Below are positions 1-64,000 of a stretch of 64,000 nucleotides of DNA, one piece after another. Below the pieces are notes generated by a model that saw nothing but the letters and a program-made list of their open reading frames with translations, had not been told where the DNA came from and did no database searches. Numbering within the stretch: the stretch's first letter is position 1; each line of letters starts with the position of its first letter. The translations under genes and the position numbers were made by a program. This DNA comes from Evansella sp. LMS18. GTDB lineage: Bacteria; Bacillota; Bacilli; Bacillales; Salisediminibacteriaceae. The DNA lies in assembly GCF_024362785.1 (NCBI RefSeq), contig NZ_CP093301.1, positions 4,340,001 to 4,404,000 on the forward strand, given 5' to 3'.

Positions 1-350
1 AAGAATTAGATATTCACAAAGACCGTGTGGAAACCGGCGACGTAGTTCTCCATAAAGATATCATCGAGGAAGAACAAACTGTCAATGTTCCTGTTTCCCA
101 TGATCAAGTAATTATCGAAAGGCGAGAGGTCGACCACGAGCCTTCGGATGAACCAATAACTGAGGAAGAAACGGTTCATATACCAGTAACTGCTGAAACG
201 GTGGATGTGGATAAGCATACTGTCGTAACAGGAGAAGTCTCTGCTCATAAGCGATCCGTTGAAGAAACAGAGCAAGTACGGGATGTTCTTCACAAAGAGG
301 TCGCTGAAGTGGAAGAACATGGTGATACGGATATTGTTAGGGAAGACTAG
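1..350 (+). CDS. DUF2382 domain protein, 5' end outside window
   Basis: The reading frame is open from the first complete codon at position 3, so the start lies outside the window. The visible residues are very acidic and rich in Glu, Val and Thr. They contain two repeats of the pattern 'V..GEV..HK..VEE.E.V.VPV' typical of DUF2382 (YsnF/AvaK family), which is linked to general stress in Bacillus. No membrane segment is visible in this part. It ends in a hydrophilic tail (IVRED) and is followed by a good terminator. The next gene encodes another DUF2382 protein, so the two probably arose by duplication. Molecular function is unknown for the family. Confidence 0.8.
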   Translation, partial: ELDIHKDRVETGDVVLHKDIIEEEQTVNVPVSHDQVIIERREVDHEPSDEPITEEETVHIPVTAETVDVDKHTVVTGEVSAHKRSVEETEQVRDVLHKEVAEVEEHGDTDIVRED

Positions 351-404
351 CATGAAGTTCAATGAAGTATGCAGCTTGTTCTAAACAAGAATATCCAACA
401 GGTT

Positions 405-445
405 AGCCTGTTATGGGTAAGTCACTCATAACGGGCTTTTCTTTG
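405..445 (+). terminator. Rho-independent terminator after first DUF2382 gene
   Basis: An 11-bp stem (AGCCTGTTATG with CATAACGGGCT, one G-U pair) is followed by TTTTCTTTG. Confidence 0.75.
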
Positions 446-506
446 TAAACCTGTCTTTATAAAAACTATTTAATGGGAACAATAAAAAAAAAATCAGGAG
501 GTCATT

Positions 507-1022
507 ATGGTAAAGTATATTATTATTGGTATGATCATTGGTGGTATGCTTGGATGGGCCTTGGAACTTACATATTTAACCGGAATTATTACAGGGGCTG
601 TCGCTGGTTTAATTATATATTTAATGTATGCAAAATGGAGCCATGAACGAATAGATAAAACAACTGAGTCCGGAAAACAAAAAATGCTGCTGCGAGAGGA
701 GCAACTGGATATAACTAAAGAGCGTGTTCAAACAGGGGAGGTCAAGGTTCGTAAAGAAGTTGTAGAAGAACAGAAAACTTTCACCGTCCCTATTAAGCGG
801 GAGGAAATGGTTATTGAAGCAGGTGATGAAGAAGCATACCGAATTCCTCTAAAAGAAGAGGAAGTACAAATAACTAAAAGTCCTGTCAAAGTGAATGAAG
901 TTTCTGTATCCAAGCGGGAAGTGGAGGAAATAGAACAAGTAAAAGGAATGGTAAAAAAAGAAACCGTGGAAATGGAGATTAGCGGAGATGCAGATGTAAA
1001 AGAGAAAGGTAAACATCTATAA
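507..1022 (+). CDS. Membrane-anchored DUF2382 (YsnF-like) protein
   Basis: This 171-residue protein has a strongly hydrophobic N-terminus (about residues 3-45, two short membrane segments with a Gly-rich turn). A long charged DUF2382 region follows, with the repeated 'V..GEV.VRKEVVEE...VPI.REE' pattern. The ATG follows an AGGAGG site at a standard distance. DUF2382 proteins are often stress-induced in Bacillaceae, but the biochemical role is not known. Unlike the upstream copy, the visible part of this one carries a membrane anchor, so the charged domain should sit at the membrane face. It is followed by its own terminator. Confidence 0.85.
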   Translation: MVKYIIIGMIIGGMLGWALELTYLTGIITGAVAGLIIYLMYAKWSHERIDKTTESGKQKMLLREEQLDITKERVQTGEVKVRKEVVEEQKTFTVPIKREEMVIEAGDEEAYRIPLKEEEVQITKSPVKVNEVSVSKREVEEIEQVKGMVKKETVEMEISGDADVKEKGKHL

Positions 1023-1049
1023 TTCGTCTAATTGTATGGCATTAAATAG

Positions 1050-1085
1050 CTGTTTTCTCGTCCTTGTTAAAAACAGGGGTTTTTC
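1050..1085 (+). terminator. Terminator after second DUF2382 gene
   Basis: CTGTTTT pairs with AAAACAG around a 13-nt loop, followed by GGGGTTTTTC. The stem is A/T-rich and therefore modest. Confidence 0.55.
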
Positions 1086-1150
1086 ATTTTCGGAGAGCCT
1101 GTGTTTCTGAAAATGTTCACAGGTATGATTCGTAAGGATTTTGAGAAAGT

Positions 1151-1176
1151 GGGACAGTGAACCTGTCCCTGTGTCC
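1151..1176. repeat. GGGACAG hairpin repeat, copy 1
   Basis: GGGACAG-TGAAC-CTGTCCC is followed by TGTGTCC and ends two bases from the stop codon of the lyase gene on the minus strand. Related copies lie near 12361, 14385, 27573 and 43511. It may serve as a terminator for the minus-strand gene. Confidence 0.7.
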
Positions 1177-1177
1177 A

Positions 1178-2563
1178 TTACACCATAGTATCAGGGTCAA
1201 TTGCTCGCAGGTTATCCTCTGTGAGCATTCCTTTTTCCTGGAGGATTTGTTTAATGGATTTGTTTTGTTCATCTGCTTCATTGCCAATCTGTGCGGCTGT
1301 GTCGTAACCGTGCTTTGGGCTGAGGCCGGTTACGAGAGCCAAGCTGTCTTCCATCAGCTGCCGGCATGTCTGTTCATTTGCGGTAATTCCGTTTATACAT
1401 TTTGTTACCAGTGTTTTCATCGCATTTGCCATAATTTCAATCGATTCCAGGAGTGTAGAGGCGATTACAGGCATCATTACATTGATCTCCAGCTGGCCTG
1501 CCATTGCAGCGGCTGCCATCACTGTATCATTGCCAATGACCCGGCAGCAGACCATATGTGTCATTTCAAGAATCGCCGGATTTATTTTTCCTGGCATAAT
1601 TGTTGAGCCTGGCTGAACAGCTGGCAGGTTAATTTCAGCAAACCCGGTTCGCGGGCCGGAACTTAACAGCCTTAAATCGCTCGTTATTTTTATTAAATGT
1701 ATGGCAAGCTCCTTTAGTAAAGCCATCATTTGAATCGCTGCATTCCGGTTTTGCATGAAGCTGAACATACTGGCCGGGGAGCGGAAGGGGAGCTTTGTGC
1801 GCCGGCATATTTCTTCCAGCACATAGTGCTGATAATCTTTATGGGTGTTAATTGGTGTTCCTATAGCATTTCCACCCAGACCAATTTCATAGAAAGATTG
1901 AAGAATAGTTTCTGCCTGTTTATACAGAGTCTCAACAGTTCCGGAGTAACCTGCGAATTCCTGCCCCATTCTGATAGGCACAGCATCATGGAGATGAGTG
2001 CGCCCGCTTTTTTTAACACCCATGAATTCTTCTGATTTTCTTTGAAGTGACTGATTTAAAGTGGAGAGGGCAGGCAGAAAATCCTGAATGATACTTTCAG
2101 CTGCTGCTATATGCAGAGCAGATGGGAAGGTATCGTTCGTGGACTGGGACATATTTACGTGATCGTGTGGGTGGATGAGCTTTGATCCAAGAGTGCCACC
2201 TGCCAGTTGTGTCGCCCTGTTTCCGATCACTTCATTCCCGTTCATATTTTGTGAGGTGCCGGCTCCCGCCTGGTATATATCCACATTAAAGTGGTCGTCC
2301 CATTTGCCAGCGATTACTTCTTCAGCTGCCTGTAAAATAAAGCTTCCTGTGTCAGATGGAAGTTCTCCTGTGCGCATATTTGCTGCAGCAGCGGATGCCT
2401 TAATAATACCTTGGGCTCTTATAAATGAACGGGGGAGCGACTGGCCACTGATCTGGAAATTTTCCAGTGCTCGCTGTGTTTCAGCGCCATAATATGCTTG
2501 TGCGGGGATTTTCACCTCACCGAGAGAATCCTTTTCTGTCCTGTATTGGCCGTTCGTGTTCAT
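1178..2563 (-). CDS. Class II fumarase/aspartase family lyase, aspartate ammonia-lyase-like
   Basis: The 461-residue product belongs to the fumarase/aspartase superfamily, homotetrameric cytosolic enzymes that add or remove water or ammonia across the double bond of fumarate. Visible motifs are the substrate-binding SQSTNDTFPSA, the GRTHLHDAVPIRMGQEF block and the flexible catalytic loop GSTIMPGKINP. Aspartase-type features are DAVP...GQEF and KCINGITAN. The C-terminus (ALVTGLSPKHGYD) and the total length are closer to fumarase C. The assignment to aspartase over fumarase is therefore inference. The start has a GGAGGGA site upstream. The gene is monocistronic by appearance. Confidence 0.75.
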   Translation of the reverse strand: MNTNGQYRTEKDSLGEVKIPAQAYYGAETQRALENFQISGQSLPRSFIRAQGIIKASAAAANMRTGELPSDTGSFILQAAEEVIAGKWDDHFNVDIYQAGAGTSQNMNGNEVIGNRATQLAGGTLGSKLIHPHDHVNMSQSTNDTFPSALHIAAAESIIQDFLPALSTLNQSLQRKSEEFMGVKKSGRTHLHDAVPIRMGQEFAGYSGTVETLYKQAETILQSFYEIGLGGNAIGTPINTHKDYQHYVLEEICRRTKLPFRSPASMFSFMQNRNAAIQMMALLKELAIHLIKITSDLRLLSSGPRTGFAEINLPAVQPGSTIMPGKINPAILEMTHMVCCRVIGNDTVMAAAAMAGQLEINVMMPVIASTLLESIEIMANAMKTLVTKCINGITANEQTCRQLMEDSLALVTGLSPKHGYDTAAQIGNEADEQNKSIKQILQEKGMLTEDNLRAIDPDTMV

Positions 2564-2699
2564 CGTGTCCCTCCGTTTAGAATTTATGTCCTGGAAATTC
2601 AGCAGTTAGTATTGTCTCCAATGTAACAGAGAATAATCAGAGTGAAGTACATAACAGGGAAGAAGATACGGAAGAATAAGAAAAAAAGGAGGAATTGTG

Positions 2700-2840
2700 A
2701 TGAAGGATAAGAGGGGTAAGGTGGAGGATAAGAGGACAGAGCAGATGACGGACAAGAAACAGAATGGAAAGAATTCGGGGGAGACAAACAATGCAGAAGA
2801 CGCAGAATTTGGGATTGTGTATACCAGAGGAAAAAAGTAG
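2700..2840 (+). CDS. Small highly charged protein, unknown
   Basis: A 46-codon frame starts at ATG 2700, with an AAAGGAGG site 8 nt upstream (GTG 2697 is a possible alternative). The product is rich in Lys, Asp, Glu and Asn (starting MKDKRGKVEDKR) with no hydrophobic segment, and ends in a short less charged tail. No family is recognised. The very good ribosome site and codon use like its neighbours support a real gene. Against it are the low complexity and the short length. A dispersed hairpin repeat begins a few bases after the stop. Confidence 0.45.
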   Translation: MKDKRGKVEDKRTEQMTDKKQNGKNSGETNNAEDAEFGIVYTRGKK

Positions 2841-2846
2841 GGGCAT

Positions 2847-2899
2847 GGTGGTGCCTGTCACCACCCGAATAATCTTGTTTCACGGAAAATGTTTCACGG
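2847..2899. repeat. GGTGCCTGTCACC repeat, copy 1
   Basis: GGTGGTG-CCTGT-CACCACC hairpin followed by CCGAATAATCTTG and two TTTCACG boxes. Copies 4 (23948) and 5 (30089) share the whole ~50-bp unit. Copies 2, 3 and 6 share the hairpin only. Confidence 0.75.
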
Positions 2900-3033
2900 T
2901 CGTCTCATGGTTAATGTGTTTGTTTTACAGGTGAGTGGTTCCGGTAATTAAACTCCGTAAAAAGATAAGCATCTGGTATAAATCTGTATTGATTATAGAA
3001 CCCTAAAATTAATTATTTCAGGGAGGATTATTT

Positions 3034-4041
3034 ATGCCGGAAAAAGCACCAATCACATCATCAGAATTAGGAACTTTATGGCTTACATATCAGGAAAAAA
3101 CCATGATTCTACGAATGTTAGAATATTTTATAGAGAAATCCGATGATGATAAATCCAGGAATATTATGACTGGTTTGTATAATGATCTGGAGGAATATGT
3201 TGGTAAAATCGTTGAGATATATGAAGAGGAAGGTGCTGTGATTCCAGTTGGATTTACAGCAGAGGACGTAAATAAAGACGCTCCAAAGTTATATGATAAT
3301 GGTTTTGATATCATGCTGGTCCGGCTGTTAAAAGAAATCAGCATGGGATTGCATGCACTAAATATAACGATGACATTCCGTGAAGATCTCAATATGTTAT
3401 TTGAAGGTCTTACTGCGCTAACTCAAAAGTATTTCAGGATTTCGTCCCAGTATTTGCTTGAGAAGGGGCTGCTTGTCAGAACACCTTACGTATCAATGCC
3501 TAAATCAGTTGAGTTTGTAAAAGACAATAGTTATTTAGGTGGGGTAGTCCTCAATCCATTCAACGAAAAAAGACCATTGAATACAGTGGAGATTGCCCAT
3601 ATTCATAAAGCGATTGAATCGAATCTTATAGGATTACAATTGATACTTGGTTTTGGCCAGTCCGCAAACGATGGAGAAGTAAAAAAGTACTTCAAGGAAG
3701 GTGCAGAACTGTCTAAAAGCATCATAAAAGAACTAAGTGAAATTATGATTCAAACAAACCTCCCAGTTCCTCAATCTCCAGGAGGGAATGCAACTCGTTC
3801 AACAGCAGCTCCATTTTCGGATAAATTAATGATGTATTGCATAAGTCTGTTTTGCAGCTTTTCTATGGGCAGCAGTTCACTGGGGACAGCTTTTAGCTTA
3901 CGAAACGACCTGCCAGCAAAAATGGGTATCTTTATGAAAGATATTTTTGAGTATGCTCATGATGGCGCAGATATTATGATAAAAAATGGCTGGATGGAGG
4001 AGCCACCGCAAATGGAGGATCACAAACAAAAGATGAATTAG
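3034..4041 (+). CDS. DUF3231 family protein
   Basis: The 335-residue soluble protein is predicted to be mostly alpha-helical and matches DUF3231, a Bacillus family made of two related helical-bundle halves. The two halves here both start with a helix rich in Met and Leu (about residues 10-150 and 180-320). The conserved 'F..ISS.YLLEKGLL.R.PYV..P' block is in the linker region. No catalytic motif is visible. Function is unknown; spore or stress association has been suggested from its distribution only. It has a GGGAGG site, stands alone and is closed by a strong terminator. Confidence 0.8.
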   Translation: MPEKAPITSSELGTLWLTYQEKTMILRMLEYFIEKSDDDKSRNIMTGLYNDLEEYVGKIVEIYEEEGAVIPVGFTAEDVNKDAPKLYDNGFDIMLVRLLKEISMGLHALNITMTFREDLNMLFEGLTALTQKYFRISSQYLLEKGLLVRTPYVSMPKSVEFVKDNSYLGGVVLNPFNEKRPLNTVEIAHIHKAIESNLIGLQLILGFGQSANDGEVKKYFKEGAELSKSIIKELSEIMIQTNLPVPQSPGGNATRSTAAPFSDKLMMYCISLFCSFSMGSSSLGTAFSLRNDLPAKMGIFMKDIFEYAHDGADIMIKNGWMEEPPQMEDHKQKMN

Positions 4042-4046
4042 GAAAA

Positions 4047-4072
4047 ACCAGCCGATTTTGGCTGGCTTTTTA
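4047..4072 (+). terminator. Terminator after DUF3231 gene
   Basis: CCAGCC-GATTTT-GGCTGG followed by CTTTTTAT. Confidence 0.85.
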
Positions 4073-4174
4073 TATGAATACGAATACGAATTCCCAAGTT
4101 ATGTACAATTGAAATGGTATACTTTAATTAGTGTACTGGTAAAAATGGTGAGGTAAAGATATGGGGGGAAGACC

Positions 4175-4642
4175 TTGAGTAATTATGGAAGACTTTATGA
4201 AAAAGAAGGAAGAGAAGTTTTGGTTTTTGAACGTACATACCCATTCGCCCCTGATAAAGTATTTCGTTTTGTAACAGAGCCGGATTATTTCACTAGGTGG
4301 TATCCATTTGCAACTGGAGATATGGATCTTCGCGTTGGCGGGAAGATAAAATTCGATGATGGGGAAGGGTCAGTTTACGAGGGGGTTATAACCGAATTCA
4401 AACCTCCATATTCTTTTAGTTTCAGGGAAATAGATGATATGTTAGAGATGCAGATACAAGAAACAGAACAAGGGTGCAGCTTAACGTTTAGGCATACTTT
4501 TGATGATCGAACAATGGCAATGTATACAGCTGCAGGGTGGCACAGATGCCTGGATGTCCTTGGTCAATTAATTCATGGGCGTACAATAGAATGGAAAGAT
4601 AATGCACTTGAGCTCCGTGAATACTACAAAACAAATTTGTAA
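4175..4642 (+). CDS. SRPBCC / AHSA1-type START-like protein
   Basis: The 155-residue product has the SRPBCC helix-grip fold signature of AHSA1-type proteins: 'VFRFVTEPDYFTRWYPF' near residues 29-45, 'GGKIKF', then 'GVITEF.PP..FSF' and a long C-terminal helix starting at 'AAGWHRCLDVLGQL'. Such proteins bind hydrophobic ligands; no specific ligand can be inferred. It starts with TTG at 4175, preceded by GGGGGGAAG. A second SRPBCC gene of another subtype lies at 10630. Confidence 0.8.
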   Translation: MSNYGRLYEKEGREVLVFERTYPFAPDKVFRFVTEPDYFTRWYPFATGDMDLRVGGKIKFDDGEGSVYEGVITEFKPPYSFSFREIDDMLEMQIQETEQGCSLTFRHTFDDRTMAMYTAAGWHRCLDVLGQLIHGRTIEWKDNALELREYYKTNL

Positions 4643-4827
4643 GTTAAATAGCATTATCTAATCGCTAAATTCAAAAGCAAGAGGATTCCCAGGTTTACTA
4701 AGAATTTGATTTTGCATAGTCGGCTGATTTTTATGAACCATTAGTTTTTACCCTCAAGCAGCAGGTGACATCCTTGCCTTAAATCCCACCTGATTATGAA
4801 GACAATTGAGAATTGGGGAGAGTAGAA

Positions 4828-5250
4828 ATGTACGAACCGAAGACGAAAGAAACCGACAATAGTGTTATTGAATTTATTGAAAGTGTGGAAAATGAAAAGA
4901 AGAAAGCAGATGCCTATCAGTTATTAGAAATTTTTGAAGAGGTAACTGGTTTTGATGCAAAAATGTGGGGTCCTAGTATTATAGGCTTCGGCAGTTATCA
5001 CTATAAGTATGCATCAGGCCATGAAGGGGATGCGCCTTTAGCGGCTTTTTCACCAAGAAAGGCGAAAATAAGTCTCTACTTAGCCTATGAAAGTGAAGAA
5101 AGAGAAAAGTTATTAGAAAACTTCGGTAAACACACAAAGGGTAAGGCTTGTATTTATGTTAATAAATTGAGTGATATCGATATTAATGTTTTAAAAGATT
5201 TAATTAAATATACAGTAGAAACATACCAGAATCTTTATCCGGAGGAATAG
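4828..5250 (+). CDS. DUF1801 domain protein
   Basis: The product contains the DUF1801 (YdhG-like) block: 'ADAYQLLEIFEEVTGF.AKMWGPSIIGFGSYHYKY', 'F.PRKAKISLYL', 'LGKHTKGKACIYVNKLSDID..VL'. Family members are small soluble proteins of uncertain role. The longer frame opens at TTG 4813, but the ATG at 4828 is preceded by GGGGAG at 7 nt and is preferred, giving 140 residues. Downstream lies a ~205-bp dispersed repeat. Confidence 0.8.
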   Translation: MYEPKTKETDNSVIEFIESVENEKKKADAYQLLEIFEEVTGFDAKMWGPSIIGFGSYHYKYASGHEGDAPLAAFSPRKAKISLYLAYESEEREKLLENFGKHTKGKACIYVNKLSDIDINVLKDLIKYTVETYQNLYPEE

Positions 5251-5380
5251 AGCCTTAGCAATGGTGCTGAATAGATACGGGTCACACTTTTGGATATTTT
5301 TATCAGCTATCAAGCTTAACTATTAGAAGTTTTTAAGTTTCAGGGAGATTTTACTTTGGGGCTCAGAAGAGGCAGCCGCG

Positions 5381-5586
5381 TTAATAAATAAACGGAAAAA
5401 TTCCGGTTAATTCGTATTTTCTATTGAAAAATGCCAAAATAGGCGGAGAGATTCCGCCTATCGACTCGAAAACCGTTAAAATGGGAGGTTTTACTTTGGA
5501 TAACCGGAAAACCTCCCCTTATATAACAACGATCTGGGGTCCAATCAACGTATAACCGGATAATCTCCGGTTATTTTACTTTCACT
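5381..5586. repeat. ~205-bp structured dispersed repeat, copy 1
   Basis: This occupies most of the 5251-5643 intergenic gap. It can fold into several hairpins: ATAGGCGGA-GAGAT-TCCGCCTAT, a GGGAGGTTTT/AAAACCTCCC long-range stem, and ATAACCGGA-TAATC-TCCGGTTAT. Copies occur at 8409 and 55440. No open frame is conserved. Confidence 0.8.
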
Positions 5587-5604
5587 GTTGATTTCCATCC
5601 CACC

Positions 5605-5639
5605 AAAAAGCTGCACCTACTCGTGAAGTGCAGCTTTTA
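5605..5639 (-). terminator. Terminator, symmetrical
   Basis: AAAAGCTGCAC pairs with GTGCAGCTTTT. It lies just past the stop of the minus-strand zinc-ribbon gene. Confidence 0.75.
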
Positions 5640-5643
5640 ATAA

Positions 5644-6099
5644 TTACCTAGTAAACAAACTACCGAGCAACCCCATACTGATAAAAAGAATGATAAATAC
5701 TTTCCATGATAGGCTAAGTTTTTTTACACCGGCAGGTTTTTCTTTGTCACTACTGTTCCCATTAAGAGAAGCAAAATCTATCAGCTCTTTCGCTTCTTCC
5801 AGCCGGTCCTTATCTGCGTATATATCAATGCCATAACTCGTATCTCCCATGTAAACAGTTAAGTAACCGCCGGCTTCCCGGTATTTTCTCATTGATTGTA
5901 TACCGTTAGATTCGAGAAACGAAGTCAGCATATTCGCTTCGATTTCACTGGAAGCGGTGACGAGAAACTCAGTTTCTACGTACTCCATATCCGGGTCAAT
6001 TTCCTCCGCCGGTTCCTCCTCCGTAAGCATAACATCACAATCGGAACATGTTTCTCTTCTATTTATATATTCTGCACCACAGTTCGGACACCATCGCAT
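5644..6099 (-). CDS. Zinc-ribbon, DUF2007 and C-terminal membrane helix protein
   Basis: This 151-residue protein starts with a zinc ribbon (CPNCGAEY...CSDCDVML, residues 4-24). A DUF2007-like alpha/beta domain follows (about 40-110; 'ASSEIEANMLTSFLESNGI', 'IDIYADKDRLEEAKELI'), then one C-terminal membrane helix (about 130-148). DUF2007 is annotated as a putative signal-transducing domain. The order suggests a cytoplasmic sensor anchored by its tail; this is inference. Start ATG follows GAGGGTG. Confidence 0.75.
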   Translation of the reverse strand: MRWCPNCGAEYINRRETCSDCDVMLTEEEPAEEIDPDMEYVETEFLVTASSEIEANMLTSFLESNGIQSMRKYREAGGYLTVYMGDTSYGIDIYADKDRLEEAKELIDFASLNGNSSDKEKPAGVKKLSLSWKVFIILFISMGLLGSLFTR

Positions 6100-6124
6100 A
6101 AAATCACCCTCTTTCTTTTCGAAC

Positions 6125-6162
6125 GGTGCCTGTCACCACCCGAAACTACCCGAATTTTGTCG
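6125..6162. repeat. GGTGCCTGTCACC repeat, copy 2
   Basis: GGTG-CCTGT-CACC followed by ACCCGAAACTACCCGAATTTTGTCG. It begins 25 bp upstream of the zinc-ribbon gene and ends beside the 3' end of the ABC permease gene. Its tail matches copy 3 at 11154. Confidence 0.7.
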
Positions 6163-6164
6163 GA

Positions 6165-7286
6165 TTATCTGGTTGCCACAATCGACTGTCTTTTATACAG
6201 CCAGGAACCAAGCATAAAGGTTACAGCTCCCCATAAAACCATAATGCCGATACCTGCCCAGAGTTCAGCGTTGAAAATACTTGTTTCATAGATCATTGTT
6301 TCCCTTAATCCTTCCACAAAGTAGGTGAGAGGGAGGACATTGGAAACTGGCTGCAGCCAGTCGGGCATCGTTTCAACCGGGAAGAATACACCGCTTAAAA
6401 ACATCATAAGAAAGTTGACGATGTTCGCAATGCCCATAAATGCCTCGGTTGTTTTGCTGAGAGAGCTGAAGAAATAACCGATGGCGTTAAAGGAAAGAGC
6501 GCCTAACAGGAAAACAACGATCAGGCCGGCAAAATTAATGAACAGGTTCGCGCCAAATATAAAGACACCGATGAGTGATAATAAAATAATCTGGATGACG
6601 CTGAAGACAAGCCGCATCACCATATCGCTGAAACCGAACATGTTCATATCCGCCGGAGTCATTCGTAAACGTTTAATTAAGCCCTTTCTCCGCATGTCCA
6701 CAAGATCGACCATCCCAAAAATTCCACCCTGGGCAATAGACAGAGCAATCATCCCGGTAAGGAGGAAATCTGTATAACTGAATTCCGTGTCTCCTGAGGT
6801 GATGGCTTCATATTCAATTTCATAAATTGGTTCAGCGCCTGCAGCAAATAAATTCGCCTGATGAACAAATTCATTGAGCATTCCAGAAAGAGCCTGGGTG
6901 ACAATCCCTTGTTCATCTTCTTTATTGACTACAATTAGAAGGGAGGTATCATCGTCTGATTCCGGGAGAACAATCGCTGCGTTTACTTCCTGGTCTGCCA
7001 CCATCTCTTCTGCTTCTTCCCGGGTGACAGGTGCGCCGGTTTCGATTTCCAGTACCGGGATTTGGCTGATTTGCTGAAGCAGCATCTCTGATGTTTCATT
7101 TGGGTGATCGTTGACAAGAGCCACGTTTGCGTTGAAATTATTATCAGAGTTGTCACTGAATATGGACATAAAGATAACCATTAGTATGACAGGGAAGAAG
7201 ATGCCCCAGAACCAGGCCTGTTTTTCCCGGTATGTCATCCGAAGCTGAGTCAGGAACATTTGCTTAAATTGCCGGAAACCGTTCAA
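6165..7286 (-). CDS. ABC-2 type transporter permease
   Basis: The product (373 residues from TTG 7286) has one N-terminal membrane helix (about 17-37) and an extracytoplasmic domain of about 160 residues rich in acidic residues. A C-terminal block of five membrane helices follows, the typical layout of ABC-2 (YhgE/DrrB-like) exporter permeases. The frame continues upstream to 7328, but that would overlap the ATPase gene. TTG 7286 lies just after the ATPase stop with GGAGGG 6 nt upstream, so it is preferred. With the ATPase it should form an exporter; the substrate is unknown. Confidence 0.85.
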   Translation of the reverse strand: MNGFRQFKQMFLTQLRMTYREKQAWFWGIFFPVILMVIFMSIFSDNSDNNFNANVALVNDHPNETSEMLLQQISQIPVLEIETGAPVTREEAEEMVADQEVNAAIVLPESDDDTSLLIVVNKEDEQGIVTQALSGMLNEFVHQANLFAAGAEPIYEIEYEAITSGDTEFSYTDFLLTGMIALSIAQGGIFGMVDLVDMRRKGLIKRLRMTPADMNMFGFSDMVMRLVFSVIQIILLSLIGVFIFGANLFINFAGLIVVFLLGALSFNAIGYFFSSLSKTTEAFMGIANIVNFLMMFLSGVFFPVETMPDWLQPVSNVLPLTYFVEGLRETMIYETSIFNAELWAGIGIMVLWGAVTFMLGSWLYKRQSIVATR

Positions 7287-7287
7287 G

Positions 7288-8217
7288 CTAATCCCTCCAT
7301 TCCTTGCCTGTAAAAGCGATAAATACATCCTCCAGGCTCATTTCGCGAATGGAGACCTGTTCCACCTGGAAATTCCGTTCTTTCGTATAACCAAACAAAT
7401 GATACAGCGTATCTTCAGGGTGAGCAGTCCAGAGTGTTAACGAGGTGCCATCCCGTTCCGTGCGGATGACAGACTGAAGTTTATCTGAAAACACGGCCGC
7501 TGCTTCCGCTGCATCAGCCCCGTCTAGAAAAATTAAATGGACTTCCCGTTCTTCTGTGAGCCTGTCAATCAGGGCGGAAGGAGTATCAATCGATATAACC
7601 TTTCCTTGATCGACGATGCATACACGATCGCTCAGCTTTTCTGCTTCTTCCATATAATGGGTCGTTAAGATCGTGGTTTTTCCCAGTTCCTTCAGTTGCA
7701 AAACAATGTCCCAAATGTTGCGGCGGGCCTGAGGGTCCAGTCCTGTCGTTGGTTCGTCAAGGAAGATGATTTCCGGATCGCTGATCATTGCAAGTCCAAT
7801 CGCAAGTCTCTGACGTTGTCCGCCAGACAGCTTTTTCACATGTTTTTTCCGGTGGTCTGCCAGGTTAATTAATTGTAAGATTTCTTCCGCGGAACGGGAC
7901 CTGTCATAAAAACTGGCAAACAAATTCAGGTTCTCTTCAGGAGTTAACAAATCAAACATGGCACTGGACTGTGGCTGCACACCGATTTTCTTTTTTATCG
8001 TTGCCGCATTTTTCCTCCAGTCCATATCCCCAAAGGTGATTTCTCCTTCATCAGGGGGGACCAGCCCCTCTATCATTTCCAGGGTGGTCGTCTTCCCGGC
8101 GCCATTCGGGCCAATGATGGTGAAAATCTCGCCGGCCGTGACAGAAAAGCTGATATCTTCCACAGCACGCACAGATCCGAACGATTTCTTTAAATGTTTT
8201 ACTTCCAGAACGCTCAT
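7288..8217 (-). CDS. ABC transporter ATP-binding protein (DrrA/CcmA-like)
   Basis: The 309-residue ATPase shows Walker A GPNGAGKTT (about residue 38), signature LSGGQRQRLAIG, Walker B IIFLDEPTTGLD and the switch histidine in TTHYMEEAE. A C-terminal extension of about 85 residues ends in 'SLEDVFIAFTGKEWRD', as in DrrA-type exporters. It is the first gene of a two-gene minus-strand operon with the permease at 7286. ATG follows GGTGAGGAATTA. Confidence 0.92.
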   Translation of the reverse strand: MSVLEVKHLKKSFGSVRAVEDISFSVTAGEIFTIIGPNGAGKTTTLEMIEGLVPPDEGEITFGDMDWRKNAATIKKKIGVQPQSSAMFDLLTPEENLNLFASFYDRSRSAEEILQLINLADHRKKHVKKLSGGQRQRLAIGLAMISDPEIIFLDEPTTGLDPQARRNIWDIVLQLKELGKTTILTTHYMEEAEKLSDRVCIVDQGKVISIDTPSALIDRLTEEREVHLIFLDGADAAEAAAVFSDKLQSVIRTERDGTSLTLWTAHPEDTLYHLFGYTKERNFQVEQVSIREMSLEDVFIAFTGKEWRD

Positions 8218-8408
8218 ATTAATTCCTCACCTTCCCAGTGGGCTTCACATTGATTAATACGTTGAGGAGGGGAAAAAGTTTCTTAATTCAATTAATTTTG
8301 AAAATATAACCGATGGGATGAGCGGGGGGTATTAAATCATTTGTAAGGTTTAGCTGGTAATCGAGGTGGGCAGAGATATCAGTTGAAGGGGCAGGTTAAG
8401 CAGCAGAT

Positions 8409-8612
8409 TTAATAAATAGACGGATAAATTCCGGTTAATTCGTATTTTTTATTAAAAATTGCCAAAATAGGCGGAGAGATTCCGCCTATCAACTCGAAAA
8501 GATGGAAAATGGGAAATTTTATCCTGGATAACCGGAAAACCTACCCTTATATCACTCAAAAACAGCTTCAATCTGCATATTAACGGAAAATCTCCGTTTA
8601 TTTTACTTTTGC
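8409..8612. repeat. ~205-bp structured dispersed repeat, copy 2
   Basis: Collinear with the copies at 5381 and 55440, including the perfect ATAGGCGGA-GAGAT-TCCGCCTAT hairpin. The rest of the 8218-8787 gap is A/T-rich with no gene seen. Confidence 0.8.
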
Positions 8613-8744
8613 TGATTACTCGGACAAGAATTTATATTTATCTAAAAATCAGGAAAGATCACCCCTTTTTGACCTGTTTCACAAGTAAGTAAAATCATTT
8701 AGAGTACTATAGGAGTGCCATTTACCGGCAGTAAGGAAATAAAA

Positions 8745-8778
8745 ACTAGCCCGTGAAGCTATATGCTCCAGGGCTTAA
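8745..8778 (-). terminator. Terminator of AraC-GyrI gene
   Basis: AGCCC..GAAGC pairs with GCT...GGGCT; on the minus strand it is followed by AGTTTTTATT. Confidence 0.75.
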
Positions 8779-8787
8779 TTCCTTCTG

Positions 8788-9633
8788 TTATTTCTCCTTA
8801 ATGGAAATCCATATCTCGCTTTTTTCATCTTTACTGGCCAGTATTTCTGGTCCTTCGGCTAATTCGTAGGAGGACGAAGGGAGCCACTCGGAATAGATGC
8901 GCTGCCAGTGATCCTCAACTTTTTCCCAGTCTCCGCCCACTTCGAAAATCACCCATTGTAAGGCAGGGATTTCTATAGTGGAATACTGTTCTGGCGGCTC
9001 TTTTGTTGTAGCTGCGCCGATATACTGGTCGAAGCTTGCCTTTCCTTCCGCATCTTCTGAGTAATTTACTGACACATGGATGATACCATGAGGCTCCCTG
9101 TTAGAGAGAGAGTCGAATTCTTTCATCTGGGAATCACTTATCGCTGTAATCATTTCTTCATATGATGGGGTCAGTATTTCATTTTCCATTTCTACTTGAT
9201 ATTTCACACCTGTTACTTGAAACGCTTCTTTTTCAGCAATACGATACTTCATGTCCATTCCTCCCTGAATCGTTAATTGGAAGGCCATTCTTGGATATGC
9301 TTTCAAGGTTTTTCCCGTATTTCTGGCAGCAGATGGGGTAATCCCATGGTAGTTTTGAAACGCCCGTGTAAAAGCATCAGGTGACTGATATTGGTATTTA
9401 AGGGCTATATCGATCACTTTTACATCCGGATTTTTCAGCTCCAATGCTGCCAATGTTAAACGCCTTCTGCGAATGTATTCTGATATAGTAATGCCTGACA
9501 AAAGAGAGAAAAGGCGTTTGAAATGATATTCCGAAGACATAGCGGTTTTAGCCACTTCTTGTAAATCGATGGGGTTACTCAAATTATCTTCAATAAAATT
9601 TAATGCGTTGTTCATTCCTTTCAGCATATCCAT
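8788..9633 (-). CDS. AraC-family regulator with GyrI-like effector domain
   Basis: The first ~105 residues hold two helix-turn-helix units of the AraC/XylS type ('LQEVAKTAMSSEYHFKRLFSLLSGITISEYIRRRRL' and 'IDIALKYQYQSPDAFTRAFQNYHGITPS'). Residues about 130-280 form a GyrI-like (SHS2) ligand-binding domain. Proteins of this build (Rob/BmrR-like logic) sense small hydrophobic or drug-like molecules. The frame opens at 9657, but ATG 9633 has AAGGAGG 7 nt upstream and is preferred. It may control the nearby ABC exporter, but no operator was identified. Confidence 0.88.
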   Translation of the reverse strand: MDMLKGMNNALNFIEDNLSNPIDLQEVAKTAMSSEYHFKRLFSLLSGITISEYIRRRRLTLAALELKNPDVKVIDIALKYQYQSPDAFTRAFQNYHGITPSAARNTGKTLKAYPRMAFQLTIQGGMDMKYRIAEKEAFQVTGVKYQVEMENEILTPSYEEMITAISDSQMKEFDSLSNREPHGIIHVSVNYSEDAEGKASFDQYIGAATTKEPPEQYSTIEIPALQWVIFEVGGDWEKVEDHWQRIYSEWLPSSSYELAEGPEILASKDEKSEIWISIKEK

Positions 9634-9957
9634 ATAAATGCCTCCTTCACTTGTCATATCATATCAGGTGAAACAAAATCGAACCCGTCATTTTCTGCTT
9701 ATTTCGGTCGGTTGGAGTATTGAGTTAAAAATTAAGCTTGGAACCAAACGTGTGTCCAATAAAAAATGTTACTCATCCTTCCCAGTTCATACTTAGTTCA
9801 TAATAAAGGTTTATTATAGGAGTTGCCAGAAACGATTCCACATACTCGTTCTGGGCCATAACCTTCCTTATGTAGATGATAAAGCACAAAAGCCTCCGCT
9901 GTTAATGCAGGGAGGCTTTTGTGCGGAAATGAGAAGAGATATTTCAGAAAGATGTTT
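9634..9957. other. Intergenic stretch without a recognised gene
   Basis: A/T-rich promoter-proximal sequence of the AraC gene plus a strong hairpin (next entry). A 62-codon frame on the minus strand here has no ribosome site and runs into the neighbouring gene, and is not called. Confidence 0.6.
9884..9924 (-). terminator. Perfect 14-bp hairpin terminator
   Basis: GCACAAAAGCCTCC pairs with GGAGGCTTTTGTGC. It lies downstream of the YdeI-like gene. Confidence 0.8.
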
Positions 9958-10611
9958 TTACTTCTTTTTTTGCCGGTATAAATCAACAGACTTATAACCT
10001 TGTGATAAGATATCGACCATTTGTTCCTGGCGTTTATCGCGGGTTTTCTGCTGCTTTGCGGAATAGATATAGCGTGCCCAGTCCCGTTGATAGCCAGGGG
10101 TGAGTTCCTGATAAAAGTGAAGCTCAGCCGGATGATTTGTTAACAGCTTTTCGATATCTTTCACTTGATCCTCGTAATCAGCCACACATTGACTTGCAGC
10201 GGAAGACTTCACAGCTTTTTTCTTTTCCCGTTTTAATCCTACTACTGTAAATACCTCGTCCATACTTACCATTCGTGAGAATTTAACATCACTGCCTGGT
10301 ACGTATCCGTCATTATCGTCCACCTTCAGGGCTGGAAAAATCTCGTCTCGGTGGACGAATGTCTCAAACCGTTTATTGCCCTTTTTCGGATAGGCGAAAA
10401 ATAAGTAGCCCTTTTCCTGTAAATGGTCTCCTTTTATCACGTTCTTCGTGTGTTCCACCATATCATCAATTGTTTTTATAAAGATAAAAACAGCATCATG
10501 GCTGCCGGATAACTCTGTTTTATAACCATTAAATAAATCATAGTCTTCAGGCTGGTCAATGACGGCCATGTTTTGATACTTAGTAAGATTCAACTTATTG
10601 ATAATTGTCAT
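9958..10611 (-). CDS. YdeI/OmpD-associated family protein
   Basis: The 217-residue product has an N-terminal domain of about 120 residues and a C-terminal helical YdeI/OmpD-associated block ('LHFYQELTPGYQRDWARYIYSAKQQKTRDKRQEQMVDILSQG'). Family members have been linked to bacteriocin or peptide protection, but the role in Firmicutes is not established. ATG follows AAAGGAGACGTT. It is probably co-transcribed with the SRPBCC gene starting at 11109, with an 18-bp gap. Confidence 0.8.
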   Translation of the reverse strand: MTIINKLNLTKYQNMAVIDQPEDYDLFNGYKTELSGSHDAVFIFIKTIDDMVEHTKNVIKGDHLQEKGYLFFAYPKKGNKRFETFVHRDEIFPALKVDDNDGYVPGSDVKFSRMVSMDEVFTVVGLKREKKKAVKSSAASQCVADYEDQVKDIEKLLTNHPAELHFYQELTPGYQRDWARYIYSAKQQKTRDKRQEQMVDILSQGYKSVDLYRQKKK

Positions 10612-10629
10612 AACGTCTCCTTTGTTGCG

Positions 10630-11109
10630 TTAGTTATTTTGGTGAGAAACTGGTTGTTCCCTTTCCAGATGGTTTTTCAGAGCATCCATGTCTTTAGCAC
10701 AAGCATTTTTGAAAGTTTTAGACATCATTTTTCCGAATAATTTCGTTAAGCCTGTAAGACCATTTATCTCCCCATGTAAAGTAACGACAGTACCATCAAC
10801 TGTTGGTTCGAGGAAATATGAAAACAGGAATTCCCCCTTGCCAGTTGTTCCTTTTGTTCCGTCACAACTAAGCATTATTTTTTCTGGTTCATTAAGTTCC
10901 ACAACTTCAAAATGTTCGGTGGCTTCTTTTCCAAACATCTTCCTCGTTTCCTTCCACTGGCTGCCGGGACGAACGGGACCATCGTCCAGCCGTTTAATCT
11001 CAACTAACCCTTGCATCCAATTTCTTGCAGCATCAAGGTCAATCAAGCCAGCGTATGCTTGTTGAGGGGGTACATGAAAAGTTCTTTTCACTTCAAATTG
11101 AATACTCAT
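10630..11109 (-). CDS. SRPBCC family protein
   Basis: The 159-residue product has the SRPBCC fold pattern: 'FEVKRTFHVPPQQAYAGLIDLDAARNWMQGLVEIKRLD' at the start, then alternating beta strands and a C-terminal helix ('FGKMMSKTFKNACAKDMDALKNHLE'). Such domains bind lipids or other hydrophobic molecules. ATG follows GGGAGGCTGTTAA. It leads a two-gene operon with the YdeI-like gene. Confidence 0.8.
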   Translation of the reverse strand: MSIQFEVKRTFHVPPQQAYAGLIDLDAARNWMQGLVEIKRLDDGPVRPGSQWKETRKMFGKEATEHFEVVELNEPEKIMLSCDGTKGTTGKGEFLFSYFLEPTVDGTVVTLHGEINGLTGLTKLFGKMMSKTFKNACAKDMDALKNHLEREQPVSHQNN

Positions 11110-11153
11110 TTAACAGCCTCCCGCAGAACCTTTTTTCTTAAAGTATAGCATAC

Positions 11154-11191
11154 GGTGCCTGTCACCACCCGAAACCGCCCGATATTTGTCG
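11154..11191. repeat. GGTGCCTGTCACC repeat, copy 3
   Basis: Same hairpin and the same 'CCCGA..TTTGTCG' tail as copy 2. Confidence 0.7.
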
Positions 11192-11361
11192 AACGGAAAG
11201 GGTGCTGAATCGGGCATTTTGACAGGGGTAATGATTTTTTTCTGATTTATCAGAATTATAAGAATAAATAATTGTAAAAAGAACGCATGTTCTGTATACT
11301 GATGAAAAAGGAATATTCGTCTCTTGATTTGGTTATTAACTTTTCATCGGAGGTAGGTAAT

Positions 11362-11571
11362 ATGAAGTGTTCTTTATGCGGGAAACGGACGGGTGTATTA
11401 TGGAGAAAGCTCAAAGGACAAGTGTTTTGCGATTACCGATGCCTGAAAGAATGGGATTATGCTGTTAAGATGCAGGGAAAAAAGGAGAAAGATAGAGGAC
11501 CAGTTCTGTTAGTGACCGAACAAAAGAGCAGTACTCCCACTACAACGATAGAAAAGGTGACGAAACCATAG
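11362..11571 (+). CDS. Small zinc-finger-like protein
   Basis: From ATG 11362 (GGAGG 8 nt upstream) the product is 69 residues. It begins MKCSLCGKRTG and has a second cysteine pair near residues 24-28 (CDYRC), giving a C-x2-C...C-x3-C arrangement that could bind one zinc. The C-terminal half is Lys- and Thr-rich and disordered. The frame is open further upstream, but the ribosome site favours the internal ATG. No named family is recognised. Confidence 0.65.
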   Translation: MKCSLCGKRTGVLWRKLKGQVFCDYRCLKEWDYAVKMQGKKEKDRGPVLLVTEQKSSTPTTTIEKVTKP

Positions 11572-11734
11572 TTTCTGCTGTGAGAACATAATTCTTAATA
11601 ACATGAAGTCATATACTTACACACAAAATGGGTGCAGGACATTAACATGGTTTTTGTCGTAAGCAGGGATATTATTTTTGGGATGAAGTTGGTACAGGGG
11701 AAAAATGTAGGGAATGATACAAGGGAGGGGAAAG

Positions 11735-12322
11735 ATGGCTAAATGGTTTCCTGCCATGTATGACAGGTTAATGAGTCCTCTGGAAAAAAGGAAATTCCGA
11801 CAGATACGAAGAAAACTAGTTGGAAAATCAAAAGGAAACGTCTTGGAAATTGGTTCAGGTACAGGGCTTAATTTCCCCTATTATAATGACGTTAATGGGG
11901 TCGTGGCCATTGAACCAGACCAGCAAATGAGAGAAATATCACTGGAGAGGGCGGAAGCTGCCCAAGTCCAAATAGCCGTGATATCAGCTGATGGACAAGC
12001 ATTGCCGTTTGAAGATAACACCTTTGATTCTGTGGTTGCCACTTTAGTTTTTTGTACCATACCTGATCCTGAAAAAGCTTTACTTGAAATGAGAAGAGTA
12101 TGTAAACCAGAAGGAGATATACTTTTTTTCGAACATGTACGTGCAAAAAACAGGCTCCTGCAACGACTTCAGGATTTGGCAACGCCATTGTGGAAACGAA
12201 TCTGTGACGGATGCCATTTAAATAGGGACACCCTTTCAGAAATAAAGAAAACCGGGCTCAAAGTTACTCGGATCGAAAAGCACAACAGAGGAATTTTCCT
12301 CGTCATCGAGGCAGTAAATTAA
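11735..12322 (+). CDS. Class I SAM-dependent methyltransferase
   Basis: The 195-residue product has SAM-binding motif I 'VLEIGSGTGLNFPYY', an acidic residue in 'VVAIEPD', motif 'ADGQALPFEDNTFDSVVATLVFCTIPDPEKAL' and 'LLEMRRVCKPEGDILFFEHV'. This matches the UbiE/Coq5-like methyltransferase_11 group, often annotated as phospholipid or ubiquinone-type methyltransferases; the substrate is unknown. GGGAGGGG precedes ATG 11735, preferred to ATG 11714. Confidence 0.85.
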   Translation: MAKWFPAMYDRLMSPLEKRKFRQIRRKLVGKSKGNVLEIGSGTGLNFPYYNDVNGVVAIEPDQQMREISLERAEAAQVQIAVISADGQALPFEDNTFDSVVATLVFCTIPDPEKALLEMRRVCKPEGDILFFEHVRAKNRLLQRLQDLATPLWKRICDGCHLNRDTLSEIKKTGLKVTRIEKHNRGIFLVIEAVN

Positions 12323-12360
12323 CGGTTACCGGAGGGGAGGCACAGCTTCCCGAACGTACC

Positions 12361-12391
12361 GGGGACAGTGAGCCTGATTCTGCGTCCCTAC
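12361..12391. repeat. GGGACAG repeat, degenerate copy 2
   Basis: GGGGACAGTGAGCCTG...GCGTCCC, a decayed form of the hairpin repeat at 1151. Confidence 0.45.
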
Positions 12392-12427
12392 ACCAAACCA
12401 TCAGCAAAAAGGAAGGTTGTATGGTCT

Positions 12428-12610
12428 GTAAAGAAAAGCGGATTGTTCTGCTTTTCTTTGTGAAGATGGAAATTTGCTTATGCAGGAATCTCCGTTTAAC
12501 AGAACAGGCTGACTTGTTTTCCAGACAAAATCATTCTGAAAGGATCTATCCGTTTACATTAAATTCTCAGGCTGATGGGTGACATTTCACTGGATTTTTT
12601 CAGGAGAAGT
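12428..12610. repeat. Hairpin-led intergenic element, copy A
   Basis: It begins with the perfect stem AAAGAAAAGC-GGATTGTTCT-GCTTTTCTTT, which may terminate the methyltransferase gene. By eye the next ~160 bp can be aligned with 48834-49000: shared 'GCGGAT.GTTCTGC', 'GGCTGA', 'CATTCTG', 'CGTTTAC' and 'AGGC' boxes in the same order. Nothing else was seen in the 12323-12689 gap. Confidence 0.45.
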
Positions 12611-12689
12611 GATTTCACGAGTGTCTGTCACCAGACCTGTTTTATTGGAATAATATCCGGGTAACAGCATGTTGAGAGGAGGGATTAAA

Positions 12690-13673
12690 ATGGAATTACA
12701 AGATGCACTTAAGAAGAAAATAGGTTTGGGCACGGCTCCCCTTGGCAATATGTTCCGGGATGTGCCGGAGGAAGAAGCACTGAAGACAATCCAGAATGCG
12801 TGGGATAACGGGATTCGCTATTTTGACACAGCGCCCTTTTACGGTTTTGGCTTATCGGAACTTCGAGTAGGTGAAATACTCTCCCAATTCTCCAGAGATG
12901 AATATGTGTTAAGCTCGAAGGTTGGGCGGATTGTCCTGGAGGAAGAAGAGGAAAAAGAAGGTCTTTTTGAATATGGGCGTAAAAATAAAATTACTCATGA
13001 CTACACAGAGGAAGGCACATTAAGGTCAATTGACGACAGCCTTAAACGCCTTCAGACAGACCGTCTGGATTTTGTATTCGTACATGATATTTCCCCTGAC
13101 TTTCACGGGGATGAATGGATTTCAAAGTTTGATGAGGCTCGAAAAGGAGCATTTAAAACTTTGACGCGTCTCCGGGATGAAGGTGTTATTAAAGGTTGGG
13201 GGCTTGGGCTGAATAAGGCTGTTCCGATAGAACTGGCCCTCCAGCTGGAAGAAACTTCTCCGGACATTTGTTTGTCTGCAACACAGTATACAATCATGCA
13301 GCATGAAGAAGCGCTTAATAAAATGATGCCTTTAGCTGAAAAAAATAACACAGAAATCGTTGTAGGAAGCCCTTATAATTCAGGGGCACTTTTAGGATGC
13401 GATCACTTTGATTACGCGGAAGTTCCTGAAGATAAAAAGGAGCAGGCGGACCATTTGAGAAAAATTGCAGAGGAACACAATGTTTCATTAAAAGCAGCAG
13501 CACTGCAGTTCTCTACTGCCCATCCTGTGGTAAGAGCGGTGATTCCTGGTTCCACAAAGCCAGATCGCATTGAAGAGGACTTAGCTGCGATGGATGAAAA
13601 AATCCCTCAGGCGTTTTGGGATGAACTCATTGAAAAGAACTTCATTTCCAGTGAGGCACCGCTGCCAAAATAA
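12690..13673 (+). CDS. Aldo/keto reductase
   Basis: The 327-residue product is an NADP-dependent aldo/keto reductase of the TIM-barrel type. The catalytic tetrad is visible: Asp and Tyr in 'GIRYFDTAPFYGFGLSE', Lys in 'YVLSSKVGR' and His in 'DFVFVHDIS'. The C-terminal cofactor block 'AVIPGSTKPDRIEEDLAAM' is present. It resembles the D-threo-aldose 1-dehydrogenase / L-fucose dehydrogenase branch, so a sugar substrate is possible. ATG 12690 has GAGGAGGG 6 nt upstream. Confidence 0.88.
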   Translation: MELQDALKKKIGLGTAPLGNMFRDVPEEEALKTIQNAWDNGIRYFDTAPFYGFGLSELRVGEILSQFSRDEYVLSSKVGRIVLEEEEEKEGLFEYGRKNKITHDYTEEGTLRSIDDSLKRLQTDRLDFVFVHDISPDFHGDEWISKFDEARKGAFKTLTRLRDEGVIKGWGLGLNKAVPIELALQLEETSPDICLSATQYTIMQHEEALNKMMPLAEKNNTEIVVGSPYNSGALLGCDHFDYAEVPEDKKEQADHLRKIAEEHNVSLKAAALQFSTAHPVVRAVIPGSTKPDRIEEDLAAMDEKIPQAFWDELIEKNFISSEAPLPK

Positions 13674-13945
13674 TGGCGGGTTGATTCAGGAGAAGAGATA
13701 AGGTTCGGATACATGGCAGGCTGTTGGGTAAAAAACTCAGCAGTCTGTTTTTTAGTGGAAGTCAGGATAAGGCGCGAGTTTGGCAAGGAAGTATGGGACT
13801 CCGGAGGCGTTTTGATTAAGTGAAGTGATGGGACGGTGAGTCCTAAAATGAAGGTAAAGTATTATAACAAAGATAGTAAAGGTGTCATATTAAAAGTTTA
13901 AGTATAAGAAGTGAATCAGTATGCCCGTCCCTAAAAACTCAAGGG

Positions 13946-14290
13946 TTATTTGTTCTTTAGATAGTAAATGTCTTTTTCGAGTTTGTTCACTTTGTCTGTA
14001 AGAAAATCGGTTCCCTTAATACGTGTTTCTGCTGCAAGTTCAAATTGGCTCCCAGCACCTTCCAATTTTGCATCCACAGCATCAAAGCGGCTGTGCATTT
14101 CGGAACGTAAATCTCCTAACTCAGATTTCACAGATGTCAATTCTGATTTCACCGATGTCATGTCAGATTTAAATGTAGACATGTCCGACTTCACTTCTGT
14201 AACCTCAGACTTCAATGTTGAAATATCTGATTTCACCGATGTCATGTCTTTACGCATCTCAGTTAATATCTCCAGAATCTGCTTTTCCAT
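13946..14290 (-). CDS. Heptad-repeat coiled-coil protein
   Basis: The 114-residue product has nine consecutive near-identical heptads of the type 'x-S-V-K-S-D/E-x' (about residues 14-78), encoded by a 21-nt tandem repeat. A second helical part with a Lys-rich end follows. Hydrophobic residues at positions a and d predict a parallel coiled coil. There is no signal peptide or membrane helix. ATG follows AGGAGGTGATATAA, a strong site. The function is unknown; it resembles many small Bacillus 'hypothetical' coiled coils. Confidence 0.75.
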   Translation of the reverse strand: MEKQILEILTEMRKDMTSVKSDISTLKSEVTEVKSDMSTFKSDMTSVKSELTSVKSELGDLRSEMHSRFDAVDAKLEGAGSQFELAAETRIKGTDFLTDKVNKLEKDIYYLKNK

Positions 14291-14384
14291 TTATATCACC
14301 TCCTTTCAAATAATTATAAAAGAAAATTAACAGGAATGCATTTTTATTTTTCTGTAATAAAAAAGAAAAAATACATAAGGAGCG

Positions 14385-14413
14385 GGGGACAGTGTTCCTG
14401 TCCCCTGTGTCCC
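14385..14413. repeat. GGGACAG hairpin repeat, copy 3
   Basis: GGGGACAG-TGTTC-CTGTCCCC followed by TGTGTCCC. It lies downstream of the salA-like gene (minus strand). Confidence 0.7.
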
Positions 14414-14449
14414 TATGTACCTAAAGAAAATTCGACAGGTGCCTATGAA

Positions 14450-15499
14450 TTATTTACTCGTTTTGCTGATTACTTTATCAGCGAGCTCCATATAAATCCT
14501 GCCGGTTGGATGGTCTTCTCCATAGATGGAAGGGGCGAAATCACCTGTGTCCAGTTCCGGCTGGCCCAGTGGTATTTGTGCTAACACTTCACTGTTTAAA
14601 TCATTAGCCAGTTTCTGGGCGCCGCCCTTGCCAAAGATGTATTCTTTTTCGCCTGTAGCTTTACTTTCGAAATATGCCATATTTTCAATGACCCCGAGTA
14701 TTTCATGGCCGGTTCTCATTGCCATAAGTCCTGCACGGGCTGCTACGAATGCTGCAGATGGGTGAGGTGTCGTAACGACAATTTCTTTTGTGGTCGGCAG
14801 CATGGAGTGAACATCAAGTGCCACATCTCCTGTTCCTGGCGGCAGGTCAAGGATTACGTATTCCGGGTCCTCCCATTCCACCTCCGAGAAGAAATTATTC
14901 AGCATTTTTCCAAGCATAGGTCCGCGCCAGACGATTGGAGAATTATCATGTACAAAGAAGCCCATGGATATGACTTGTACACCAAACCGGTTAACAGGCA
15001 ATACCCGCTGCCCTGAAATCTTCAGCCGCTCCTGAATTCCCATCATATCAGGAACACTGAATCCGTATATATCTGCATCAATTATTCCCACTTTCTTACC
15101 TTTACGGGCCAGTGCGGTGGCAATGTTAACGGATACTGTGGATTTTCCCACACCACCTTTACCGCTCGTCACAGCGATGAAAGTGGTCTCCTCCATTCTG
15201 TCTAAGAGAGATTTATTCATTTCTTCAGCTTGTCCGCCAAGCTGTGCTAATACTTCCTCAGCCATTTTTTCAAAACGAAGCCCTACAGAATGAGCTCCTG
15301 CAGCCTTTACTGCGTTAACTACCTGCTGCTGAAGGGCCATTTGGTCTGCAGTTCCTGGCTGTGCAATTGCCAGCTTAAGGCTGACCATGTTCTCCTTTAT
15401 TTTCAGCTCTTTGATGGCTTGTACATCCACTAAATTTTTCTGCAAATGAGGATCTTTTATATTCCTGAGCGAATGAACCACTTTTTCTTCTGTAATCAC
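14450..15499 (-). CDS. salA: Mrp/NBP35-family P-loop ATPase, SalA-like
   Basis: The 349-residue product has an N-terminal MIP18/DUF59 domain (about 1-90) and a deviant Walker A SGKGGVGKST (about 112-121). 'DADIYGFSVPDMMG' and 'DYVILDLPPGTGDVALDVH' type motifs follow. It lacks the C-terminal CxxC of iron-sulfur carriers ('NMAYFESKATGEKEY'), as does Bacillus subtilis SalA. In B. subtilis SalA promotes exoprotease production by repressing scoC. GTG 15499 has AAGGAG 8 nt upstream. A subtilisin gene is encoded 12 kb away. Confidence 0.85.
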   Translation of the reverse strand: MITEEKVVHSLRNIKDPHLQKNLVDVQAIKELKIKENMVSLKLAIAQPGTADQMALQQQVVNAVKAAGAHSVGLRFEKMAEEVLAQLGGQAEEMNKSLLDRMEETTFIAVTSGKGGVGKSTVSVNIATALARKGKKVGIIDADIYGFSVPDMMGIQERLKISGQRVLPVNRFGVQVISMGFFVHDNSPIVWRGPMLGKMLNNFFSEVEWEDPEYVILDLPPGTGDVALDVHSMLPTTKEIVVTTPHPSAAFVAARAGLMAMRTGHEILGVIENMAYFESKATGEKEYIFGKGGAQKLANDLNSEVLAQIPLGQPELDTGDFAPSIYGEDHPTGRIYMELADKVISKTSK

Positions 15500-15512
15500 G
15501 AAAAACACTCCT

Positions 15513-16073
15513 TTAAATGAAAATAATCGCCAGATGGATGACTAATGAAACCAGGAAAGTAACGGCAATCCAGCGGTGGACTTTCCTGCTTAAAAACGGG
15601 GAGACCATTAACCCGAGGCCATCCATCGCCAAAATGAGTAATGTAACAAGAGCAACAATACCAGAAGCGATTAAGCCGGAATGAAACTCAGTAACGTTCA
15701 TGTAGGCAGCGCCATGGATAAAAGCTAAACCGAAACCAACAGTGCCTGTCATGATATGGAGCGGCCGAACTATTTTGATTGAATTTGCCAGAAACTGTTT
15801 TGTACTGGAACTTAAAGGGAGTGACTGCCTTGTGATAACAAACCATAAGATGCCGTGAAGGGTTGTAATGCTTATCAAGACCAGCGAGGCCCAGCCCAGG
15901 ATTTTTCCGCTAACCGTCCAGCCCGGACTGGGAATGGGCGACACTAACCAGACGCCGGCAGCAATCAGCAAAAGCAGCGTGTACAAAGCAATGCTGTTGC
16001 CGTAATAATCAGCAAAATGAACCAGTTTCATATACTTAGGGGGCCGGATGTTTCTTTCATGATATGGATTCAT
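15513..16073 (-). CDS. Polytopic membrane protein, possible b-type cytochrome
   Basis: The 186-residue product has about five membrane helices. Several histidines sit in or at the ends of helices: 'TTLHGILW', 'RPLHIMTG', 'FIHGAAY', 'KVHRWIAV', 'VIHLAIIF'. This pattern resembles di-heme cytochrome b and ferric-reductase-like membrane domains, but the family could not be named. It lies between salA and tatA on the same strand, and a Tat-exported formate dehydrogenase starts 1.7 kb away, so an electron-transfer role is plausible. Heme binding is inference. Confidence 0.6.
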   Translation of the reverse strand: MNPYHERNIRPPKYMKLVHFADYYGNSIALYTLLLLIAAGVWLVSPIPSPGWTVSGKILGWASLVLISITTLHGILWFVITRQSLPLSSSTKQFLANSIKIVRPLHIMTGTVGFGLAFIHGAAYMNVTEFHSGLIASGIVALVTLLILAMDGLGLMVSPFLSRKVHRWIAVTFLVSLVIHLAIIFI

Positions 16074-16102
16074 AGAAAATCACAACCTTTTTACATATTC
16101 AG

Positions 16103-16312
16103 TTACGCATCTTTCTTTTCTTCCTTCGGTGCCTCCTGACTTTCTTTTTTCACAGCTTCTTTCTCATCCATCATGCCGTTAACCGAAGACTTGAACTCTC
16201 TCAGCGTAGTCCCGACGGCTTTTCCGAGTTCCGGTAATTTCTTTGGCCCAAAAATAAGCAGCGCGATGACAAAGATCAGAATAAGGCCTGGTATACCGAT
16301 ATTAGACAACAT
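16103..16312 (-). CDS. tatA: Twin-arginine translocase subunit TatA
   Basis: The 69-residue product has one N-terminal membrane helix (about 5-22), the conserved '[14 protein letters not shown]' hinge and amphipathic helix, and a charged Glu/Lys-rich tail. This is the standard TatA build; it forms the pore for folded Tat substrates. The frame opens at 16321, but ATG 16312 has GGAGGG 8 nt upstream. No tatC is seen in the window. A clear Tat substrate, the formate dehydrogenase catalytic subunit, is encoded divergently at 17763. Confidence 0.92.
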
Positions 16313-16448
16313 ACTTATCACCCTCCTGATTTATCCTTGAAAAATTGGTGGTTATATACCATGGGAAACTCTTATATAGCTATTTATATAGTGATTTTCA
16401 GAAATTAGAATGATTTTTACTTTTTCTTAAGTTGTCATGGGTCAATTT

Positions 16449-16463
16449 ATGAGAACGCTTACT
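16449..16463. promoter_or_regulatory. Possible CcpA cre-like site upstream of fdhD
   Basis: ATGAGAACGCTTACT fits the cre consensus WTGNAANCGNWNNCW with one mismatch, 48 bp before fdhD. Motif match only. Confidence 0.3.
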
Positions 16464-16511
16464 TAATAGGAAAAATCTAGTAATAACGCACGTTAAGGGA
16501 GGGGGGAGGAA

Positions 16512-17252
16512 ATGTTTAATAAGACGTGCCCGGAAGAATATCCGATTAATTTGTTTGTGAATGGCAGGAACTTATTAACGATTCAGCTAACAGAAGTCCA
16601 TCTGGATGATTGGGCTGTTGGTTATATGTACGCGGAAGGGATTATCGAATCATCAGATGAAGTTCAGGAAATTGCGATTGACCCGTACCGGGGGAATATT
16701 CATGTCAAACTGGATAATCAGGTGGACATGGAGGAGTTTTTGAAAAAAAAGAAGACGATAACTGCCGGATGCGGGAAAGGCGCCACATTCCGTTCCATGA
16801 AAGAGATGAGCCATTTTAAGAGAGTGAAAGATGCGAGAAGTGTTTCTACCGAATTATTAAGGCGGAAAATGAAAGAAATGTATAAATTAACTCCGATTTA
16901 TCATCAGACCGGCGGCATGCATGCGGCGTGCATCATTGATGGGAATGACGAAATGATTGTGAGAGAGGACATTGGCAGACATAACGCCATTGACAAAGCA
17001 ATTGGTGCGGCACTGAAGAAAGGGTTGATTGGCCGAGATTGTGTGATTATGACAACGGGCCGGATTTCCATGGAGATGTGTTCGAAGGTGGCCCGCTTTG
17101 GAGTAGGGGTGGCTGCATCTAGGACCGCTTCGACTAATCTAGCCGTGGCGTTGGCGAAAGAGCTGAATGTTGATCTAGTAGGCTATGTCCGGGGCCAGTC
17201 CGCTTATGTATATACAGAAGGGAAGCGGGTGATGAAACTGGTGAACGGGTAG
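16512..17252 (+). CDS. fdhD: Formate dehydrogenase sulfurtransferase FdhD
   Basis: The 246-residue product matches FdhD, which passes sulfur from a cysteine desulfurase to the molybdenum cofactor of formate dehydrogenase. Visible blocks are 'DDWAVGYMYAEGII', the loop cysteine in 'TAGCGKG', 'GGMHAACI', 'VREDIGRHNAIDKAIG' and 'TTGRISMEMCSKVARFGV'. E. coli FdhD has CxxC in the loop; here the second cysteine is Gly (C-G-K-G). ATG follows GGGGGGAGGA. It is the first gene on the plus strand of the formate dehydrogenase cluster. Confidence 0.93.
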   Translation: MFNKTCPEEYPINLFVNGRNLLTIQLTEVHLDDWAVGYMYAEGIIESSDEVQEIAIDPYRGNIHVKLDNQVDMEEFLKKKKTITAGCGKGATFRSMKEMSHFKRVKDARSVSTELLRRKMKEMYKLTPIYHQTGGMHAACIIDGNDEMIVREDIGRHNAIDKAIGAALKKGLIGRDCVIMTTGRISMEMCSKVARFGVGVAASRTASTNLAVALAKELNVDLVGYVRGQSAYVYTEGKRVMKLVNG

Positions 17253-17307
17253 TGGGGTGGTTGGTTGGATAAATAAGGTTTTTGTTCGTTGGATTGGGTG
17301 GGTTATT

Positions 17308-17690
17308 CTCGAAATCAGGTGGTTCATTCGCGAAATCGGGCGTTCAATTCTCGAAATCGTGTGCTTCATTCTCGAAAAGGGGGAGTTAACAGGCGACCTG
17401 GAATTCAATCAACGAAATCGGGGTGGCTATCAACGAAATTGGTGTTTCAATAAACGAAATCAAGTGGTCAATCAACGAACTGGAATTCAATCAACGAAAT
17501 CGGTGGGTCAATCAACGAAATCTGGTGGTTAATCAACGAAAATGAGTAGTCAATCAACGAATTGGATTTCAATCAACGAAATCGGTGGGTCAATCAACGA
17601 AATTTGAGTTTCAATGAACGAAATCAAGTGATCAATCAGCGAACTGAATACCATTCATCGAAATCAGGTAGTCAACCTGCGAACAAAAAA
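17308..17690. repeat. Phased 21-bp degenerate repeat array (19 units), array 1
   Basis: Between fdhD and the dehydrogenase gene, 19 units share a CGAA(A/T) core. The CG cores lie at 17310, 331, 352, 373, 394, 413, 434, 455, 476, 495, 516, 537, 558, 577, 598, 619, 640, 659 and 680. From 17331 on, spacings run 21-21-21-19 again and again (82-bp super-period). The first units read ATTCTCGAAA, the middle ones ATCAACGAAA, the last ACCTGCGAAC. Open frames here are by-products, since 82 is not a multiple of 3. Confidence 0.9.
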
Positions 17691-17762
17691 CCATATACCA
17701 AAACCACCACCATCATAAAAAAATAAATTCCACTCTATTTTTACGAAAAAGGGGGATAAGCG

Positions 17763-20700
17763 ATGCTTACACGGCGCGAGTTCTTGAAGCGTGCTGGTGC
17801 TGTTACAGCTGGGGCAACAATTGCATCTGTGTCGGGGATTAATATCAAGCCGGTACAGGCTCAGGTTTCAAAAATCAAGCTGCAGGTGAAGGAAGGAAGA
17901 CAAGTTCCAAGTGTTTGCCCATATTGTTCCGTAGGATGCGGCATGATCATCACCGAATCCGAGGGGAAAATTATCAATATTGAAGGGAATCCGGACAGCC
18001 CGCTTAACTTAGGGTCATTATGTCCGAAAGGGGCGGCCGCATTTCAGCTAGTGGAAAACGATAATCGTCCGAAAGAGGTACTGTACCGTGCACCTCACTC
18101 CACATCATGGGAAACGCAGCCTCTCGACTGGGCGATGGACCGGATTGCGGAAAAGATTAAAGAAGACCGTGACAACAGCTTTATTGAAAAACAGGATGGA
18201 AAGCTTGTTAATGTGAACCCGGCTTTAGCATCTCTGGGCGGTTCCACCCTTGAAAATGAGTGGAATTATATACATGCGAAATTAATGCGTGGTTTAGGCG
18301 TTGTGAACGTCGAAAACCACGCCCGGATATGACACAGTTCTACAGTACCCGGTCTGGGTACTTCGTATGGCCGAGGCGGCGCGACTTCCACGGCGAGAGA
18401 TTTACAGGATGCTGATTGTATTGTCATTATGGGGTCAAACTTTGCGGAGAACCACCCGGTAGGTTTCCGTTTTGTTCTTAGAGCACGTGATAAGGGGGCG
18501 AAAGTCCTTCACATCGACCCTCGCTTCACACGAACTTCTGCAATGTCTTCAGATTACGTGCCAATGCGATCAGGTACAGACATTGCTTTTATCGGCGCGC
18601 TCATTAACTATGTAATTCAGAATGACAAGTTTTTTAAGGAGTATGTTGTAAATTACACGAATGCTCCGTTCATCGTGAAAGAGGAGTATAAGGATACAGA
18701 AGATCTGGAAGGTATTTTTTCAGGATTCGATCCGGACAAAAAAGCTTATGACAATGCAAGCTGGGCATATGAGCGGGAAGACCCTGTCGAGCCTGAAGGG
18801 GAGCCGGCAAACCTTTCAGAGCGTTTAGCCCGGGAAAAACTGGCGGGACGTCCAAAACGTGATGAAACGCTTCAGCATCCGAGAAGTGTGTTCCAGCTGA
18901 TGAAAAAGCATTACTCCCGCTACACACCGGAAATGGTAGAGGAAATTTGCGGAACATCGAAAGAAGAATTTCTCATGGTCGCGAAAACGGTAACAGCAAA
19001 CTCTAACGCAGAGCGAACCACGACATTCTGTTACGCCATGGGGTGGACCCAGCATACGTACGGAGTGCAGACGATCCGATCAGGCGCGATTCTTCAGGGG
19101 TTGCTTGGAAACATGGGACGTCCTGGCGGCGGTATTCTGGCATTAAGGGGACATGCGAACGTACAAGGGGCCACGGATTTATCCACCCTCTGGAACTCGC
19201 TCCCTGGATACCTGGATATGCCTGCAAAAGGGGCGGCACATGACACGCTGGAAGATTTCCTACGTGACAAAATGAGGCCTACAAGCTTCTGGCAGAACTA
19301 TCCTAAGTATTTAGTCAGCATTTTGAAAGCATGGTATGGGGATGCGGCAACACCAGCGAACGATTTTGCATATGAGGCCCTTCCGAAAACTCTGGGTAAC
19401 CATTCCCACTACAAAATGTTCGAAGATGCTTATAACGGTATCATCAAAGGGATGATGGTGATCGGGCAGAACCCTGCCGTAGGAGGCCAGAATGCGAGCT
19501 TCCACCGTAAAGCTTTGGGAAAACTCGACTGGCTTGTCGTAAAGGATCCATTCCTGATTGAAACGGCCACTTTCTGGTATGAAGCACCTGAAGTGAAGAA
19601 TGGTTCTGTCAAAGCAGAAGACATTGGCACCGAGGTATTTTATATGCCATCCACCGTTTTTGCCGAAACAGAGGGCAGTTTCACTAACACAAGCCGGCTT
19701 CTCCAGACGAAGGAAAAAGCAGCAGACCCTCCGGGAGACTGCCGTTCCGACCTCTGGTTCACTTATGAGCTTGGTAAGAGACTGAAGGAATTATATAAAG
19801 ATAGTAACGCCAAACGGGACTGGGGATTTAATCATCTTACCTGGGATTATGAACCGGATGTGAATCCGCGCTTTAAAATTCAGGAACCGAGTGAACATAA
19901 AATCGTGAAGGAAATCAATGGCTATGATGTAGCGACAGGTGCACCTGTTGGAGGTTTCGGAGATTTACAGGATGATGGTTCCACTGCTTGCGGCTGCTGG
20001 ATTTACTCCGGAGTTTTACCGGAAGAGTCCCTTAACCGGGCGGCAAATCGCGAAGGGGATGACTACCAGTATTTAAACTGGGGTTTCGCATGGCCGGCTA
20101 ACCGACGTAACCTCTACAATCGCGCATCTGCAAGGCCGGATGGAAAGCCATGGTCTGAGCGTAAAAAATATATTTGGTGGGATGCAGCGAAAGAGGAATG
20201 GACCGGGTATGACGTTCCTGACTTCGCAGCAACAAAAGCCCCGGATACACCAGCAGTGCCTGGCGGGGTAGGATTAGCAGCACAAAGCGGTAAGGATCCG
20301 TTTTTAATGAATCCGGATGGGGTTATCCAATTGTTTGCGCCTGCCGGTTTGGCGGACGGACCATTGCCAACCCATTATGAACCGCCGGATACACCTGTCT
20401 CAAAGAACATTTTATATCCTGATCAGACTTTCAGCCCGACAGCAGTCATTTTCGAGCATCTTCCTAATAACAAGGTCCATGGGGCGAACAACAGCAACTA
20501 TCCATTTGTTATTACAACGTACCGTGTAACGGAGCATCATTTAAGCGGCGCAATGACTCGCTGGCTCCCATGGCTTGCAGAGTTAATGCCTGAGCTGTTC
20601 CTGGAAATCAGTCCTGAGCTGGCTTCAGAGTTAGGGGTTCAAAGTAAAGATTTCGTCACCGTCGAAACAGGCCGTGGAAAAATCGAAGCGAGAGCGCTAG

Positions 20701-20909
20701 TAACAAAACGTATGCGGCCATTAAAAGTGGAAGGCAAAATGGTCCACACAGTGGGAATGCCGATTCACTGGGGCTATTCCGGTGTTGCAACAGGTTCAGT
20801 TCCAAATGATTTAAGTGCTATCGTTGCCGATCCGAACGTTTACATCCACTCTTCCAAGGCATTTACCTGTAACGTGAAAAAAGGCAGATTACCAGGAGGG
20901 GTAGTATAA
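17763..20909 (+). CDS. fdnG: Formate dehydrogenase catalytic subunit, selenocysteine-containing, Tat-exported
   Basis: The 1048-residue molybdopterin enzyme oxidises formate to CO2. It begins with a Tat signal (TRREFLKRAGA, to about residue 34), then a [4Fe-4S] motif C52-x2-C55-x3-C59 with a fourth Cys near residue 87. Bis-MGD-binding domains follow. An in-frame TGA at 18330-18332 (codon 190) sits in the context 'NHARI-U-HSSTV', matching the 'ARV-U-HGPTV' site of E. coli FdnG/FdoG. Downstream 'GRGGATST...DADCIVIMGSNFAENHPVG' continues in the same frame, so TGA is read as selenocysteine. A conventional gene caller would split it in two. E. coli FdnG is 1015 residues with Sec196. Confidence 0.92.
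18333..18370 (+). promoter_or_regulatory. Bacterial SECIS element
   Basis: Right after the UGA the mRNA can form AGTACCC-GGTCT-GGGTACT (18344-18362), extended below by TAC/GTA with a 2-nt bulge. The loop GGUCU begins 19 nt after the UGA, the same distance and sequence as in E. coli fdhF, where it binds SelB. Confidence 0.88.
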
Positions 20910-20910
20910 A

Positions 20911-21723
20911 ATGACACAGATTGAAAGCAGAAAAGGTATGTTTATTGACACTACCCTTTGCCACGGATGTAAGGCGTGTGAAGTAGCATGTAAGTCATGG
21001 AATGAGCTGCCTGCCAACTCTGCTCCGTCGTTAACCGGGAACAGTTACGATAACACAGGCAAGCTGGACGGGGAAAACTGGCGCCATGTGAAATTTATCG
21101 AGGACATTTCTGATGACCGGAAAGATTCACGCTGGCTTTTTCTGTCAGATTCCTGTAAACACTGTCAGCTGGCAGGATGTATGTCCGTCTGCCCGACAAA
21201 TGCGATTATCCGTACGGAGTTTGACACTGTCTATATTGATCATGATACGTGTATCGGCTGTAAATACTGCATTACCGGCTGTCCATTCGGTGTAATCGAG
21301 ATTGGCCATCTGAGCGGGACCGCAGAAAAATGTACGTTATGTTATGACCGTCTGCAGGCCGGCCAGCAGCCGGCATGTGCCCAGGCGTGCCCGACCGATT
21401 CTATCGAGTTCGGGGAAGTGGAAGACCTGGTGACGATGGCTAAAAAGAGAGAGCAGTATTTACAATCTGCTGGCTACGGGAAAGCGCAGATTTATGGAGA
21501 CAAAAATATTTTAGGCGGCCTGAACGTGTTTTACATGCTTGAAGATAAACCGGAAAAATACGGTCTTCCAAGCAATCCGCAAATGCCTCAAAAAACCATG
21601 GTTGGTGGTTACTGGAGTAGTGTTTTCAGCTTATTCGCTGTTGGCCTTGTATCCCTTCTGAGCTTCCGGTCGTACCGTGAACGGAAGTTTAAAGAAGAAG
21701 AAGAAACCACCACAGGTGCGTAA
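20911..21723 (+). CDS. fdnH: Formate dehydrogenase iron-sulfur subunit
   Basis: The 270-residue product has four ferredoxin-type cysteine clusters: 'CHGCKACEVAC', 'CKHCQLAGCMSVCP', 'CIGCKYCITGCP' and 'CTLC...CAQACP'. They should carry electrons from the catalytic subunit across to the membrane subunit. A C-terminal membrane helix (about 232-250) anchors it, as in FdnH. The ATG overlaps the ribosome site region of the preceding stop (AGGAGGGG), so translation is coupled. Confidence 0.92.
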   Translation: MTQIESRKGMFIDTTLCHGCKACEVACKSWNELPANSAPSLTGNSYDNTGKLDGENWRHVKFIEDISDDRKDSRWLFLSDSCKHCQLAGCMSVCPTNAIIRTEFDTVYIDHDTCIGCKYCITGCPFGVIEIGHLSGTAEKCTLCYDRLQAGQQPACAQACPTDSIEFGEVEDLVTMAKKREQYLQSAGYGKAQIYGDKNILGGLNVFYMLEDKPEKYGLPSNPQMPQKTMVGGYWSSVFSLFAVGLVSLLSFRSYRERKFKEEEETTTGA

Positions 21724-21737
21724 AAGGAGGCTAAAGG

Positions 21738-22673
21738 ATGTACAATTATGAACTGACCCAATTAAAAAGTCCGGATTTTCCTTTTATTATCATCTTTGAC
21801 CTTTTCATCGGCGGGATAGCGGCAGGGGCGTTTTTAGTCGCTGTCCTCCTCCTGGCCTTTGGGGGCAAAATTAATAAAGCAGGATTGCACCGTGCTTATT
21901 ATATAACGATAGCACTCCTGCCGGTTTACGGATTGCTTCTTATTCTAAAGCTGGAACAAAAAGAACGGTTCGTTAATGTCATGTGGCAGGCAAGGGAAGG
22001 CAGCCTAATGATCAACTTCCAGTCGCCAATGTCGTTAGGTGCCTGGGTGTTAAATGTATTTATCGTTTTTGCGGCAGTCGGTTTTCTCTATGCGTTAAGG
22101 AAAGACGGCCTGCTTCAATTTTCATGGGCGGAAAAGCTTTATAAGTCAGCGGTCTGGCTCCATGAAGGCCCTGGGGCTAAAGTATTCCTGTCGCTTGGAG
22201 CTGTTTTTGCAGGATGGTTCGCTATGTACTTGGGAGTACTTGTGACAACATCACACCTGCCTGCATGGACAGCAACGCCTTTCATACCAACATTATGGGC
22301 ATTTAGTGCAGTAGTTACAGGTGTATCTGTCGTGATTTTACTGCTTGTTTTTACGAACCGGGGTTCCCAGATGGATGAATCGATTCACCGCCTTGATAAC
22401 ATCGTGAAAAGTGTGATCGTCGCAAACATCGTGATGATCATCGTCTTCGTGATTGCATTGGGGCAATGGAGCGAGACGGTGACAAGAGGAATGTACGGTG
22501 CCCTCTTATGGGGCGGTGTCGTCGGTGCCGGTTTGTTAGTGCCATTACTGTTAAAAATGAAGCCAAAACTTCTCGGGCAAAAATACACGTTAATTTTTTC
22601 AAGTGTATTAGTTCTGGTCGGCGGATTTATCCTTCGGTACGTGGTGATGATGGGGCCGATGTCGTATTGGTGA
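21738..22673 (+). CDS. NrfD/PsrC-type membrane subunit of formate dehydrogenase
   Basis: The 311-residue product has about eight membrane helices and belongs to the NrfD/PsrC (polysulfide reductase) quinone-interacting family ('LFIGGIAAGAFLVAVLLL' at the start, 'SPMSLGAWVL', 'LGVLVTTSHLPAW'). It replaces the cytochrome b subunit FdnI of E. coli, so electrons should pass from the Fe-S subunit to the quinone pool without heme b here. It follows the Fe-S gene after 14 bp with AAAGGAGG. Confidence 0.88.
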   Translation: MYNYELTQLKSPDFPFIIIFDLFIGGIAAGAFLVAVLLLAFGGKINKAGLHRAYYITIALLPVYGLLLILKLEQKERFVNVMWQAREGSLMINFQSPMSLGAWVLNVFIVFAAVGFLYALRKDGLLQFSWAEKLYKSAVWLHEGPGAKVFLSLGAVFAGWFAMYLGVLVTTSHLPAWTATPFIPTLWAFSAVVTGVSVVILLLVFTNRGSQMDESIHRLDNIVKSVIVANIVMIIVFVIALGQWSETVTRGMYGALLWGGVVGAGLLVPLLLKMKPKLLGQKYTLIFSSVLVLVGGFILRYVVMMGPMSYW

Positions 22674-22734
22674 GATTGAAATCGTGGGGTCATGAAGGAA
22701 GTATTGAGTCCTGCGGATACACTCGGGTGTTTAA

Positions 22735-22826
22735 TGCGCGAAATCTAAGGTTGAATGCACGAAATCGAGAGTCTAATGAACGAAACCACCGATTCAATGA
22801 ACGATATGGCGGGCCATCAACAAAAT
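22735..22826. repeat. Phased 21-bp repeat array, array 2 (5 units)
   Basis: CGAAA-type cores at 22739, 22760, 22781, 22802 and 22821 (last CG mutated to CA). Spacings are 21-21-21-19, one full super-period of array 1. Confidence 0.8.
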
Positions 22827-22844
22827 AATATAAACAGCATCTTT

Positions 22845-22890
22845 AGGAAAGGAGACAGCATGTATTATCCAGCTTTCTCCTTTCTTTTTA
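22845..22890 (+). terminator. Terminator of the formate dehydrogenase operon
   Basis: AGGAAAGGAGA pairs with TCTCCTTTCTT across a 19-nt loop, followed by TTTTTATAT. Confidence 0.75.
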
Positions 22891-22920
22891 TATAATCCTG
22901 TTAAATTTGTGGATAATTAA

Positions 22921-23045
22921 CGCTTCAGACGGACGCGTTCTGCGGGCACGGCTTCAACTAATTTTTGACGGCTGAACGCCGTCAAAAATGGATTTTCAGC
23001 TCGCGCTATTCCCGCCAGAGTCGCCGCCTTACGCTGCAATCGAAA
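22921..23045. repeat. G/C-rich intergenic element with perfect hairpin
   Basis: Much richer in G/C than its surroundings, it holds ATTTTTGACGG-CTGAACG-CCGTCAAAAAT (22961-22989), flanked by 'GCGGGCACGGCTTCA' and 'CAGCTCGCGCTATTCCCGCC...GCCGCCTTACGCTGCAATC'. From memory it resembles a widespread Bacillaceae intergenic repeat; this was not searched. Confidence 0.55.
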
Positions 23046-23112
23046 AGTTTTCAAAGGCTATATATGTTATTCATTTAGACTAGAAACTTATTAAAAGGAA
23101 AGAGGGGCGGTT

Positions 23113-23970
23113 ATGAGCAAAGTCAGATCTGTAAAAAATGTGTGGAGCCGCATGATTGATAAAAATAAAGAACTGAAGAATGTTTCAAAGATTCATATTG
23201 ATTTGATAGAGCGACTGGAAAAAGCTGAACCTTCAGTTGCTGAGCTGAATTTATCTAAAGAGGAAGTGGAAGGAAAACTTAAAGAAGGAATTCCTTACTT
23301 AGAAGGGGAAGAAGATAATATTGAGCTGAGTTCAGCTGTTATTCAGTTTCGTGAACTTTCAAGCTGGACAGGGTTAGGCGACTCCCGCTCAAATTTTAAA
23401 AAGATGGGCAAGAAAGCTGAAGATATGGAAATTCATCATCTGCTAAAGGCCTGGTTAACTGGTGAAAGTATGGCCATTGACCAGTTTGCAGATAAATTCC
23501 ATCTGCCCTTGGATGTTTTATTTGTACTCGTTCGCTACAGCTTGCTGCCTACTTTACATGAATACGCAAAAGAGTTCGATCAAACTAAAGTGTTTAATGA
23601 AGAAGCATGGATGAAAGATTATTGTCCAGTATGCGGCGATCAGCACGGTCTTGCGGAATACCGGGGCAGCGAGAGATTCCGCCACTTCCGATGTTTATCA
23701 TGTGCCGGCGATTGGGTGTTCTGGCGAATTGCCTGCCCCCACTGTGACAACCGGGACCATAACAAACTGAGCACCATCTTCATTAAAGAAGAGAAAGGCT
23801 CCTTCCAGATTGATGTTTGCGATGAATGCAATGGCTACGTGAAAGGAATAAATAAACTCGACCCATCAAGCCCAATATTTTTGTTATTAGACGATTTTGC
23901 AACATTTCATTTAGATATGCTGGCAAAAGAAAAAGGATACGTGCGGGGGTGCCTGTCACCACCCGAATAA
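23113..23970 (+). CDS. fdhE: Formate dehydrogenase accessory protein FdhE
   Basis: The 285-residue product is FdhE-like: a helical N-terminal domain and a C-terminal part with four CxxC pairs ('YCPVCGD', 'FRCLSCAGDW', 'IACPHCDNRD', 'VCDECNGY') that bind iron in rubredoxin-like fashion. It helps to maturate the Tat-exported formate dehydrogenase. The last six codons and the stop come from a dispersed repeat (23948), so the natural C-terminus seems to have been replaced by GCLSPPE. ATG follows AGAGGGG. Confidence 0.9.
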   Translation: MSKVRSVKNVWSRMIDKNKELKNVSKIHIDLIERLEKAEPSVAELNLSKEEVEGKLKEGIPYLEGEEDNIELSSAVIQFRELSSWTGLGDSRSNFKKMGKKAEDMEIHHLLKAWLTGESMAIDQFADKFHLPLDVLFVLVRYSLLPTLHEYAKEFDQTKVFNEEAWMKDYCPVCGDQHGLAEYRGSERFRHFRCLSCAGDWVFWRIACPHCDNRDHNKLSTIFIKEEKGSFQIDVCDECNGYVKGINKLDPSSPIFLLLDDFATFHLDMLAKEKGYVRGCLSPPE

Positions 23971-23995
23971 TCTTGTTTCACGCAAATTGTTTCAC
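23948..23995. repeat. GGTGCCTGTCACC repeat, copy 4
   Basis: GGTG-CCTGT-CACC, then ACCCGAATAATCTTG and two TTTCAC boxes. It overlaps the fdhE 3' end and supplies its TAA. Confidence 0.75.
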
Positions 23996-24026
23996 AATAT
24001 TTCATTAACAAAAGGGGGGGAGGAAA

Positions 24027-24632
24027 ATGAACGCAGGGTTAATTGTATTGTCCGGTGGAAAGTCGAGCAGGATGGGGAGAAACAAAGCACTGCTGCCGAT
24101 AGAAGGTAAAGCAATGATTCAACGCATTTTTGACAGTCTTGGTGAAGAGTTCTCTGACCGCATTCTTGTTACTAATCGTCCGGAAGAATATGCTCCTGTA
24201 CTACCGGAAGGAGTAAAAATTGTTTCAGATGTATATCCTGGTTCAGGGCCATTATCGGGCATCCATGCCGGGTTATTGGCATCAGCAGCGGAGTACAACG
24301 TGGTCGCCGCATGTGATATGCCGTTTGTATCAAGAAAGGTAGCACAATTACTGGTGCAAAATAGCAATGGATATGAAGCAGTTGTTCCTCGGTTTAACGG
24401 AATGAGACAGCCGTTATTTGCTGTCTACCATAAGTCGGCGGTCAGGGAGATTGAAGGCATTTTAGAAGGGAATGACTTCCGGGTAAATAACCTGTGGGAA
24501 AAACTCAATACACTCTGGCTGGAGGAGGACGCTCTCAGCACCATCCCTGAGATCGAGCAGGCTTTTATAAACATAAACTACCCGGAGGAATACGATGCTT
24601 TGGATGGTAGTTCAAAAAGTTCAGAGGGTTAA
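24027..24632 (+). CDS. mobA: Molybdenum cofactor guanylyltransferase MobA
   Basis: The 201-residue product has the nucleotidyltransferase signature 'LSGGKSSRMGRNKALLPIEGK', 'GPLSGIHAGL' and 'AACDMPFVS'. It links GMP to molybdopterin to make the guanine dinucleotide cofactor needed by the formate dehydrogenase encoded just upstream. ATG follows AAGGGGGGGAGG. It probably closes the operon, as a strong terminator follows. Confidence 0.92.
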   Translation: MNAGLIVLSGGKSSRMGRNKALLPIEGKAMIQRIFDSLGEEFSDRILVTNRPEEYAPVLPEGVKIVSDVYPGSGPLSGIHAGLLASAAEYNVVAACDMPFVSRKVAQLLVQNSNGYEAVVPRFNGMRQPLFAVYHKSAVREIEGILEGNDFRVNNLWEKLNTLWLEEDALSTIPEIEQAFININYPEEYDALDGSSKSSEG

Positions 24633-24664
24633 TTTTTTTTTTAGAAACAAGACATTCATATGTG

Positions 24665-24706
24665 AAAACACAAGTGACTTAACAGAAGAAATCACTTGTG
24701 TTTTTA
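24665..24706 (+). terminator. Terminator after mobA
   Basis: AACACAAGTGA pairs with TCACTTGTGTT, followed by TTTATTT. Confidence 0.88.
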
Positions 24707-24778
24707 TTTATTTTCCATCAAAAAATATGGATATTTATGTTAAGTTAGGAGAGAGGAAAAAGCTAGGAGGAGTATACA

Positions 24779-25177
24779 TTGTCAAAAGGATTGCTACATC
24801 ATATTGAAATATATGTTTCAGATATAAAAAGAACAGTAGATTTTTGGGGTTGGTTTCTGGAGGAATTAGGATACACATCTTATCAAGAATGGGGAAAAGG
24901 GCAAAGTTGGAAATTAGGTGATACCTACATTGTTTTTGTACAAGCGGAGGACAGGTTTTTAGATATTCCGTACCATAGATGCCGAGCAGGGCTCAATCAT
25001 TTAGCTTTTCATGCCTCATCACGTCAACATGTAGACGAAATGACAAAAAAATTGAAAGCGAGAAAAGTTAATATTCTTTATTCAGATAAGCATCCTTTCG
25101 CTGGAGGAGATAACTATTATGCTGTTTTTTTTGAAGACCCAGATAGAATAAAGGTGGAACTAGTTGCACCAGAGTAG
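24779..25177 (+). CDS. VOC (glyoxalase/dioxygenase fold) protein
   Basis: The 132-residue product shows the VOC pattern: 'HHIEIYVSDIKRTVDFWGWFLEELGY' at the N-terminus, 'GLNHLAFHASSRQHVDEMTKKL' mid-way and 'YYAVFFEDPDRIKVELVAP' at the end. His, His and Glu at the usual metal positions are kept. The substrate is unknown. It starts with TTG 24779; CTAGGAGG lies 8 nt upstream and no ATG is near. Confidence 0.82.
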   Translation: MSKGLLHHIEIYVSDIKRTVDFWGWFLEELGYTSYQEWGKGQSWKLGDTYIVFVQAEDRFLDIPYHRCRAGLNHLAFHASSRQHVDEMTKKLKARKVNILYSDKHPFAGGDNYYAVFFEDPDRIKVELVAPE

Positions 25178-25304
25178 TGTTTGTGACGAAAATTGTCATG
25201 TGAATTCTACGCTCAAGCTGTTAGAAATAGCGAACCGCTAGTTGCAAAGTTACATCTTTTACTAGACTACGTTAACTAGTAAATTATATTAAGGAGAGTT
25301 ATTT

Positions 25305-25802
25305 TTGATAAGTAAAATTGTAGCAAAGACAAGGTGGACTAATCTATTATTATTTTCAATTCTCACCATCGGGTGTCAAAGTGAAGAGAATAACAATGAA
25401 TTAAACCTTGGAGAAACAGCTGAAACTGAAAAGTTGGAAGTCACCCCTACAGAAATTAAGATAGGAACTGCGGACAATCAATTACGAGGAAGAGAAGTTG
25501 AACCACATGCTCAAATTGCAGTTATAGATATCACTCTAGAAAATACCTCAGATTCTTCATTGGCAATAGACAGAGATTTCTACTACGAATCTTTTGGAAT
25601 TCTAGTAGAGGACGAAGCAGGTATAGGTCGAATGGATACAAATGCCTTTCCATTCGATGGAGTGTTTTTGGGTGACTTAATAGCAGGAGAGACAGTGGAT
25701 ACCCGCTTGGAAATATACAATTCACTCGGTCAAATGTATTTAGTTTTTGACCATGGTGGTGACCTGGAAGATGGATACGAAGTAAGGTGGAGTATAGAGT
25801 AA
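25305..25802 (+). CDS. Putative lipoprotein, DUF4352-like
   Basis: The 165-residue product has an N-terminal signal with a lipobox-like 'LTIGC' (Cys about residue 24), then an acidic linker. A beta-rich domain follows with 'VIDITLENTSDSSLAID', 'DLIAGETVDTRLEIYN', the pattern of DUF4352-type extracellular immunoglobulin-like domains. It should sit on the outer face of the membrane. It starts with TTG 25305 after AAGGAGAG. The function is unknown. Confidence 0.7.
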   Translation: MISKIVAKTRWTNLLLFSILTIGCQSEENNNELNLGETAETEKLEVTPTEIKIGTADNQLRGREVEPHAQIAVIDITLENTSDSSLAIDRDFYYESFGILVEDEAGIGRMDTNAFPFDGVFLGDLIAGETVDTRLEIYNSLGQMYLVFDHGGDLEDGYEVRWSIE

Positions 25803-25885
25803 TTTCTTAGTGCTAAAGGAGTTCTAGATACAAATCAGAAGGTCGTAGGTGAAATTAGGTATAAACTATAGGTGGTGATTTTAGA

Positions 25886-26503
25886 ATGGAACCGAAATGG
25901 CTTGAATGGGCGAAACAACTTCAATCCATTGCACAGGCAGGATTGACTTATTCGAAAGATGTGTACGACCTGGAAAGATTTGAATTGATCAGAAATATTA
26001 GCGTTGAAATGCTGTCACTGCATACAAATGTTAGTGAGACGTTAATAAAAGACCTCTTTGCAAATGAAACTGGTTACGCAACTCCCAAGGTAGATATTCG
26101 ATGTGTTGTCTTTAAAGACAATAAAATATTAATGGTTAAAGAAAACACAGATGGAGCCTGGGCGTTACCAGGTGGATGGGGAGATATAGGGTTAACTCCG
26201 AGCGAAGTTGCTGTCAAAGAAGTAAAAGAAGAATCAGGGTTTGACGTGAAAACTACTAAATTGATAGGTGTGCTTGATAAGAAATGCCATCCACATCCTC
26301 CTTCGCCTTATCATGTTTATAAAATGTTTATTCAATGTGAAATTATAGGTGGGAATCCACAAGAAGGAATTGAAACGAGCGCAGTTGAATTTTTCCCTGA
26401 AAATGAACTGCCCTCATTATCAATAGCCAGAAATACAGAATCTCAAATGAAAATGGTTTTCAGACATTTACATAATCCACAGGAAGCTGCATTTTTTGAT
26501 TAA
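25886..26503 (+). CDS. NUDIX hydrolase with N-terminal NUDIX_N_2 domain
   Basis: The 205-residue product has a helical N-terminal domain (about 1-60, NUDIX_N_2-like) and a NUDIX domain with the box 'GGWGDIGLTPSEVAVKEVKEESGF'-type signature, in which the usual Arg before Glu is Lys. 'RCVVFKDNKILMVKE' precedes it. Related enzymes hydrolyse ADP-ribose or other nucleoside diphosphate compounds. ATG follows AGGTGGTGATT. Confidence 0.88.
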   Translation: MEPKWLEWAKQLQSIAQAGLTYSKDVYDLERFELIRNISVEMLSLHTNVSETLIKDLFANETGYATPKVDIRCVVFKDNKILMVKENTDGAWALPGGWGDIGLTPSEVAVKEVKEESGFDVKTTKLIGVLDKKCHPHPPSPYHVYKMFIQCEIIGGNPQEGIETSAVEFFPENELPSLSIARNTESQMKMVFRHLHNPQEAAFFD

Positions 26504-26557
26504 AAAAAGAATGTTGGCTCATTGTTGCGTTAATTAAAAGCAATAGTGGAAGATCTA

Positions 26558-26582
26558 AGAAGCTGCAAATGCAGCTTTTTTA
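26558..26582 (+). terminator. Terminator after NUDIX gene
   Basis: AAGCTGCA-AA-TGCAGCTT followed by TTTTAA. Confidence 0.8.
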
Positions 26583-26720
26583 ATGAATTAACTACTAGGA
26601 AATATGTTAAACCATTAGAAAGTTACATTTAGATACAGATACCGGTAAATTTTCTGCCTGTAGCTGAGAATGATTGAGGTGATGTTGAATATTGAACTTG
26701 AAAAAAATGGGGGTTATGGG

Positions 26721-27503
26721 ATGACGGCTTTATACGATGAAATTGGTTTAGCATACGATACTACGCGAAAGGCTGACCCTGAAATAGCAGGACGTTTGCG
26801 AAATCATTTACAAGTAACTGATGGAAGTAAAGTACTTGAAATTGCTTGTGGCACGGGAAATTATACTGTTGCATTGCAAGAAACCGGGCTTCAAATGACT
26901 GGTACTGACATTTCCAAGGAGATGATTGCCAAAGCAAAAGAGAAGTCAAGTTTAATTCAATGGGAACTAGCTGATGTTAAACGATTACCTTTCAACAATA
27001 ATACATTTAGCGGGGCTGCATGTATCCTGTCTATTCATCACTTTGATGACCTTTTTGCTCCTTTTAAAGAAATATACAGAGTAATTGATAAAGGACGGTT
27101 TGTCATTTTCACCTCATCGCCTGAACAAATGAATAACTATTGGCTTAAAGAATACTTCCCAGAAGCTATTGCTAAATCTGCAAAACAAATGCCCGACGTA
27201 AAAAAAGTCAGTAAAATATTAAGAGAAGCTGGCTTTCGAATTATTGGACATGAAACATTTTTAGTTCAGCCAAACTTGCAGGATTTTTTCCTATACAGTG
27301 GTAAATATAAACCACGCATGTATCTGGATGAAAATGTACGCTCAGGTATTTCTACTTTTGCAAACTTAGCTTCAAAAGAAGAAGTTAAAGAAGGTTGCAG
27401 CAAGTTAAAGAAAGATATCCAAACTAACAAAATAGAAGACGTAATAAATAAGTTTAGTAGTGATTTAGGTGACTATGTATATGTAGTGGCTGAAAAAAGA
27501 TAA
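26721..27503 (+). CDS. Class I SAM-dependent methyltransferase
   Basis: The product (260 residues from ATG 26721) has motif I 'VLEIACGTGNYTVAL', the acidic 'TGTDISKEMIAKAKE', 'LPFNNNTFSGAACILSIHHF' and 'EIYRVIDKGRFVIFTSSPEQ'. It belongs to the methyltransferase_11 group; the substrate is unknown. Upstream ATGs at 26670 and 26682 are possible starts, but family members begin near 'MTALYDEIG'. There is no strong ribosome site for any of them, so the start is uncertain. Confidence 0.82.
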   Translation: MTALYDEIGLAYDTTRKADPEIAGRLRNHLQVTDGSKVLEIACGTGNYTVALQETGLQMTGTDISKEMIAKAKEKSSLIQWELADVKRLPFNNNTFSGAACILSIHHFDDLFAPFKEIYRVIDKGRFVIFTSSPEQMNNYWLKEYFPEAIAKSAKQMPDVKKVSKILREAGFRIIGHETFLVQPNLQDFFLYSGKYKPRMYLDENVRSGISTFANLASKEEVKEGCSKLKKDIQTNKIEDVINKFSSDLGDYVYVVAEKR

Positions 27504-27572
27504 ACTAAGGTGTACAAATTCAAGCAAAGAACTCTAATTTTTTGAAACATGGTTACAGTTGACCATGAAAAT

Positions 27573-27603
27573 AACACAGGGACAAAGTACCTGTCCCTGT
27601 GTT
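27573..27603. terminator. Terminator-like GGGACA hairpin repeat, copy 4
   Basis: AACACAGGGACA pairs perfectly with TGTCCCTGTGTT around 7 nt. It lies between convergent genes and can serve both the methyltransferase and the subtilisin. Same family as 1151. Confidence 0.75.
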
Positions 27604-27609
27604 TCCGAT

Positions 27610-28704
27610 TTAATTCGCCGCTCTGGCAGCGTTAACTAACCCGTTTCCGAAATAGTATGAGCTTCCCAGATTTGTGGCTGTACTGTTCAGTCTGTTTCTT
27701 ATTTGGACATTGGTGGCGTTTGGATAGCGTGATTTTACTAATGCTGCGACACCAGCGACGTGAGGGCTTGCCATTGACGTTCCATTAAGTGAAACATATC
27801 TGTTAGTAGGGTAAGTACTTAATACAGATACTCCTGGAGCCATTATCTCCAGTTCATTTCCAAATGTTGAAAAAGACGCGCGGTTGTTGTTGGAGTCTGT
27901 GGCACCTACTGCCATAACAGAATTATACCGAGCTGGGAAGGAGATTCCTGCTGAGCCTGTATTACCAGCCGCTGCAACAAGTAAAATGCCTCTGTTATAA
28001 GCGTTATCAGCAGCTTGTCTTAATGCAGTGGATCCAGTCGAACCACCTAAACTCATATTAACTATGTCCATATTATTTGCGATAGCCCACTCAATACCCC
28101 GGGCAATACCGCTAAGAGAACCGCTGCCGTTTCTGTCAAGAACTTTAACTGCATAAAGATTAACATCTGGCGCTACACCAAGAACTCCATAAGTGTTGTC
28201 CCGGGCTGCTATTGTTCCTGCCACATGCGTTCCGTGGCCATTAAGGTCGTTGTAGGAAGGTTCCGAAGTGATAAAACTGGCTCCTCCAGAAATTCTTAAA
28301 TCTTCGTGGCTTGCAATTCCAGTATCCAGAACAGCAACTCTTACTCCGTTACCCCGGGCTCCCCAGGAATGGACGGTTGGTGCCTGAACACGGTTTATCC
28401 CCCAAGGAATGGTCTGGCTGGCCGTTACTTCTTCGTCTTTTTCCACAAATGCTATGTTCGGGTTCTTTTTCAGTGCTTCCGCTGCTTTTTCCGGCAAGCT
28501 TACATGCAGCACTTCCATGTACTCGTATTCATGCTGAATGTCTCCGCCAAGCTGGGTAACTGTGTTCTCATTAACTTTGTCTTTAAAACCAATTAAGTAA
28601 TCAAACTTTTCGACACCTTTGCTATCTGCACTCACCGCTGAAAAAGTGAATGTGAAAGCTAGTAAAAACCCAATAATAAACCCTATAAACCTCATATTCT
28701 TCAT
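27610..28704 (-). CDS. Secreted alkaline serine protease (subtilisin family)
   Basis: The 364-residue preproenzyme has a signal peptide (to about residue 26), an inhibitor_I9 propeptide (about 34-93) and a mature domain starting near '[13 protein letters not shown]' (about 269 residues, the size of Savinase/M-protease). The catalytic triad is Asp127 (VAVLDTGI), His157 ([10 protein letters not shown]) and Ser310 ([12 protein letters not shown]); the oxyanion Asn is 248 (AAAGNTG). High-alkaline subtilisins of this size are typical of alkaliphilic bacilli. ATG follows AAGGAGGAAGACAGAA. A palindrome shared with the PlcR-like regulator lies 145 bp upstream, suggesting density-dependent control. 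Confidence 0.95.
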
Positions 28705-28847
28705 TTCTGTCTTCCTCCTTTTAATAGATTAATTTATATGCTATTTTAAATATTCCGAGATTAAAAACACCAAAAAACCTTTTAATCCGCAAGTATTACC
28801 CATTAGCTGACTATTTGCTTATTCTGGTGAAGTTTTCTGTACGAAGG

Positions 28848-28863
28848 GATTAACATATTAATC
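28848..28863. promoter_or_regulatory. 16-bp palindrome upstream of protease
   Basis: GATTAACATATTAATC is the exact reverse complement of the site at 29824. It lies upstream of the subtilisin start on the minus strand and is a candidate binding site for the adjacent regulator. Confidence 0.6.
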
Positions 28864-28929
28864 GCTGGAAAAAGATAGAATTAATATAAAACCCCTCGTT
28901 CTATGTCAGAAGAGGGGCTTTCATATTTT

Positions 28930-29808
28930 TTAACTTTGTCTTATCAATGTCATTTCTTCTTTTAGGGCTGTGATAAAAACTGGGACTGGGTCCAGTTCAT
29001 AGACCCAGAGAGCCTCTTCAAGCAATTTAATACAGGTTTCTTTCTCCGCGGGATCGTAGCGGAAGAGTGTGCTGCCTTTTTGAAAAAGAATGTGTCCCAG
29101 CAGATATAATTGCTGCTCTTTAATACATGTGTTCAATGCTTTATCAATATAGTCTAATGCCTCTCCGTATTCATGCCTGTCATAAGCATTTCTGCTGGCA
29201 TTATACAAAACACGAATAACTAAACGCTTATTCTGAATAACACGGAGGGAAGCGACATCTCTTAAAATTTTGCTGTAAATATGAGCTGCATCATCCAGTT
29301 TTTTTATAAGGCTGTAAATGATTGCTTTAGACGCCAAAATATCTATTTCCACTTCAGAAAACTTCTTCTCTGACTTCCCCATATTAAAAGCATTATCGAG
29401 AAGTTCTAACGCTTGATCAGCATTGTTATGCAGATAATACACACATATTCCTTCTCTCCATAACAGGTACTGCTGCAAATGATTTTTGTTAAACAGGGGG
29501 TTGTTCTTTTCAAGTTCTACTATGGCCATTACTTCTTCATATTCCTGGTCACGGATATGTTTGTCAATTGTATTCATTACTTCCTTCACATAATTCAGGC
29601 CGTCCCTGGATATATCATCAAAAAAGTAATTTAAGTCGACCCCTAAACGGACTGCTATCTGGTGTAAAATCGGGGCAGTGGGAGTAGCTGTATTTGTTTC
29701 GATTCTGCTTATCAGTCCTTGTGTGCAAATATCCCTGCATAATTCTCTTTGTGACATATTCAAGTGTTCTCTCAAATCTCTTATTCTGTCTCCTAACGTA
29801 TAATCCAT
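28930..29808 (-). CDS. PlcR-like HTH/TPR quorum-sensing regulator (RNPP family)
   Basis: The 292-residue product has an N-terminal XRE-type HTH (about 5-62; 'LREHLNMSQRELCRDICTQGLISRIETN'). A helical repeat (TPR) domain to the end follows, with 'VLYNASRNAYDRHEYGEALDYIDKAL' and 'LLGHILFQKGSTLFRY'. By eye it aligns along its full length with B. cereus PlcR (285 residues), which binds the re-imported peptide PapR through its TPRs and activates exoenzyme genes. ATG 29808 has AGGAGG 7 nt upstream and is preferred to 29841. A small secreted-peptide gene is divergent and a protease gene lies downstream. Confidence 0.85.
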   Translation of the reverse strand: MDYTLGDRIRDLREHLNMSQRELCRDICTQGLISRIETNTATPTAPILHQIAVRLGVDLNYFFDDISRDGLNYVKEVMNTIDKHIRDQEYEEVMAIVELEKNNPLFNKNHLQQYLLWREGICVYYLHNNADQALELLDNAFNMGKSEKKFSEVEIDILASKAIIYSLIKKLDDAAHIYSKILRDVASLRVIQNKRLVIRVLYNASRNAYDRHEYGEALDYIDKALNTCIKEQQLYLLGHILFQKGSTLFRYDPAEKETCIKLLEEALWVYELDPVPVFITALKEEMTLIRQS

Positions 29809-29823
29809 TTGAAACCTCCTGAA

Positions 29824-29839
29824 GATTAATATGTTAATC
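29824..29839. promoter_or_regulatory. 16-bp palindrome in regulator/peptide divergent region
   Basis: GATTAATATGTTAATC (arms GATTAA/TTAATC). It lies between the ribosome site and promoter of the regulator, and 24 bp upstream of a TATAAT box for the peptide gene, about -44 from its inferred start site. Confidence 0.6.
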
Positions 29840-29863
29840 AAGATAGAAGAAAAAGGGATATTG

Positions 29864-29869
29864 TATAAT
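29864..29869 (+). promoter_or_regulatory. -10 box of the peptide gene
   Basis: A perfect TATAAT without a good -35 box at 17 bp; the palindrome at 29824 sits where an activator would bind. Confidence 0.5.
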
Positions 29870-29961
29870 AATAGCTAAGATAATTGCCTGTATTAACAGT
29901 TTTTCGAAAATGCAGGGAATTTACCTATATGCAATAATTAGAAAAAAAGGAGGGAAAATAC

Positions 29962-30078
29962 ATGCAAAAACTACTGATTGTTGGAATGGTTAGTGCATTT
30001 CTTTTTGCGTTACCTTTTTCTGCTATGGCAGGGAGCGAACACCCAGCTGAGGCGCCACCGCCATACACTCACGGGTAA
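29962..30078 (+). CDS. Small secreted prepeptide, candidate PapR-like signal
   Basis: The 38-residue product has a Lys after the start, a hydrophobic core (LLIVGMVSAFLFALPF) and a signal-peptidase-like A-M-A site at 21-23. That leaves a 15-residue tail starting GSEHPAEAP and ending PPPYTHG. Size, signal and position beside a PlcR-like regulator fit the prepeptides of RNPP systems (PapR 48, NprX about 43 residues), whose active part is the C-terminal 5-8 residues. AAGGAGGG precedes ATG. In B. cereus papR follows plcR on the same strand; here it is divergent. The signalling role is inference. Confidence 0.65.
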   Translation: MQKLLIVGMVSAFLFALPFSAMAGSEHPAEAPPPYTHG

Positions 30079-30088
30079 AATAGCCGGG

Positions 30089-30137
30089 GGTGCCTGTCAC
30101 CACCCGAATAATCTTGTTTCACACGTAATGTTTCACG
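30089..30137. repeat. GGTGCCTGTCACC repeat, copy 5
   Basis: Full-length form (hairpin, AATAATCTTG, two TTTCAC boxes), 10 bp after the prepeptide stop. Confidence 0.75.
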
Positions 30138-30229
30138 AAATAGGCTTGGGTGGCAGGGCAAAGGCGGGGAAGGATAATTTATAACAATAATTTATCCAAA
30201 AGAAAGAGAGCAGATATAATTTATTTCAA

Positions 30230-30262
30230 AGAAACATGTCCTGAAGCGGGGCATGTTTTTTA
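30230..30262 (+). terminator. Terminator after prepeptide gene
   Basis: AAACATGTCC-TGAAGC-GGGGCATGTTT followed by TTTAG. Nothing else but a promoter was seen in the 30079-30474 gap. Confidence 0.75.
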
Positions 30263-30400
30263 GTGTTAACAGAAAACAGCGGCAGCCAGTAGAGCTATTG
30301 CAGCTAATCAGTACTGGATAAATAAGGCTGATAAGATCCCTTATGGAATACTAAACTTTATAGAAAGAAGGAGTTGATACATATTCTTCCCAGCTCTTTC

Positions 30401-30428
30401 TTGTTAATCCTTATCCCGGTGTTATAAT
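30401..30428 (+). promoter_or_regulatory. Sigma-A promoter of sigma-54 activator gene
   Basis: TTGTTA, 16 bp, TATAAT; 46 bp before the start codon. Confidence 0.6.
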
Positions 30429-30474
30429 TAGAATAGTTCAAACATTTATAACTGTTTTAAAAGGGTGAAGTTAG

Positions 30475-32472
30475 ATGAAATTGAATGATGAAATAATACG
30501 TAATTTTAAAACAGTTCCTGTTACGAACGTGGAGAGTCACGAAGAGATATTAGAGAATAGTTTCCTGGATACTGGTGGTATTATTCTGTTGCTGGACGAT
30601 TCAGCAAATATTGTCGGGGCTATAACAGAAAAGGGACAAAACGAATATATCAGCTGCGGAACCGTTGACCTAAAGAAAATATTTGAAGTGAATATCGATC
30701 ATTTTTCTGTCTGGGTCATCCAGGACGAAGGTGAAACTCTCGGATGGATGAAACGGGAAGACCTGTATCGTTATCTCTGTAAGCAGTATCAATTAATTGT
30801 TCGTTCCATGCCTTTTCATATGAAAGTTATCAATGAGGAGGCCGCTGTTTTACTAAATACTCAAGGAATTACAACAGGCCAGGATGAAAATCGTATAAAT
30901 ATTGTACATAATAAAGCTGCCGGAGAGCATGGAACAAATCTTTCATGTCCATCCCCGCAACAGACAGAAATAAATGAAAATACTTTAAATGAAAAGGTCA
31001 CGATTGAAACGAAGATTCTTGACGGAGAAATGGCTGCAGGCACCATTCAAATCCACTTAAAAACAAATGAAATTGAAAGAATTGCAAAGGAATTAGATCG
31101 CTTTGCAAACCTTGATATTGATTTAAAAGCTGTTTTTGAATCAAGCTTTGATATGATCGTTGTTGCCGATGAGACGGGCAGAATATTAAGAGTCAATTCT
31201 GCATGTGAGCAACTGTGGGGCCAAGAACGTGAAGAATATATAGGCAGAAATGCTTTAGATTTAGAAGCGGAGGGTGTTTTCCGACCGTCTATCATACGGG
31301 CTGTATTAGAAAGACAAGAAAAGATACAAATGGTGCAGACGACAAAAACAGGCAGAAGGTTAATGGTTTTAGGTTCCCCTGTAAAAGACAGTAAAGGGAA
31401 TATTGTCCGTGTTGTAAATATCTCAAGGGATATCACGGCAGAAGAAAAGCTGGAAATGGAATTGGAGGATACGAAAGCACTCCTGGAAGGATATAAGAAA
31501 GAAATTCAGGATATGAGGAAATTATTCCTGGAAGATGAAGAGTTTATCTTTAAAAGTGATCAGATGAGGGATATCCTGCAATTGCTGCATAAATTAGGAA
31601 AAGTAGATTCCACTGTTTTAATCTCAGGCGAATCAGGGGTAGGGAAGGAAGTAATTGCTTCTTATACGCATGAAAACAGCTTAAGAAAGGGGAGGCCGTT
31701 TATCACGGTAAATTGCGGGGCGATACCGGAAAATCTTATAGAGTCTGAGCTGTTTGGATACGAGAAAGGGTCATTTACAGGCGCCTCGAAGACTGGTAAG
31801 GCGGGACTTTTCGAGTTAGCTCACGAAGGGACATTATTTCTGGATGAGATAGGTGAAGTTTCCCCGCAGCTGCAAGTGAAGCTGCTTCGTGTGATCCAGG
31901 AAAATAAATTTATGCGGGTTGGGGGAACGAAGCCAATTGAAGTAGATGTACGAGTAATCGCAGCAACTAATCGGGATCTTCAGCAGGAGATAAAAAGGGG
32001 GAATTTCAGGGAGGATTTATATTATAGATTAAATGTTGTCCCAATTCATATCCCGCCTATAAGAGAAAGAAAAGAGGAAATCCCTCTCCTTACAGCACAT
32101 TTTCTGAAAAAAATTAATCAAAGATATAAAACAAATAAGACTTTCACAAAGGAAGCTTTACAATGTTTCAATGCATATCGGTGGCCAGGAAATGTGAGAG
32201 AGCTCCAGAACATCGTTGAAAGGCTCATTGTTACAACAGGAGACAACGAAATTGGAGCAGACCTGCTTCCAAATTTTTTAGTTGAAGACAAGGAGAATGG
32301 TAAGGAAACTGGCGCAGGCAAATTAATGCCGTTAAAAGACGCAGTGGCGAGGCTGGAAGAGCAGATGCTTATAGAAGCAAAAAAGAAATATGGCACAACG
32401 ACAAAAATTGCTGAAGTCCTGCAAGTTAACCAGTCAACGGTCAGCAGGAAATTAAAGAAATTAGGTTTTTGA
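30475..32472 (+). CDS. Sigma-54-dependent transcriptional activator with PAS domain
   Basis: The 665-residue product has an N-terminal region without a clear family (about 1-210). A PAS domain follows (about 215-325; 'AVFESSFDMIVVADETGRILRVN'), then a coiled-coil linker. The AAA+ domain has Walker A GESGVGKE (385), the sigma-54 contact loop 'GSFTGAS' (about 432) and Walker B 'LFLDEIGE' (about 455). The C-terminus is a Fis-type HTH ('TTKIAEVLQVNQSTVSRKLKKLGF'). It should activate the operon downstream, which has a -24/-12 promoter and three palindromic sites starting 3 bp after this stop codon. It belongs to the RocR/BkdR/PrdR type of enhancer-binding proteins. Confidence 0.93.
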   Translation: MKLNDEIIRNFKTVPVTNVESHEEILENSFLDTGGIILLLDDSANIVGAITEKGQNEYISCGTVDLKKIFEVNIDHFSVWVIQDEGETLGWMKREDLYRYLCKQYQLIVRSMPFHMKVINEEAAVLLNTQGITTGQDENRINIVHNKAAGEHGTNLSCPSPQQTEINENTLNEKVTIETKILDGEMAAGTIQIHLKTNEIERIAKELDRFANLDIDLKAVFESSFDMIVVADETGRILRVNSACEQLWGQEREEYIGRNALDLEAEGVFRPSIIRAVLERQEKIQMVQTTKTGRRLMVLGSPVKDSKGNIVRVVNISRDITAEEKLEMELEDTKALLEGYKKEIQDMRKLFLEDEEFIFKSDQMRDILQLLHKLGKVDSTVLISGESGVGKEVIASYTHENSLRKGRPFITVNCGAIPENLIESELFGYEKGSFTGASKTGKAGLFELAHEGTLFLDEIGEVSPQLQVKLLRVIQENKFMRVGGTKPIEVDVRVIAATNRDLQQEIKRGNFREDLYYRLNVVPIHIPPIRERKEEIPLLTAHFLKKINQRYKTNKTFTKEALQCFNAYRWPGNVRELQNIVERLIVTTGDNEIGADLLPNFLVEDKENGKETGAGKLMPLKDAVARLEEQMLIEAKKKYGTTTKIAEVLQVNQSTVSRKLKKLGF

Positions 32473-32474
32473 GT

Positions 32475-32593
32475 TATGCATTTCTGCATATCTGTCATTA
32501 TGCAGAAATGCATAGGCAGGGTTATACCTTAATTAGAAAGATATTTTTAAATTTTCTGAAATTTGGTTATTTGAATATATGCACAAATGCATA
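32475..32593. promoter_or_regulatory. Three enhancer (UAS) palindromes TATGCA-N4-TGCATA
   Basis: Sites at 32475-32490 (TTTC spacer), 32499-32514 (GAAA) and 32578-32593 (CAAA). The first two also form a perfect inverted repeat of each other. They lie about 90-200 bp upstream of the -24 box, the usual distance for sigma-54 activators. Confidence 0.8.
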
Positions 32594-32676
32594 CCCACAA
32601 ATTTAAAAAATGTAAAACGAAAATGTTGAGCCTGTGAAAATGGCGGTATATCAACATTTTCTTTTTTTTAACACAC

Positions 32677-32693
32677 TTGGCATTAATGTTGCA
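32677..32693 (+). promoter_or_regulatory. Sigma-54 (-24/-12) promoter
   Basis: TTGGCATTAATGTTGCA keeps the GG and GC dinucleotides with 10 bp between them, and the TTGC box. It is 118 bp before the amidase start. Confidence 0.82.
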
Positions 32694-32810
32694 TGTGTAT
32701 TATGCAAGTAAATTAAGCCCAGAACTATTTTTACTCTGGTTACCAACGTGGCACTTTTTTTGTTGGTCAAAATAATACGATTCCAGCAAAAATTCATAGG
32801 AGATGAAAAA

Positions 32811-34256
32811 ATGGCCAACTTTAATTGCTTTTCTACTGCACGGGATATTGCAGCCGCAATCCGGCAAAGTAAAATAACCGCTCTGGAAGTAATGGAAATG
32901 CATCTTGGGCAAATTCAAAGAGTTAACCCTGAGGTAAATGCAATTGTTTCTCTGAATGAAGAACTTGCGCTGGATGAAGCGAAGAAAGCTGATGAAATAT
33001 CTGCTTCTGGCAGAGAAACGGGGCCTCTCCATGGCCTGCCGATTGCAATTAAAGATACCCATAATGCAAAAGGATTTCCAATGACTAATGGCTCGCTCGC
33101 TTTACGAGACAATATTTCCACAGAGGATGACCTGATTACAGAGCGCTTAAAAAACGCTGGTGCAATCATTATTGGAAAAACAAACGTCCCTGAATTTGCT
33201 GCAGGTGCTCACACTTTTAATGAAGTGTTCGGGGTGACAAGGAATCCTTACAACCTGAACCGTACTGCAGGGGGAAGCAGCGGAGGAGCCGCTGCAGCTG
33301 TCGCTTCGGGAATGCTGCCTCTTGCGGATGGGAATGACATGGGAGGTTCCTGCCGCTATCCGGCTGCTTTCAATAATGTTGTGGGAATGAGGACTTCACC
33401 AGGGAGAATTCCTCAGTATCCTAAAGGAGCACTATTTTCAACACTTGGCGTACAGGGACCGATTGCCCGGAATGTAGGTGATGCTGCATTTATGCTGTCA
33501 GTTGTCGCAGGGCCGGACAGCCGGTCGCCAATTTCCATTGAGGAACCTGGGGAACTGTTTTTAAAGCCTTTTAATGATGATATCAAGGGACTTCGAATCG
33601 CCTGGTCAGCAGATTTCAACGGATTGTTTCCTGTTGATCCTATTGTCAGAAAAAATGTGAAAGAGCAGATGAAATATTTTGAAACACTCGGCTGCCATGT
33701 GGAGGAAACCTGTCCCGATTTAACAGAAGCATATGAAGTTTTTCATACATACAGGGCATGGGAACTGGAGCTCTCCACCAGGGAGATAGTTGCCAGGCAT
33801 AAAGAAGTTCTGAAGCCTAGTTTTCTGTGGAATGTAGAAAAAGGGCGCAAGCTTACTGCCCAGGACTTGGGTACAGCAGAGTTATTGCGTAATGAACTGT
33901 ATCACAGAGCAAGAAACTTCTTTGAGCAGTACGATGCGCTTATTTTGCCAGTCAGCCAGGTGCCTCCTTTTGATGCGGACATCGAGTTCCCTCAGAAAAT
34001 AAACAATGTAGAAATGAAAGATTACATTGACTGGATGCGTTCTGCGTATTACATTTCCGTTCTGGGAAATCCTGCACTATCTGTTCCCTCCGGCTTTACT
34101 CCCGGCGGGCTGCCGCTAGGGATACAAATTGTTGGGCCACACAGGAAAGATTACAAAGTGATGCGAATAGGTTATGCCTTTGAACAGGCAACACAATACG
34201 GGGAAAAGCGGCCAAAAATTGCTCAGTTTCATGAAGAGGTTAATGGCAGCTTATAA
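32811..34256 (+). CDS. Amidase signature family hydrolase
   Basis: The 481-residue product is an amidase signature enzyme with the Ser-cisSer-Lys triad: Lys in 'LPIAIKDTHN' and the Ser residues in 'GRTAGGSSGGAAAAVA'-type loop 'TAGGSSGGAAAAVASGM', 'GNDMGGSCRYPAAF'. It hydrolyses carboxamides; the substrate is unknown. ATG 32811 has AGGAGA upstream; the longer frame from 32748 would begin in the leader. It is the first gene of the sigma-54 operon. Confidence 0.9.
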   Translation: MANFNCFSTARDIAAAIRQSKITALEVMEMHLGQIQRVNPEVNAIVSLNEELALDEAKKADEISASGRETGPLHGLPIAIKDTHNAKGFPMTNGSLALRDNISTEDDLITERLKNAGAIIIGKTNVPEFAAGAHTFNEVFGVTRNPYNLNRTAGGSSGGAAAAVASGMLPLADGNDMGGSCRYPAAFNNVVGMRTSPGRIPQYPKGALFSTLGVQGPIARNVGDAAFMLSVVAGPDSRSPISIEEPGELFLKPFNDDIKGLRIAWSADFNGLFPVDPIVRKNVKEQMKYFETLGCHVEETCPDLTEAYEVFHTYRAWELELSTREIVARHKEVLKPSFLWNVEKGRKLTAQDLGTAELLRNELYHRARNFFEQYDALILPVSQVPPFDADIEFPQKINNVEMKDYIDWMRSAYYISVLGNPALSVPSGFTPGGLPLGIQIVGPHRKDYKVMRIGYAFEQATQYGEKRPKIAQFHEEVNGSL

Positions 34257-34310
34257 AAATATAGGTTTTTCTCTCTGTAAAATTTTAAATATCTGAAAGG
34301 ATTGGTTCAT

Positions 34311-35510
34311 ATGAAAGAAAAGATGTTTTCCAGATTAGAAGAAATTTATCCAGAATTAGTAGAGTTCAGAAGGGATTTGCATATGTATCCGGAGCTTTCA
34401 CACACAGAAGTGGATACACCGAAAAAAGTTGCTGATTTTCTGGCAGATTTAGGACTGGAAGTAAAAACAGGTGTTGGAGGACGGGGTGTGGTCGGAGTTT
34501 TAAAAGGAGGAAAGCCTGGTAAAACAGTTGCTTTACGGGCAGACTTTGATGCGCTCCCAATACAGGATGAAAAAGATGTGGCGTACAGCTCCCGTGTCCC
34601 AGGTGTGATGCACGCATGCGGACATGATCTTCATACCGCGGGATTGCTCGGTGTTGCCAAAGTATTAAGTGAAAACAAGGAAGACTTGGAAGGAAATGTT
34701 GTATTTATTCATCAGTTTGCTGAAGAAGTAATCCCGGGAGGCGCCAAATTTATGATAGAAGATGGCTGCCTGGACGAGGTGGATGTGATTTATGGAGCAC
34801 ATGTTCATTCCACTTCGCCGCTTGGGGTTGTTGGAGTTAACGAAGGAAACGCAATGGCAAATGGGGACACCTTTGAGATTGAAATAGCGGGAAAAGGTGT
34901 ACATGCAGCTTTTCCTCATCAGGGTGTCGATCCATTAGTTGTAGGCAGTCAGTTACTGCTCAATCTCCAGCAAATAGTCAGCCGCCAAATTGATCCAGTA
35001 AAACCGGCTGTTGTATCAGTAGCATCTTTCAATGGAGGCGACAGCTTCAACGTTATCCCTGATAAAGCAACCCTGAAAGGAACGGTGCGTACATTACATG
35101 CAGATGTCCGGGACTGGGTCGAAGAGTCTATCGGAAAAATAGCTGAGAATACATGCAGCGCTTTTGGGGCTTCTGTCAAATACAACTACGTACGAGGTTA
35201 TCCGGCAGTTGTTAACGACCCGGGGGAAACAGAAAGGGTCGAAAAAATAGCAAAGGAATTATTCGGTGAAGAAAAGGTACAAAGAATTCCACCGGCAATG
35301 GGCATGGAAGACTTTGCTTACTATTTACAGAAAGTACCGGGAACGTTTTTCTGGGTAGGAGGAGCGATGGATGAGGTAGCGAAAATATATCCACACCACC
35401 ATCCGAAATTTGATGTACAGGAAGAAGCTATGAAGTATATCGGCAGGGTTTTCATTTCCGCCGTTTTAGAGTACTTATCGAGCCACAATAAAGACTTCGC
35501 GGTTAAATAG
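34311..35510 (+). CDS. M20 family amidohydrolase
   Basis: The 399-residue product matches the M20D group (hippurate hydrolase, N-acyl amino acid and IAA-amino acid amidohydrolases). Blocks are 'RRDLHMYPELSHTE', 'ALRADFDALPIQDE', the metal-binding 'HACGHDLHTAGLLG', 'HQFAEEVIPGGAKFMIEDG' and 'MGMEDFAYYLQKVPG'. These enzymes use two metal ions to split N-acyl bonds. ATG 34311 follows AAAGGA. It is the second gene of the operon, 54 bp after the amidase. Confidence 0.9.
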   Translation: MKEKMFSRLEEIYPELVEFRRDLHMYPELSHTEVDTPKKVADFLADLGLEVKTGVGGRGVVGVLKGGKPGKTVALRADFDALPIQDEKDVAYSSRVPGVMHACGHDLHTAGLLGVAKVLSENKEDLEGNVVFIHQFAEEVIPGGAKFMIEDGCLDEVDVIYGAHVHSTSPLGVVGVNEGNAMANGDTFEIEIAGKGVHAAFPHQGVDPLVVGSQLLLNLQQIVSRQIDPVKPAVVSVASFNGGDSFNVIPDKATLKGTVRTLHADVRDWVEESIGKIAENTCSAFGASVKYNYVRGYPAVVNDPGETERVEKIAKELFGEEKVQRIPPAMGMEDFAYYLQKVPGTFFWVGGAMDEVAKIYPHHHPKFDVQEEAMKYIGRVFISAVLEYLSSHNKDFAVK

Positions 35511-35561
35511 TAATTAGTATTAAATTTAAATTTTTACAGAGACGAACTTAAAGGAGGAAGA

Positions 35562-36272
35562 ATGATGGAAGAAGTAATGGGTGTTGCCAATAGTGCCCCA
35601 CTTTGGATTATGGCTTTTATATTTGTTGCTATTGTAGCTTTCCAGGCGCTTATCTTTTTGAAAATAGCAAAGGAAAGCGCGCCAGATGTGGGACTCTCGA
35701 ACACGGATGTGAAAACTGCAATCAGGACAGGATTCATCAGCTCGATCGGTCCCTCTTTTGGAATTGCGATTGTTCTTGTTTCTTTAATTGCATTAATAGG
35801 TTCACCGCTGACGCTGATAAGAATCGGTATTATCGGTTCTGCGGCTACCGAGTCTTCGGCTGCGGTAATTGGTGCAAATGCGTTTGGGATGGAATTAAAC
35901 TCCCCGGACTTCACATTACAGGCCTTTAGTGCTGTCGTCTGGACGATGTGCTTAGGCGGAATGGGATGGCTGATCTTTACAGCGATTTTCACGAAGAGAC
36001 TCGGGAAAACACAGGAAAAAATCGAAAAGAAGAATCCAAAGGTAATGGCAGTTATTTCATTGGCAGCAATGTTAGGGGCGTTTGCTTACCTGGCAAGCCA
36101 GCAAATGGTTAACAGTATCAGCCACATTGTCGCAGGGGTTGCCGCGATTGCTGCCATGGTGATTATGATGAAAACCGCTGACAGAAAAGGTATAGCCTGG
36201 CTGAAAGAATGGGCGTTAGGTATAGCTATAGTGATAGGGATGACTACTGCATATTTCACGAGTTTGATTTGA
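35562..36272 (+). CDS. DUF5058 family membrane protein
   Basis: The 236-residue product has about six membrane helices and matches DUF5058, an uncharacterised membrane family. A conserved-looking 'FISSIGPSFGIAIVLVSLIALIG' and 'GSAATESSAAVIGANAFG' stretch sits in the first half. It is followed by another multi-helix protein and flanked by two amidohydrolase genes, so the pair could be a transporter for the substrate or product of these enzymes. Function is inference from context. ATGATG start after AAAGGAGGAAGA. Confidence 0.75.
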   Translation: MMEEVMGVANSAPLWIMAFIFVAIVAFQALIFLKIAKESAPDVGLSNTDVKTAIRTGFISSIGPSFGIAIVLVSLIALIGSPLTLIRIGIIGSAATESSAAVIGANAFGMELNSPDFTLQAFSAVVWTMCLGGMGWLIFTAIFTKRLGKTQEKIEKKNPKVMAVISLAAMLGAFAYLASQQMVNSISHIVAGVAAIAAMVIMMKTADRKGIAWLKEWALGIAIVIGMTTAYFTSLI

Positions 36273-36337
36273 GGCTCCCGGAGAGGGTAACAATAGTTAC
36301 TTCTTAGTACGCACGAACCTGACAAGGAGGAGAAAAT

Positions 36338-37078
36338 ATGAGTTTGGATGTTGAAGGAAAGGCAGTTACCACTGGCACCCAACCAGCAAAAACTATGAGT
36401 ACGGTTGATTATTCAAAACAAAACGGAATTGAGGAGTTTCATATTAAGGCACATTTTTGGGGACGTTTAACACTTTGGATTTTAATTGCCATGTGTCTTG
36501 TTGTACCTTTATATATGTCATTTGTTTTAGGGGCCCATCCTGGGTGGAATGTTATCCTCCTTGGGCTGCTTGGATATGCAAGTTTTATAGGTATCATGTG
36601 GGTATTAGAACCAATCACATACTATCCTACCCTTGGAATCGGCGGTACTTATTTAGCCTTTTTAACAGGGAATATCGCGAACATGTGTCTTCCTTGTTCT
36701 TCTGCTGCTCAAAAAGCGGTAGGTGCCGAAACCGGTACTAAGAAAGCGGAAATTGCGGGTGTTTTGGGAATCGCTGTGGCTTCTCTAGTGAATATTTCCA
36801 TTATTGTTTTGATTATTTTTGCCGGAACAGCTATTGTCTCAGCTTTGCCAGCTGCAGTACACGATGCATTTAATTACATTTTACCTGCTATCTTTGGGGG
36901 TGTATTGGGACAGTTCGCATATAAAACGCCGAAGTACGGAATAGTGGCATTAGTTATTGGGATGGCAGTCCTGTACTCGCCAATATTCGGTTTAATTAAA
37001 ATCGCAGTCACTGTCGCTCTAACGATTGCCGCGATTTATTTTATGGAAAAGCAAAAAGATAAAAAAGCTGCTGCATAA
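36338..37078 (+). CDS. Uncharacterised membrane protein, partner of DUF5058 protein
   Basis: The 246-residue product has a hydrophilic N-terminus (about 40 residues) and six or so membrane helices. It has a motif 'GGTYLAFLTGNIANMCLPCSSAAQKAVGAE' with two Cys in the fourth Gly-rich segment and a Lys-rich C-terminus. No transporter family is recognised with confidence. Its position directly after the DUF5058 gene suggests that the two proteins work together as a two-part permease. AAGGAGG precedes ATG. Confidence 0.7.
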   Translation: MSLDVEGKAVTTGTQPAKTMSTVDYSKQNGIEEFHIKAHFWGRLTLWILIAMCLVVPLYMSFVLGAHPGWNVILLGLLGYASFIGIMWVLEPITYYPTLGIGGTYLAFLTGNIANMCLPCSSAAQKAVGAETGTKKAEIAGVLGIAVASLVNISIIVLIIFAGTAIVSALPAAVHDAFNYILPAIFGGVLGQFAYKTPKYGIVALVIGMAVLYSPIFGLIKIAVTVALTIAAIYFMEKQKDKKAAA

Positions 37079-37117
37079 TACTGCAGAATAATAAATTATG
37101 GAGAAGGAAGTTGGATA

Positions 37118-38380
37118 ATGGTAATCACAAACGAGCTGACTATTAACAAGAAGAGACTCAACAGAAACATGGAACAACTTGCTGAATTCGGTAAATTAGG
37201 TGACACAGGTGTCTGCCGTCCAACTTTATCAGCTATTGAAAAGCAGGCATTTGCAAAGGTGGCTGAATGGATGGAAGCTGCCGGTATGACTACCCGCCTT
37301 GACAACTGCGGAAATTTAATTGGGCGAAAAGAAGGGAAAGATCCTGAGGCACCAGTGGTCATGACCGGTTCCCACATCGATTCGCAGCCTAACGGAGGAC
37401 GTTTTGACGGTACTTCTGGTGTACTGTGCAGTGTCGAAGCCATTCATACTATGAGCGAAAAAGGAATTATTCCTGACCGACCTATTGAAGTAGTTTCCTT
37501 TTGTGATGAAGAGGGATGGCGTTTTAATAAAGGGCTTTTCGGTTCGAGGGGGATTACGGGAAATTTAGATGCAGATGAATTAAACAGGAAAGATAAAGAT
37601 GGAATAACGAGGGAACAGGCTTTACGTGATTTTGGCTGTGACCCGGAAAAAATAACTGAATCCGTTTATCCTCCCGGAAGTATTCATTCTTATATTGAAC
37701 TTCATATTGAACAAGGGCCACTGCTGGAAAAGGTTAATCAGCCACTTGGTATTGTGACTGGAATTGCAGGACCGTTATGGTTAACCGTAAAAGTGAAGGG
37801 TTTTGCAGGACATGCAGGAACAGTGCCAATGGATATGCGCCAGGATGCGCTTGCAGGAGCATCCGAGATGATAATAGCCTTCAATGAAATTGTGAAACAG
37901 GATCCCGCCTCAACAACCGTAGGCACAGTAGGAGATCTGAAAGTTTCTCCAGGTTCACGTAATGTCATTCCTGATGAAGTTGAATTCACGATTGATATGC
38001 GTGATATTGACAAGGACAGAAGGAATATGTATGAACAGCAATTGAGGGAAAGTTGCAGGAATATTGCAGAAAAACACAGCCTAACTGTAGAAATCATTGA
38101 AGACCAAAGAACAGATCCAAGCTACTGTTCATCCTGGATTAAGGAAGTTATCCGCAGCGAGAGCATGGATATGGGGCTGGATGCACCAAAGATGATGAGC
38201 GGCGCTTTTCATGATGCGCTGATTATGTCCAGTGTGAGTGACTACGGTATGATTTTCGTTCGCTGTAAAGATGGCATTAGCCATAATCCTGAGGAATATG
38301 CCTCTCAGGATGATTTGGCTGTTGGCGCTGAATTACTGTACCGTACCCTTTTGAAAATGGCTCAGCATGAGGCACACTAA
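37118..38380 (+). CDS. Zn-dependent M20 hydrolase, N-carbamoyl-L-amino acid hydrolase / allantoate amidohydrolase type
   Basis: The 420-residue product belongs to the M20C-type amidase/hydantoinase/carbamoylase family. Metal ligands can be seen in 'VVMTGSHIDSQPNGGRFDGTSGV', 'SFCDEEGWRF', 'ELHIEQGPLLE' and 'GISHNPEEYAS'. 'GFAGHAGTVPMDMRQDALAGASE' is the family's dimer and substrate block. Such enzymes remove a carbamoyl group from ureido acids. It ends the sigma-54 operon. ATG follows GAAGGAAGTTGGATA. Confidence 0.88.
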   Translation: MVITNELTINKKRLNRNMEQLAEFGKLGDTGVCRPTLSAIEKQAFAKVAEWMEAAGMTTRLDNCGNLIGRKEGKDPEAPVVMTGSHIDSQPNGGRFDGTSGVLCSVEAIHTMSEKGIIPDRPIEVVSFCDEEGWRFNKGLFGSRGITGNLDADELNRKDKDGITREQALRDFGCDPEKITESVYPPGSIHSYIELHIEQGPLLEKVNQPLGIVTGIAGPLWLTVKVKGFAGHAGTVPMDMRQDALAGASEMIIAFNEIVKQDPASTTVGTVGDLKVSPGSRNVIPDEVEFTIDMRDIDKDRRNMYEQQLRESCRNIAEKHSLTVEIIEDQRTDPSYCSSWIKEVIRSESMDMGLDAPKMMSGAFHDALIMSSVSDYGMIFVRCKDGISHNPEEYASQDDLAVGAELLYRTLLKMAQHEAH

Positions 38381-38413
38381 TACTGCTGACCAGTAATTTA
38401 TTTGAAACTATTT

Positions 38414-38455
38414 TAAGCAGGACAACAGATACTAATGTTGTTCTGCTTATTCTTT
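38414..38455 (+). terminator. Terminator of the sigma-54 operon
   Basis: AAGCAGGACAACA pairs with TGTTGTTCTGCTT (one G-U), followed by ATTCTTTG. Confidence 0.75.
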
Positions 38456-38634
38456 GAAGAAGGGAATAGTTAAAAGGTTACGAATAATCCTTAGCCAATT
38501 CACCATAATTGTAATGGGTCGCAAAATGCTCAAGAAATTTCTCGGAAAAATCTTTTAAAATACTGTAAGGTTTACCCCTTTGCCGGCATCTATGATAATG
38601 GTGCAAAAAATTAGAGGAAGGATGGAGAGGGATT

Positions 38635-39018
38635 ATGACTAAAGAGGTTAAAGCAAGCCCGATTCAAAGGAAGGTCAGCAGCATTTTTATCCCAGTCAGA
38701 AATGTGGAAAAAGCGAAATCCTGGTACTGTAAAATACTTGGCATTCCTGAAACTGGCAAAGTTGAATTCGGTCATTTATATGTATTACCAATGGAAGGGC
38801 TTGATGTGATTTTAGACGAAATGCCAATGTGGGTCGGGAACGATGAAGAAGGAGTTTCACCGTACAAGGCACCAGCATTTATGTTCAGGACAGGGGATAT
38901 TTATGCTTCTTATAACTTTATGAAAGAGATGGGGGCAGAACTTGTAACAGAAGTGGAAAACTACCAGTGGTTTGTTTTTAAAGATCCAGACGGAAATCAC
39001 ATCATGGTATGCCAGTAA
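38635..39018 (+). CDS. VOC family protein
   Basis: The 127-residue product has the VOC fold pattern: 'KVSSIFIPVRNVEKAKSWYCKILGI', a middle 'APAFMFRTGDIYASYNFMKEMGAEL' and the end 'WFVFKDPDGNHIMVCQ'. The substrate is unknown. It is the first of five small genes in one direction (38635-41057), several with ligand-binding folds. GGAGAGGG precedes ATG. Confidence 0.85.
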   Translation: MTKEVKASPIQRKVSSIFIPVRNVEKAKSWYCKILGIPETGKVEFGHLYVLPMEGLDVILDEMPMWVGNDEEGVSPYKAPAFMFRTGDIYASYNFMKEMGAELVTEVENYQWFVFKDPDGNHIMVCQ

Positions 39019-39062
39019 AGGAAGAAATAACACGACGATAAGCGGGAAGGTGAAAAAGGAAT

Positions 39063-39455
39063 ATGGAAAGGCATAGTGCAATCCGCCCCAGCATAGGGGG
39101 AGTTTTTGTAATAGTCAATCAAATGCCCCGGGCAGTTAAGTGGTACAGAGATATCTTAGGACTCCCGGAAGATGAGGAATTCATGCAGACAGCCACCCAT
39201 GATATGAAAACGGTCTATTCCATACCATTAGGGAGGACAAATCTTATCCTGGATAGTATGCACCGTGACAGATTAAGACCAAGTACAAATCATCTTTTTA
39301 TGATAGACACGGATGACATAGAAAAAACCTATGAATATATGAAACAAAAAAAGGCTGACATCCAATCAGATATTGAAGGGGAAGAAAGGGTTAAATTCTT
39401 TGAAGTACTCGACAGCGAAGGAAATAAAATTATGTTTTGTGAGGAAAAGGAATAG
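39063..39455 (+). CDS. VOC family protein
   Basis: The 130-residue product is a second VOC protein: 'GGVFVIVNQMPRAVKWYRDILGL', 'TNHLFMIDTDDIEKTYEYMKQKKADI' and 'FFEVLDSEGNKIMFCEEKE'. It follows the first after 44 bp, probably in the same transcript. AAAAGGA precedes ATG. The ligand is unknown. Confidence 0.85.
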   Translation: MERHSAIRPSIGGVFVIVNQMPRAVKWYRDILGLPEDEEFMQTATHDMKTVYSIPLGRTNLILDSMHRDRLRPSTNHLFMIDTDDIEKTYEYMKQKKADIQSDIEGEERVKFFEVLDSEGNKIMFCEEKE

Positions 39456-39484
39456 AGAAATCGTCTGGAGAGGGGAATTAAAGT

Positions 39485-39976
39485 ATGGCAAATACAACGT
39501 TTGAAATTGTAAAAAAGAAACCATACCGGGCAGTTGGTTTAAAGTGGGATGGTCCATGGTCAGACATCCAGCAGTTAAAACAAGTGATACAGACGATGAG
39601 TGAGCGTGCCGGAGAACTTGAGGGCAGAGTGGAGCCGAATATGCAATTAGGGTTATCTTACCATGAACGACCGGACGGTTTTACCCATTACTCCGCGTAT
39701 GAAGTTACAGAAGAACAGCCGGTTCCGGAAGGGATGATTGAAAAATATATTCCGGAGCTTACTTATTTTGTCACCAATCATGAAAAAGGTGCAGATATAG
39801 GTGAAACGTATTATAAAATTTCACGCTGGTTACTGGAAAGCGAATATAAAGCTTATACCGAGCCAAATGTTGTGTATTTTGAGGATGCACTGCCAATTAA
39901 GCACGAAAAGTATCCTCATGACAGGGACCTGCAGAATCCACACTTTGAAATCTGGATTCCAGTTGTTAAGAAATAA
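39485..39976 (+). CDS. GyrI-like small-molecule-binding protein
   Basis: The 163-residue product looks like a stand-alone GyrI-like (SHS2) domain: 'FEIVKKKPYRAVGLKWDGPWSD', 'LGLSYHERPDGFTHYSAYEVTEEQPVPEGM' and the C-terminal 'HFEIWIPVVKK'. Such domains bind or hydrolyse small cyclic drugs, or act as effector domains of AraC and MerR regulators. No DNA-binding domain is present here. GAGAGGGG precedes ATG. Confidence 0.78.
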   Translation: MANTTFEIVKKKPYRAVGLKWDGPWSDIQQLKQVIQTMSERAGELEGRVEPNMQLGLSYHERPDGFTHYSAYEVTEEQPVPEGMIEKYIPELTYFVTNHEKGADIGETYYKISRWLLESEYKAYTEPNVVYFEDALPIKHEKYPHDRDLQNPHFEIWIPVVKK

Positions 39977-40018
39977 CCTGGAAAAGATTCATGCGTATCA
40001 TTTAGGGAGGGAAGCCAT

Positions 40019-40525
40019 ATGAATGAAAGGCAGGAAGCGTTATTTACGTCGTTAGAAACATATCGGAAGTACTTATTAGATGATCTAGAGGATGTAACAG
40101 AAGAAGAGGCGGAAATAATCCCTGATGGCTTCAGAAATAACATCCGCTGGAACATGGGGCATACTTATCTGGATCAATACTTATGGATTTTAGATGTCAC
40201 TGGTGAAAAAGACGAAACAATGAAGAAGTTCAATCAGTGGTTCGGCTTTGGTACAACGCCTGATAATTTTACAGAAGAAACGCCTTCATTTCAGGAACTG
40301 AAAGTAATGCTTGAAAACCAAATTATAGATATTAAAGAGCGTTACGCACATCGGCTGGAAGAGAAACACCCGCCAACAAGCATGGAGCACTACACTACTA
40401 TTGAGCAGGTTTTAGTCCGAACGGCTTTTCATGAAGGAATGCATACACAGGCAATCAACGATATTAAAAAGTGCATCCGGCATGCAGGGAAGGGCCAGCT
40501 TAGAAATCAGGAAGAAATTAGTTAA
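40019..40525 (+). CDS. DinB family protein
   Basis: The 168-residue four-helix product has the DinB-fold metal histidines in 'NMGHTYLDQY' and 'AFHEGMHTQAI'. DinB-like proteins are probable metal-dependent thiol S-transferases or hydrolases; bacillithiol-S-transferases of the family occur in Bacillus. The exact activity is unknown. TTAGGGAGGGA precedes ATG. It is encoded between two GyrI-like genes. Confidence 0.85.
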   Translation: MNERQEALFTSLETYRKYLLDDLEDVTEEEAEIIPDGFRNNIRWNMGHTYLDQYLWILDVTGEKDETMKKFNQWFGFGTTPDNFTEETPSFQELKVMLENQIIDIKERYAHRLEEKHPPTSMEHYTTIEQVLVRTAFHEGMHTQAINDIKKCIRHAGKGQLRNQEEIS

Positions 40526-40553
40526 GTAGGTTATCAGGAGGGAGGATTCATTA

Positions 40554-41057
40554 ATGGGTGTTTTAAATAAAAGCATAATTACAAAAGAAGCCTTTAAAGT
40601 CGTAGGTTTGGAGATTGACTGGTCACCTGATAAAGATAAACCATCAGAAAACACCATTGCAAAGCTATGGGAAAAGTTCAATGAGAGGTATTCAGAAATC
40701 AGCCATACTGTGCCAATGAGATGTTATGGACTGATGCGGTTTCCTCCTGGCTGGAAGGAAGGGGAACCTTTTAAATACATGGCTTGCACTGAGGTTACGG
40801 AAGTTCCTGCCGATCTCCCGGGTGGAATGACGGCTGCGGAAATCCCTCGTTTTGATTATGCTGTGTTAACCTATCAGGGAGTCATTGATGAGATTAGATA
40901 TGCTAATGAATATTTCTTTAGCGAATGGGCGCCAAAAATTGAAGGCTTTCGTTTTGCACTTCCACATTGTATGGAATTTTACGGAGAAAGATATACAAGT
41001 AACGATGACCCTAAATCTGTTTTTGAGCTATGGTTTCCCCTTACTGGTAAAAACTAA
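40554..41057 (+). CDS. GyrI-like small-molecule-binding protein
   Basis: The 167-residue product is a second stand-alone GyrI-like domain: 'SIITKEAFKVVGLEIDWSPDKD' at the start, 'MRCYGLMRFPPGWKEGEPFKYMACTEVTE' in the middle and 'VFELWFPLTGKN' at the end. It is not closely similar to the gene at 39485. GGAGGGAGG precedes ATG and a strong terminator follows. Confidence 0.78.
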   Translation: MGVLNKSIITKEAFKVVGLEIDWSPDKDKPSENTIAKLWEKFNERYSEISHTVPMRCYGLMRFPPGWKEGEPFKYMACTEVTEVPADLPGGMTAAEIPRFDYAVLTYQGVIDEIRYANEYFFSEWAPKIEGFRFALPHCMEFYGERYTSNDDPKSVFELWFPLTGKN

Positions 41058-41063
41058 AATGGA

Positions 41064-41100
41064 AAAGACGAGTGCTAGATCTGGCAGCTCGTCTTTTTTT
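41064..41100 (+). terminator. Terminator of VOC/DinB/GyrI cluster
   Basis: GACGAG...GCTCGTC hairpin followed by TTTTTTTC. Confidence 0.85.
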
Positions 41101-41146
41101 CTTTCATTTTCCCAGTATATTCAGTAGGAAATACTTACGGTTTATT

Positions 41147-42595
41147 TTATCGTCCACTATTTTCAATGATTGGAACATAAATTTCAACCTCTTCTTCTGT
41201 GCTCCGATGCTGTGGAGGGCGAATGAATTCGATCGTATATGTGGTTGTATTTTCCTCGATTCCTTGCTGGAGCATCCAGTTTTTCAAAGTCTCATATCCT
41301 TGTTTTTTCTCTTTCATCTTCACACGGATAGCAGCATAGTTATGTTCCATTTTAAAATACTGCATTTCTTTAGGAAGGTTGTATGGCTTAAAGCTGACAG
41401 GTCTTGCCACAACATAGGATATTTTCTCTTCGTCTCCCGTTTGACCGGACTTATAAGCAAATAGCTTGATATTAGTGATACGGGAAACAATCGAATTATC
41501 TCGTTTCATTAATTCGTACATTTGCATTTCAGCATCTGATTCAATCTGGTCAGGATGTGCAAAATGTTTTACACCTGCAAATTCGAAAGTTCTCTTTATT
41601 CTATAAGGTGTCATATAATTATCGTCCGCGTACTGCTCCAGCAAGCTTTCCAGCCTCCTGAAAACTTCCATGCCTTTTCTTTCCCATTCGTATGCATGCT
41701 GTAATAATTCAATTGCTTTTTGACTGATAGCGAGGTCGTTAGGTTCGCCGCCCTGAGGGAATGGAAACATTTTTCCGAGCTGATCAAAATAAGAGGCGAC
41801 TTTACTATAAAACCCTTTCGCTTCGGTCAGGCCATCGATAACTTGCTGATCCAGCTTTGTTGAAGCCTCCCATTTTTCTGACAGGATGGTTAAAAAATGT
41901 GTCGCGTGCTTACGTGCATCTGCCACAACAGCCATATTATATGCGTTGCCAAAGGCATCGATCTTTCGAGTCTGAAAAGCCCGGATCCATGCATCATAAC
42001 CTGCTAAACCATGTCTGTATTCATAGGGAGCGAAGGGTGACTTCCCGTCCCCGTGTTCGATTATTTTTTTCAGGGCGTCACGGAACATTATTTGTGTTCT
42101 TTTGGGCACAGATTCAAAGAAGCCGCACAAAAACAAATGGCTGGATGCCCGCTCATTTAGCTCCGAATAGTTAATTATTCCTTCTTTTTTCATATCTTTC
42201 GCATAAAATACCTGCTGTTCATGGTCATATCCATAGATCAGGCCGAATTCAGGGGAAAATAAATCCCAGGATATAATAGGAACTCCTGTATCAATTCTGG
42301 CTTCTGCCATACGGATTGTGTCTGCTAAATCTTTATTTGAGAGGGGAGTGAATTCGCTTTTGGTTAAGGTGTAAACACCAAGTGTTTTCAAGTTCTGGGA
42401 AACGAGTTCATATGGCGCGAACATAGTTGGACCTGCCGGGCTGACCGACTCTGGGTGAATATTCATTCGGAATGCGTGGGAGGAATAACCCATTATTTCA
42501 GAAAGGGAAAAATCCTTTTTATCCGTGTACTGTAGCATTGCATACATTGCCTGCGCTGCAGAAGTCATCGTTTTCACCGTATTTAGTTGCATCAT
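41147..42595 (-). CDS. BtrH-like N-terminal domain plus GyrI-like C-terminal domain
   Basis: In the 482-residue product the first ~170 residues resemble the BtrH_N/papain-like fold ('TAAQAMYAMLQYTDKKDFSLSEIMGYSSHAFRMNIHPE'), but no active-site Cys is obvious. A helical middle part follows (about 180-310), then a C-terminal GyrI-like domain ('FEFAGVKHFAHPDQ...KTWMLQQGIEE' region, about 340-480). This build is found as 'sigma factor-linked' proteins in bacilli. The sigma-factor gene is directly upstream on the same strand, 16 bp away, so the protein may serve as ligand sensor for it; this is inference. Confidence 0.65.
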   Translation of the reverse strand: MMQLNTVKTMTSAAQAMYAMLQYTDKKDFSLSEIMGYSSHAFRMNIHPESVSPAGPTMFAPYELVSQNLKTLGVYTLTKSEFTPLSNKDLADTIRMAEARIDTGVPIISWDLFSPEFGLIYGYDHEQQVFYAKDMKKEGIINYSELNERASSHLFLCGFFESVPKRTQIMFRDALKKIIEHGDGKSPFAPYEYRHGLAGYDAWIRAFQTRKIDAFGNAYNMAVVADARKHATHFLTILSEKWEASTKLDQQVIDGLTEAKGFYSKVASYFDQLGKMFPFPQGGEPNDLAISQKAIELLQHAYEWERKGMEVFRRLESLLEQYADDNYMTPYRIKRTFEFAGVKHFAHPDQIESDAEMQMYELMKRDNSIVSRITNIKLFAYKSGQTGDEEKISYVVARPVSFKPYNLPKEMQYFKMEHNYAAIRVKMKEKKQGYETLKNWMLQQGIEENTTTYTIEFIRPPQHRSTEEEVEIYVPIIENSGR

Positions 42596-42611
42596 AACCC
42601 CCTGATCCTCC

Positions 42612-43343
42612 TTACATAATTATTGGCTTGGCAAGCACTTTCCGCTTTGAATTATCGTGGCCTAACTGCTCCTTTAAATATCCCCTTAAATAAATTCGTG
42701 TCCTCTCACGCTTAACTTTGACACGTGACCGGGAAAGAGTCGTGTAAATATTATTCATGGACATTCCGAATAAACCGGCTATTTCTTTCGGGGAAATTTG
42801 CTGAAAGAAGTATGCCTCGAAGACTTTTCTTTCCTGTCTCGTTAAACAGTTGAGAAGATCGTGGATCCCTTCAAGCATCTCTTTCTGCATAATCAGTTTT
42901 TCCGGATTTCCGTACTGAAGGTGTTTGTTTGAATTAACCCGCTGTGTGAGATGGTATAATATGTGGTCAATATCGTGGAAGTTAATCGTCTCATTGGAAG
43001 TATAATTCGTTTCTAGATGTGAAAATAATTGTTCTCCTTTATACAGCCCGCCGCGCCTCAGATTCATCCTGGCCTGATTACGGACAATCGTGCGCAGCCA
43101 TGCCTGGAACCGTCTGGCGTCGATCAGGGTCCCCATGTGCATAAATGCTTTTATAAATGCCTCCTGAACAATATCCTCTGCAAGATTATTATCTTTCTCA
43201 AGCATTTGAGCCCAGTTCATTGCCTTACTCCTGTACCTTCTCACCAGTTCACCAAAGGCATCGTTGTTTCCTGTTCTTGCTATCTCAATTAATTCTGTTT
43301 CACTCATACATTTTAAATCAGCTTCTTCATTGGTAAGAGTCAC
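42612..43343 (-). CDS. ECF-type RNA polymerase sigma factor
   Basis: The 243-residue product has sigma region 2 ('AFGELVRRYRSKAMNWAQMLEKDNNLAEDIVQEAFIKAFMHMGTL.DARRFQAWLRTIVRNQA') and region 4 ('LTRQERKVFEAYFFQQISPKEIAGLFGMSMNNIYTTLSRSRVKVK'). It has a linker of about 60 residues between them and a 25-residue tail. No anti-sigma gene lies next to it; the next gene encodes a BtrH/GyrI-like protein. GTG 43343 has AAGGAG 8 nt upstream and is preferred to GTG 43352. Confidence 0.88.
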   Translation of the reverse strand: MTLTNEEADLKCMSETELIEIARTGNNDAFGELVRRYRSKAMNWAQMLEKDNNLAEDIVQEAFIKAFMHMGTLIDARRFQAWLRTIVRNQARMNLRRGGLYKGEQLFSHLETNYTSNETINFHDIDHILYHLTQRVNSNKHLQYGNPEKLIMQKEMLEGIHDLLNCLTRQERKVFEAYFFQQISPKEIAGLFGMSMNNIYTTLSRSRVKVKRERTRIYLRGYLKEQLGHDNSKRKVLAKPIIM

Positions 43344-43510
43344 ACTTTTCACTCCTTAAAAACATCCACCTGTTAAAAATAGATGCTAAAAAGTATATAA
43401 ACCTTACAAAAAAAATATGTAATTTGCTGCAGCCTGCTTATTTTATTGTAACAAACCGTGGTAACGAGGAAACTACTAATTTCATCTAAGTGGGGCAGGG
43501 TCAATACCCC

Positions 43511-43538
43511 GGGGGACAGTGAACCTGTCCATCTGTCT
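43511..43538. repeat. GGGACAG hairpin repeat, copy 5
   Basis: GGGGGACAG-TGAAC-CTGTCC followed by ATCTGTCTC. Confidence 0.6.
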
Positions 43539-43629
43539 CATGATGTGGTAAAATATAACTAAGTAAAAAGTCTTGTTTGAAGTATCGCAGGTGCCTTTGT
43601 TTTTATCCAAAACAGTGAGCTAAAGGGGT

Positions 43630-44694
43630 GTGTTTCGAATAGACCGACAATCTGCTGTTCAAAAAAATCATCAGCTTAAGTTCATTACCGATAAGTTTAT
43701 GCTCATAGCGCTTGTCATTCATATTTTTCTGACGTTCGTATTTTTCTGGATGGGTCTTACAATTTTAGGTTATGTAAATATCGTCAGTTCCCTGGTTTAT
43801 TTAGCCGGATATTATATTAACAAAAAGGGCCATACGCTGGCCGCGCTCTACATAGGGCATATTGAGATCGTCATTCATGCGGCAATTGCGGTTTATTTAC
43901 TTGGGGCTGGTTCAGGATTCCAATATTACATATTAGATGTTATTATTCTCACTTTCATAGCAGCAAAACCATCTACACTTGTAAAATCATTGATAGTTTT
44001 AGCGGACACAGCCATTTTTGCGGTGTTAACCCTTGTTTTCCGGTATCCAGTTATTCCGATAGACTCTGTAGTCGTGGACACTCTGCACTTTCTGAATATT
44101 GTTTTTGTCTGCGCTTCTTTAGCGATCGCTACTTATTTGTTCCGAAAAGTTACAGACTCGGCAGAAGAGAACCTAAGGAATCTTAACAAAAGACTTGAAA
44201 CACTCGCTAACACGGATGGTTTAACGAAGCTGTTAAACCGCAGATGCATGATGGATAAACTGAACGAGGAAGTTCAAGGCTTCAAGGAGCATAAAGAACC
44301 TTTTACTTTAATTCTCGCTGATATTGATAGATTTAAGTCTATTAATGACACACATGGACATGACTGCGGAGATTTCGTGTTAAAAAAATGTGCTGAATTT
44401 CTAAAAGAAAGCCTTGGCAATAACCATGTTGCCCGCTGGGGTGGAGAAGAGTTTCTGTTCCTCCTTCGCAAAACGGAAAAAGAAGAAGCATATCATGTGG
44501 TAGAACAGCTGCGGCGAAGCTTTGAAGAGGATATTGAATTCCGCCATGAGGACAAAACGCTAAAAATCTCCCTCACTTTCGGATTAGCAGAATATAATGA
44601 TGTCAAGCAGGACGTGTTTGAGCGTGTAAACATCGCCGATAAAGCTTTAATGCAAGGGAAGAATCAAGGGAAAAACTGTGTGGTAGTTATATAA
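43630..44694 (+). CDS. Membrane-bound GGDEF diguanylate cyclase
   Basis: The 354-residue product has an N-terminal block of about six membrane helices (about 20-180), a short coiled coil and a GGDEF domain. Key parts are 'TDGLTKLLNRRCMMDKL', 'ILADIDRFKSINDTHGHDCGDFVL' and the active site 'RWGGEEFLFLL'. It should make cyclic di-GMP. No RxxD inhibitory site is seen five residues before GGEEF (GNNHVA there). The start GTG 43630 is close to AAAGGGG, so the true start is uncertain. Confidence 0.88.
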   Translation: MFRIDRQSAVQKNHQLKFITDKFMLIALVIHIFLTFVFFWMGLTILGYVNIVSSLVYLAGYYINKKGHTLAALYIGHIEIVIHAAIAVYLLGAGSGFQYYILDVIILTFIAAKPSTLVKSLIVLADTAIFAVLTLVFRYPVIPIDSVVVDTLHFLNIVFVCASLAIATYLFRKVTDSAEENLRNLNKRLETLANTDGLTKLLNRRCMMDKLNEEVQGFKEHKEPFTLILADIDRFKSINDTHGHDCGDFVLKKCAEFLKESLGNNHVARWGGEEFLFLLRKTEKEEAYHVVEQLRRSFEEDIEFRHEDKTLKISLTFGLAEYNDVKQDVFERVNIADKALMQGKNQGKNCVVVI

Positions 44695-44700
44695 ATCGTG

Positions 44701-44733
44701 AGAGCATTCCTATTAATGAGGAATGCTTTTTTT
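44701..44733 (+). terminator. Terminator after GGDEF gene
   Basis: AGCATTCCT-ATTAATG-AGGAATGCT followed by TTTTTTG. Confidence 0.88.
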
Positions 44734-44766
44734 GTATGGCTGGAGGAAAAGACGAGTTCGACATTT

Positions 44767-44790
44767 TTCGGGTGGTGCCTGTCACCCGAA
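44767..44790. repeat. GGTGCCTGTCACC repeat, copy 6 (short)
   Basis: TTCGGGTG-GTGCCTGT-CACCCGAA, a perfect 8-bp inverted repeat with the family core. Confidence 0.65.
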
Positions 44791-44869
44791 GGTTTTGCGA
44801 TAAAAATTTATTGTAAAACGATAAATAAAGATATATAGTTAAAGTAAATAAACAGGAGGTGTGCTTTAA

Positions 44870-45346
44870 ATGAAACGAGGCTCCACAATATTTTTAAAAA
44901 TAGCTGTTGTTCTTATAGGAATTCCAATTCTCGCTTTGTGCATACTGGGTTTGTACTGGTTACCAAACAATCCAGCAAGTCCCGATTATGATCATCTGCT
45001 GTATCCTGCTATTACAGGTATTTATATATCAGCAATACCATTTTTTATAGCTTTGTACCAGGCGTTTAAACTGCTGAATTATATCGATGTTAACAAGGCT
45101 TTTTCTATAGCATCTGTTAAGTCATTAAAGGTTATCAAAATTTGTGCAGTGATCATTAGCTCTTTGTACGTTGTTATTATGCCATTCGTTTTTTTCGTTG
45201 CAGAGCTTGATGATGCACCTGGCCTAATTATCATCGGAATGGTTCCTTTCTTTGCTTCATCGGTTATCGCCGTCTTTGCTGCGGTTCTGCAAAGACTTTT
45301 ACAAGAAGCAATTGATATTAAAGCAGAAAATGATTTAACGGTCTGA
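44870..45346 (+). CDS. DUF2975 membrane protein
   Basis: The 158-residue product has four membrane helices and matches DUF2975 ('FLKIAVVLIGIPILALCI', 'IPFFIALYQAFKLLNYID.NKAFS..SVKSLKVIK'). In bacilli this family is typically paired with a small YozG-type HTH protein, as here. The pair may form a membrane-linked regulator; the mechanism is unknown. AGGAGGTG precedes ATG. Confidence 0.85.
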   Translation: MKRGSTIFLKIAVVLIGIPILALCILGLYWLPNNPASPDYDHLLYPAITGIYISAIPFFIALYQAFKLLNYIDVNKAFSIASVKSLKVIKICAVIISSLYVVIMPFVFFVAELDDAPGLIIIGMVPFFASSVIAVFAAVLQRLLQEAIDIKAENDLTV

Positions 45347-45355
45347 GGTGATAAT

Positions 45356-45580
45356 ATGCCAATAATAATAAATATTGATGTGATGCTGGCAAAAAGAAAA
45401 ATGAGTGTAACGGAACTCTCTGAAAAGGTGGGAATAACAATGGCGAACCTTTCCATATTGAAAAATGGGAAAGCAAAAGCAATCAGAATTTCCACTTTGG
45501 AATCTATATGCAAGGCATTGGATTGCCAGCCTGGGGACATTTTGGAATATAGAAGTGAAGATGATTCTCACAACGGATAG
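45356..45580 (+). CDS. YozG-like XRE-family transcriptional regulator
   Basis: The 74-residue product is almost only a helix-turn-helix domain: 'IDVMLAKRKMSVTELSEKVGITMANLSILKNGKAKAIRISTLESICKALDCQPGDILEY'. It follows the DUF2975 gene after 9 bp with TGAGGTGAT, so translation is probably coupled. Confidence 0.88.
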   Translation: MPIIINIDVMLAKRKMSVTELSEKVGITMANLSILKNGKAKAIRISTLESICKALDCQPGDILEYRSEDDSHNG

Positions 45581-45688
45581 ACCATATAAAAAAAACTGGA
45601 TTTGGTGACGAAAGAAGGGTTGCCTTGCAGTGATGTATAATAAGTAAAGAACAGAAAGTCCAGAATCCAAATGGGGAGGAGGCTGATT

Positions 45689-46405
45689 ATGAAAGTAAGC
45701 TTATTTGTAACCTGCCTTGGTGATTTGTTTCAAAGCGACGTAGGAAAAGCGACCGTGGAGGTGCTGGAAAGATTAGGCTGTGAAATAGATTTTCCTGAAT
45801 CACAGGTCTGCTGCGGCCAGCCAGCATACAACAGCGGCTATGTGAAAGAGTCAAAGGAAGCTATGCAAAGGATGATGAAAGCCTTTGATCATTCTGAGTA
45901 TGTCGTTTGTCCTTCAGGATCCTGTGCTTACATGTTCCATGAGTATGAGCATATTTTTAAAGGTGATCCTGTCTGGGAGCCGAAAGCTAAAAAACTGGCA
46001 GAAAAAACATATGAGTTAACAGAGTTTATCGTTGATGTTTTGCAAGTGGAAGATGTAGGAGCAAAATTTGAAGGAGATGTTACATACCACACCTCATGCC
46101 ATATGACGAGATTGCTCGGTGTGAAGAGCGCACCAATGACGCTGTTGAGCAATGTGGAGGGCTTAAAATATACAGAATTGCCGGGTAAAGAACATTGCTG
46201 TGGTTTCGGAGGAACTTTTTCTGTAAAAATGGGGCCTATCTCGGAGCAAATGGTCGATGAGAAAGTACAGCATGTGGAGGAAACAGAAGCGGAGTTTTTA
46301 ATTGGTGCAGATTCCGGCTGTTTGATGAATATTGGCGGAAGAATCAACCGAAAGGGAAAGCCGATTAAAGTGATGCATATTGCGGAAGTATTAAACAGCC
46401 GCTGA
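45689..46405 (+). CDS. lutA: L-lactate utilisation Fe-S protein LutA
   Basis: The 238-residue product has two CCG domains ('[14 protein letters not shown]' and '[13 protein letters not shown]'), with '[14 protein letters not shown]' between. They hold an Fe-S cluster of the heterodisulfide-reductase type. With LutB and LutC it oxidises L-lactate to pyruvate in the cytosol; in B. subtilis the operon is needed for growth on lactate and for biofilm formation. ATG 45689 has GGAGGAGG upstream. It is the first gene of lutABC. Confidence 0.94.
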
Positions 46406-46448
46406 AACCTGGAGCTTCCAGGACCGTTTTACGAGAGGAGGAACACAA

Positions 46449-47903
46449 ATGGCCATGAAAATCGGCAGCAATGAATTTAAGGAGCGTGTCGGTCAGGGAA
46501 TTGACAATTCTTTTATGCGCGGTGCTGTATCAGGGGCCCAGGACAGTATGGGCGTAAGAAGGAGCAACGCGGCAGAAGAACTCGGTAACTGGGAGGACTG
46601 GCGTTCTCATGGAGAGGAAATCCGCCAGCACGTACTGGAGCATCTTGATTATTATTTAGAACAATTGAGTAAAAATGTGGCGGATCTGGGCGGCCATGTG
46701 TATTTTGCCGAGACAAAAGAAGAGGCAAACGAGTATATTCGAGGTGTCGCTCAAAAGAAACAGGCTAAGAAAATTGTTAAGGCTAAGTCAATGGTCACGG
46801 AAGAAATAGGCTTAAATTCTGTACTGGAAGAGGAAGGCTGTGAGGTCATTGAAACGGATCTTGGAGAATATATTCTCCAGGTGGATGATCACGACCCGCC
46901 TTCGCATATTGTTGTACCGGCACTACATAAAAATAAAGAACAGATTCGCGACGTTTTCAAAGAAAAATTGGGCTATGAAAAAACATCTAAACCAGAAGAA
47001 CTAGCATTCCATGCCCGGGAAATGCTGCGCAAGGAATATATGAGCGCAGATATCGGCATTACAGGCTGTAATTTTGCAGTGGCAGAATCCGGGTCTATTA
47101 GTCTCGTAACGAATGAAGGAAACGCTGATTTAGTTACCGCCCTGCCAAAAACACAGATTACTGTGATGGGAATGGAAAGAATCGTACCTACTTTTGAAGA
47201 AATGGAAGTTCTCGTAAGTCTTTTAACCCGAAGTGCCGTTGGCCAGAAATTAACCAGCTATATTTCTGTTTTGACGGGACCGAGGGAAGCACTGGATGCA
47301 GACGGACCTGAAGAGTTTCACCTTGTAATCGTCGATAATGGGCGCTCAGACATACTCGGCGGAGAATTCCAGTCGATACTGCAATGCATTCGGTGCGCTG
47401 CCTGTATAAATGTTTGCCCGGTATACCGGCATATTGGCGGCCATTCCTATGGATCGATTTATTCAGGGCCCATTGGAGCTGTGTTATCACCACTTCTTGG
47501 AGGCTATGAGGAATATAAGGAACTTCCGTATGCTTCCACCCTTTGCGGTGCCTGTACAGAGGTATGTCCGGTGAAAATCCCGCTGCACGATTTACTGCAC
47601 AAGCATCGCGAAGTTATCGTGGAAAAAGAGGGGAAAGCCCCGATATCTGAGAAGCTTCTCATGAAATCATTTGGAATCGGAGCAGCCTCGCCAACGCTTT
47701 ATAATTTCGGTACGAAATTTGCGCCTGTTGCGTTAAATCCCTATACAAATGGAGAAAGCATTTCCAAGGGACCGGGACCAATGAAAGCATGGACGGATAT
47801 CCGAGAGTTCCCTGCACCTAATAAAGAAAGGTTCAGAGACTGGTTTAAAAACCGCAAGAAGGAGGAGAATGCTCATGGCAGGGACGATTCAGAATCAAGA
47901 TAA
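46449..47903 (+). CDS. lutB: L-lactate utilisation Fe-S protein LutB
   Basis: The 484-residue product has an N-terminal LUD domain ('[35 protein letters not shown]' region near 205-240). Two ferredoxin-like clusters follow: '[15 protein letters not shown]' (about 314) and '[10 protein letters not shown]' (about 366). A C-terminal DUF3390-like tail ends it. It passes electrons in the lactate dehydrogenase complex. AGAGGAGGAAC precedes ATG. The end overlaps the lutC start by 29 bp. Confidence 0.94.
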
Positions 47904-48594
47904 GTTTTTAAATAAAATTGCAAGCCGCTTTGGCCGGGAGCGCATTTCTTCAGCGGTGGAAAGACCAGACTGGAAATTCCGCCCCCAGGATGAAGTGCTG
48001 AAGGACGCTTCCCAGGAGGAACTTGTTGACGTCTTAAAAAAACAATGTGCCAATATCCATACTGATTTCTATGAAACAGAGAAAAAAGATTTACCAAAAA
48101 TATTGGATCAGGTTGTTTCTTCCTACGGAGGCGGGTCGGTTATTACATGGAAGGACGAACGCTATGCCCAGTGGGGGTTGGATTCTCTTTTTAAAGAGGA
48201 GTGGCCAAAGAATAATATTGATGTCCGTGAATGGGACTTTGAAAATGGAGAGCAAAGCATCGCCAAAGCTGAGTCTGCAAACACGGCTATTACAATTAGT
48301 GAGATTACTTTAGCTGAGTCAGGCACGACTGTTGTTTTTAGCGATAAAGACAAGGGGAGGATGGTCAGCTTTTTGCCGGCTACCTATATTGCCCTCGTGC
48401 CAAAAAGCTCTCTTGTCCCAAGAATCACACAGGCAGCCAGGAAAATGAGAGAAATTCAACAGGAAACAGGGCGCGTCCCTTCATGTATTAATTTTATTAC
48501 GGGACCAAGCAACTCCGCCGATATTGAACTAAATCTCGTTGTCGGTGTTCACGGTCCGATAAAAGCATCGTATATTCTTATTAATGATCTTTAA
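47875..48594 (+). CDS. lutC: L-lactate utilisation protein LutC
   Basis: The 239-residue product has a LUD domain ('[50 protein letters not shown]', '[22 protein letters not shown]'). ATG 47875 is preferred to ATG 47869, since AAGGAGG lies 9 nt before it and only 3 nt before the other. It completes lutABC. No terminator was identified directly after the stop. Confidence 0.93.
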
Positions 48595-48833
48595 GCGGGA
48601 AAATGAGGTATAGCTGCTATTGACCAGCTAACTAATTTAAGATAAAATTTATAGACGATTTATTTAGTGATACTCAGAAGGAGGATTATTAAAAATGCTG
48701 CCATCCAGAATTTGGTTTCGTACTTTGAACAAGTAATTTCATACGTTCAAAGGCTCTGCTCGTGAACGCAGAGTAAACGGGATCAGTCTGTCCTTTTTTA
48801 ATAATCTTCATACTTCCCTGAGTTACGGATATG

Positions 48834-49000
48834 AAGAAAGGCGGATCGTTCTGCCTTTCTTTTTTGTGGATAAAAATAGGTGCAAACTCCTTTATCTCAT
48901 GCAAAAAGACAGCCGGGCTGATGTTAAGTCAGCATTCTGGTTTTCACAAGGCTATATATCGTTTACTCTCAATCACAGGCAGAAGTCCTGTGATTTTTCA
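48834..49000. repeat. Hairpin-led intergenic element, copy B
   Basis: It starts with AAGAAAGGC-GGATCGTTCT-GCCTTTCTT followed by TTTTG, a good terminator. The rest can be aligned loosely with 12428-12610. The remaining 48595-48833 stretch holds one small stem (CTCTGC..GCAGAG near 48750) and no gene. Confidence 0.45.
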
Positions 49001-49041
49001 CTATAACTACAGAATTTTAATAGAAAGCATGGTGTTTAATA

Positions 49042-49944
49042 ATGACTAAAAAAGTGGAAGAAATTAAAGAAATCGCTGAAAGAAATGGTATATATATTGA
49101 AGCTGAATCCATGAAAATTAATGAATCTGGCGTGGACTTTCAGGTAGTCCATGCAGTTGACCGGGACGGTGTGCGATGGATATTAAGATTGCCGAGAAGA
49201 AAAGATTCCATGGCAAAAACGGAAGTGGAAAAGAAAGTACTGGATTTCGTAAGCCGCTCCGTTTCTTTTGAGGTGCCTGTATGGACGGTATTCACCGATG
49301 ACTTAATTGCTTATAAGCAATTGTCAGGGACTCCGGCAGGAACGATTGACCCTGAAATCCAGAACTATGTATGGGAATTCGATATCAATAACGTTCCCGA
49401 TAATCACTTTAATTCCCTCGGTAAAGTAATGGCCGAACTGCATCGGTTATCTCCTGAAGCTTTGGACGTACCCGGCTTAAAGGTACTTGATGCAGAGGGT
49501 GTACGAGCAGAAATGAAAAAACGAATAAGCTGGGTAAAAGAGAAATATGGTGTCAGCGAAGAGTTAGAGGCAAGGTGGCAGGCTTGGCTGCAGGATGATA
49601 AAATGTGGCCGAACCATACAGGACTTATGCATGGGGATATCCATGCCGGCCATACGCTGATTAATGACCGGGCGGAAGTGACTGGACTAATCGATTGGAC
49701 AGAAGCGGCAGTTACTGACGTTTCCAAGGATTTTGTTGGTCCTTACATGATATTCGGCGAGCAGGCGCTGGAGCGAATCATCGTGGCCTATGAAGCGGCA
49801 GGCGGTGTCACGTGGCCCAGGATGAAGGAGCATATCATTGAGAGGAAAGCAACATATCCGATTGATATTGCTGAGCTCGCAGCGACTTCGGGGATGAAAG
49901 AATATGAAGAAATGGCGAAAGAAAGCCTTGGTTTAAAAGAATAG
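49042..49944 (+). CDS. Macrolide 2'-phosphotransferase-like protein
   Basis: The 300-residue product has the aminoglycoside/macrolide phosphotransferase fold. Its nucleotide-binding Lys lies in 'RWILRLPRRKDSMAK' region, the catalytic loop is 'GLMHGDIHAGHTLIND' and the metal Asp sits in 'VTGLIDWTEAAVTDVSKDF'. It resembles chromosomal Mph enzymes, which phosphorylate the 2'-OH of macrolide desosamine using GTP. Whether it gives resistance cannot be told from sequence. The ATG lacks a strong ribosome site (weak AAAGCATGG). Confidence 0.85.
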   Translation: MTKKVEEIKEIAERNGIYIEAESMKINESGVDFQVVHAVDRDGVRWILRLPRRKDSMAKTEVEKKVLDFVSRSVSFEVPVWTVFTDDLIAYKQLSGTPAGTIDPEIQNYVWEFDINNVPDNHFNSLGKVMAELHRLSPEALDVPGLKVLDAEGVRAEMKKRISWVKEKYGVSEELEARWQAWLQDDKMWPNHTGLMHGDIHAGHTLINDRAEVTGLIDWTEAAVTDVSKDFVGPYMIFGEQALERIIVAYEAAGGVTWPRMKEHIIERKATYPIDIAELAATSGMKEYEEMAKESLGLKE

Positions 49945-50021
49945 TGATCAGATGCTTTCCTATAAGTTGACGAATAAATTCAGCCGTGTTTTAATAGAAA
50001 AAGTTTAATAGTTCAATGTTT

Positions 50022-50138
50022 TCTAGGGTTCCGTAATTTTTAAAATTAGTCTGGTCCGAGAGAAAACTCATAGCTATGCTATGCCACGGAGGGACAAAAG
50101 CCCGGGAGATTACTGAAAAGTATCTCCCGGGCTTTTTT
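50022..50138 (+). promoter_or_regulatory. Guanidine-I (ykkC) riboswitch with intrinsic terminator
   Basis: Conserved blocks of the ykkC class I motif appear in order: CTAGGGTTCCG (50023), CTGGTCCGAGAG (50051), CACGGAGGGACAAAAG (50085-50100) and CCCGGGAGA (50101). The last block also forms the terminator stem AAGCCCGGGAGAT / ATCTCCCGGGCTT (50098-50134) followed by TTTTAA, so ligand binding should prevent termination. The next gene is an EamA transporter at 50443. Confidence 0.9.
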
Positions 50139-50173
50139 AATTTAAACTAGTTGGGTAAATAGATTTTCTCCAT

Positions 50174-50350
50174 TTCGCTGATAGAAGTGTTGAGTTCGAG
50201 AATAGAAGTACCGATTTCGAGAATAAAACCCTTCATTTCGAGAATAAGACCGCCGTTTTCGAGAAGGAAATCTTCAATCGAGAATGGAAGTGCTGATTTC
50301 GAGAATAAAAACGTCATTTTTGAGAATAAAACCCTCCATTTCGAGAATGT
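50174..50350. repeat. Phased 21-bp repeat array, array 3 (9 units, minus orientation)
   Basis: TTTCGAGAAT-type units, the reverse complement of ATTCTCGAAA in array 1. Cores at 50176, 197, 218, 239, 260, 279, 300, 321 and 342; spacings 21-21-21-21-19-21-21-21. It lies in the leader between the riboswitch terminator and the transporter gene. Confidence 0.88.
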
Positions 50351-50442
50351 GCCCAGCCAGCTGGCAAAATTAGATTATGGGTAAATAAATAAGAAAACAA
50401 CAATTCATCAAATATACAACAGAAAGACAGCAGGTGATATAC

Positions 50443-51291
50443 ATGGCTTTATTATTAGGATTAATTACAGCAATGGCACTTGGAGTAGGGGACTTCATTG
50501 CCGGACAGGTGACTAAGCGGGTTCCCACATTGATTGTTGTTTTATATGCGCAAGTGTTTGGGGCATTGATCATGGTCCCGACCGCTATAATAAGCGGCCA
50601 CTCATTAACTTTTTCAGCCGTTATATGGGGATTACTTGCCGGTGTGTCGCTCGGTATAGGATTTATGCTGTATTTCAGATCCCTGTCACTCGGGAAAATG
50701 GGAGTTGTTTCGTCATTAACTGGTATTTTATCGGCGATTATTCCAGTTTTTACAGGACTTCTCATCGGCGAACGCCCTGGGGCTGGCGCATTATTTGCGG
50801 TTGTACTAATCGTATTTGCGATAACATTCATAACCAAAAAGGAGGAAAATGGCAGCAAAACAGCTGTAAAGAGCAATACGGCAGTACTGGCGCAAGCCGC
50901 CTTGGCTGGTATAATGATTGGACTTTTCTTTGTTTTCCTTCATATACCTGGCGCTGGGGAAAGTATGTGGACAGTTTCCTTTGCCATGACTGGTTCGTTT
51001 TTACCCGTTGCAGCAATATTACTATACAAAAGGGCTGATATTTACCGCGTCAGCAAAAACGCCTGGGGGTATATTCTTGCTAATGGATTTTTGCAGACAT
51101 TCGCCACAATTACCTATGTCCTTGGCGTTAATATTGGCCTTATGTCCATTGTCGCCCTAGCCGGTGCACTCTCTCCGCTGTTTACTGTTATTTGTGCAAG
51201 ACTAATCATTAATGAGCGGTTGAACAAAACTCAGATTGCTGGTTTTGTGCTTGCTTTGACGGGAGTGACTATTTTAGTGTTGTCCACATGA
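50443..51291 (+). CDS. EamA/DMT family transporter
   Basis: The 282-residue product has ten predicted membrane helices in two EamA halves (about 1-130 and 150-282). Blocks are 'GVGDFIAGQVTKRVP', 'YFRSLSLGKMGVVSSLTGILSAIIPVFTGLLIGERPG' and 'GVNIGLMSIVALAGALSPLFTVICARLIINERLNKTQIAGFVLALTGV'. DMT transporters export metabolites or drugs. With a guanidine riboswitch upstream, guanidine or a related compound is a possible substrate; this is inference. ATG 50443 follows CAGGTGAT, preferred to GTG 50434. Confidence 0.85.
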   Translation: MALLLGLITAMALGVGDFIAGQVTKRVPTLIVVLYAQVFGALIMVPTAIISGHSLTFSAVIWGLLAGVSLGIGFMLYFRSLSLGKMGVVSSLTGILSAIIPVFTGLLIGERPGAGALFAVVLIVFAITFITKKEENGSKTAVKSNTAVLAQAALAGIMIGLFFVFLHIPGAGESMWTVSFAMTGSFLPVAAILLYKRADIYRVSKNAWGYILANGFLQTFATITYVLGVNIGLMSIVALAGALSPLFTVICARLIINERLNKTQIAGFVLALTGVTILVLST

Positions 51292-51309
51292 CGTAAATAA
51301 CCGGCTGGG

Positions 51310-51522
51310 TGAACTCATACGCCACGGATAGTAGGAGTTTTTATCATACATTGGTATTTCCCGAATCGAGCGGGGACCAAAGCGGGCTCCTGGCCTGTTC
51401 GTTGTCCCTGCATCGAAAGGGACTCCCATCACAACGATATCTGCGTCACTTGTGTGCTGTGTTTCCGGCATTCCCCAGAAAGATGGATTGCCTGCATATG
51501 CAAGCATATCGGTTTTGCACAC
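51310..51522 (-). pseudogene. Arginase/agmatinase-family fragment (N-terminal ~60 residues)
   Basis: From ATG 51522 the frame encodes 'NPSFWGMPETQHTSDADIVVMGVPFDAGTTNRPGARFGPRSIRE'-type sequence, the N-terminus of ureohydrolases (arginase, agmatinase, guanidinase). It ends after about 80 residues with no catalytic metal-binding part (GGDHS, DxHxD), which normally lies further on, and abuts the end of the transporter gene. It is a truncated remnant. Its neighbourhood with a guanidine riboswitch suggests an ancestral guanidine-degrading enzyme, but agmatinase is equally possible from this piece. Confidence 0.7.
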
Positions 51523-51820
51523 TTAACCAGCAGCTCAGATACCTAAATTTCTGGTTGTGTTTAAAGTTATTTAATCTGTTACAGAGATAATGATTGCAAA
51601 CTCCTAATACCTGTTCATAACAATTAGCTTTATTTTTCTGAAAAACCAGTATTTTCTATTACACTCTTATTTAGGATTTTTTAATAAAGTTATAAGAAAA
51701 ACTTGTACTTTTATTGCTGATAGTCACTTATTTTTTCGGTAGAACATGATATAATGACCTAGTGTTCATTTTGTCGCTTCGTGTTTAAACGGAGTGAGAA
51801 AAATAATTTATCCGGGGTGA
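51523..51820. promoter_or_regulatory. A/T-rich upstream region with extended -10 promoter
   Basis: No gene was found. TGATATAAT at 51747-51755 is an extended -10 box for the hydrolase gene at 51821; no clear -35 box. Confidence 0.4.
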
Positions 51821-52624
51821 ATGATGCTAGGTTTTAAAAAAATCCTATTAAATGAAAGCGCTGACTGGGCTGTGCTGTTACATGGCTTTGGCGGCGATTG
51901 TAATGTGTTCCATAAGCAAATGGCTGAATTATCAAGCCGTTGTAATATATTATTAATTGACTTGCCAGGGCATGGAAACTCTGAAGGTCTGGATAGGAAT
52001 AAATACGATGCTATGGAGATTGCAGAGAAAGTAGTCGAAGTACTGGACAGGCTCCAGCTTTCTAAAGTACACATTGTTGCTTTTTCCCTGGGATCGATTG
52101 TTGCTAATGGGGTAATTGGGCTGGCACCGGAACGGATTAAATCGGTAGTTTTACTTGGTCCGGTCCTCGGCTGGAAAAGATGGTCCCGTTTCCTCATAAG
52201 AGTCAGCTATAAATTGAGAAATTTCGCCCCATATATGGTGTTTTATAAAATATTCGCTAACATTTTAATGCCTAAGAAAAACCACGCAAAATCACGGTAC
52301 TATTTTATACGAGAGGCCACGAAGCTAGGCAGAAAAGAATTTATGAGCTGGGTCCACCTGATAAAACGGCCGGAAATACCATTTTTAACAACAAAGAAAA
52401 TTAAACAATCGATTCCTAAGCAGTACATTATCGGTGCAGAAGACCATATGTTTCTCGCTGCTGCAATCAAGGATGCACGTGACGATAAGATGACGGAAAT
52501 CGAAATCCTGGAGAACACCGGGCATGTATGTGTCCTTGAAAACAGTAAAGGTACAAATGAGGCGATGGTGAAATTTTTGGACAAACAAATGAGCGAGTCT
52601 GAAAAGAATAAGATTGCCGGTTAG
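51821..52624 (+). CDS. Alpha/beta hydrolase
   Basis: The 267-residue product has the alpha/beta hydrolase fold: 'WAVLLHGFGGDCNVFHKQM' with the oxyanion HG, 'LLIDLPGHGNSEG', the nucleophile elbow 'VAFSLGSIVAN' (Ser about 90), the acid in 'IIGAEDHMF' and the His in 'NTGHVCVLE'. The substrate is unknown. It is followed 117 bp later by an acyl-reductase-like SDR gene, which may be related in function. Confidence 0.85.
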   Translation: MMLGFKKILLNESADWAVLLHGFGGDCNVFHKQMAELSSRCNILLIDLPGHGNSEGLDRNKYDAMEIAEKVVEVLDRLQLSKVHIVAFSLGSIVANGVIGLAPERIKSVVLLGPVLGWKRWSRFLIRVSYKLRNFAPYMVFYKIFANILMPKKNHAKSRYYFIREATKLGRKEFMSWVHLIKRPEIPFLTTKKIKQSIPKQYIIGAEDHMFLAAAIKDARDDKMTEIEILENTGHVCVLENSKGTNEAMVKFLDKQMSESEKNKIAG

Positions 52625-52741
52625 TTTAAAGACTGACACAAGGTTTTAACCGTAAAAATTATTACCCTTGTTTTATAAATGAAAAATTCCATGGCGTCTT
52701 TTTGCCAAATCCCTTTGTTAAAACAACAGGAGTGAACATAT

Positions 52742-53800
52742 ATGAATATATTTCTTACTGGTTCTACTGGTTTCCTTGGGGGTAAATTAATCAGGAACCT
52801 TCTTGCAGATGAGAAAAACAAGCTGTTTTTGCTTGTACGTAATATAGAAAAAGCTCGTAAACTTGCAGCGTCCCTCAAAAAAGAGGAGCAGCAGCGTATT
52901 CAGCTGATCAAAGGGGATATTGCTTTTCCTGACTGTGGTATTTCCGATGAAGATCTTGAAAAACTTCAGGGCAGCGTTGAAGCAGTATACCATTTGGCAG
53001 CGCTCGTTAAATTTGACCTTGATTTAAAAGACGAGCTGTTTGCAGCGAATTATAATGGGACGAAACATGTTGCCGACTTAGCGGTAAACCTGGGGGCAGA
53101 GAAGCTTTTTTATGTGAGCACTGCCTATACAGCGGGCATTAATCAGGTTGGGACAGAGGAGCTTTACCCTTACGACAGTGAGACAAACAACCCTTACGAA
53201 GAAAGCAAAATTAAATCCGAACATCTTGCTATGTCTTATAATGACCGGTTAGATGTCTCGATTTTCCGCCCGGCAATCATTGTCGGCGACTCTGCCACTG
53301 GTGAGGCTGACTCCCAATTTGCTTTGTATGGGTTTATGAGAGCCCTCGATGTATTTAAACGACGTGTTACAAGAAAGCGGGAGAACAACAGGCCTTACCG
53401 GGTAATTTCTCGGAAGGACGCTACGTCTAATTTTGTTCCGGTAGATTATGTTTGTGATATTTTAGCCCTGGCTCCTGAGAGAGCGGAGAAAAATAAAATC
53501 TACAATATTACCAATCCGAATCCTCCGTCGAATCATCAATTAGTTTATATGTTAAGGGAAGCATTAGCCTTCCCGACTCTGGCTGCCATTGAACCGGAGG
53601 GGAGTCACCTTCTGAGGGAAGACGAAAAGCAGCTGAATGAGATGGTTGGCGTTTTCAAAGTATATATTTCTAACTCTATCTCATTTAAGGACGACAACAC
53701 GAGACGTCTTATTGAGGGGACAGCAGTGGAACATCTGAATTTAGATGAAGCAACAGTTAAAATGATCATCGATGCTTATATGGAAACAAAAGCGAGCTAA
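52742..53800 (+). CDS. SDR oxidoreductase, NAD_binding_4 / thioester-reductase-like
   Basis: The 352-residue product has the extended SDR fold: 'IFLTGSTGFLGGKLIRNLL' (Rossmann GxxGxxG), 'VYHLAALVKFDL', 'FYVSTAYTAG' and the active-site 'NPYEESKIKSEHL' (YxxxK). It fits the NAD_binding_4 group with fatty acyl-CoA reductases and carrier-bound thioester reductases. The substrate is unknown. CAGGAGTG precedes ATG. Confidence 0.85.
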   Translation: MNIFLTGSTGFLGGKLIRNLLADEKNKLFLLVRNIEKARKLAASLKKEEQQRIQLIKGDIAFPDCGISDEDLEKLQGSVEAVYHLAALVKFDLDLKDELFAANYNGTKHVADLAVNLGAEKLFYVSTAYTAGINQVGTEELYPYDSETNNPYEESKIKSEHLAMSYNDRLDVSIFRPAIIVGDSATGEADSQFALYGFMRALDVFKRRVTRKRENNRPYRVISRKDATSNFVPVDYVCDILALAPERAEKNKIYNITNPNPPSNHQLVYMLREALAFPTLAAIEPEGSHLLREDEKQLNEMVGVFKVYISNSISFKDDNTRRLIEGTAVEHLNLDEATVKMIIDAYMETKAS

Positions 53801-53805
53801 TATTG

Positions 53806-53840
53806 AGAACGGCAGGTGCCTGTGCACTTGCCGTTTTTTA
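53806..53840 (+). terminator. Terminator after SDR gene
   Basis: AACGGCAGGTGC-CTGT-GCACTTGCCGTT (one G-U) followed by TTTTAT. Confidence 0.88.
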
Positions 53841-53982
53841 TGTCTGCGGCTCCTGTAAGGACGGTAACCGCTATATTAACTATCAATATATTCATTAATT
53901 TACCCTTTAATAGGTTACCATCTATTCCTTTGTCCAGGCCCCTGAATAAGATATATTACGTGTGGACAAAGGAGGTGCTATC

Positions 53983-54081
53983 ATGAGCGGAACTCACGGA
54001 GGCTTTGCAGCTGGCTTTGCTCTCGTCCTGGTGCTGTTTGTGCTGCTTGTAATAATCGGAGCAGCAAGAATCGGTTACTAA
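53983..54081 (+). CDS. YjcZ family small sporulation-type membrane protein
   Basis: The 32-residue product starts MSGTHGGFAAGFALVLVLF and is one membrane helix with a short Gly-rich N-terminus and a C-terminal RIGY. This is the pattern of the YjcZ family (TIGR01732-like tiny proteins found only in spore formers). AAGGAGGTG precedes ATG at 8 nt. It is too short for usual gene callers. Function is unknown. Confidence 0.82.
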   Translation: MSGTHGGFAAGFALVLVLFVLLVIIGAARIGY

Positions 54082-54151
54082 TTTCTGAGAAAGAGCAAGT
54101 TAACATGGCAGACGACACTGTTATCTCTTTGCAAACAAAAAAAAAAATTTA

Positions 54152-54180
54152 CCTGCCTGTCAAATGACAGGTATTTTTTT
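54152..54180 (+). terminator. Terminator after YjcZ-like gene
   Basis: CCTGTCA-AA-TGACAGG followed by TATTTTTTTG. The rest of the 54082-54381 gap is A/T-rich with no gene seen. Confidence 0.8.
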
Positions 54181-54381
54181 GTTTTTTAACCCTATTAAAC
54201 GAAGAGAAATTTACTATGTTGCTTCTGCCAATATATGTTAAACTAAGGAAAAGAATTTACTGTTTTTCTAACTGAATCAATTTCATAATTCAAGGTTTTC
54301 AACTTTAATGCCAGCATTATCTTAAAAGGTTGAAATTCAATCAACTATAAGAATAACGTACATATACAGGGAATCTTGCAG

Positions 54382-54576
54382 ATGAATAAATTGGTTAAGG
54401 GGTGGGGGAAATTGCTGCTGGCATTTTTAATTAGCTTGATACTAGTCGGAATGGTCGGTGGATACTTTTTAGCTTTTTTAGGCCCACATGGCATTATTGC
54501 AGGTTTGCTGAGTGGTATTTTAGTTGTTTTAACATATATTGCGATACAGATTACACCCAGCCAAAGGGGAAAATAA
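54382..54576 (+). CDS. Small membrane protein, unknown
   Basis: The 64-residue product has two predicted membrane helices (about 10-32 and 36-56) separated by 'LGPHG', and a basic C-terminus. ATG 54382 has AGGGAA upstream; TTG 54376 is an alternative. No family is recognised. Confidence 0.6.
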   Translation: MNKLVKGWGKLLLAFLISLILVGMVGGYFLAFLGPHGIIAGLLSGILVVLTYIAIQITPSQRGK

Positions 54577-54758
54577 TCAAAAAAGAAAGTCATATTAATT
54601 GAAACACCGTTAATTTATCTTAAAAATTTGTGAAAACATGGTAATATTAAGAGAAGGTTGTCGCTAATTCAGTGAAAAACTGTTTTTGGTTCTTTAAATC
54701 ATCCATAATTGGCGAAAATATATTTATAGCTTAGTAAGGTAATAGGGGGATCAGAGAG

Positions 54759-55304
54759 ATGTTTAAGTTCATTTTTTATGTAGTCATTTTTTTCCTTATT
54801 GGTTATAATTACGGCCACATTACAAGAGGTACTGTATTTGATAATTTCTTCGTCATGCTGTTTAGCCTGTTTGTCCTCATTTTTCTCATTGAATGGATTT
54901 TCAGCTTGTTCCGTTCCAGGAAAAATGCAAATGGGCAAGAGGAAGAGGCATCCATAAGTGCATTTGAAGGAGAATTACAGGCGCTCCAGGCTGAGTTCGG
55001 AAAAACCTGGGATCTGAAATACAATAACCACGAACTAACCATTGTTAATAAGTATAATCAGGAAGAATTGTATATTAATGGGAAACTCATTTGTGAGAAA
55101 ACCAGAAGCAGCTGGTATTCCTGGTTAGTAACTTCACAAACACTAAAAGGAAAGCTTGAAGAAGGAGATCAGTCCAGAATTGTAAAAGTTAAGCTGGGCG
55201 GTATTATGAGTCTTAATTGTAAAGTATATGTAGATAAAGAATTAATTTTTCAGGAAAAAATAAAGTATAATGTTCTTACCGGAAAGGTAAAAGAGAAGGA
55301 TTAG
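54759..55304 (+). CDS. Membrane-anchored protein of unknown function
   Basis: The 181-residue product has two N-terminal membrane helices (about 2-20 and 28-50). A polar linker rich in Glu follows, then a beta-rich C-terminal domain (about 85-180; 'WDLKYNNHELTIVNKYNQEELYINGKLI', 'VKLGGIMSLNCKVYVDKELIFQEKI'). Two similar strand pairs suggest an internal repeat. No family is recognised. TAGGGGGATC precedes ATG. Confidence 0.75.
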   Translation: MFKFIFYVVIFFLIGYNYGHITRGTVFDNFFVMLFSLFVLIFLIEWIFSLFRSRKNANGQEEEASISAFEGELQALQAEFGKTWDLKYNNHELTIVNKYNQEELYINGKLICEKTRSSWYSWLVTSQTLKGKLEEGDQSRIVKVKLGGIMSLNCKVYVDKELIFQEKIKYNVLTGKVKEKD

Positions 55305-55368
55305 AGCATTTTCCATTGTATTTAAGGGTTGTCCAGATGATAAAAAGGCTTCCGTTATCTGGTGGAGA

Positions 55369-55400
55369 ACAGACGTATGAATTTGCATACGTCTTTTTTC
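55369..55400 (+). terminator. Terminator
   Basis: AGACGTATG-AATTTG-CATACGTCT followed by TTTTTTC. Confidence 0.9.
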
Positions 55401-55439
55401 TATTTAATCAATTTTTTGCTGTCAGGCTGAGCAATTGAA

Positions 55440-55645
55440 TTAATAAATAGACGGAAAGATTCCGCTTAATTCGTAATTTTAATTAAATAACGCTAAAATA
55501 GGCGGAGAGATTCCGTCTATTAACTCAAAAAAGACGAAAATGGGCGGTTTTTCTTTGCTTAACCGGAAAAAGTCCCCTTATATTTACCCGAAACGACCTC
55601 CAAACTGCAAATAAACGGAATATCTCCGGTTATTCAGTTTCAATA
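55440..55645. repeat. ~205-bp structured dispersed repeat, copy 3
   Basis: Collinear with 5381 and 8409. The central stem has a C-to-T change (TCCGTCTAT) that keeps pairing as G-U. It fills the gap before the SdpI-like gene. Confidence 0.8.
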
Positions 55646-55657
55646 CCGGAAACCTTA

Positions 55658-55987
55658 TTATAGTTTTCTGGAATACAGATAACTTTCGAAAGCAGGAATC
55701 AAAACAATTAATGGAGCGAATGAAAGTATGGCCAGCGCCTCTTCACTGAGTGGAGGAAGAAAAAGCAAAACGAGGCCTATTCCAACAAGAGGAATACTCC
55801 AGAACATCATCCTTTTTGCGCCGTATTTATTGATTTTATACCAGTTTTCTTCAGATTTAAAAGATTTTGGGAACCGCACACCGTATAGGTAGTTCATTTC
55901 AACCTTTTCTTTGTAGAGGGGAATCGCCAGGCCGATGAATAAAAGTCCGCAAAACAGATTAATAAGGGCGATAACTATGTTTCCCAT
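55658..55987 (-). CDS. SdpI/YfhL family membrane protein
   Basis: The 109-residue product has three membrane helices and the SdpI-family block 'NYLYGVRFPKSFKSEENWYKINKYGAK'. B. subtilis SdpI gives immunity to the SdpC cannibalism toxin and sequesters SdpR; here no sdpR or toxin gene is adjacent, so that role is not established. GAGGTG precedes ATG. Confidence 0.82.
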   Translation of the reverse strand: MGNIVIALINLFCGLLFIGLAIPLYKEKVEMNYLYGVRFPKSFKSEENWYKINKYGAKRMMFWSIPLVGIGLVLLFLPPLSEEALAILSFAPLIVLIPAFESYLYSRKL

Positions 55988-56075
55988 TTTTTCACCTCAG
56001 ATCGAAAATAATTATTCATAATAAATATACGAAGTTTATGCATAAATGGTTTCATAATCACTGAAGTGGCCGAAA

Positions 56076-56106
56076 AAAGAACCAAAGATCATTGTCTCTG
56101 GTTCCT
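56076..56106 (-). terminator. Terminator of minus-strand gene at 56145
   Basis: GAACCA pairs with TGGTTC; on the minus strand it is followed by TTTTTTCGG. Confidence 0.7.
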
Positions 56107-56144
56107 TTCGTCCCGGGTATGAGCAGGAAAACACTATTACTGAT

Positions 56145-56510
56145 TTATCGATCACAAGTAACGACGACGAATTCTCCTGGACTTAGTGTTCGTGTTTGTG
56201 CAGGAGTGCCTCCTGTAACTCTGCTGCAGAAGATATCGAGCGTAGACAATCCGCATCGTATTCTTGCAAACTGGTTTCTGCTGAGATCCACATCTCTTAA
56301 TCTCCTTGTTGGAGCCCCAAAGATAGGCAGACAGAAGACAACTGCGATTTCACCTGGTGCCAGAGTAACCTGGTTGTCCGTCGTTGTCCGTACTCTTCCA
56401 TCACTGCCAACGATAGTTACAAGATGTCCGCCGCGGAGGCGTCCAGCGATATTCTCAAGTAAGTCCTGATGCAGCAACTCCCTTAAACGTCCTCTTAAAT
56501 TATCTGACAA
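56145..56510 (-). CDS. Conserved-looking hypothetical protein
   Basis: From TTG 56510 (GGAAGG 8 nt upstream) the product is 121 residues. After a helical start ('LRGRLRELLHQDLLENIAGRLRGG') there are beta-like stretches ('HLVTIVGSDGRVRTTTDNQVTLAPGEIAVVFCLPIFG', 'LSPGEFVVVTCDR'). The doubled 'L.PGE.VVV.C' motif suggests two related halves. No membrane helix or known family is seen. The terminator on the same strand supports it over the overlapping plus-strand frame. Confidence 0.65.
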   Translation of the reverse strand: MSDNLRGRLRELLHQDLLENIAGRLRGGHLVTIVGSDGRVRTTTDNQVTLAPGEIAVVFCLPIFGAPTRRLRDVDLSRNQFARIRCGLSTLDIFCSRVTGGTPAQTRTLSPGEFVVVTCDR

Positions 56511-56724
56511 GATTTTCACCTTCCTTTCCTCACTTTGCTTGTATTATATGCTTCTGCAAAGCTTACGAAAGGGCATGTACCACTGCCTGATAAAATATCA
56601 ACCATTGTCTTTGATTAAAGGGAAAGAATATTTCTATCAGGCTGAGCTTATAACTTATACTTTTTGTCCTGTTTGTAAATAATTTTAAGAGGTATTATAC
56701 ATCAAGGAGGAAAAGGAGTATTAA

Positions 56725-57345
56725 ATGGAGTCATTCACCGCAATAAAAATGATAATGATACTCAAAATAAGTTCTGTTGCTCCAGAGTGGAATGAAATCA
56801 TCGATTTACGCAGAGATGCGAGGGATAAGGAACTGGAATACTGGCTTTCTGAATCGTTATTTACATTTAACTGGTGGTTTCTACTCGTAACAACTATCCT
56901 TTTTTTTGCCATATGGGTTTATCTCCTGGATAAAAAAAGAATTCTGGAAATATCAGCGTTTGGGCTGCTTATTGGAACGATTGCCTATATTCTCGACACT
57001 ATTGGCAGCAACATGGTGTTTTGGTCATATCCAGACAGTGTTTTTCCGATAATCTCGCCAATTCTTGAAATCCATAAATTTCACTTGCCAATTATTTACA
57101 TGATTGTTTATCAATATTTCCAGCCGTGGAAACAATATTTAACAGCTTTAACAATCAGCGCCGCAGTGTTTGCTTTTATTCTTGAACCAATCACAGTGTG
57201 GCTTGGGATCTATGTGATTTACCAATGGAAATATATTTACTCTTTTCCAATCTATATTTTGATAGGCATTATCATTAAATGGATTTTCATTAAGGTAAAA
57301 CATATCGAAAAGAGTTATCAAAATAAAGCGGGAAGACTTGATTAA
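56725..57345 (+). CDS. CBO0543-like membrane protein
   Basis: The 206-residue product has five or six membrane helices with a polar N-terminal stretch. Motifs 'LIGTIAYILDTIGSNMVFWSYPDSVFPIISP', 'IYMIVYQYFQPWKQYL' and 'EPITVWLGIYVIYQWKYIYSFPIYI' match the CBO0543 family of clostridial and bacillar membrane proteins. Function unknown. AAGGAGGAAAAGGAG precedes ATG. Confidence 0.78.
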   Translation: MESFTAIKMIMILKISSVAPEWNEIIDLRRDARDKELEYWLSESLFTFNWWFLLVTTILFFAIWVYLLDKKRILEISAFGLLIGTIAYILDTIGSNMVFWSYPDSVFPIISPILEIHKFHLPIIYMIVYQYFQPWKQYLTALTISAAVFAFILEPITVWLGIYVIYQWKYIYSFPIYILIGIIIKWIFIKVKHIEKSYQNKAGRLD

Positions 57346-57349
57346 CGGG

Positions 57350-57385
57350 ACAGATCAGCAATCATGCATGCGGATCTGTTCTTAT
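57350..57385 (+). terminator. Terminator after CBO0543-like gene
   Basis: ACAGATC pairs with GATCTGT, followed by TCTTATTTTG. Confidence 0.65.
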
Positions 57386-57435
57386 TTTGTTCTAGGGAGG
57401 GCGGGAAGGGAAGTTAGCTGCCCGATCACAGTCCA

Positions 57436-57616
57436 ACCTGCGAAACAAGCAGGTGAATCAGCCGTAAACGGCCGTCCAACCGGCGAAAATAACGAACCAA
57501 CCTGCGATAACCGCTATCCAACCTGCGAAACAAGCGTCTTATTCTCGAAAATGCCTATCTCATTTTCGAAATCTGCCTTCCTATTCTCGAAAACGACTAC
57601 CCCATTCTCGAAAATC
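57436..57616. repeat. Phased 21-bp repeat array, array 4 (9 units)
   Basis: CG cores at 57441, 463, 484, 505, 526, 546, 567, 588 and 609; spacings 22-21-21-21-20-21-21-21. The first units read ACCTGCGAAA, the last four ATTCTCGAAA or ATTTTCGAAA. Confidence 0.85.
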
Positions 57617-57678
57617 TCCTCCCCGCTACCAAGACAACACTCCTCAAATAAATCATCATAAAATGTTCAAACAATTCA

Positions 57679-57729
57679 TTGACCAGACTAGTCAAAAACT
57701 GATATATTTGAATTGACCAATGCAGTCAA
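57679..57729 (+). promoter_or_regulatory. Promoter and two palindromic operators of tetR-ABC operon
   Basis: TTGACCAGACTAGTCAA (57679) and TTGACCAATGCAGTCAA (57713) share TTGAC-N7-GTCAA, 34 bp apart. The first contains the -35 box TTGACC, with TATATT 18 bp on (57703-57708); the second lies just past the -10. This is a typical TetR autorepression layout. Confidence 0.8.
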
Positions 57730-57779
57730 TCGAGTTTTTGACGGACTAATTTCAGCCATTTTGACTAGCAGGGAAAGGA

Positions 57780-58415
57780 GTGATACCTATTTACTCTAAA
57801 TTCGAAAGTCTGGATCAGGAGAAACAGGAACGTATTATAAATGCCGCGATCAAGGAATTTGTGAAAACTGGTTATGACAAGGCATCGACCAATGAAATAG
57901 TGAAAGAGGCAGGCATATCGAAGGGATCCTTGTTCCATTATTTCAATAACAAGAAGGATCTGTATTTGTACATTCTGGATCACACGTTGAAGGTTATTGA
58001 AGATAACATCTATACGGAAATTAATTTTAGTGAAACAGATATTTTTAAGAGGATTGGCCAGATAGGGAGGACGAAGCTCGAGGTAATGACTACGTATCCC
58101 CAGATCTTTGATTTCCTGAAGTCAGCTGCTGCAGATGACTCGCCTGAAGTGAAGCCTGATTTTGAGGAAAAACAGAAGAAGGTACTCGCACAAGGTTTTG
58201 AAAAAATATATGAAAATATCGACTGGTCAAAATTCCGGGAAGGCATTGATATTGAAAAGGCCGTAAACATTATTAACTGGACGATGTTGGGTTACGCAGA
58301 AAAGGAAAAAGAGAAGCTTATATCATACAGCGAAGCAGGTGTGGGACAACTGGAGCAGTGGGACAGCTACGCCGAAATCCTGAAAAGCTGCTTTTATAAA
58401 AAAGAGGGGGAATAA
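57780..58415 (+). CDS. TetR/AcrR family regulator
   Basis: The product (211 residues from GTG 57780) has a TetR HTH: 'KQERIINAAIKEFVKTGYDKASTNEIVKEAGISKGSLFHYFNNKKDLYLYIL'. A C-terminal ligand domain of about 150 residues follows. It heads an operon with the ABC transporter genes and probably represses it through the two palindromes upstream. AAAGGAG overlaps the GTG, so the start is doubtful; an ATT at 57789 has ideal spacing (8 nt). Confidence 0.88.
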   Translation: MIPIYSKFESLDQEKQERIINAAIKEFVKTGYDKASTNEIVKEAGISKGSLFHYFNNKKDLYLYILDHTLKVIEDNIYTEINFSETDIFKRIGQIGRTKLEVMTTYPQIFDFLKSAAADDSPEVKPDFEEKQKKVLAQGFEKIYENIDWSKFREGIDIEKAVNIINWTMLGYAEKEKEKLISYSEAGVGQLEQWDSYAEILKSCFYKKEGE

Positions 58416-58418
58416 CCG

Positions 58419-59336
58419 GTGAGCATGTTAAAGGTCACTAACTTAACGAAGAAATTTGGGGATTTTAAAGCATTAGATGAAGTTAATCTGGAAGTAAATG
58501 AAGGAGAAATTATGGGCTTTATCGGACCTAACGGCGCTGGTAAGTCCACGACTCTGAAAGTGCTTCTTGGTATATTGAAAGCGTCTGACGGAGAAGTGAA
58601 AATTTTCGGCAAAGATGCGTGGGACGATGCAGTGGAAATCCATAAGCGGGTTGCCTACGTCCCAGGTGATGTAAACCTCTGGCCTAATTTAACAGGTGGA
58701 GAAGTCATTGATCTGTTCGTAAAGCTCCGGGGGACGAATCATCAAAGCAGAAGAGATGAACTGATTGAAAAATTCAGCCTGGACCCTAAAAAGAAATGCC
58801 GTACCTACTCGAAAGGAAACCGGCAGAAGGTTGCCCTGATTGCAGCTTTCTCATCTGACGCAGATTTATATATTCTCGATGAGCCAACGTCAGGACTGGA
58901 TCCCCTCATGGAAAATATTTTTCAGGAGTGTGTCAAGGACCTGAAGAAGCAGGGGAAAAGCGTGCTTTTATCGAGCCATATTCTTTCAGAGGTAGAGAAA
59001 TTATGCGATAAAGTGGCGATTATCCGAAAAGGCTCCATTATCGAAACAGGGACACTTACTGAACTCCGTCACTTAACCCGAACACAGCTTCTCATCGAAA
59101 CAAAGAAATCGGTGAAAAACCTGGCGGAACTGAAGGGTGTCCATGATGTGGAAGTGAAGGAACAAGGGCTCTCTTTCCAGGTGGACACCGAGGAGCTTGA
59201 TAATGTGCTCAGGCATGTCAGCCAGTTTGGTGTTTTAAAGCTGGAGAGTGCTCCGCCAACGTTAGAGGATTTGTTTATGCGCCATTATGAGAGCGGGGAA
59301 AACGAAGCGACTCCAGGAGCTGGAGGTGGAAACTGA
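58419..59336 (+). CDS. ABC exporter ATP-binding protein
   Basis: The 305-residue ATPase has Walker A GPNGAGKST (about 38), a signature loop 'YSKGNRQKVALIAAF' (SKGN in place of SGGQ, as in YhaQ/CcmA-like exporters), Walker B 'LYILDEPTSGLD' and 'SSHILSEVEKLCD'. A C-terminal domain of about 90 residues follows. GTG 58419 has AGGGGG 8 nt upstream. It lies 3 bp after the tetR stop and its end overlaps the permease start. Confidence 0.92.
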   Translation: MSMLKVTNLTKKFGDFKALDEVNLEVNEGEIMGFIGPNGAGKSTTLKVLLGILKASDGEVKIFGKDAWDDAVEIHKRVAYVPGDVNLWPNLTGGEVIDLFVKLRGTNHQSRRDELIEKFSLDPKKKCRTYSKGNRQKVALIAAFSSDADLYILDEPTSGLDPLMENIFQECVKDLKKQGKSVLLSSHILSEVEKLCDKVAIIRKGSIIETGTLTELRHLTRTQLLIETKKSVKNLAELKGVHDVEVKEQGLSFQVDTEELDNVLRHVSQFGVLKLESAPPTLEDLFMRHYESGENEATPGAGGGN

Positions 59337-60937
59337 TGGCTCTGAAGCATCTGGCGAAAACAGGGAAGCTTTCCCGGTTCATCCTTCGTTTAGACAAAAT
59401 TAAAATTTCCCTCTGGCTCATCGGGATTACTTTTTTTACATTAATCGTTCCGGCTGCTTTTGAGGGGTTGTACGAAAACCAGCAGGAAAGAGACGCAATG
59501 GCAGAAACGATGGCTAACCCGGCGATGACCGCTATGGTAGGTCCCGGGAATTTGGAAAATTACACGACAGGGGCGATGACTACCCACCAAATGCTGTTAA
59601 TGACAGCTCTTGTTGCAGGTTTAATGAGTATTTTACTTGTGAGCCGCCATACGAGGGGGGACGAGGAAGACGGGCGTGTTGAACTGATTCGCTCCTTGCC
59701 AGCTGGGCGTCTTTCCTATTTGAATGCGGCTTTAGTTGTCATAACTGGAACAAGTGTAGTTTTAGCTTTGATTAACGGTATTGGGCTTTATGCTCTCGGT
59801 ATTGATACGATGGATCTCGAGGGATCGTTACTGTATGGCGCCGGGTTGGGAGGCACCGCTTTAGTTTTCGCAGGAGTAGCAGCAGTTTTTGCCCAGCTTT
59901 CCGAAAGTTCCCGGGGCACAATCGGATTGTCCATTGGGGTGCTCCTTTTATCTTACTTGTTCCGCGCGGTTACAGATATCAGCAATGAATCCCTTTCCTG
60001 GCTGTCTCCCTTAGGCTGGGTGACAAAAACAGAGGCGTATACGAACAACAACTGGGGACCGATTTTCCTAATGGTTGCTGTTGCAGCTATCTTGTATATC
60101 CTTGCAAATTACCTTCAATCCATTCGTGATCTCGAAAGCGGCTTTTTACCATCAAAACCAGGCCGGAGTACTGCTTCCTCATTTTTGCAGGGCCCGCTCG
60201 GTTTAGCGTGGAGGCTGCAGAGAACGGGAGCTATCTTCTGGGCAATGGGTATGTTCGTATTGGGTGCGTCATATGGTTCGGTGATGGGGGATATGGAGTC
60301 GTTCTTCGAAGGGAACGAAATGCTCCAGCAGATGCTCCAGCCAGAAGACGGGCTCACATTAACGGAGCAGTTCATCCCTATGCTTTTGGTCGTTATGTCA
60401 ATTATGGCAACTGTTCCGCCGGTTATCGCTATGAATAAATTACGGGGGGAAGAGAAGAAGGAGAGGCTCGATCACTTGCTGGGTCGGGCGGTTTCACGTA
60501 CTCAGCTCATGGGAGGATACCTGTTTCTTGCAGTCCTGAATGCCTTTGTCATGATTTCCCTTACAGCTATTGGCCTGTGGGCTGCTGCAGACGCAGTCAT
60601 GGAGGAGGGTCTCAGCTTCAGTATGATTTACGGGGCAGCCATGGCTTATTTACCGGCAACGCTTGTCATGGTTGGTTTGGCGGCATTCCTGACGGGAGTT
60701 CTCCCAAAGTTTCCCTCTTTTGTCTGGGCTTACGTACTTTATTCATTCTTTGTTGTATATTTAGGAAGCTTACTGCAGTTTCCGGAATGGTTAGGGAAGC
60801 TTTCTCCATTTGGCCATGTGGCCCAGGTGCCGGTGGAAGAAGCAGCATTTCTTCCTCTGTTCCTGTTAAGTATTATTGCCGCAGTGCTAATGGTCGCGGG
60901 CTTAACCGGCTTCAGAAAACGAGATATTCTAGCTTAA
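59336..60937 (+). CDS. ABC exporter permease (two-module, polyketide/antibiotic type)
   Basis: The 533-residue product has two six-helix halves (about 20-265 and 300-533), each with a large first loop. Each half resembles a single ABC-2 permease. This matches the 'exporter of polyketide antibiotics' permeases such as TnrB3-like proteins. 'RHTRGDEEDGRVELIRSLPAGRL' and 'NKLRGEEKKERLDHLLGRAVSRTQL' are the matching cytoplasmic loops that contact the ATPase. It forms a drug exporter with the gene upstream. Confidence 0.88.
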   Translation: MALKHLAKTGKLSRFILRLDKIKISLWLIGITFFTLIVPAAFEGLYENQQERDAMAETMANPAMTAMVGPGNLENYTTGAMTTHQMLLMTALVAGLMSILLVSRHTRGDEEDGRVELIRSLPAGRLSYLNAALVVITGTSVVLALINGIGLYALGIDTMDLEGSLLYGAGLGGTALVFAGVAAVFAQLSESSRGTIGLSIGVLLLSYLFRAVTDISNESLSWLSPLGWVTKTEAYTNNNWGPIFLMVAVAAILYILANYLQSIRDLESGFLPSKPGRSTASSFLQGPLGLAWRLQRTGAIFWAMGMFVLGASYGSVMGDMESFFEGNEMLQQMLQPEDGLTLTEQFIPMLLVVMSIMATVPPVIAMNKLRGEEKKERLDHLLGRAVSRTQLMGGYLFLAVLNAFVMISLTAIGLWAAADAVMEEGLSFSMIYGAAMAYLPATLVMVGLAAFLTGVLPKFPSFVWAYVLYSFFVVYLGSLLQFPEWLGKLSPFGHVAQVPVEEAAFLPLFLLSIIAAVLMVAGLTGFRKRDILA

Positions 60938-60942
60938 TGAGA

Positions 60943-60982
60943 AAAGGCCTCTGGTATAATTTTTGGAACCAGGGGTCTTCTT
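60943..60982 (+). terminator. Terminator of tetR-ABC operon
   Basis: Imperfect stem CCTCTGG / CCAGGGG with flanking pairs, followed by TCTTCTTTAT. Confidence 0.6.
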
Positions 60983-60989
60983 TATACTA

Positions 60990-61169
60990 TTATTCTCCAC
61001 CACCGCCACCTGGCCTGTGGTCTCCCATCATATAATTTGAGCTGTCCCCTGGTTTTGCCTCGGGATGTGTCATCTTATTCGGAATGTTATTATTTCTTTT
61101 CCTCCTCCAGTCAATCAAGATTGCAAATGCAATAATAAGGAAAACTAAAAGAGCAAAAAACCAAATCAT
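60990..61169 (-). CDS. Small single-pass membrane protein
   Basis: The 59-residue product starts MIWFFALLVFLIIAFAIL, one membrane helix, then 'DWRRKRNNN' as a cytoplasmic anchor. A polar tail follows and ends in GGGGGE. ATG follows AAGGAG at 9 nt. No family is recognised. It lies alone between the ABC operon and the esterase gene, on the opposite strand. Confidence 0.65.
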   Translation of the reverse strand: MIWFFALLVFLIIAFAILIDWRRKRNNNIPNKMTHPEAKPGDSSNYMMGDHRPGGGGGE

Positions 61170-61438
61170 TTGCTATCACTCCTTTGCACGTTTGGCTAAC
61201 CTTGATTATTTCAAGTGTAACACGTGTTTCTATAATTGATTTAAATTTCCATCGACAAAAGTTTTCCCCCAATAATCACCTTTAACATTGAGTAATTCAG
61301 ACCCACTGGAAGAAAAAAGAATTACCTTTTAAAATAGAAATTGTAAGCTTTTATCTGTTTTACAAATGTTTAACAGTGTATATTGTTGAGTAATAGGGAA
61401 GTAAATGCCGCTTGAAACAGCAGGAGGGGGAATAAAGT

Positions 61439-62365
61439 GTGAGCGTACATTTCTACAGAAAAAAGCGTTCTCTCAATAGCTATATAATAGAAAAATATAT
61501 ACTCCCTTTACGGGGGACGAAAAAGGCGTATTCAACTCCGGAAAATGCACAACAATTCTTAACACAACAGGGTAATGAAAATACTGCACCTTACTTAATA
61601 GAAAAAATAAATTTCTCCTCAGGTATCAGTGAACAGGAATTTGAGGGCATGCAGGTTTTTATATTGAATGACCGTTCATCAGCAAAACAAAAAGTGATTC
61701 TCTATCTGCACGGCGGGGGGTGGACCTGCCAGCCTGAACGTTACCACTGGTTGTTTTTGGATAAACTCGCACAGGAAACAGATGCGAAAATAATCGCTCC
61801 TGTTTACCCTAAAACACCGAATTTTAACTATATGCATACTTATCCTAAGCTCCTCAACATATATGAAGAAATTCTTGAAATGGTTGGGGAACCTGCGCAA
61901 ATAACGCTTATGGGCGATTCGGCAGGGGGGAATATATGCCTTGTTCTGGCTCATCTCTTTAAAGAGCATGACCTGCCCCAGCCGAAAGATATTATATTAC
62001 TGGCTGCATGTGTTGATATGAATTTTGATAATCCCCTGATACCATTGTATGAAGAGAGGGATCCAATGCTCGCTTCCGGTGGGATGGATGTAATAACAAG
62101 TGCATGGGCAGGGGATAAAAAACGGCATGACCCGTTAATGAGCCCTGTATATAGCGAGCTTGAAGGATTGGCAAAAATATCCCATTTTATCGGCACACAT
62201 GATATTTTATATCCTGATGCGGTAAAATTTGATGAGAAGCTGACAAACCAAGGCTTGCCTATCGACACCTTTGTTTTTCCACGAATGAATCATGTATTTG
62301 TAGTCATGCCCATCCCGGAAGCAAAAGCTGCAAGGCGAAAAATCATAGAAATTATTAACAGTTAA
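61439..62365 (+). CDS. Alpha/beta hydrolase, HSL-type lipase/esterase
   Basis: The 308-residue product has the hormone-sensitive lipase group features: oxyanion motif 'YLHGGGWTCQPERYHW', nucleophile 'MGDSAGGNICLVLAH' (Ser about 162), acid in 'FIGTHDILYPDA' and His in 'PRMNHVFVVMP'. These enzymes hydrolyse short-chain esters. GTG 61439 has AGGAGGGGG upstream at a good distance. No signal peptide is visible. Confidence 0.88.
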   Translation: MSVHFYRKKRSLNSYIIEKYILPLRGTKKAYSTPENAQQFLTQQGNENTAPYLIEKINFSSGISEQEFEGMQVFILNDRSSAKQKVILYLHGGGWTCQPERYHWLFLDKLAQETDAKIIAPVYPKTPNFNYMHTYPKLLNIYEEILEMVGEPAQITLMGDSAGGNICLVLAHLFKEHDLPQPKDIILLAACVDMNFDNPLIPLYEERDPMLASGGMDVITSAWAGDKKRHDPLMSPVYSELEGLAKISHFIGTHDILYPDAVKFDEKLTNQGLPIDTFVFPRMNHVFVVMPIPEAKAARRKIIEIINS

Positions 62366-62367
62366 TG

Positions 62368-62398
62368 GCTGTCTGTGTGTGATAACAGACAGCTTTTG
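62368..62398 (+). terminator. Terminator after esterase gene
   Basis: GCTGTCTGT-GTGTGATA-ACAGACAGC followed by TTTTG. Confidence 0.85.
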
Positions 62399-62678
62399 TG
62401 AGTTTCAAAAAGGGGGAGGCTCATTATAGCTCTATATTTCACTGAAATTGGGGCAGCCACACTCAGGATGAAAGTGTAAATAGTAATATGGCTGCTAAGG
62501 AATACTGAAAATAGATAATGGAAAAAACCAAAAGGGCTGACGGTTGACATGGAAGCCCTTTCATACCTTAAAGTAAGAGTAAGTGAGCTTGTGCATAAAA
62601 TGCACAACCTTTATGATGTATATTGGAATCAGCTGAAACAAGCTTGATAAAAAGAACTCCAGGGATGTGACTGAAACG
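62399..62678. other. Intergenic stretch, no gene called
   Basis: It holds no clear gene. A 32-codon frame at 62549-62647 lacks a ribosome site. No strong promoter or repeat was recognised. Confidence 0.5.
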
Positions 62679-63455
62679 ATGGAACAGAAAGTGATATTTT
62701 TTGATATTGACGGGACTCTTCTCAATCATGAAAAAGAGCTGCCTGCATCAACGAAGGAATCGGTTTTTAAGCTGAAGGAAATGGGCCATATTGTCGCTAT
62801 TGCAACAGGGCGCGCTCCTTTTATGTTTGCTGGTTTGCGGGAAGAGCTGGGGATAGATTCCTACGTAAGTTTTAACGGGCAATACGTCGTTTTAAACGGG
62901 GAGGTTGTTTACCGAAATTCGTTAGATAAAGCTTCTCTGTTAAAATTGACGGAAACAGCCATGGAAAATGAACATCCGGTTGTGTATATGGACCATGAGG
63001 ACATGAAGGCGAATGTTCCTGAGCATCCTCATATCGACGAGAGCATCGGAACAATGAAGCTCGATGTCCACCCTACCCATGACCCTGATTACCACGTGGG
63101 CCGTGAATTGTACCAGACACTGTTGTTCTGTGAGGAAAAAGAAGAGCAGAAATACGTGGAGCAATTTAAGGACTTTGACTTCGTACGCTGGCATCCTGTT
63201 TCAACGGATATCCTTCCAAAAGGAGGCTCAAAAGCTATTGGGATTGAAAAAATTGTCTCAAAGCTTGGCTTTGCGAAGGAACAGGTCTATGCATTCGGAG
63301 ACGGCCTTAACGACGTTGAAATGCTGACGGAAGTACATAACAGCATAGCGATGGGCAACGGAGTGGAAGAAGCAAAATCCGCGGCCAGAATTGTTACCCA
63401 ATCCGTGGAAGACGACGGAATATACCACGGTCTGAAAAAAGCAGGGTTGTTGTAA
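62679..63455 (+). CDS. Cof-type HAD-superfamily phosphatase
   Basis: The product (258 residues from ATG 62679) is a HAD phosphatase with a C2B cap. Motif I is 'FFDIDGTLLN', motif II lies in 'AIATGRAP', the motif III Lys in 'PKGGSKAIGIEK' and motif IV is 'YAFGDGLNDVEML'. Relatives dephosphorylate sugar phosphates, FMN or phosphorylated cofactors. GTG 62667 is an alternative start; neither has a strong ribosome site. Confidence 0.88.
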   Translation: MEQKVIFFDIDGTLLNHEKELPASTKESVFKLKEMGHIVAIATGRAPFMFAGLREELGIDSYVSFNGQYVVLNGEVVYRNSLDKASLLKLTETAMENEHPVVYMDHEDMKANVPEHPHIDESIGTMKLDVHPTHDPDYHVGRELYQTLLFCEEKEEQKYVEQFKDFDFVRWHPVSTDILPKGGSKAIGIEKIVSKLGFAKEQVYAFGDGLNDVEMLTEVHNSIAMGNGVEEAKSAARIVTQSVEDDGIYHGLKKAGLL

Positions 63456-63482
63456 TTTCAAAGTGTAAGCACCAGGACCGCG

Positions 63483-63512
63483 AAAAAGGGAACTCAGCTG
63501 AGTTCCCTTTTT
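63483..63512. terminator. Bidirectional terminator
   Basis: A perfect palindrome with AAAAAGGGAAC/GTTCCCTTTTT arms lies between convergent genes. It contains the stop codon of the minus-strand tetR. Confidence 0.88.
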
Positions 63513-64000
63513 AATAGCCATTGAAGTACTTTTTTGCCCTCATCAGAAGTCATTTCTTCCTCAGCGATACTCTTAAGTATGGACTGCCATGAGGAGTAAA
63601 TGATTACTTGTACAGGTAAATGACTGTTTTTACTTATTTCATCTACGAAATGTTTCACTTTGTTCTCTTTGTATTCTGTGACATCTTCGCTCAAAACTTT
63701 GCAAAGTTTAGATTTTACTACAAAGTCCAAAGCGGTTATCAGTGCAGCCTCCAGCTTTTTATTCGGCTGGTCAAACAAAGACGCGGCCCCCTCCATTCTG
63801 TCAAAGATTCTTTGCTCCAAATCTTTTCTGATGACTTCATAAAGTTTAGATTTTGAGCCAAAGTGGTGATAGACTGCACCAGTAGTGGTGTCGGCTTTCT
63901 TAGCCAATTCCGAGATGTTAACTCCGTTAAACCCCTTAAGACTGAACTCTTCCATTGCCACATTAATCAACTTTTCCTTAACAGTTCCTGGTATTGGTAT
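63494..64000 (-). CDS. TetR/AcrR family regulator, 5' end outside window
   Basis: The frame is open to the window edge, so the N-terminus is incomplete. The visible HTH reads 'LINVAMEEFSLKGFNGVNISELAKKADTTTGAVYHHFGSKSKLYEVI'. A C-terminal ligand-binding domain of about 110 residues follows, with no recognisable effector. Its stop codon lies within the shared terminator palindrome. The regulated gene is probably outside the window. Confidence 0.85.
   Translation of the reverse strand: MPIPGTVKEKLINVAMEEFSLKGFNGVNISELAKKADTTTGAVYHHFGSKSKLYEVIRKDLEQRIFDRMEGAASLFDQPNKKLEAALITALDFVVKSKLCKVLSEDVTEYKENKVKHFVDEISKNSHLPVQVIIYSSWQSILKSIAEEEMTSDEGKKVLQWLLKRELS

Follow-up and report, generated by a model that had tools for sequence, protein, structure and literature searches.

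CGAA repeat arrays with a 21-21-21-19 bp rhythm in Evansella sp. LMS18 and other Bacillales

In plasmid partition and iteron arrays (ParR-parC, TubR-tubC), direct repeats spaced by a nearly integral number of helical turns seat a cooperative DNA-binding protein. The CGAA arrays described here are likewise direct repeats at near-integral helical turns (steps of 19 and 21 bp with a mean of about 20.5), but unlike plasmid partition sites they occupy dozens of chromosomal loci instead of one per replicon, and no partition or replication genes lie beside the longest of them. The FtsK-orienting KOPS, the SRS of SpoIIIE and Chi are isolated, leading-strand-oriented octamers scattered in coding DNA, which flip at the origin. 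A leading-strand bias flipping at the origin is also seen for the arrays of LMS18 and E. clarkii; these arrays, however, are intergenic and phased at 21 bp, and their bias is not universal, with Sporosarcina quadrami as the exception. In alpha-satellite higher-order repeats, monomers diverge while a multi-monomer block is repeated, and the same holds for the CGAA monomers and their multi-unit block, although in this case the arrays are bacterial, intergenic and tens to hundreds of bp long (the longest about 1.1 kb).

In bacterial minisatellites or VNTRs of the MIRU type, intergenic units are repeated in tandem at fixed loci, and close relatives differ in copy number. The CGAA arrays are similar on both counts, i.e. 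tandem units sit at a fixed locus and their number differs between LMS18 and E. clarkii (e.g. 25/4, 28/4 and 18/5 cores). Unlike VNTRs, they keep a strict 21-21-21-19 rhythm over unrelated linkers, show a uniform NNN in each array and are biased to the leading strand. They are not CRISPRs, since their linkers recur every 82 bp (77-82% identity) and are not unique spacers, and no cas genes are found beside the array studied here or beside the longest arrays. Nor is a known structured RNA indicated, as no Rfam family matches at the array.

REP/BIME elements are dispersed intergenic palindromic repeats of about 20-40 bp that fold and occur many times per genome, according to the part of the source drawn upon here (PMC3733652). 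The CGAA repeats are equally dispersed, intergenic and numerous; compared with the palindromes covered by that part of the source, they are polar direct repeats that fold no better than shuffled sequence, or worse. Finally, a helix-phased A-tract periodicity in prokaryotic genomes has been proposed to be relevant to nucleoid structure, in those parts of two further papers that are used here (PMC3940949, PMC3431218). The CGAA signal is also phased with the DNA helix, but where A-tracts, as treated in these parts, are weak genome-wide A/T statistics, the CGAA arrays are local and consist of a discrete 11-bp motif. No description of such arrays was found in the open-licence PMC literature, which is weak evidence of their novelty.

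The CGAA array upstream of the formate dehydrogenase gene

The window, i.e. the whole stretch of 64,000 nucleotides analysed here, carries a CGAA array at 17297..17692 (+ strand). It is located in the gap between an fdhD-like gene upstream (16512..17252, +; assigned from sequence and context) and the gene for the catalytic subunit of a formate dehydrogenase downstream (17763..20909, +), which consists of two open reading frames joined by an in-frame TGA (18331-18333). The context of this TGA, VENHARI-TGA-HSSTVPGLG, is kept in E. clarkii and in a third Evansella genome, and a tRNA-Sec at chromosome position 4870198-4870290 gives an Rfam match above the cut-off. With a conserved in-frame TGA as the sole split and a tRNA-Sec in the genome, 17763-20909 most likely encodes a formate dehydrogenase that contains selenocysteine.

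Eighteen exact CGAA cores start at 17310, 17331, 17352, 17373, 17413, 17434, 17455, 17476, 17495, 17516, 17537, 17558, 17577, 17598, 17619, 17640, 17659 and 17680. The single 40-bp gap in this series resolves into 21 + 19 once a degenerate core, CGAC (17394..17397, +), is counted, which completes the first 21-21-21-19 period. Over 17310-17680, this rhythm then runs exactly four times from 17331. Thus, both the 19 units with a CGAA core and the four full periods after the first unit, as claimed in a preliminary description of this DNA, are borne out by the core starts, and TRF independently reported a period of 82 bp with 3.3 copies (17394-17665). That description also held that three variants of the unit come in blocks, which is true of two of them. 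A TTCT-type block of four units (17304..17393, +; cores 17310, 17331, 17352 and 17373) is common to LMS18 and E. clarkii, where three such units are present, and mainly TCAA-type units make up most of the middle (17398..17658, +), covering about three 82-bp periods that are absent in the E. clarkii ortholog. The ends, however, are mixed: the last units (17659..17692, +) have a TCAT core at 17659 and a CCTG core at 17680, and ACCTGCGAA is a single unit, the last one, and does not form a block.

Other arrays of the window include a second, short one of about three units (22732..22785, +) and a fourth one in which CCTG-type units are followed by TTCT-type units (57472..57621, +). In the third array (50166..50356, -), CGAA is on the lagging strand, and the E. 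clarkii counterpart has seven cores. This array is situated downstream of a Guanidine-I riboswitch (50012-50110, +), the sole Rfam match in the window, in the order riboswitch, terminator-like hairpin, opposite-strand array and + strand gene. The window also contains a coding 21-bp tandem repeat (14121-14248), which belongs to a - strand open reading frame with repeated VKSDxSTxKSE heptads.

A common neighbour gene of the arrays was considered and rejected, the genes beside the ten longest arrays being mostly unrelated (NlpC/P60, OsmC, SDR, response regulator, QueC and others). A gene with a NERD (nuclease-related) domain adjoins two of these ten (L162:9242-10210 and L269:7336-8388), one in LMS18 and one in Sporolactobacillus putidus, which could be coincidence.

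Rhythm, unit anatomy and turnover

The genome-wide search for which the preliminary description had called returned 75 matches to the exact five-core 21-21-21-19 pattern (54 on the + and 21 on the - strand, in about 35 arrays) in the 4,903,744-bp chromosome, against 0 matches of the reversed-pattern control, and the rhythm is thus present well beyond the window. Arrays were sampled in 41 stretches of LMS18, i.e. forty 20-kb stretches, taken mainly around exact-pattern matches, and the window, as well as in about 50 stretches of E. clarkii; the 41 LMS18 stretches hold about 56 arrays, among them those of a minor family that follows a 20-21 beat. In the pooled 19/21 runs of all sampled arrays, successive 19s are separated by exactly three 21s in 47 of 59 cases (shuffles: mean 6.6, maximum 16), i.e. 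the 19/21 spacing is indeed non-random. In arrays with at least six cores, the spacings were 21 (372), 19 (97), 20 (4), 22 (3) and 18 bp (3), as counted by a run finder that admits near-phase steps only and therefore favours in-phase cores; 20-bp spacers are nearly absent (4/479). The best single period was 20.50 (29 long arrays). The longest array seen has 54 cores in about 1.1 kb (chromosome 2471779), and long arrays in general are built of 82-bp blocks, with linkers that recur at this period with the identity given above. A second family, TATCGGCGAAATC, which is unrelated in sequence and found at chromosome positions 35764, 40647, 1112183, 1401795 and 1460195, follows a 20-21 beat with a 41-bp period and the same 20.5-bp mean, and is without leading-strand bias.

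The array unit consists of the 11-bp motif AATNNNCGAAA and a linker of 10 or 8 bp. In the weighted consensus across arrays, positions 1-3 of the period read CGAAAtcGGGngttCAATNNN (21 bp) and position 4 reads CGAANNGGAATTCAATNNN (19 bp), i.e. the fourth unit has two bases fewer in its linker, whereas AAT and the following CGAAA are always the same distance apart. Inside an array, the trinucleotide preceding CGAA is uniform, but it is free from array to array: agreement in NNN is 79% between neighbouring units of one array, 86% between units 82 bp apart and 35% between units of different arrays. For linker offsets 5-8, the respective agreement is 31% (chance level), 77% and 37-40%. Duplication alone would homogenize both NNN and linkers. 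A single NNN class was found in 41 of the 75 complete 82-mers (about 3 expected at random), with class boundaries that were drawn after the variants had been seen. Arrays of the TTCT class share position-specific linkers with each other (0.50 vs 0.39), whereas in the TCAA-like and CCTG-like classes the rhythm persists with no position signal common to the linkers (0.43/0.42 and 0.36/0.36).

Aligned DNA of Evansella sp. LMS18 and E. clarkii is about 92% identical in coding and 90% in intergenic regions. CGAA cores, two or more and mostly in phase, are present in 42 of 43 orthologous E. clarkii intervals, two of which are about 2 kb long, where cores alone are weak evidence, and the E. clarkii stretches were partly chosen for holding arrays; in a batch picked by predicted position alone, the figure is 17 of 18. 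Core numbers at the same loci, however, can be very different (LMS18/E. clarkii: 25/4, 28/4, 24/6, 18/5 and 7/16). At the window locus, between fdhD and fdhF, E. clarkii has five cores, with TTCT units directly followed by CCTG/CCAG; the missing TCAA block has been either gained in LMS18 or lost in E. clarkii. Recent copying of this block from another array was rejected, since the best match is just 78% and no source was found. In the third Evansella genome, the fdhD-fdhF junction is empty, with no cores, and several other Evansella species are without arrays, which must thus be dispensable.

In alignable units, identity between the two species is 85-99% from offset -6 to offset +4 relative to the core and 66-78% in the linkers. 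Among aligned consecutive core pairs (those 17-23 bp apart), spacing is kept in 127 of 132 and differs in 5, while their linkers carry about 3.1 substitutions each (about 390 in total). In ordinary intergenic DNA of the same pair of species, there are 0.125 gap openings per substitution, which predicts about 49 indels vs the 5 found. Site and spacing are both under constraint in the two species, with linker divergence that may in part stem from misaligned paralogous units after turnover. In a different vein, E. clarkii 790001-810000 (the counterpart of LMS18 2204335) contains an unlike tandem repeat of about 53 bp, GAGCGGTAACGC...GCGTGCCCGCT, which can apparently form hairpins and adjoins two CGAA units.

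Strand orientation and distribution

On the LMS18 chromosome, DnaA is found at 1.930 Mb, and GC skew is negative below this position and positive above it as far as about 4.52 Mb, turning negative again from 4.64 Mb; this second switch puts the terminus near 4.58 Mb. CGAA is on the leading strand in 36 of the 41 LMS18 arrays with at least six cores (p = 8e-7). This includes 15 of 17 arrays between convergent genes (p = 0.002) and all six between divergent genes; between co-directional genes it applies to 11/11 sense and 4/6 antisense arrays. As convergent and divergent regions have no net gene direction, the bias tracks replication and not transcription. E. clarkii shows it as well (21/25), mostly at the same loci, so that the two species are not independent. 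Elsewhere, leading-strand arrays prevail in Sporolactobacillus putidus (8/9) and Ornithinibacillus contaminans (7/8), and Sporosarcina quadrami shows no strand bias (5/13 leading).

An even sample of the order Bacillales yielded the 82-bp rhythm in 7 of 299 genomes and 5 of 117 genera, and uniform 21-bp CGAA patterns in 94 genomes and 48 genera. Some of the latter are coding, 21 being a multiple of 3, and some uniform-21 genomes have many non-coding-looking arrays. Uniform-21 arrays carry genus-specific flanks, e.g. TTTATTGCGAAAT, TTGACCGAAG and GGCACGAACTCGG; for these genera the spacing comes from match lists only. The wider kind, then, is the 21-bp CGAA array, of which 21-21-21-19 is a recurrent form, and since uniform-21 arrays are the commoner ones and some genera keep to 21 throughout, a mean of 20.5 is no universal requirement. 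Among the matches listed in a scan of GTDB representatives, the multi-hit records are Bacillales (Sporolactobacillus, Sporosarcina quadrami, Fictibacillus macauensis, Halobacillus massiliensis, Bacillus sp. FJAT-49736 and Evansella clarkii), and the single matches listed from elsewhere appear to be due to chance, to simple repeats or to coding repeats. Unit sequences are wholly different between genera and the rhythm is shared. Every genus examined has a mean spacing of 20.4-20.6, which is not independent evidence for 20.5, because presence of the pattern was the criterion by which the genera had been chosen.

Possible protein binding, repeat turnover and other explanations

We give an even chance to the explanation that the arrays are helically phased rows of sites for one or more putative sequence-specific dsDNA-binding proteins, with turnover in 82-bp blocks. 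Each unit would then represent one 11-bp site and an unconstrained linker, 10 bp long or, in every fourth unit, 8 bp long, and with sites every 20.5 bp on average, these would stay near one helix face over hundreds of bp. NNN would be the array-specific flavour of the site, array length would change via gain or loss of four-unit blocks of 82 bp, and arrays would be kept preferentially on the leading strand. The putative reader may be a single sequence-specific dsDNA-binding protein or a small family of them. Spacing that is kept while linkers saturate suggests that something measures distance on double-stranded DNA, and as an average of 20.5 would not be needed by a single-stranded or RNA reader, it points to a reader of dsDNA. 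A cooperative binding array on one helix face had been among the ideas of the preliminary description; the conserved 11-bp motif, the array-uniform NNN and the constrained spacing speak in its favour, while the protein and its cooperative binding to one face are putative. Its role would probably lie in chromosome organization or in a process linked to replication direction rather than in the regulation of neighbour genes. Growth by copying of 82-bp blocks, another of these ideas, is supported as the mode of length change, by the different unit numbers in E. clarkii orthologs as well as by the 82-bp-block build of long arrays, and is compatible with a binding array.

If 82 bp correspond to eight turns, the implied value is 10.25 bp per turn. 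Relaxed B-DNA has about 10.5 bp per turn, and a shorter repeat is known for protein-wrapped DNA. Hence 10.25 bp could be a sign of DNA wrapped on protein, with the uniform-21 genera arguing against a universal value. Intrinsic curvature as a general cause was rejected by eye from the unit sequences of other genera.

The main rival of a phased binding array is a functionless, i.e. neutral or mildly selfish, minisatellite made of 82-bp higher-order units, which would expand or shrink by slippage or unequal exchange and simply inherit its rhythm. This is possible, though on the doubtful side. Big copy-number differences at orthologous loci are just what a neutral minisatellite would also show between close relatives, a higher-order structure is typical for unequal exchange, and the occurrence of arrays in the genus Evansella is patchy. 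Moreover, the position-specific linkers of the TTCT class suggest a common 82-bp ancestor, and the almost complete lack of 20-bp spacers, not expected from phase selection alone, is in keeping with an inherited 19-bp unit. By contrast, the TCAA-like and CCTG-like classes hold the rhythm without such a shared linker signal, NNN is uniform within arrays where linkers are at chance, and indels within units are about 10-fold rarer than the intergenic rate predicts. Nor does a minisatellite explain the leading-strand bias.

This bias would result from a dispersed repeat that inserts, like IS200/IS605-type elements, into the single-stranded DNA of replication forks and then grows in tandem with no need of a host function, which we nevertheless consider improbable. 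The bias does track replication and not transcription, the loci are many and intergenic, and there is one clean presence/absence difference of 103 bp between LMS18 and E. clarkii at chromosome 751951, but the latter could just as well reflect loss of the DNA from E. clarkii. With cores in nearly all orthologous E. clarkii intervals, the loci are old and fixed, and recent copying between arrays is not apparent (best cross-array identity about 70-84%). Terminal structures are missing, too, in agreement with the earlier observation that no mobile-element ends were seen, and the exact rhythm was not found in viral contigs, nor DNA similar to the arrays in plasmids, which leaves a phage or plasmid origin without support.

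It is very unlikely that the arrays are transcribed and affect the flanking genes as an RNA element or a 3' UTR feature. The 11 co-directional arrays with at least six cores that are sense to both neighbours would fit, but others are antisense to both, and between convergent genes orientation tracks the replichore. Furthermore, the structural RNA considered in the preliminary description is not supported by folding: compared with shuffles, the + strand of the window block folds worse (z +2.4) and its - strand equally well (z 0.0), 36 long arrays gave a mean z of about +1 on both strands with DNA folding parameters, and Rfam had no match at the window array. A protein-coding repeat can practically be dismissed, as was recognized from the start, since 82 is not a multiple of 3 and each period shifts the frame, indels between species are not multiples of 3 and the arrays sit between recognizable genes, with the open reading frames of about 90-150 aa across several arrays being spurious.

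Going beyond the phased binding array as such, it is conceivable, if doubtful, that these arrays represent a new class of chromosomal architecture element, which would be leading-strand-marked, helically phased and provided with an array-specific NNN for a putative protein family as reader, in which each 82-bp block would form a single repeat of protein and DNA, and which would occur with unrelated units in several genera of the Bacillales. Intergenic repeats of bacteria are for the most part palindromic or neutral, whereas in these arrays the sites keep to a spacing rule and the intervening sequence is free to change. If a protein does bind these arrays, it would be an abundant architectural factor that has been missed in the model Bacillus species, and the strand bias of the arrays opens a link to replication direction for study.

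Follow-up and report, generated by a model that had tools for sequence, protein, structure and literature searches.

The regulator gene and the divergent small gene

The window, meaning the whole stretch of 64,000 nucleotides analysed here, contains a regulator gene, a small gene read divergently from it and, behind the regulator, a subtilisin gene, together with two palindromic candidate operators (listed without strand):

27610..28704, minus strand: secreted subtilisin (S8, Carlsberg/Savinase class), likely target; Peptidase_S8 at 5.8e-66
28738..28743, minus strand: candidate subtilisin -10, TAGCAT (4/6), 119 bp from the operator start
28848..28863: operator 2, GATTAACATATTAATC, upstream of the subtilisin gene; second exact place in the genome
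28930..29808, minus strand: PlcR-type RRNPP receptor and transcription regulator, 292 aa, ATG start
29815..29820, minus strand: regulator ribosome binding site, AGGAGG
29824..29839: operator 1, GATTAATATGTTAATC, just upstream of the regulator ribosome site; 14-bp core invariant in 9/9 loci
29930..29938, plus strand: extended -10 of the peptide gene, TGCAATAAT, at the same operator spacing in 11/11 exact-operator loci
29947..29954, plus strand: peptide-gene ribosome binding site, AAGGAGGG
29962..30078, plus strand: putative secreted pro-pheromone gene, 38 aa, divergent, conserved in 9/9 orthologous loci
30055..30075, plus strand: PPPYTHG, likely mature pheromone core (5-8 residues), within the invariant PPxYTHG end of nine loci

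The regulator matched the Pfam families RNPP_C (2.8e-21) and HTH_3, and a search of solved structures in the PDB returned PlcR (2qfc, E 1.1e-14, residues 5-261) as its sole near-full-length match and its closest relative in sequence among solved receptors. Thus the original prediction of a protein that is PlcR-like along its whole length and ends at 28930 was confirmed. With 292 aa and the RNPP_C domain, the regulator also has the size (about 250-500 aa) and the TPR peptide-binding domain expected of RRNPP(A) receptors. The AlphaFold model, built from two sequences, was poor (pLDDT 65, below 50 in the HTH); Foldseek placed PlcR chains at ranks 1-5 for this low-confidence model, with an rmsd of 18-19 A to PlcR, and we take the model as supportive only of the likeness to PlcR. 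The recognition helix reads TQGLISRIE, compared with HQSEVSRIE in PlcR. The nearest named relative is Evansella clarkii DSM 8720; the two regulators share 95% identity.

The ATG at 29808 is the likely start of the regulator, with AGGAGG standing 6 nt ahead of it. A longer frame from a TTG was rejected because it would start next to the operator and has no AGGAGG like the one ahead of the ATG. A regulator promoter match, TTAATA-17-TATTAT, was also found; promoter-like matches numbered 4, against 5.2 in shuffled sequences, so it was left unused.

The same genome codes for a second PlcR-like regulator (G000:C1:3093832-3094629; L008, L094) with 33% identity, which lies ahead of a region for a lipoprotein and an ABC transporter. 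We detected no small secreted frame next to it that was convincing; this regulator may be an orphan or respond to a different peptide.

The peptide encoded by the small gene is MQKLLIVGMVSAFLFALPFSAMA-GSEHPAEAPPPYTHG. As had been claimed, its frame ends at 30078, the divergent gap measures 153 bp from ATG to ATG, the strong ribosome site AAGGAGGG lies ahead of the ATG, and 15 residues ending in PPPYTHG follow the A-M-A site. Its 38 aa, hydrophobic core, cleavage site, adjacency to the receptor gene and conservation are those of a Sec-signal propeptide of an RRNPP(A) system. No family match to the peptide was obtained in Pfam, NCBIfam or PHROGs.

We compared nine close-ortholog loci: the window itself (L003), the locus L004 of genome G004 (regulator identity 95%), and seven genomes of a second genus of the family (L024-L030, 58-63% identity). 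A divergent frame of 36-38 aa with a signal-peptide-like start and a PPxYTHG end was found in all nine loci of the two genera, x being P, E, K or R. At the DNA level, the pattern for PPxYTHG followed by a stop codon occurred once per genome in 9/9 genomes with the ortholog and in 0/4 genomes of the same two genera without it, and the reversed-pattern control gave 0 in all 13 genomes. Across the 36 pairwise comparisons of the nine loci, the last seven codons except x differed by 141 synonymous and 0 amino-acid-changing substitutions, while the x codon showed 29 amino-acid changes. The last seven codons are, on this codon evidence, under purifying selection. The three outer orthologs (69, 59 and 49% identity) end in GPPYIHG, GPPEYVHG and KPPYIHSD, so that the frame was kept in 3/3 of these as well as in 9/9 close orthologs; conservation in relatives was the very point on which the original prediction had staked itself beforehand. 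The frame is short and without a match in the three family collections, as a chance open frame would be. However, its conservation, its codon pattern, its promoter and its single occurrence per ortholog genome leave that explanation a negligible chance and we rejected it; judged by these comparisons, the divergent frame of 38 aa is a genuine gene.

Directly behind the stop codon of the peptide gene we noticed one copy of a dispersed repeat, GGTGCCTG(T/G)CACC, present in six copies within the 64 kb (window positions 2850, 6125, 11154, 23948, 30089 and 44774).

Operators, their spacing and the subtilisin gene

The original prediction mentioned neither the operators nor the linked subtilisin. In the genome of 4,903,744 bases, the palindrome GATTAACATATTAATC has two exact copies only, one before the regulator and one before the subtilisin gene. 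Its 14-bp core, ATTAACATATTAAT, was identical in 9/9 orthologous regulator-peptide gaps, the flanks having diverged, and a second copy with at most 3 mismatches from the 16-mer was present behind the regulator in 7/9 loci, operator 2 being more degenerate in L028 and L030. Fifteen genomes together held the core at 16 places, 15 of them at the regulator-peptide-subtilisin locus, and it was found 0 times in six genomes without a regulator ortholog. Read toward the target, the core is ATTAATATGTTAAT at both the peptide gene and the subtilisin gene, i.e. in the same orientation. The PlcR box is given as wTATGnAwwwwTnCATAw in the passages of PMC2464732 that define it; GATTAACATATTAATC has the same 16-bp geometry with T in place of G4 and A in place of C13. 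Among more distant regulators, L006 (helix SQGLISQIE) has TATTAATTTATTAATA and L005 (helix TQAEISRIE) has TATACACATATGTATA at the corresponding operator place. Such pairing of recognition helix and operator could serve as a lead on operator specificity, drawn from very few cases.

The positions of the operators relative to the promoters were fixed, as counted from the first base of the core to the first base of the -10. For the peptide gene this distance was 108-109 bp, with an extended -10, in 11/11 exact-operator loci (12 examined), and it stayed fixed while the distance from the -10 to the start codon varied by 11 bp. For the subtilisin gene it was 119 bp (120 in L025) in 9/9 loci, while the distance from operator to start codon varied from 158 to 200; with one base of slack, offset 119 was the only one of 160 at which at least 4/6 of TATAAT was found in all nine loci. 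Between the two genes the distance thus differs by 10-11 bp, which is about one helical turn.

The subtilisin matched Carlsberg-type chains at E about 1e-104, and a homolog (51-100% identity) stood behind the regulator on the same strand in 9/9 orthologous loci. Among the outer orthologs it was present in L065 and absent in L064 and L066; the more distant loci L033 and L036 also carry a subtilisin behind the regulator. Its absence behind two of three outer orthologs fits the idea that the quorum-sensing pair is real and the protease a mere neighbour, with the true targets elsewhere, and so does an additional operator of the E. clarkii-like genome, which stands ahead of an exported protein unrelated to the subtilisin. 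Against this, one of the only two exact operators of the window genome lies ahead of subtilisin, the operator to -10 spacing holds in 9/9 loci, and none of the other checked sites with 1-2 mismatches is accompanied by a good -10 at an expected offset. We therefore regard a bystander role of the subtilisin as quite unlikely. Own-genome sites with 1-2 mismatches to the operator showed a weak excess, 45 in the forward orientation versus 25 in the reversed control. A search for further own-genome targets at L010-L022, L090, L092 and L093 found none with at least 5/6 of TATAAT at the expected offsets, where L015-L017 and L019-L022, with more than 2 mismatches from the 14-bp core, contributed no site to this -10 check.

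The additional exact operator of the E. clarkii-like genome (G004:C2:98405; L091 2506-3485) was found by sequence only. It is accompanied by a perfect TATAAT (6/6) at +119, ahead of a frame for a protein of 254 aa which has an export-type start and no Pfam match; in AT-rich parts of the window, the background rate of a 6/6 TATAAT at three given offsets is 0.005. Judging from this arrangement, the exported-type protein is a likely third target in that genome.

Comparison of the genomes thus showed the gene pair, its conservation, the operators with their fixed and phased spacing, and the subtilisin linkage. We read the locus as a dedicated RRNPP quorum-sensing cassette that would autoinduce its peptide and switch on one secreted subtilisin, and give this reading a probability of roughly 0.78; the protease would probably be released only when enough neighbours are present. 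By analogy with PlcR and from the positions of the sites, the small gene would yield a Sec-exported propeptide, and cleavage by signal peptidase with further trimming would leave a pheromone from the C-terminal end, about 5-8 residues long and containing PPPYTHG. The pheromone would build up with cell density and be re-imported by an oligopeptide permease (13 SBP_bac_5 binding proteins are encoded in the genome), after which it would occupy the TPR pocket of the regulator. With the peptide bound, the regulator dimer is expected to bind the two copies of the 16-bp PlcR-box-like palindrome. From operator 1 it would activate the divergent peptide gene, a positive feedback, and from operator 2 the secreted subtilisin. 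As operator 1 lies just upstream of the regulator ribosome site, the regulator probably also limits its own synthesis.

The same position of operator 1 would suit blocking, and PrgX-type receptors follow the opposite logic, in which the free regulator represses and the peptide relieves. Repression of the peptide and subtilisin genes by the free regulator nevertheless seems unlikely. Neither operator overlaps the -10 of either gene, and both lie at fixed distances of 108-120 bp upstream and in phase, which fits activation; moreover, PlcR, the closest solved relative, is an activator in the account of its regulon in PMC2464732. Several observations weigh against the cassette itself: the subtilisin linkage missing from the two outer loci, the degenerate operator 2 of L028 and L030, and the window subtilisin -10 that matches in only 4/6 positions. 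Measured from the inferred start sites, the operator centres lie at about 113 and 124 bp, which is far for a simple activator, and no -35 was identified.

Peptide ends and receptor pocket in the wider family

To place the pair within its family, we scanned 148 regulator loci, 54 from earlier searches and 94 hand-picked among the matches listed. By a fixed rule, a small secreted frame with a PapR-like end was present at 79 of the 148 loci, and 69 of these frames were divergent; divergent signal-peptide genes with PapR-like ends are thus common beside PlcR-like regulators of the order. Since the pair is conserved and such genes are common, the candidate quorum-sensing reading of the original prediction is well supported by the comparison. 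Its remark that the divergent order differs from plcR-papR also held, yet this order is not unique to the pair.

The peptide ends across the wider family include LPYEH, LPFEH, IPFKHG, LPYRHG, LPNQH and LPPVH. Published PapR classes are LPFE(F/Y), VP(F/Y)E(F/Y), MPFEF and LPFEH, as set out in the class description of PMC5007282. The claim that the window peptide ends unlike PapR was only partly right: PPPYTHG falls outside the class [LVM]P[FY]E[FYH], but its Y-T-H matches F-E-H in register, the register being set by Y-x-H, and relatives bridge to LPYEH and LPFEH. Because family ends read LPYEH, LPFEH, IPFKHG and LPNQH, PPPYTHG counts as a diverged PapR-like end. In PPEYTHG, PPKYTHG and PPRYTHG the proline stands one place further from H than in LPFEH, and therefore the alignment of the proline is ambiguous. 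Some propeptides carry 2-5 tandem end units, which suggests that the mature signal consists of the C-terminal 5-8 residues. Tandem copies of the mature end in PlcR-type propeptides were seen in L163, with up to five ELPPVH units, and also in L157, L129, L148, L162, L185 and L186.

A further locus, L087 (NC_013792.1, plasmid pBpOF4-01 of Alkalihalophilus pseudofirmus OF4), has a PlcR-like regulator with 35% identity that is divergent from an annotated YcaO/SagB-type modified-peptide gene cluster, possibly a quorum-controlled one.

We also aligned the 69 divergent loci on the peptide -10 and searched them for perfect arm palindromes. These gathered only at 108 (6) and 109 (8), 14 in all versus a mean of 0.37 per offset. 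After the 11 clade members were removed, 2 remained at 109 (the ortholog-like L095, and L005) and one each at 108 (L150) and 110 (L079). Extending the operator-position rule to the wider family was accordingly rejected, the excess being mostly gone, and the spacing rule is shown for the clade alone. Three further cases were seen after the rule was known: L006 with its best -10 at 118, L038 with 5/6 at 108 without the TG, and L065, whose operator is imperfect, with TGcTATAAA at 109.

At positions 87, 89 and 197 the residues of the window regulator are R, Q and R; it retains N201, which presumably has a role in the receptor pocket. The pocket description in PMC5007282 has K87, K89 and Y275 of PlcR holding the Glu of PapR and K197 holding its C-terminal end. 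In an exploratory analysis of 79 pairs (looser rule, 148 loci, one peptide group handled by hand), we ranked 291 receptor columns by how strongly they associate with the class of the residue that precedes the final H of the peptide. Columns 87, 89 and 197 ranked 12, 18 and 35; columns 201 and 237 ranked 19 and 26, columns 64, 159 and 241 ranked 153, 176 and 214, and Y275 lies outside the fragment used. Columns 25 and 46 of the HTH region ranked first, which makes kinship a strong part of the association signal, and several DNA-binding columns stood above the pocket columns.

A regular expression picked 74 of the 148 loci, passing over L024-L030 and misreading L065. In this set, 7/13 rows with a basic residue ahead of the final H had D or E at 87, versus 1/61 others; all seven come from two genera, one of the 13 (L078) is a wrong pick, and L038 and L136 are clear exceptions to this pairing. 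A Gln before the final H was paired with two basic receptor residues in 16/20 rows of the same set. The peptides of L179, L180 and L187 read VPDSF by the 74-locus rule and LPNQH by the 79-locus rule. The pairings are suggestive of a pocket code (acidic 87 for a basic residue, Arg87/Arg89 for Gln, Lys89 for Glu), subject to these exceptions and to kinship.

The peptide might instead be secreted without being the ligand, e.g. as a small antibacterial or protease-modulating product of a gene that is merely co-regulated, and a table in PMC2464732 has small secreted peptides called antibacterial under the control of PlcR. We consider this very unlikely, as the leader is variable while the short C-terminal end is invariant, relatives end in LPYEH, LPFEH or LPNQH with tandem end units in some, and columns 87 and 89 of the pocket show an association with the peptide residue. 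A pheromone role remains our preferred reading. A bolder proposal, which we put forward as possible but doubtful, is that activation in the clade proceeds from an unusual site, fixed some 10-11 helical turns ahead of the -10 and phased alike at both targets, and that the PlcR-type receptors and their pheromones make up a large family of mostly divergent pairs with specificity in a few pocket residues.

Relation to known systems and meaning

By its sequence features the locus belongs to the PlcR type of RRNPP systems, and it departs from PlcR-PapR in gene order, box, peptide end and gatekeepers. It shares with PlcR-PapR of the Bacillus cereus group the HTH and TPR receptor (aligned over residues 5-261), a small Sec-type propeptide whose C-terminal end is near LPFEF/LPFEH, a 16-bp palindromic box with the same arm geometry, and exported enzymes, proteases among them, as targets. 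In PlcR-PapR, papR lies behind plcR on the same strand, which fits the locus numbers, whereas here the peptide gene is divergent. At the two places where PlcR needs G4 and C13, the window box carries T and A, the gatekeepers K87/K89 of PlcR are R/Q in the window regulator, and the regulon is apparently one locus (at the stringency used) compared with 45 genes for PlcR.

Quorum-sensing control of a neighbouring secreted protease is also known from NprR-NprX-NprA. NprR is a longer, Rap-related receptor with NprX behind it, and its protease is of a class unlike the window subtilisin. The arrangement also resembles RopB-SIP-SpeB of Streptococcus, where, by the account of the locus in PMC10518010, the RRNPPA activator has a peptide gene read divergently and a secreted protease as neighbours. 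That system has a RopB-clan receptor, a short leaderless peptide and a cysteine protease on the peptide side, unlike the signal peptide, the PlcR-type receptor and the serine protease behind the receptor found here.

We found no published description of the window regulator-peptide pair, which may be an unnamed row in the supplementary tables of an RRNPP survey. Large surveys of this kind exist (PMC10075063, PMC9765709, PMC12700828), and a term search turned up no mention of Evansella in their main texts. A literature search with six peptide strings gave nothing relevant.

For the host, which we take to be an environmental alkaliphile, the locus would amount to a minimal quorum-sensing circuit of a peptide, a receptor, one exported enzyme and two operators, in which the theory of density-controlled public goods would be testable with three genes. 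Enzymes of the Savinase/Carlsberg class, to which the subtilisin belongs, are used industrially, so a peptide switch for it could have practical use. The many divergent relatives with differing peptide ends would offer natural material for the specificity code between receptor and pheromone.
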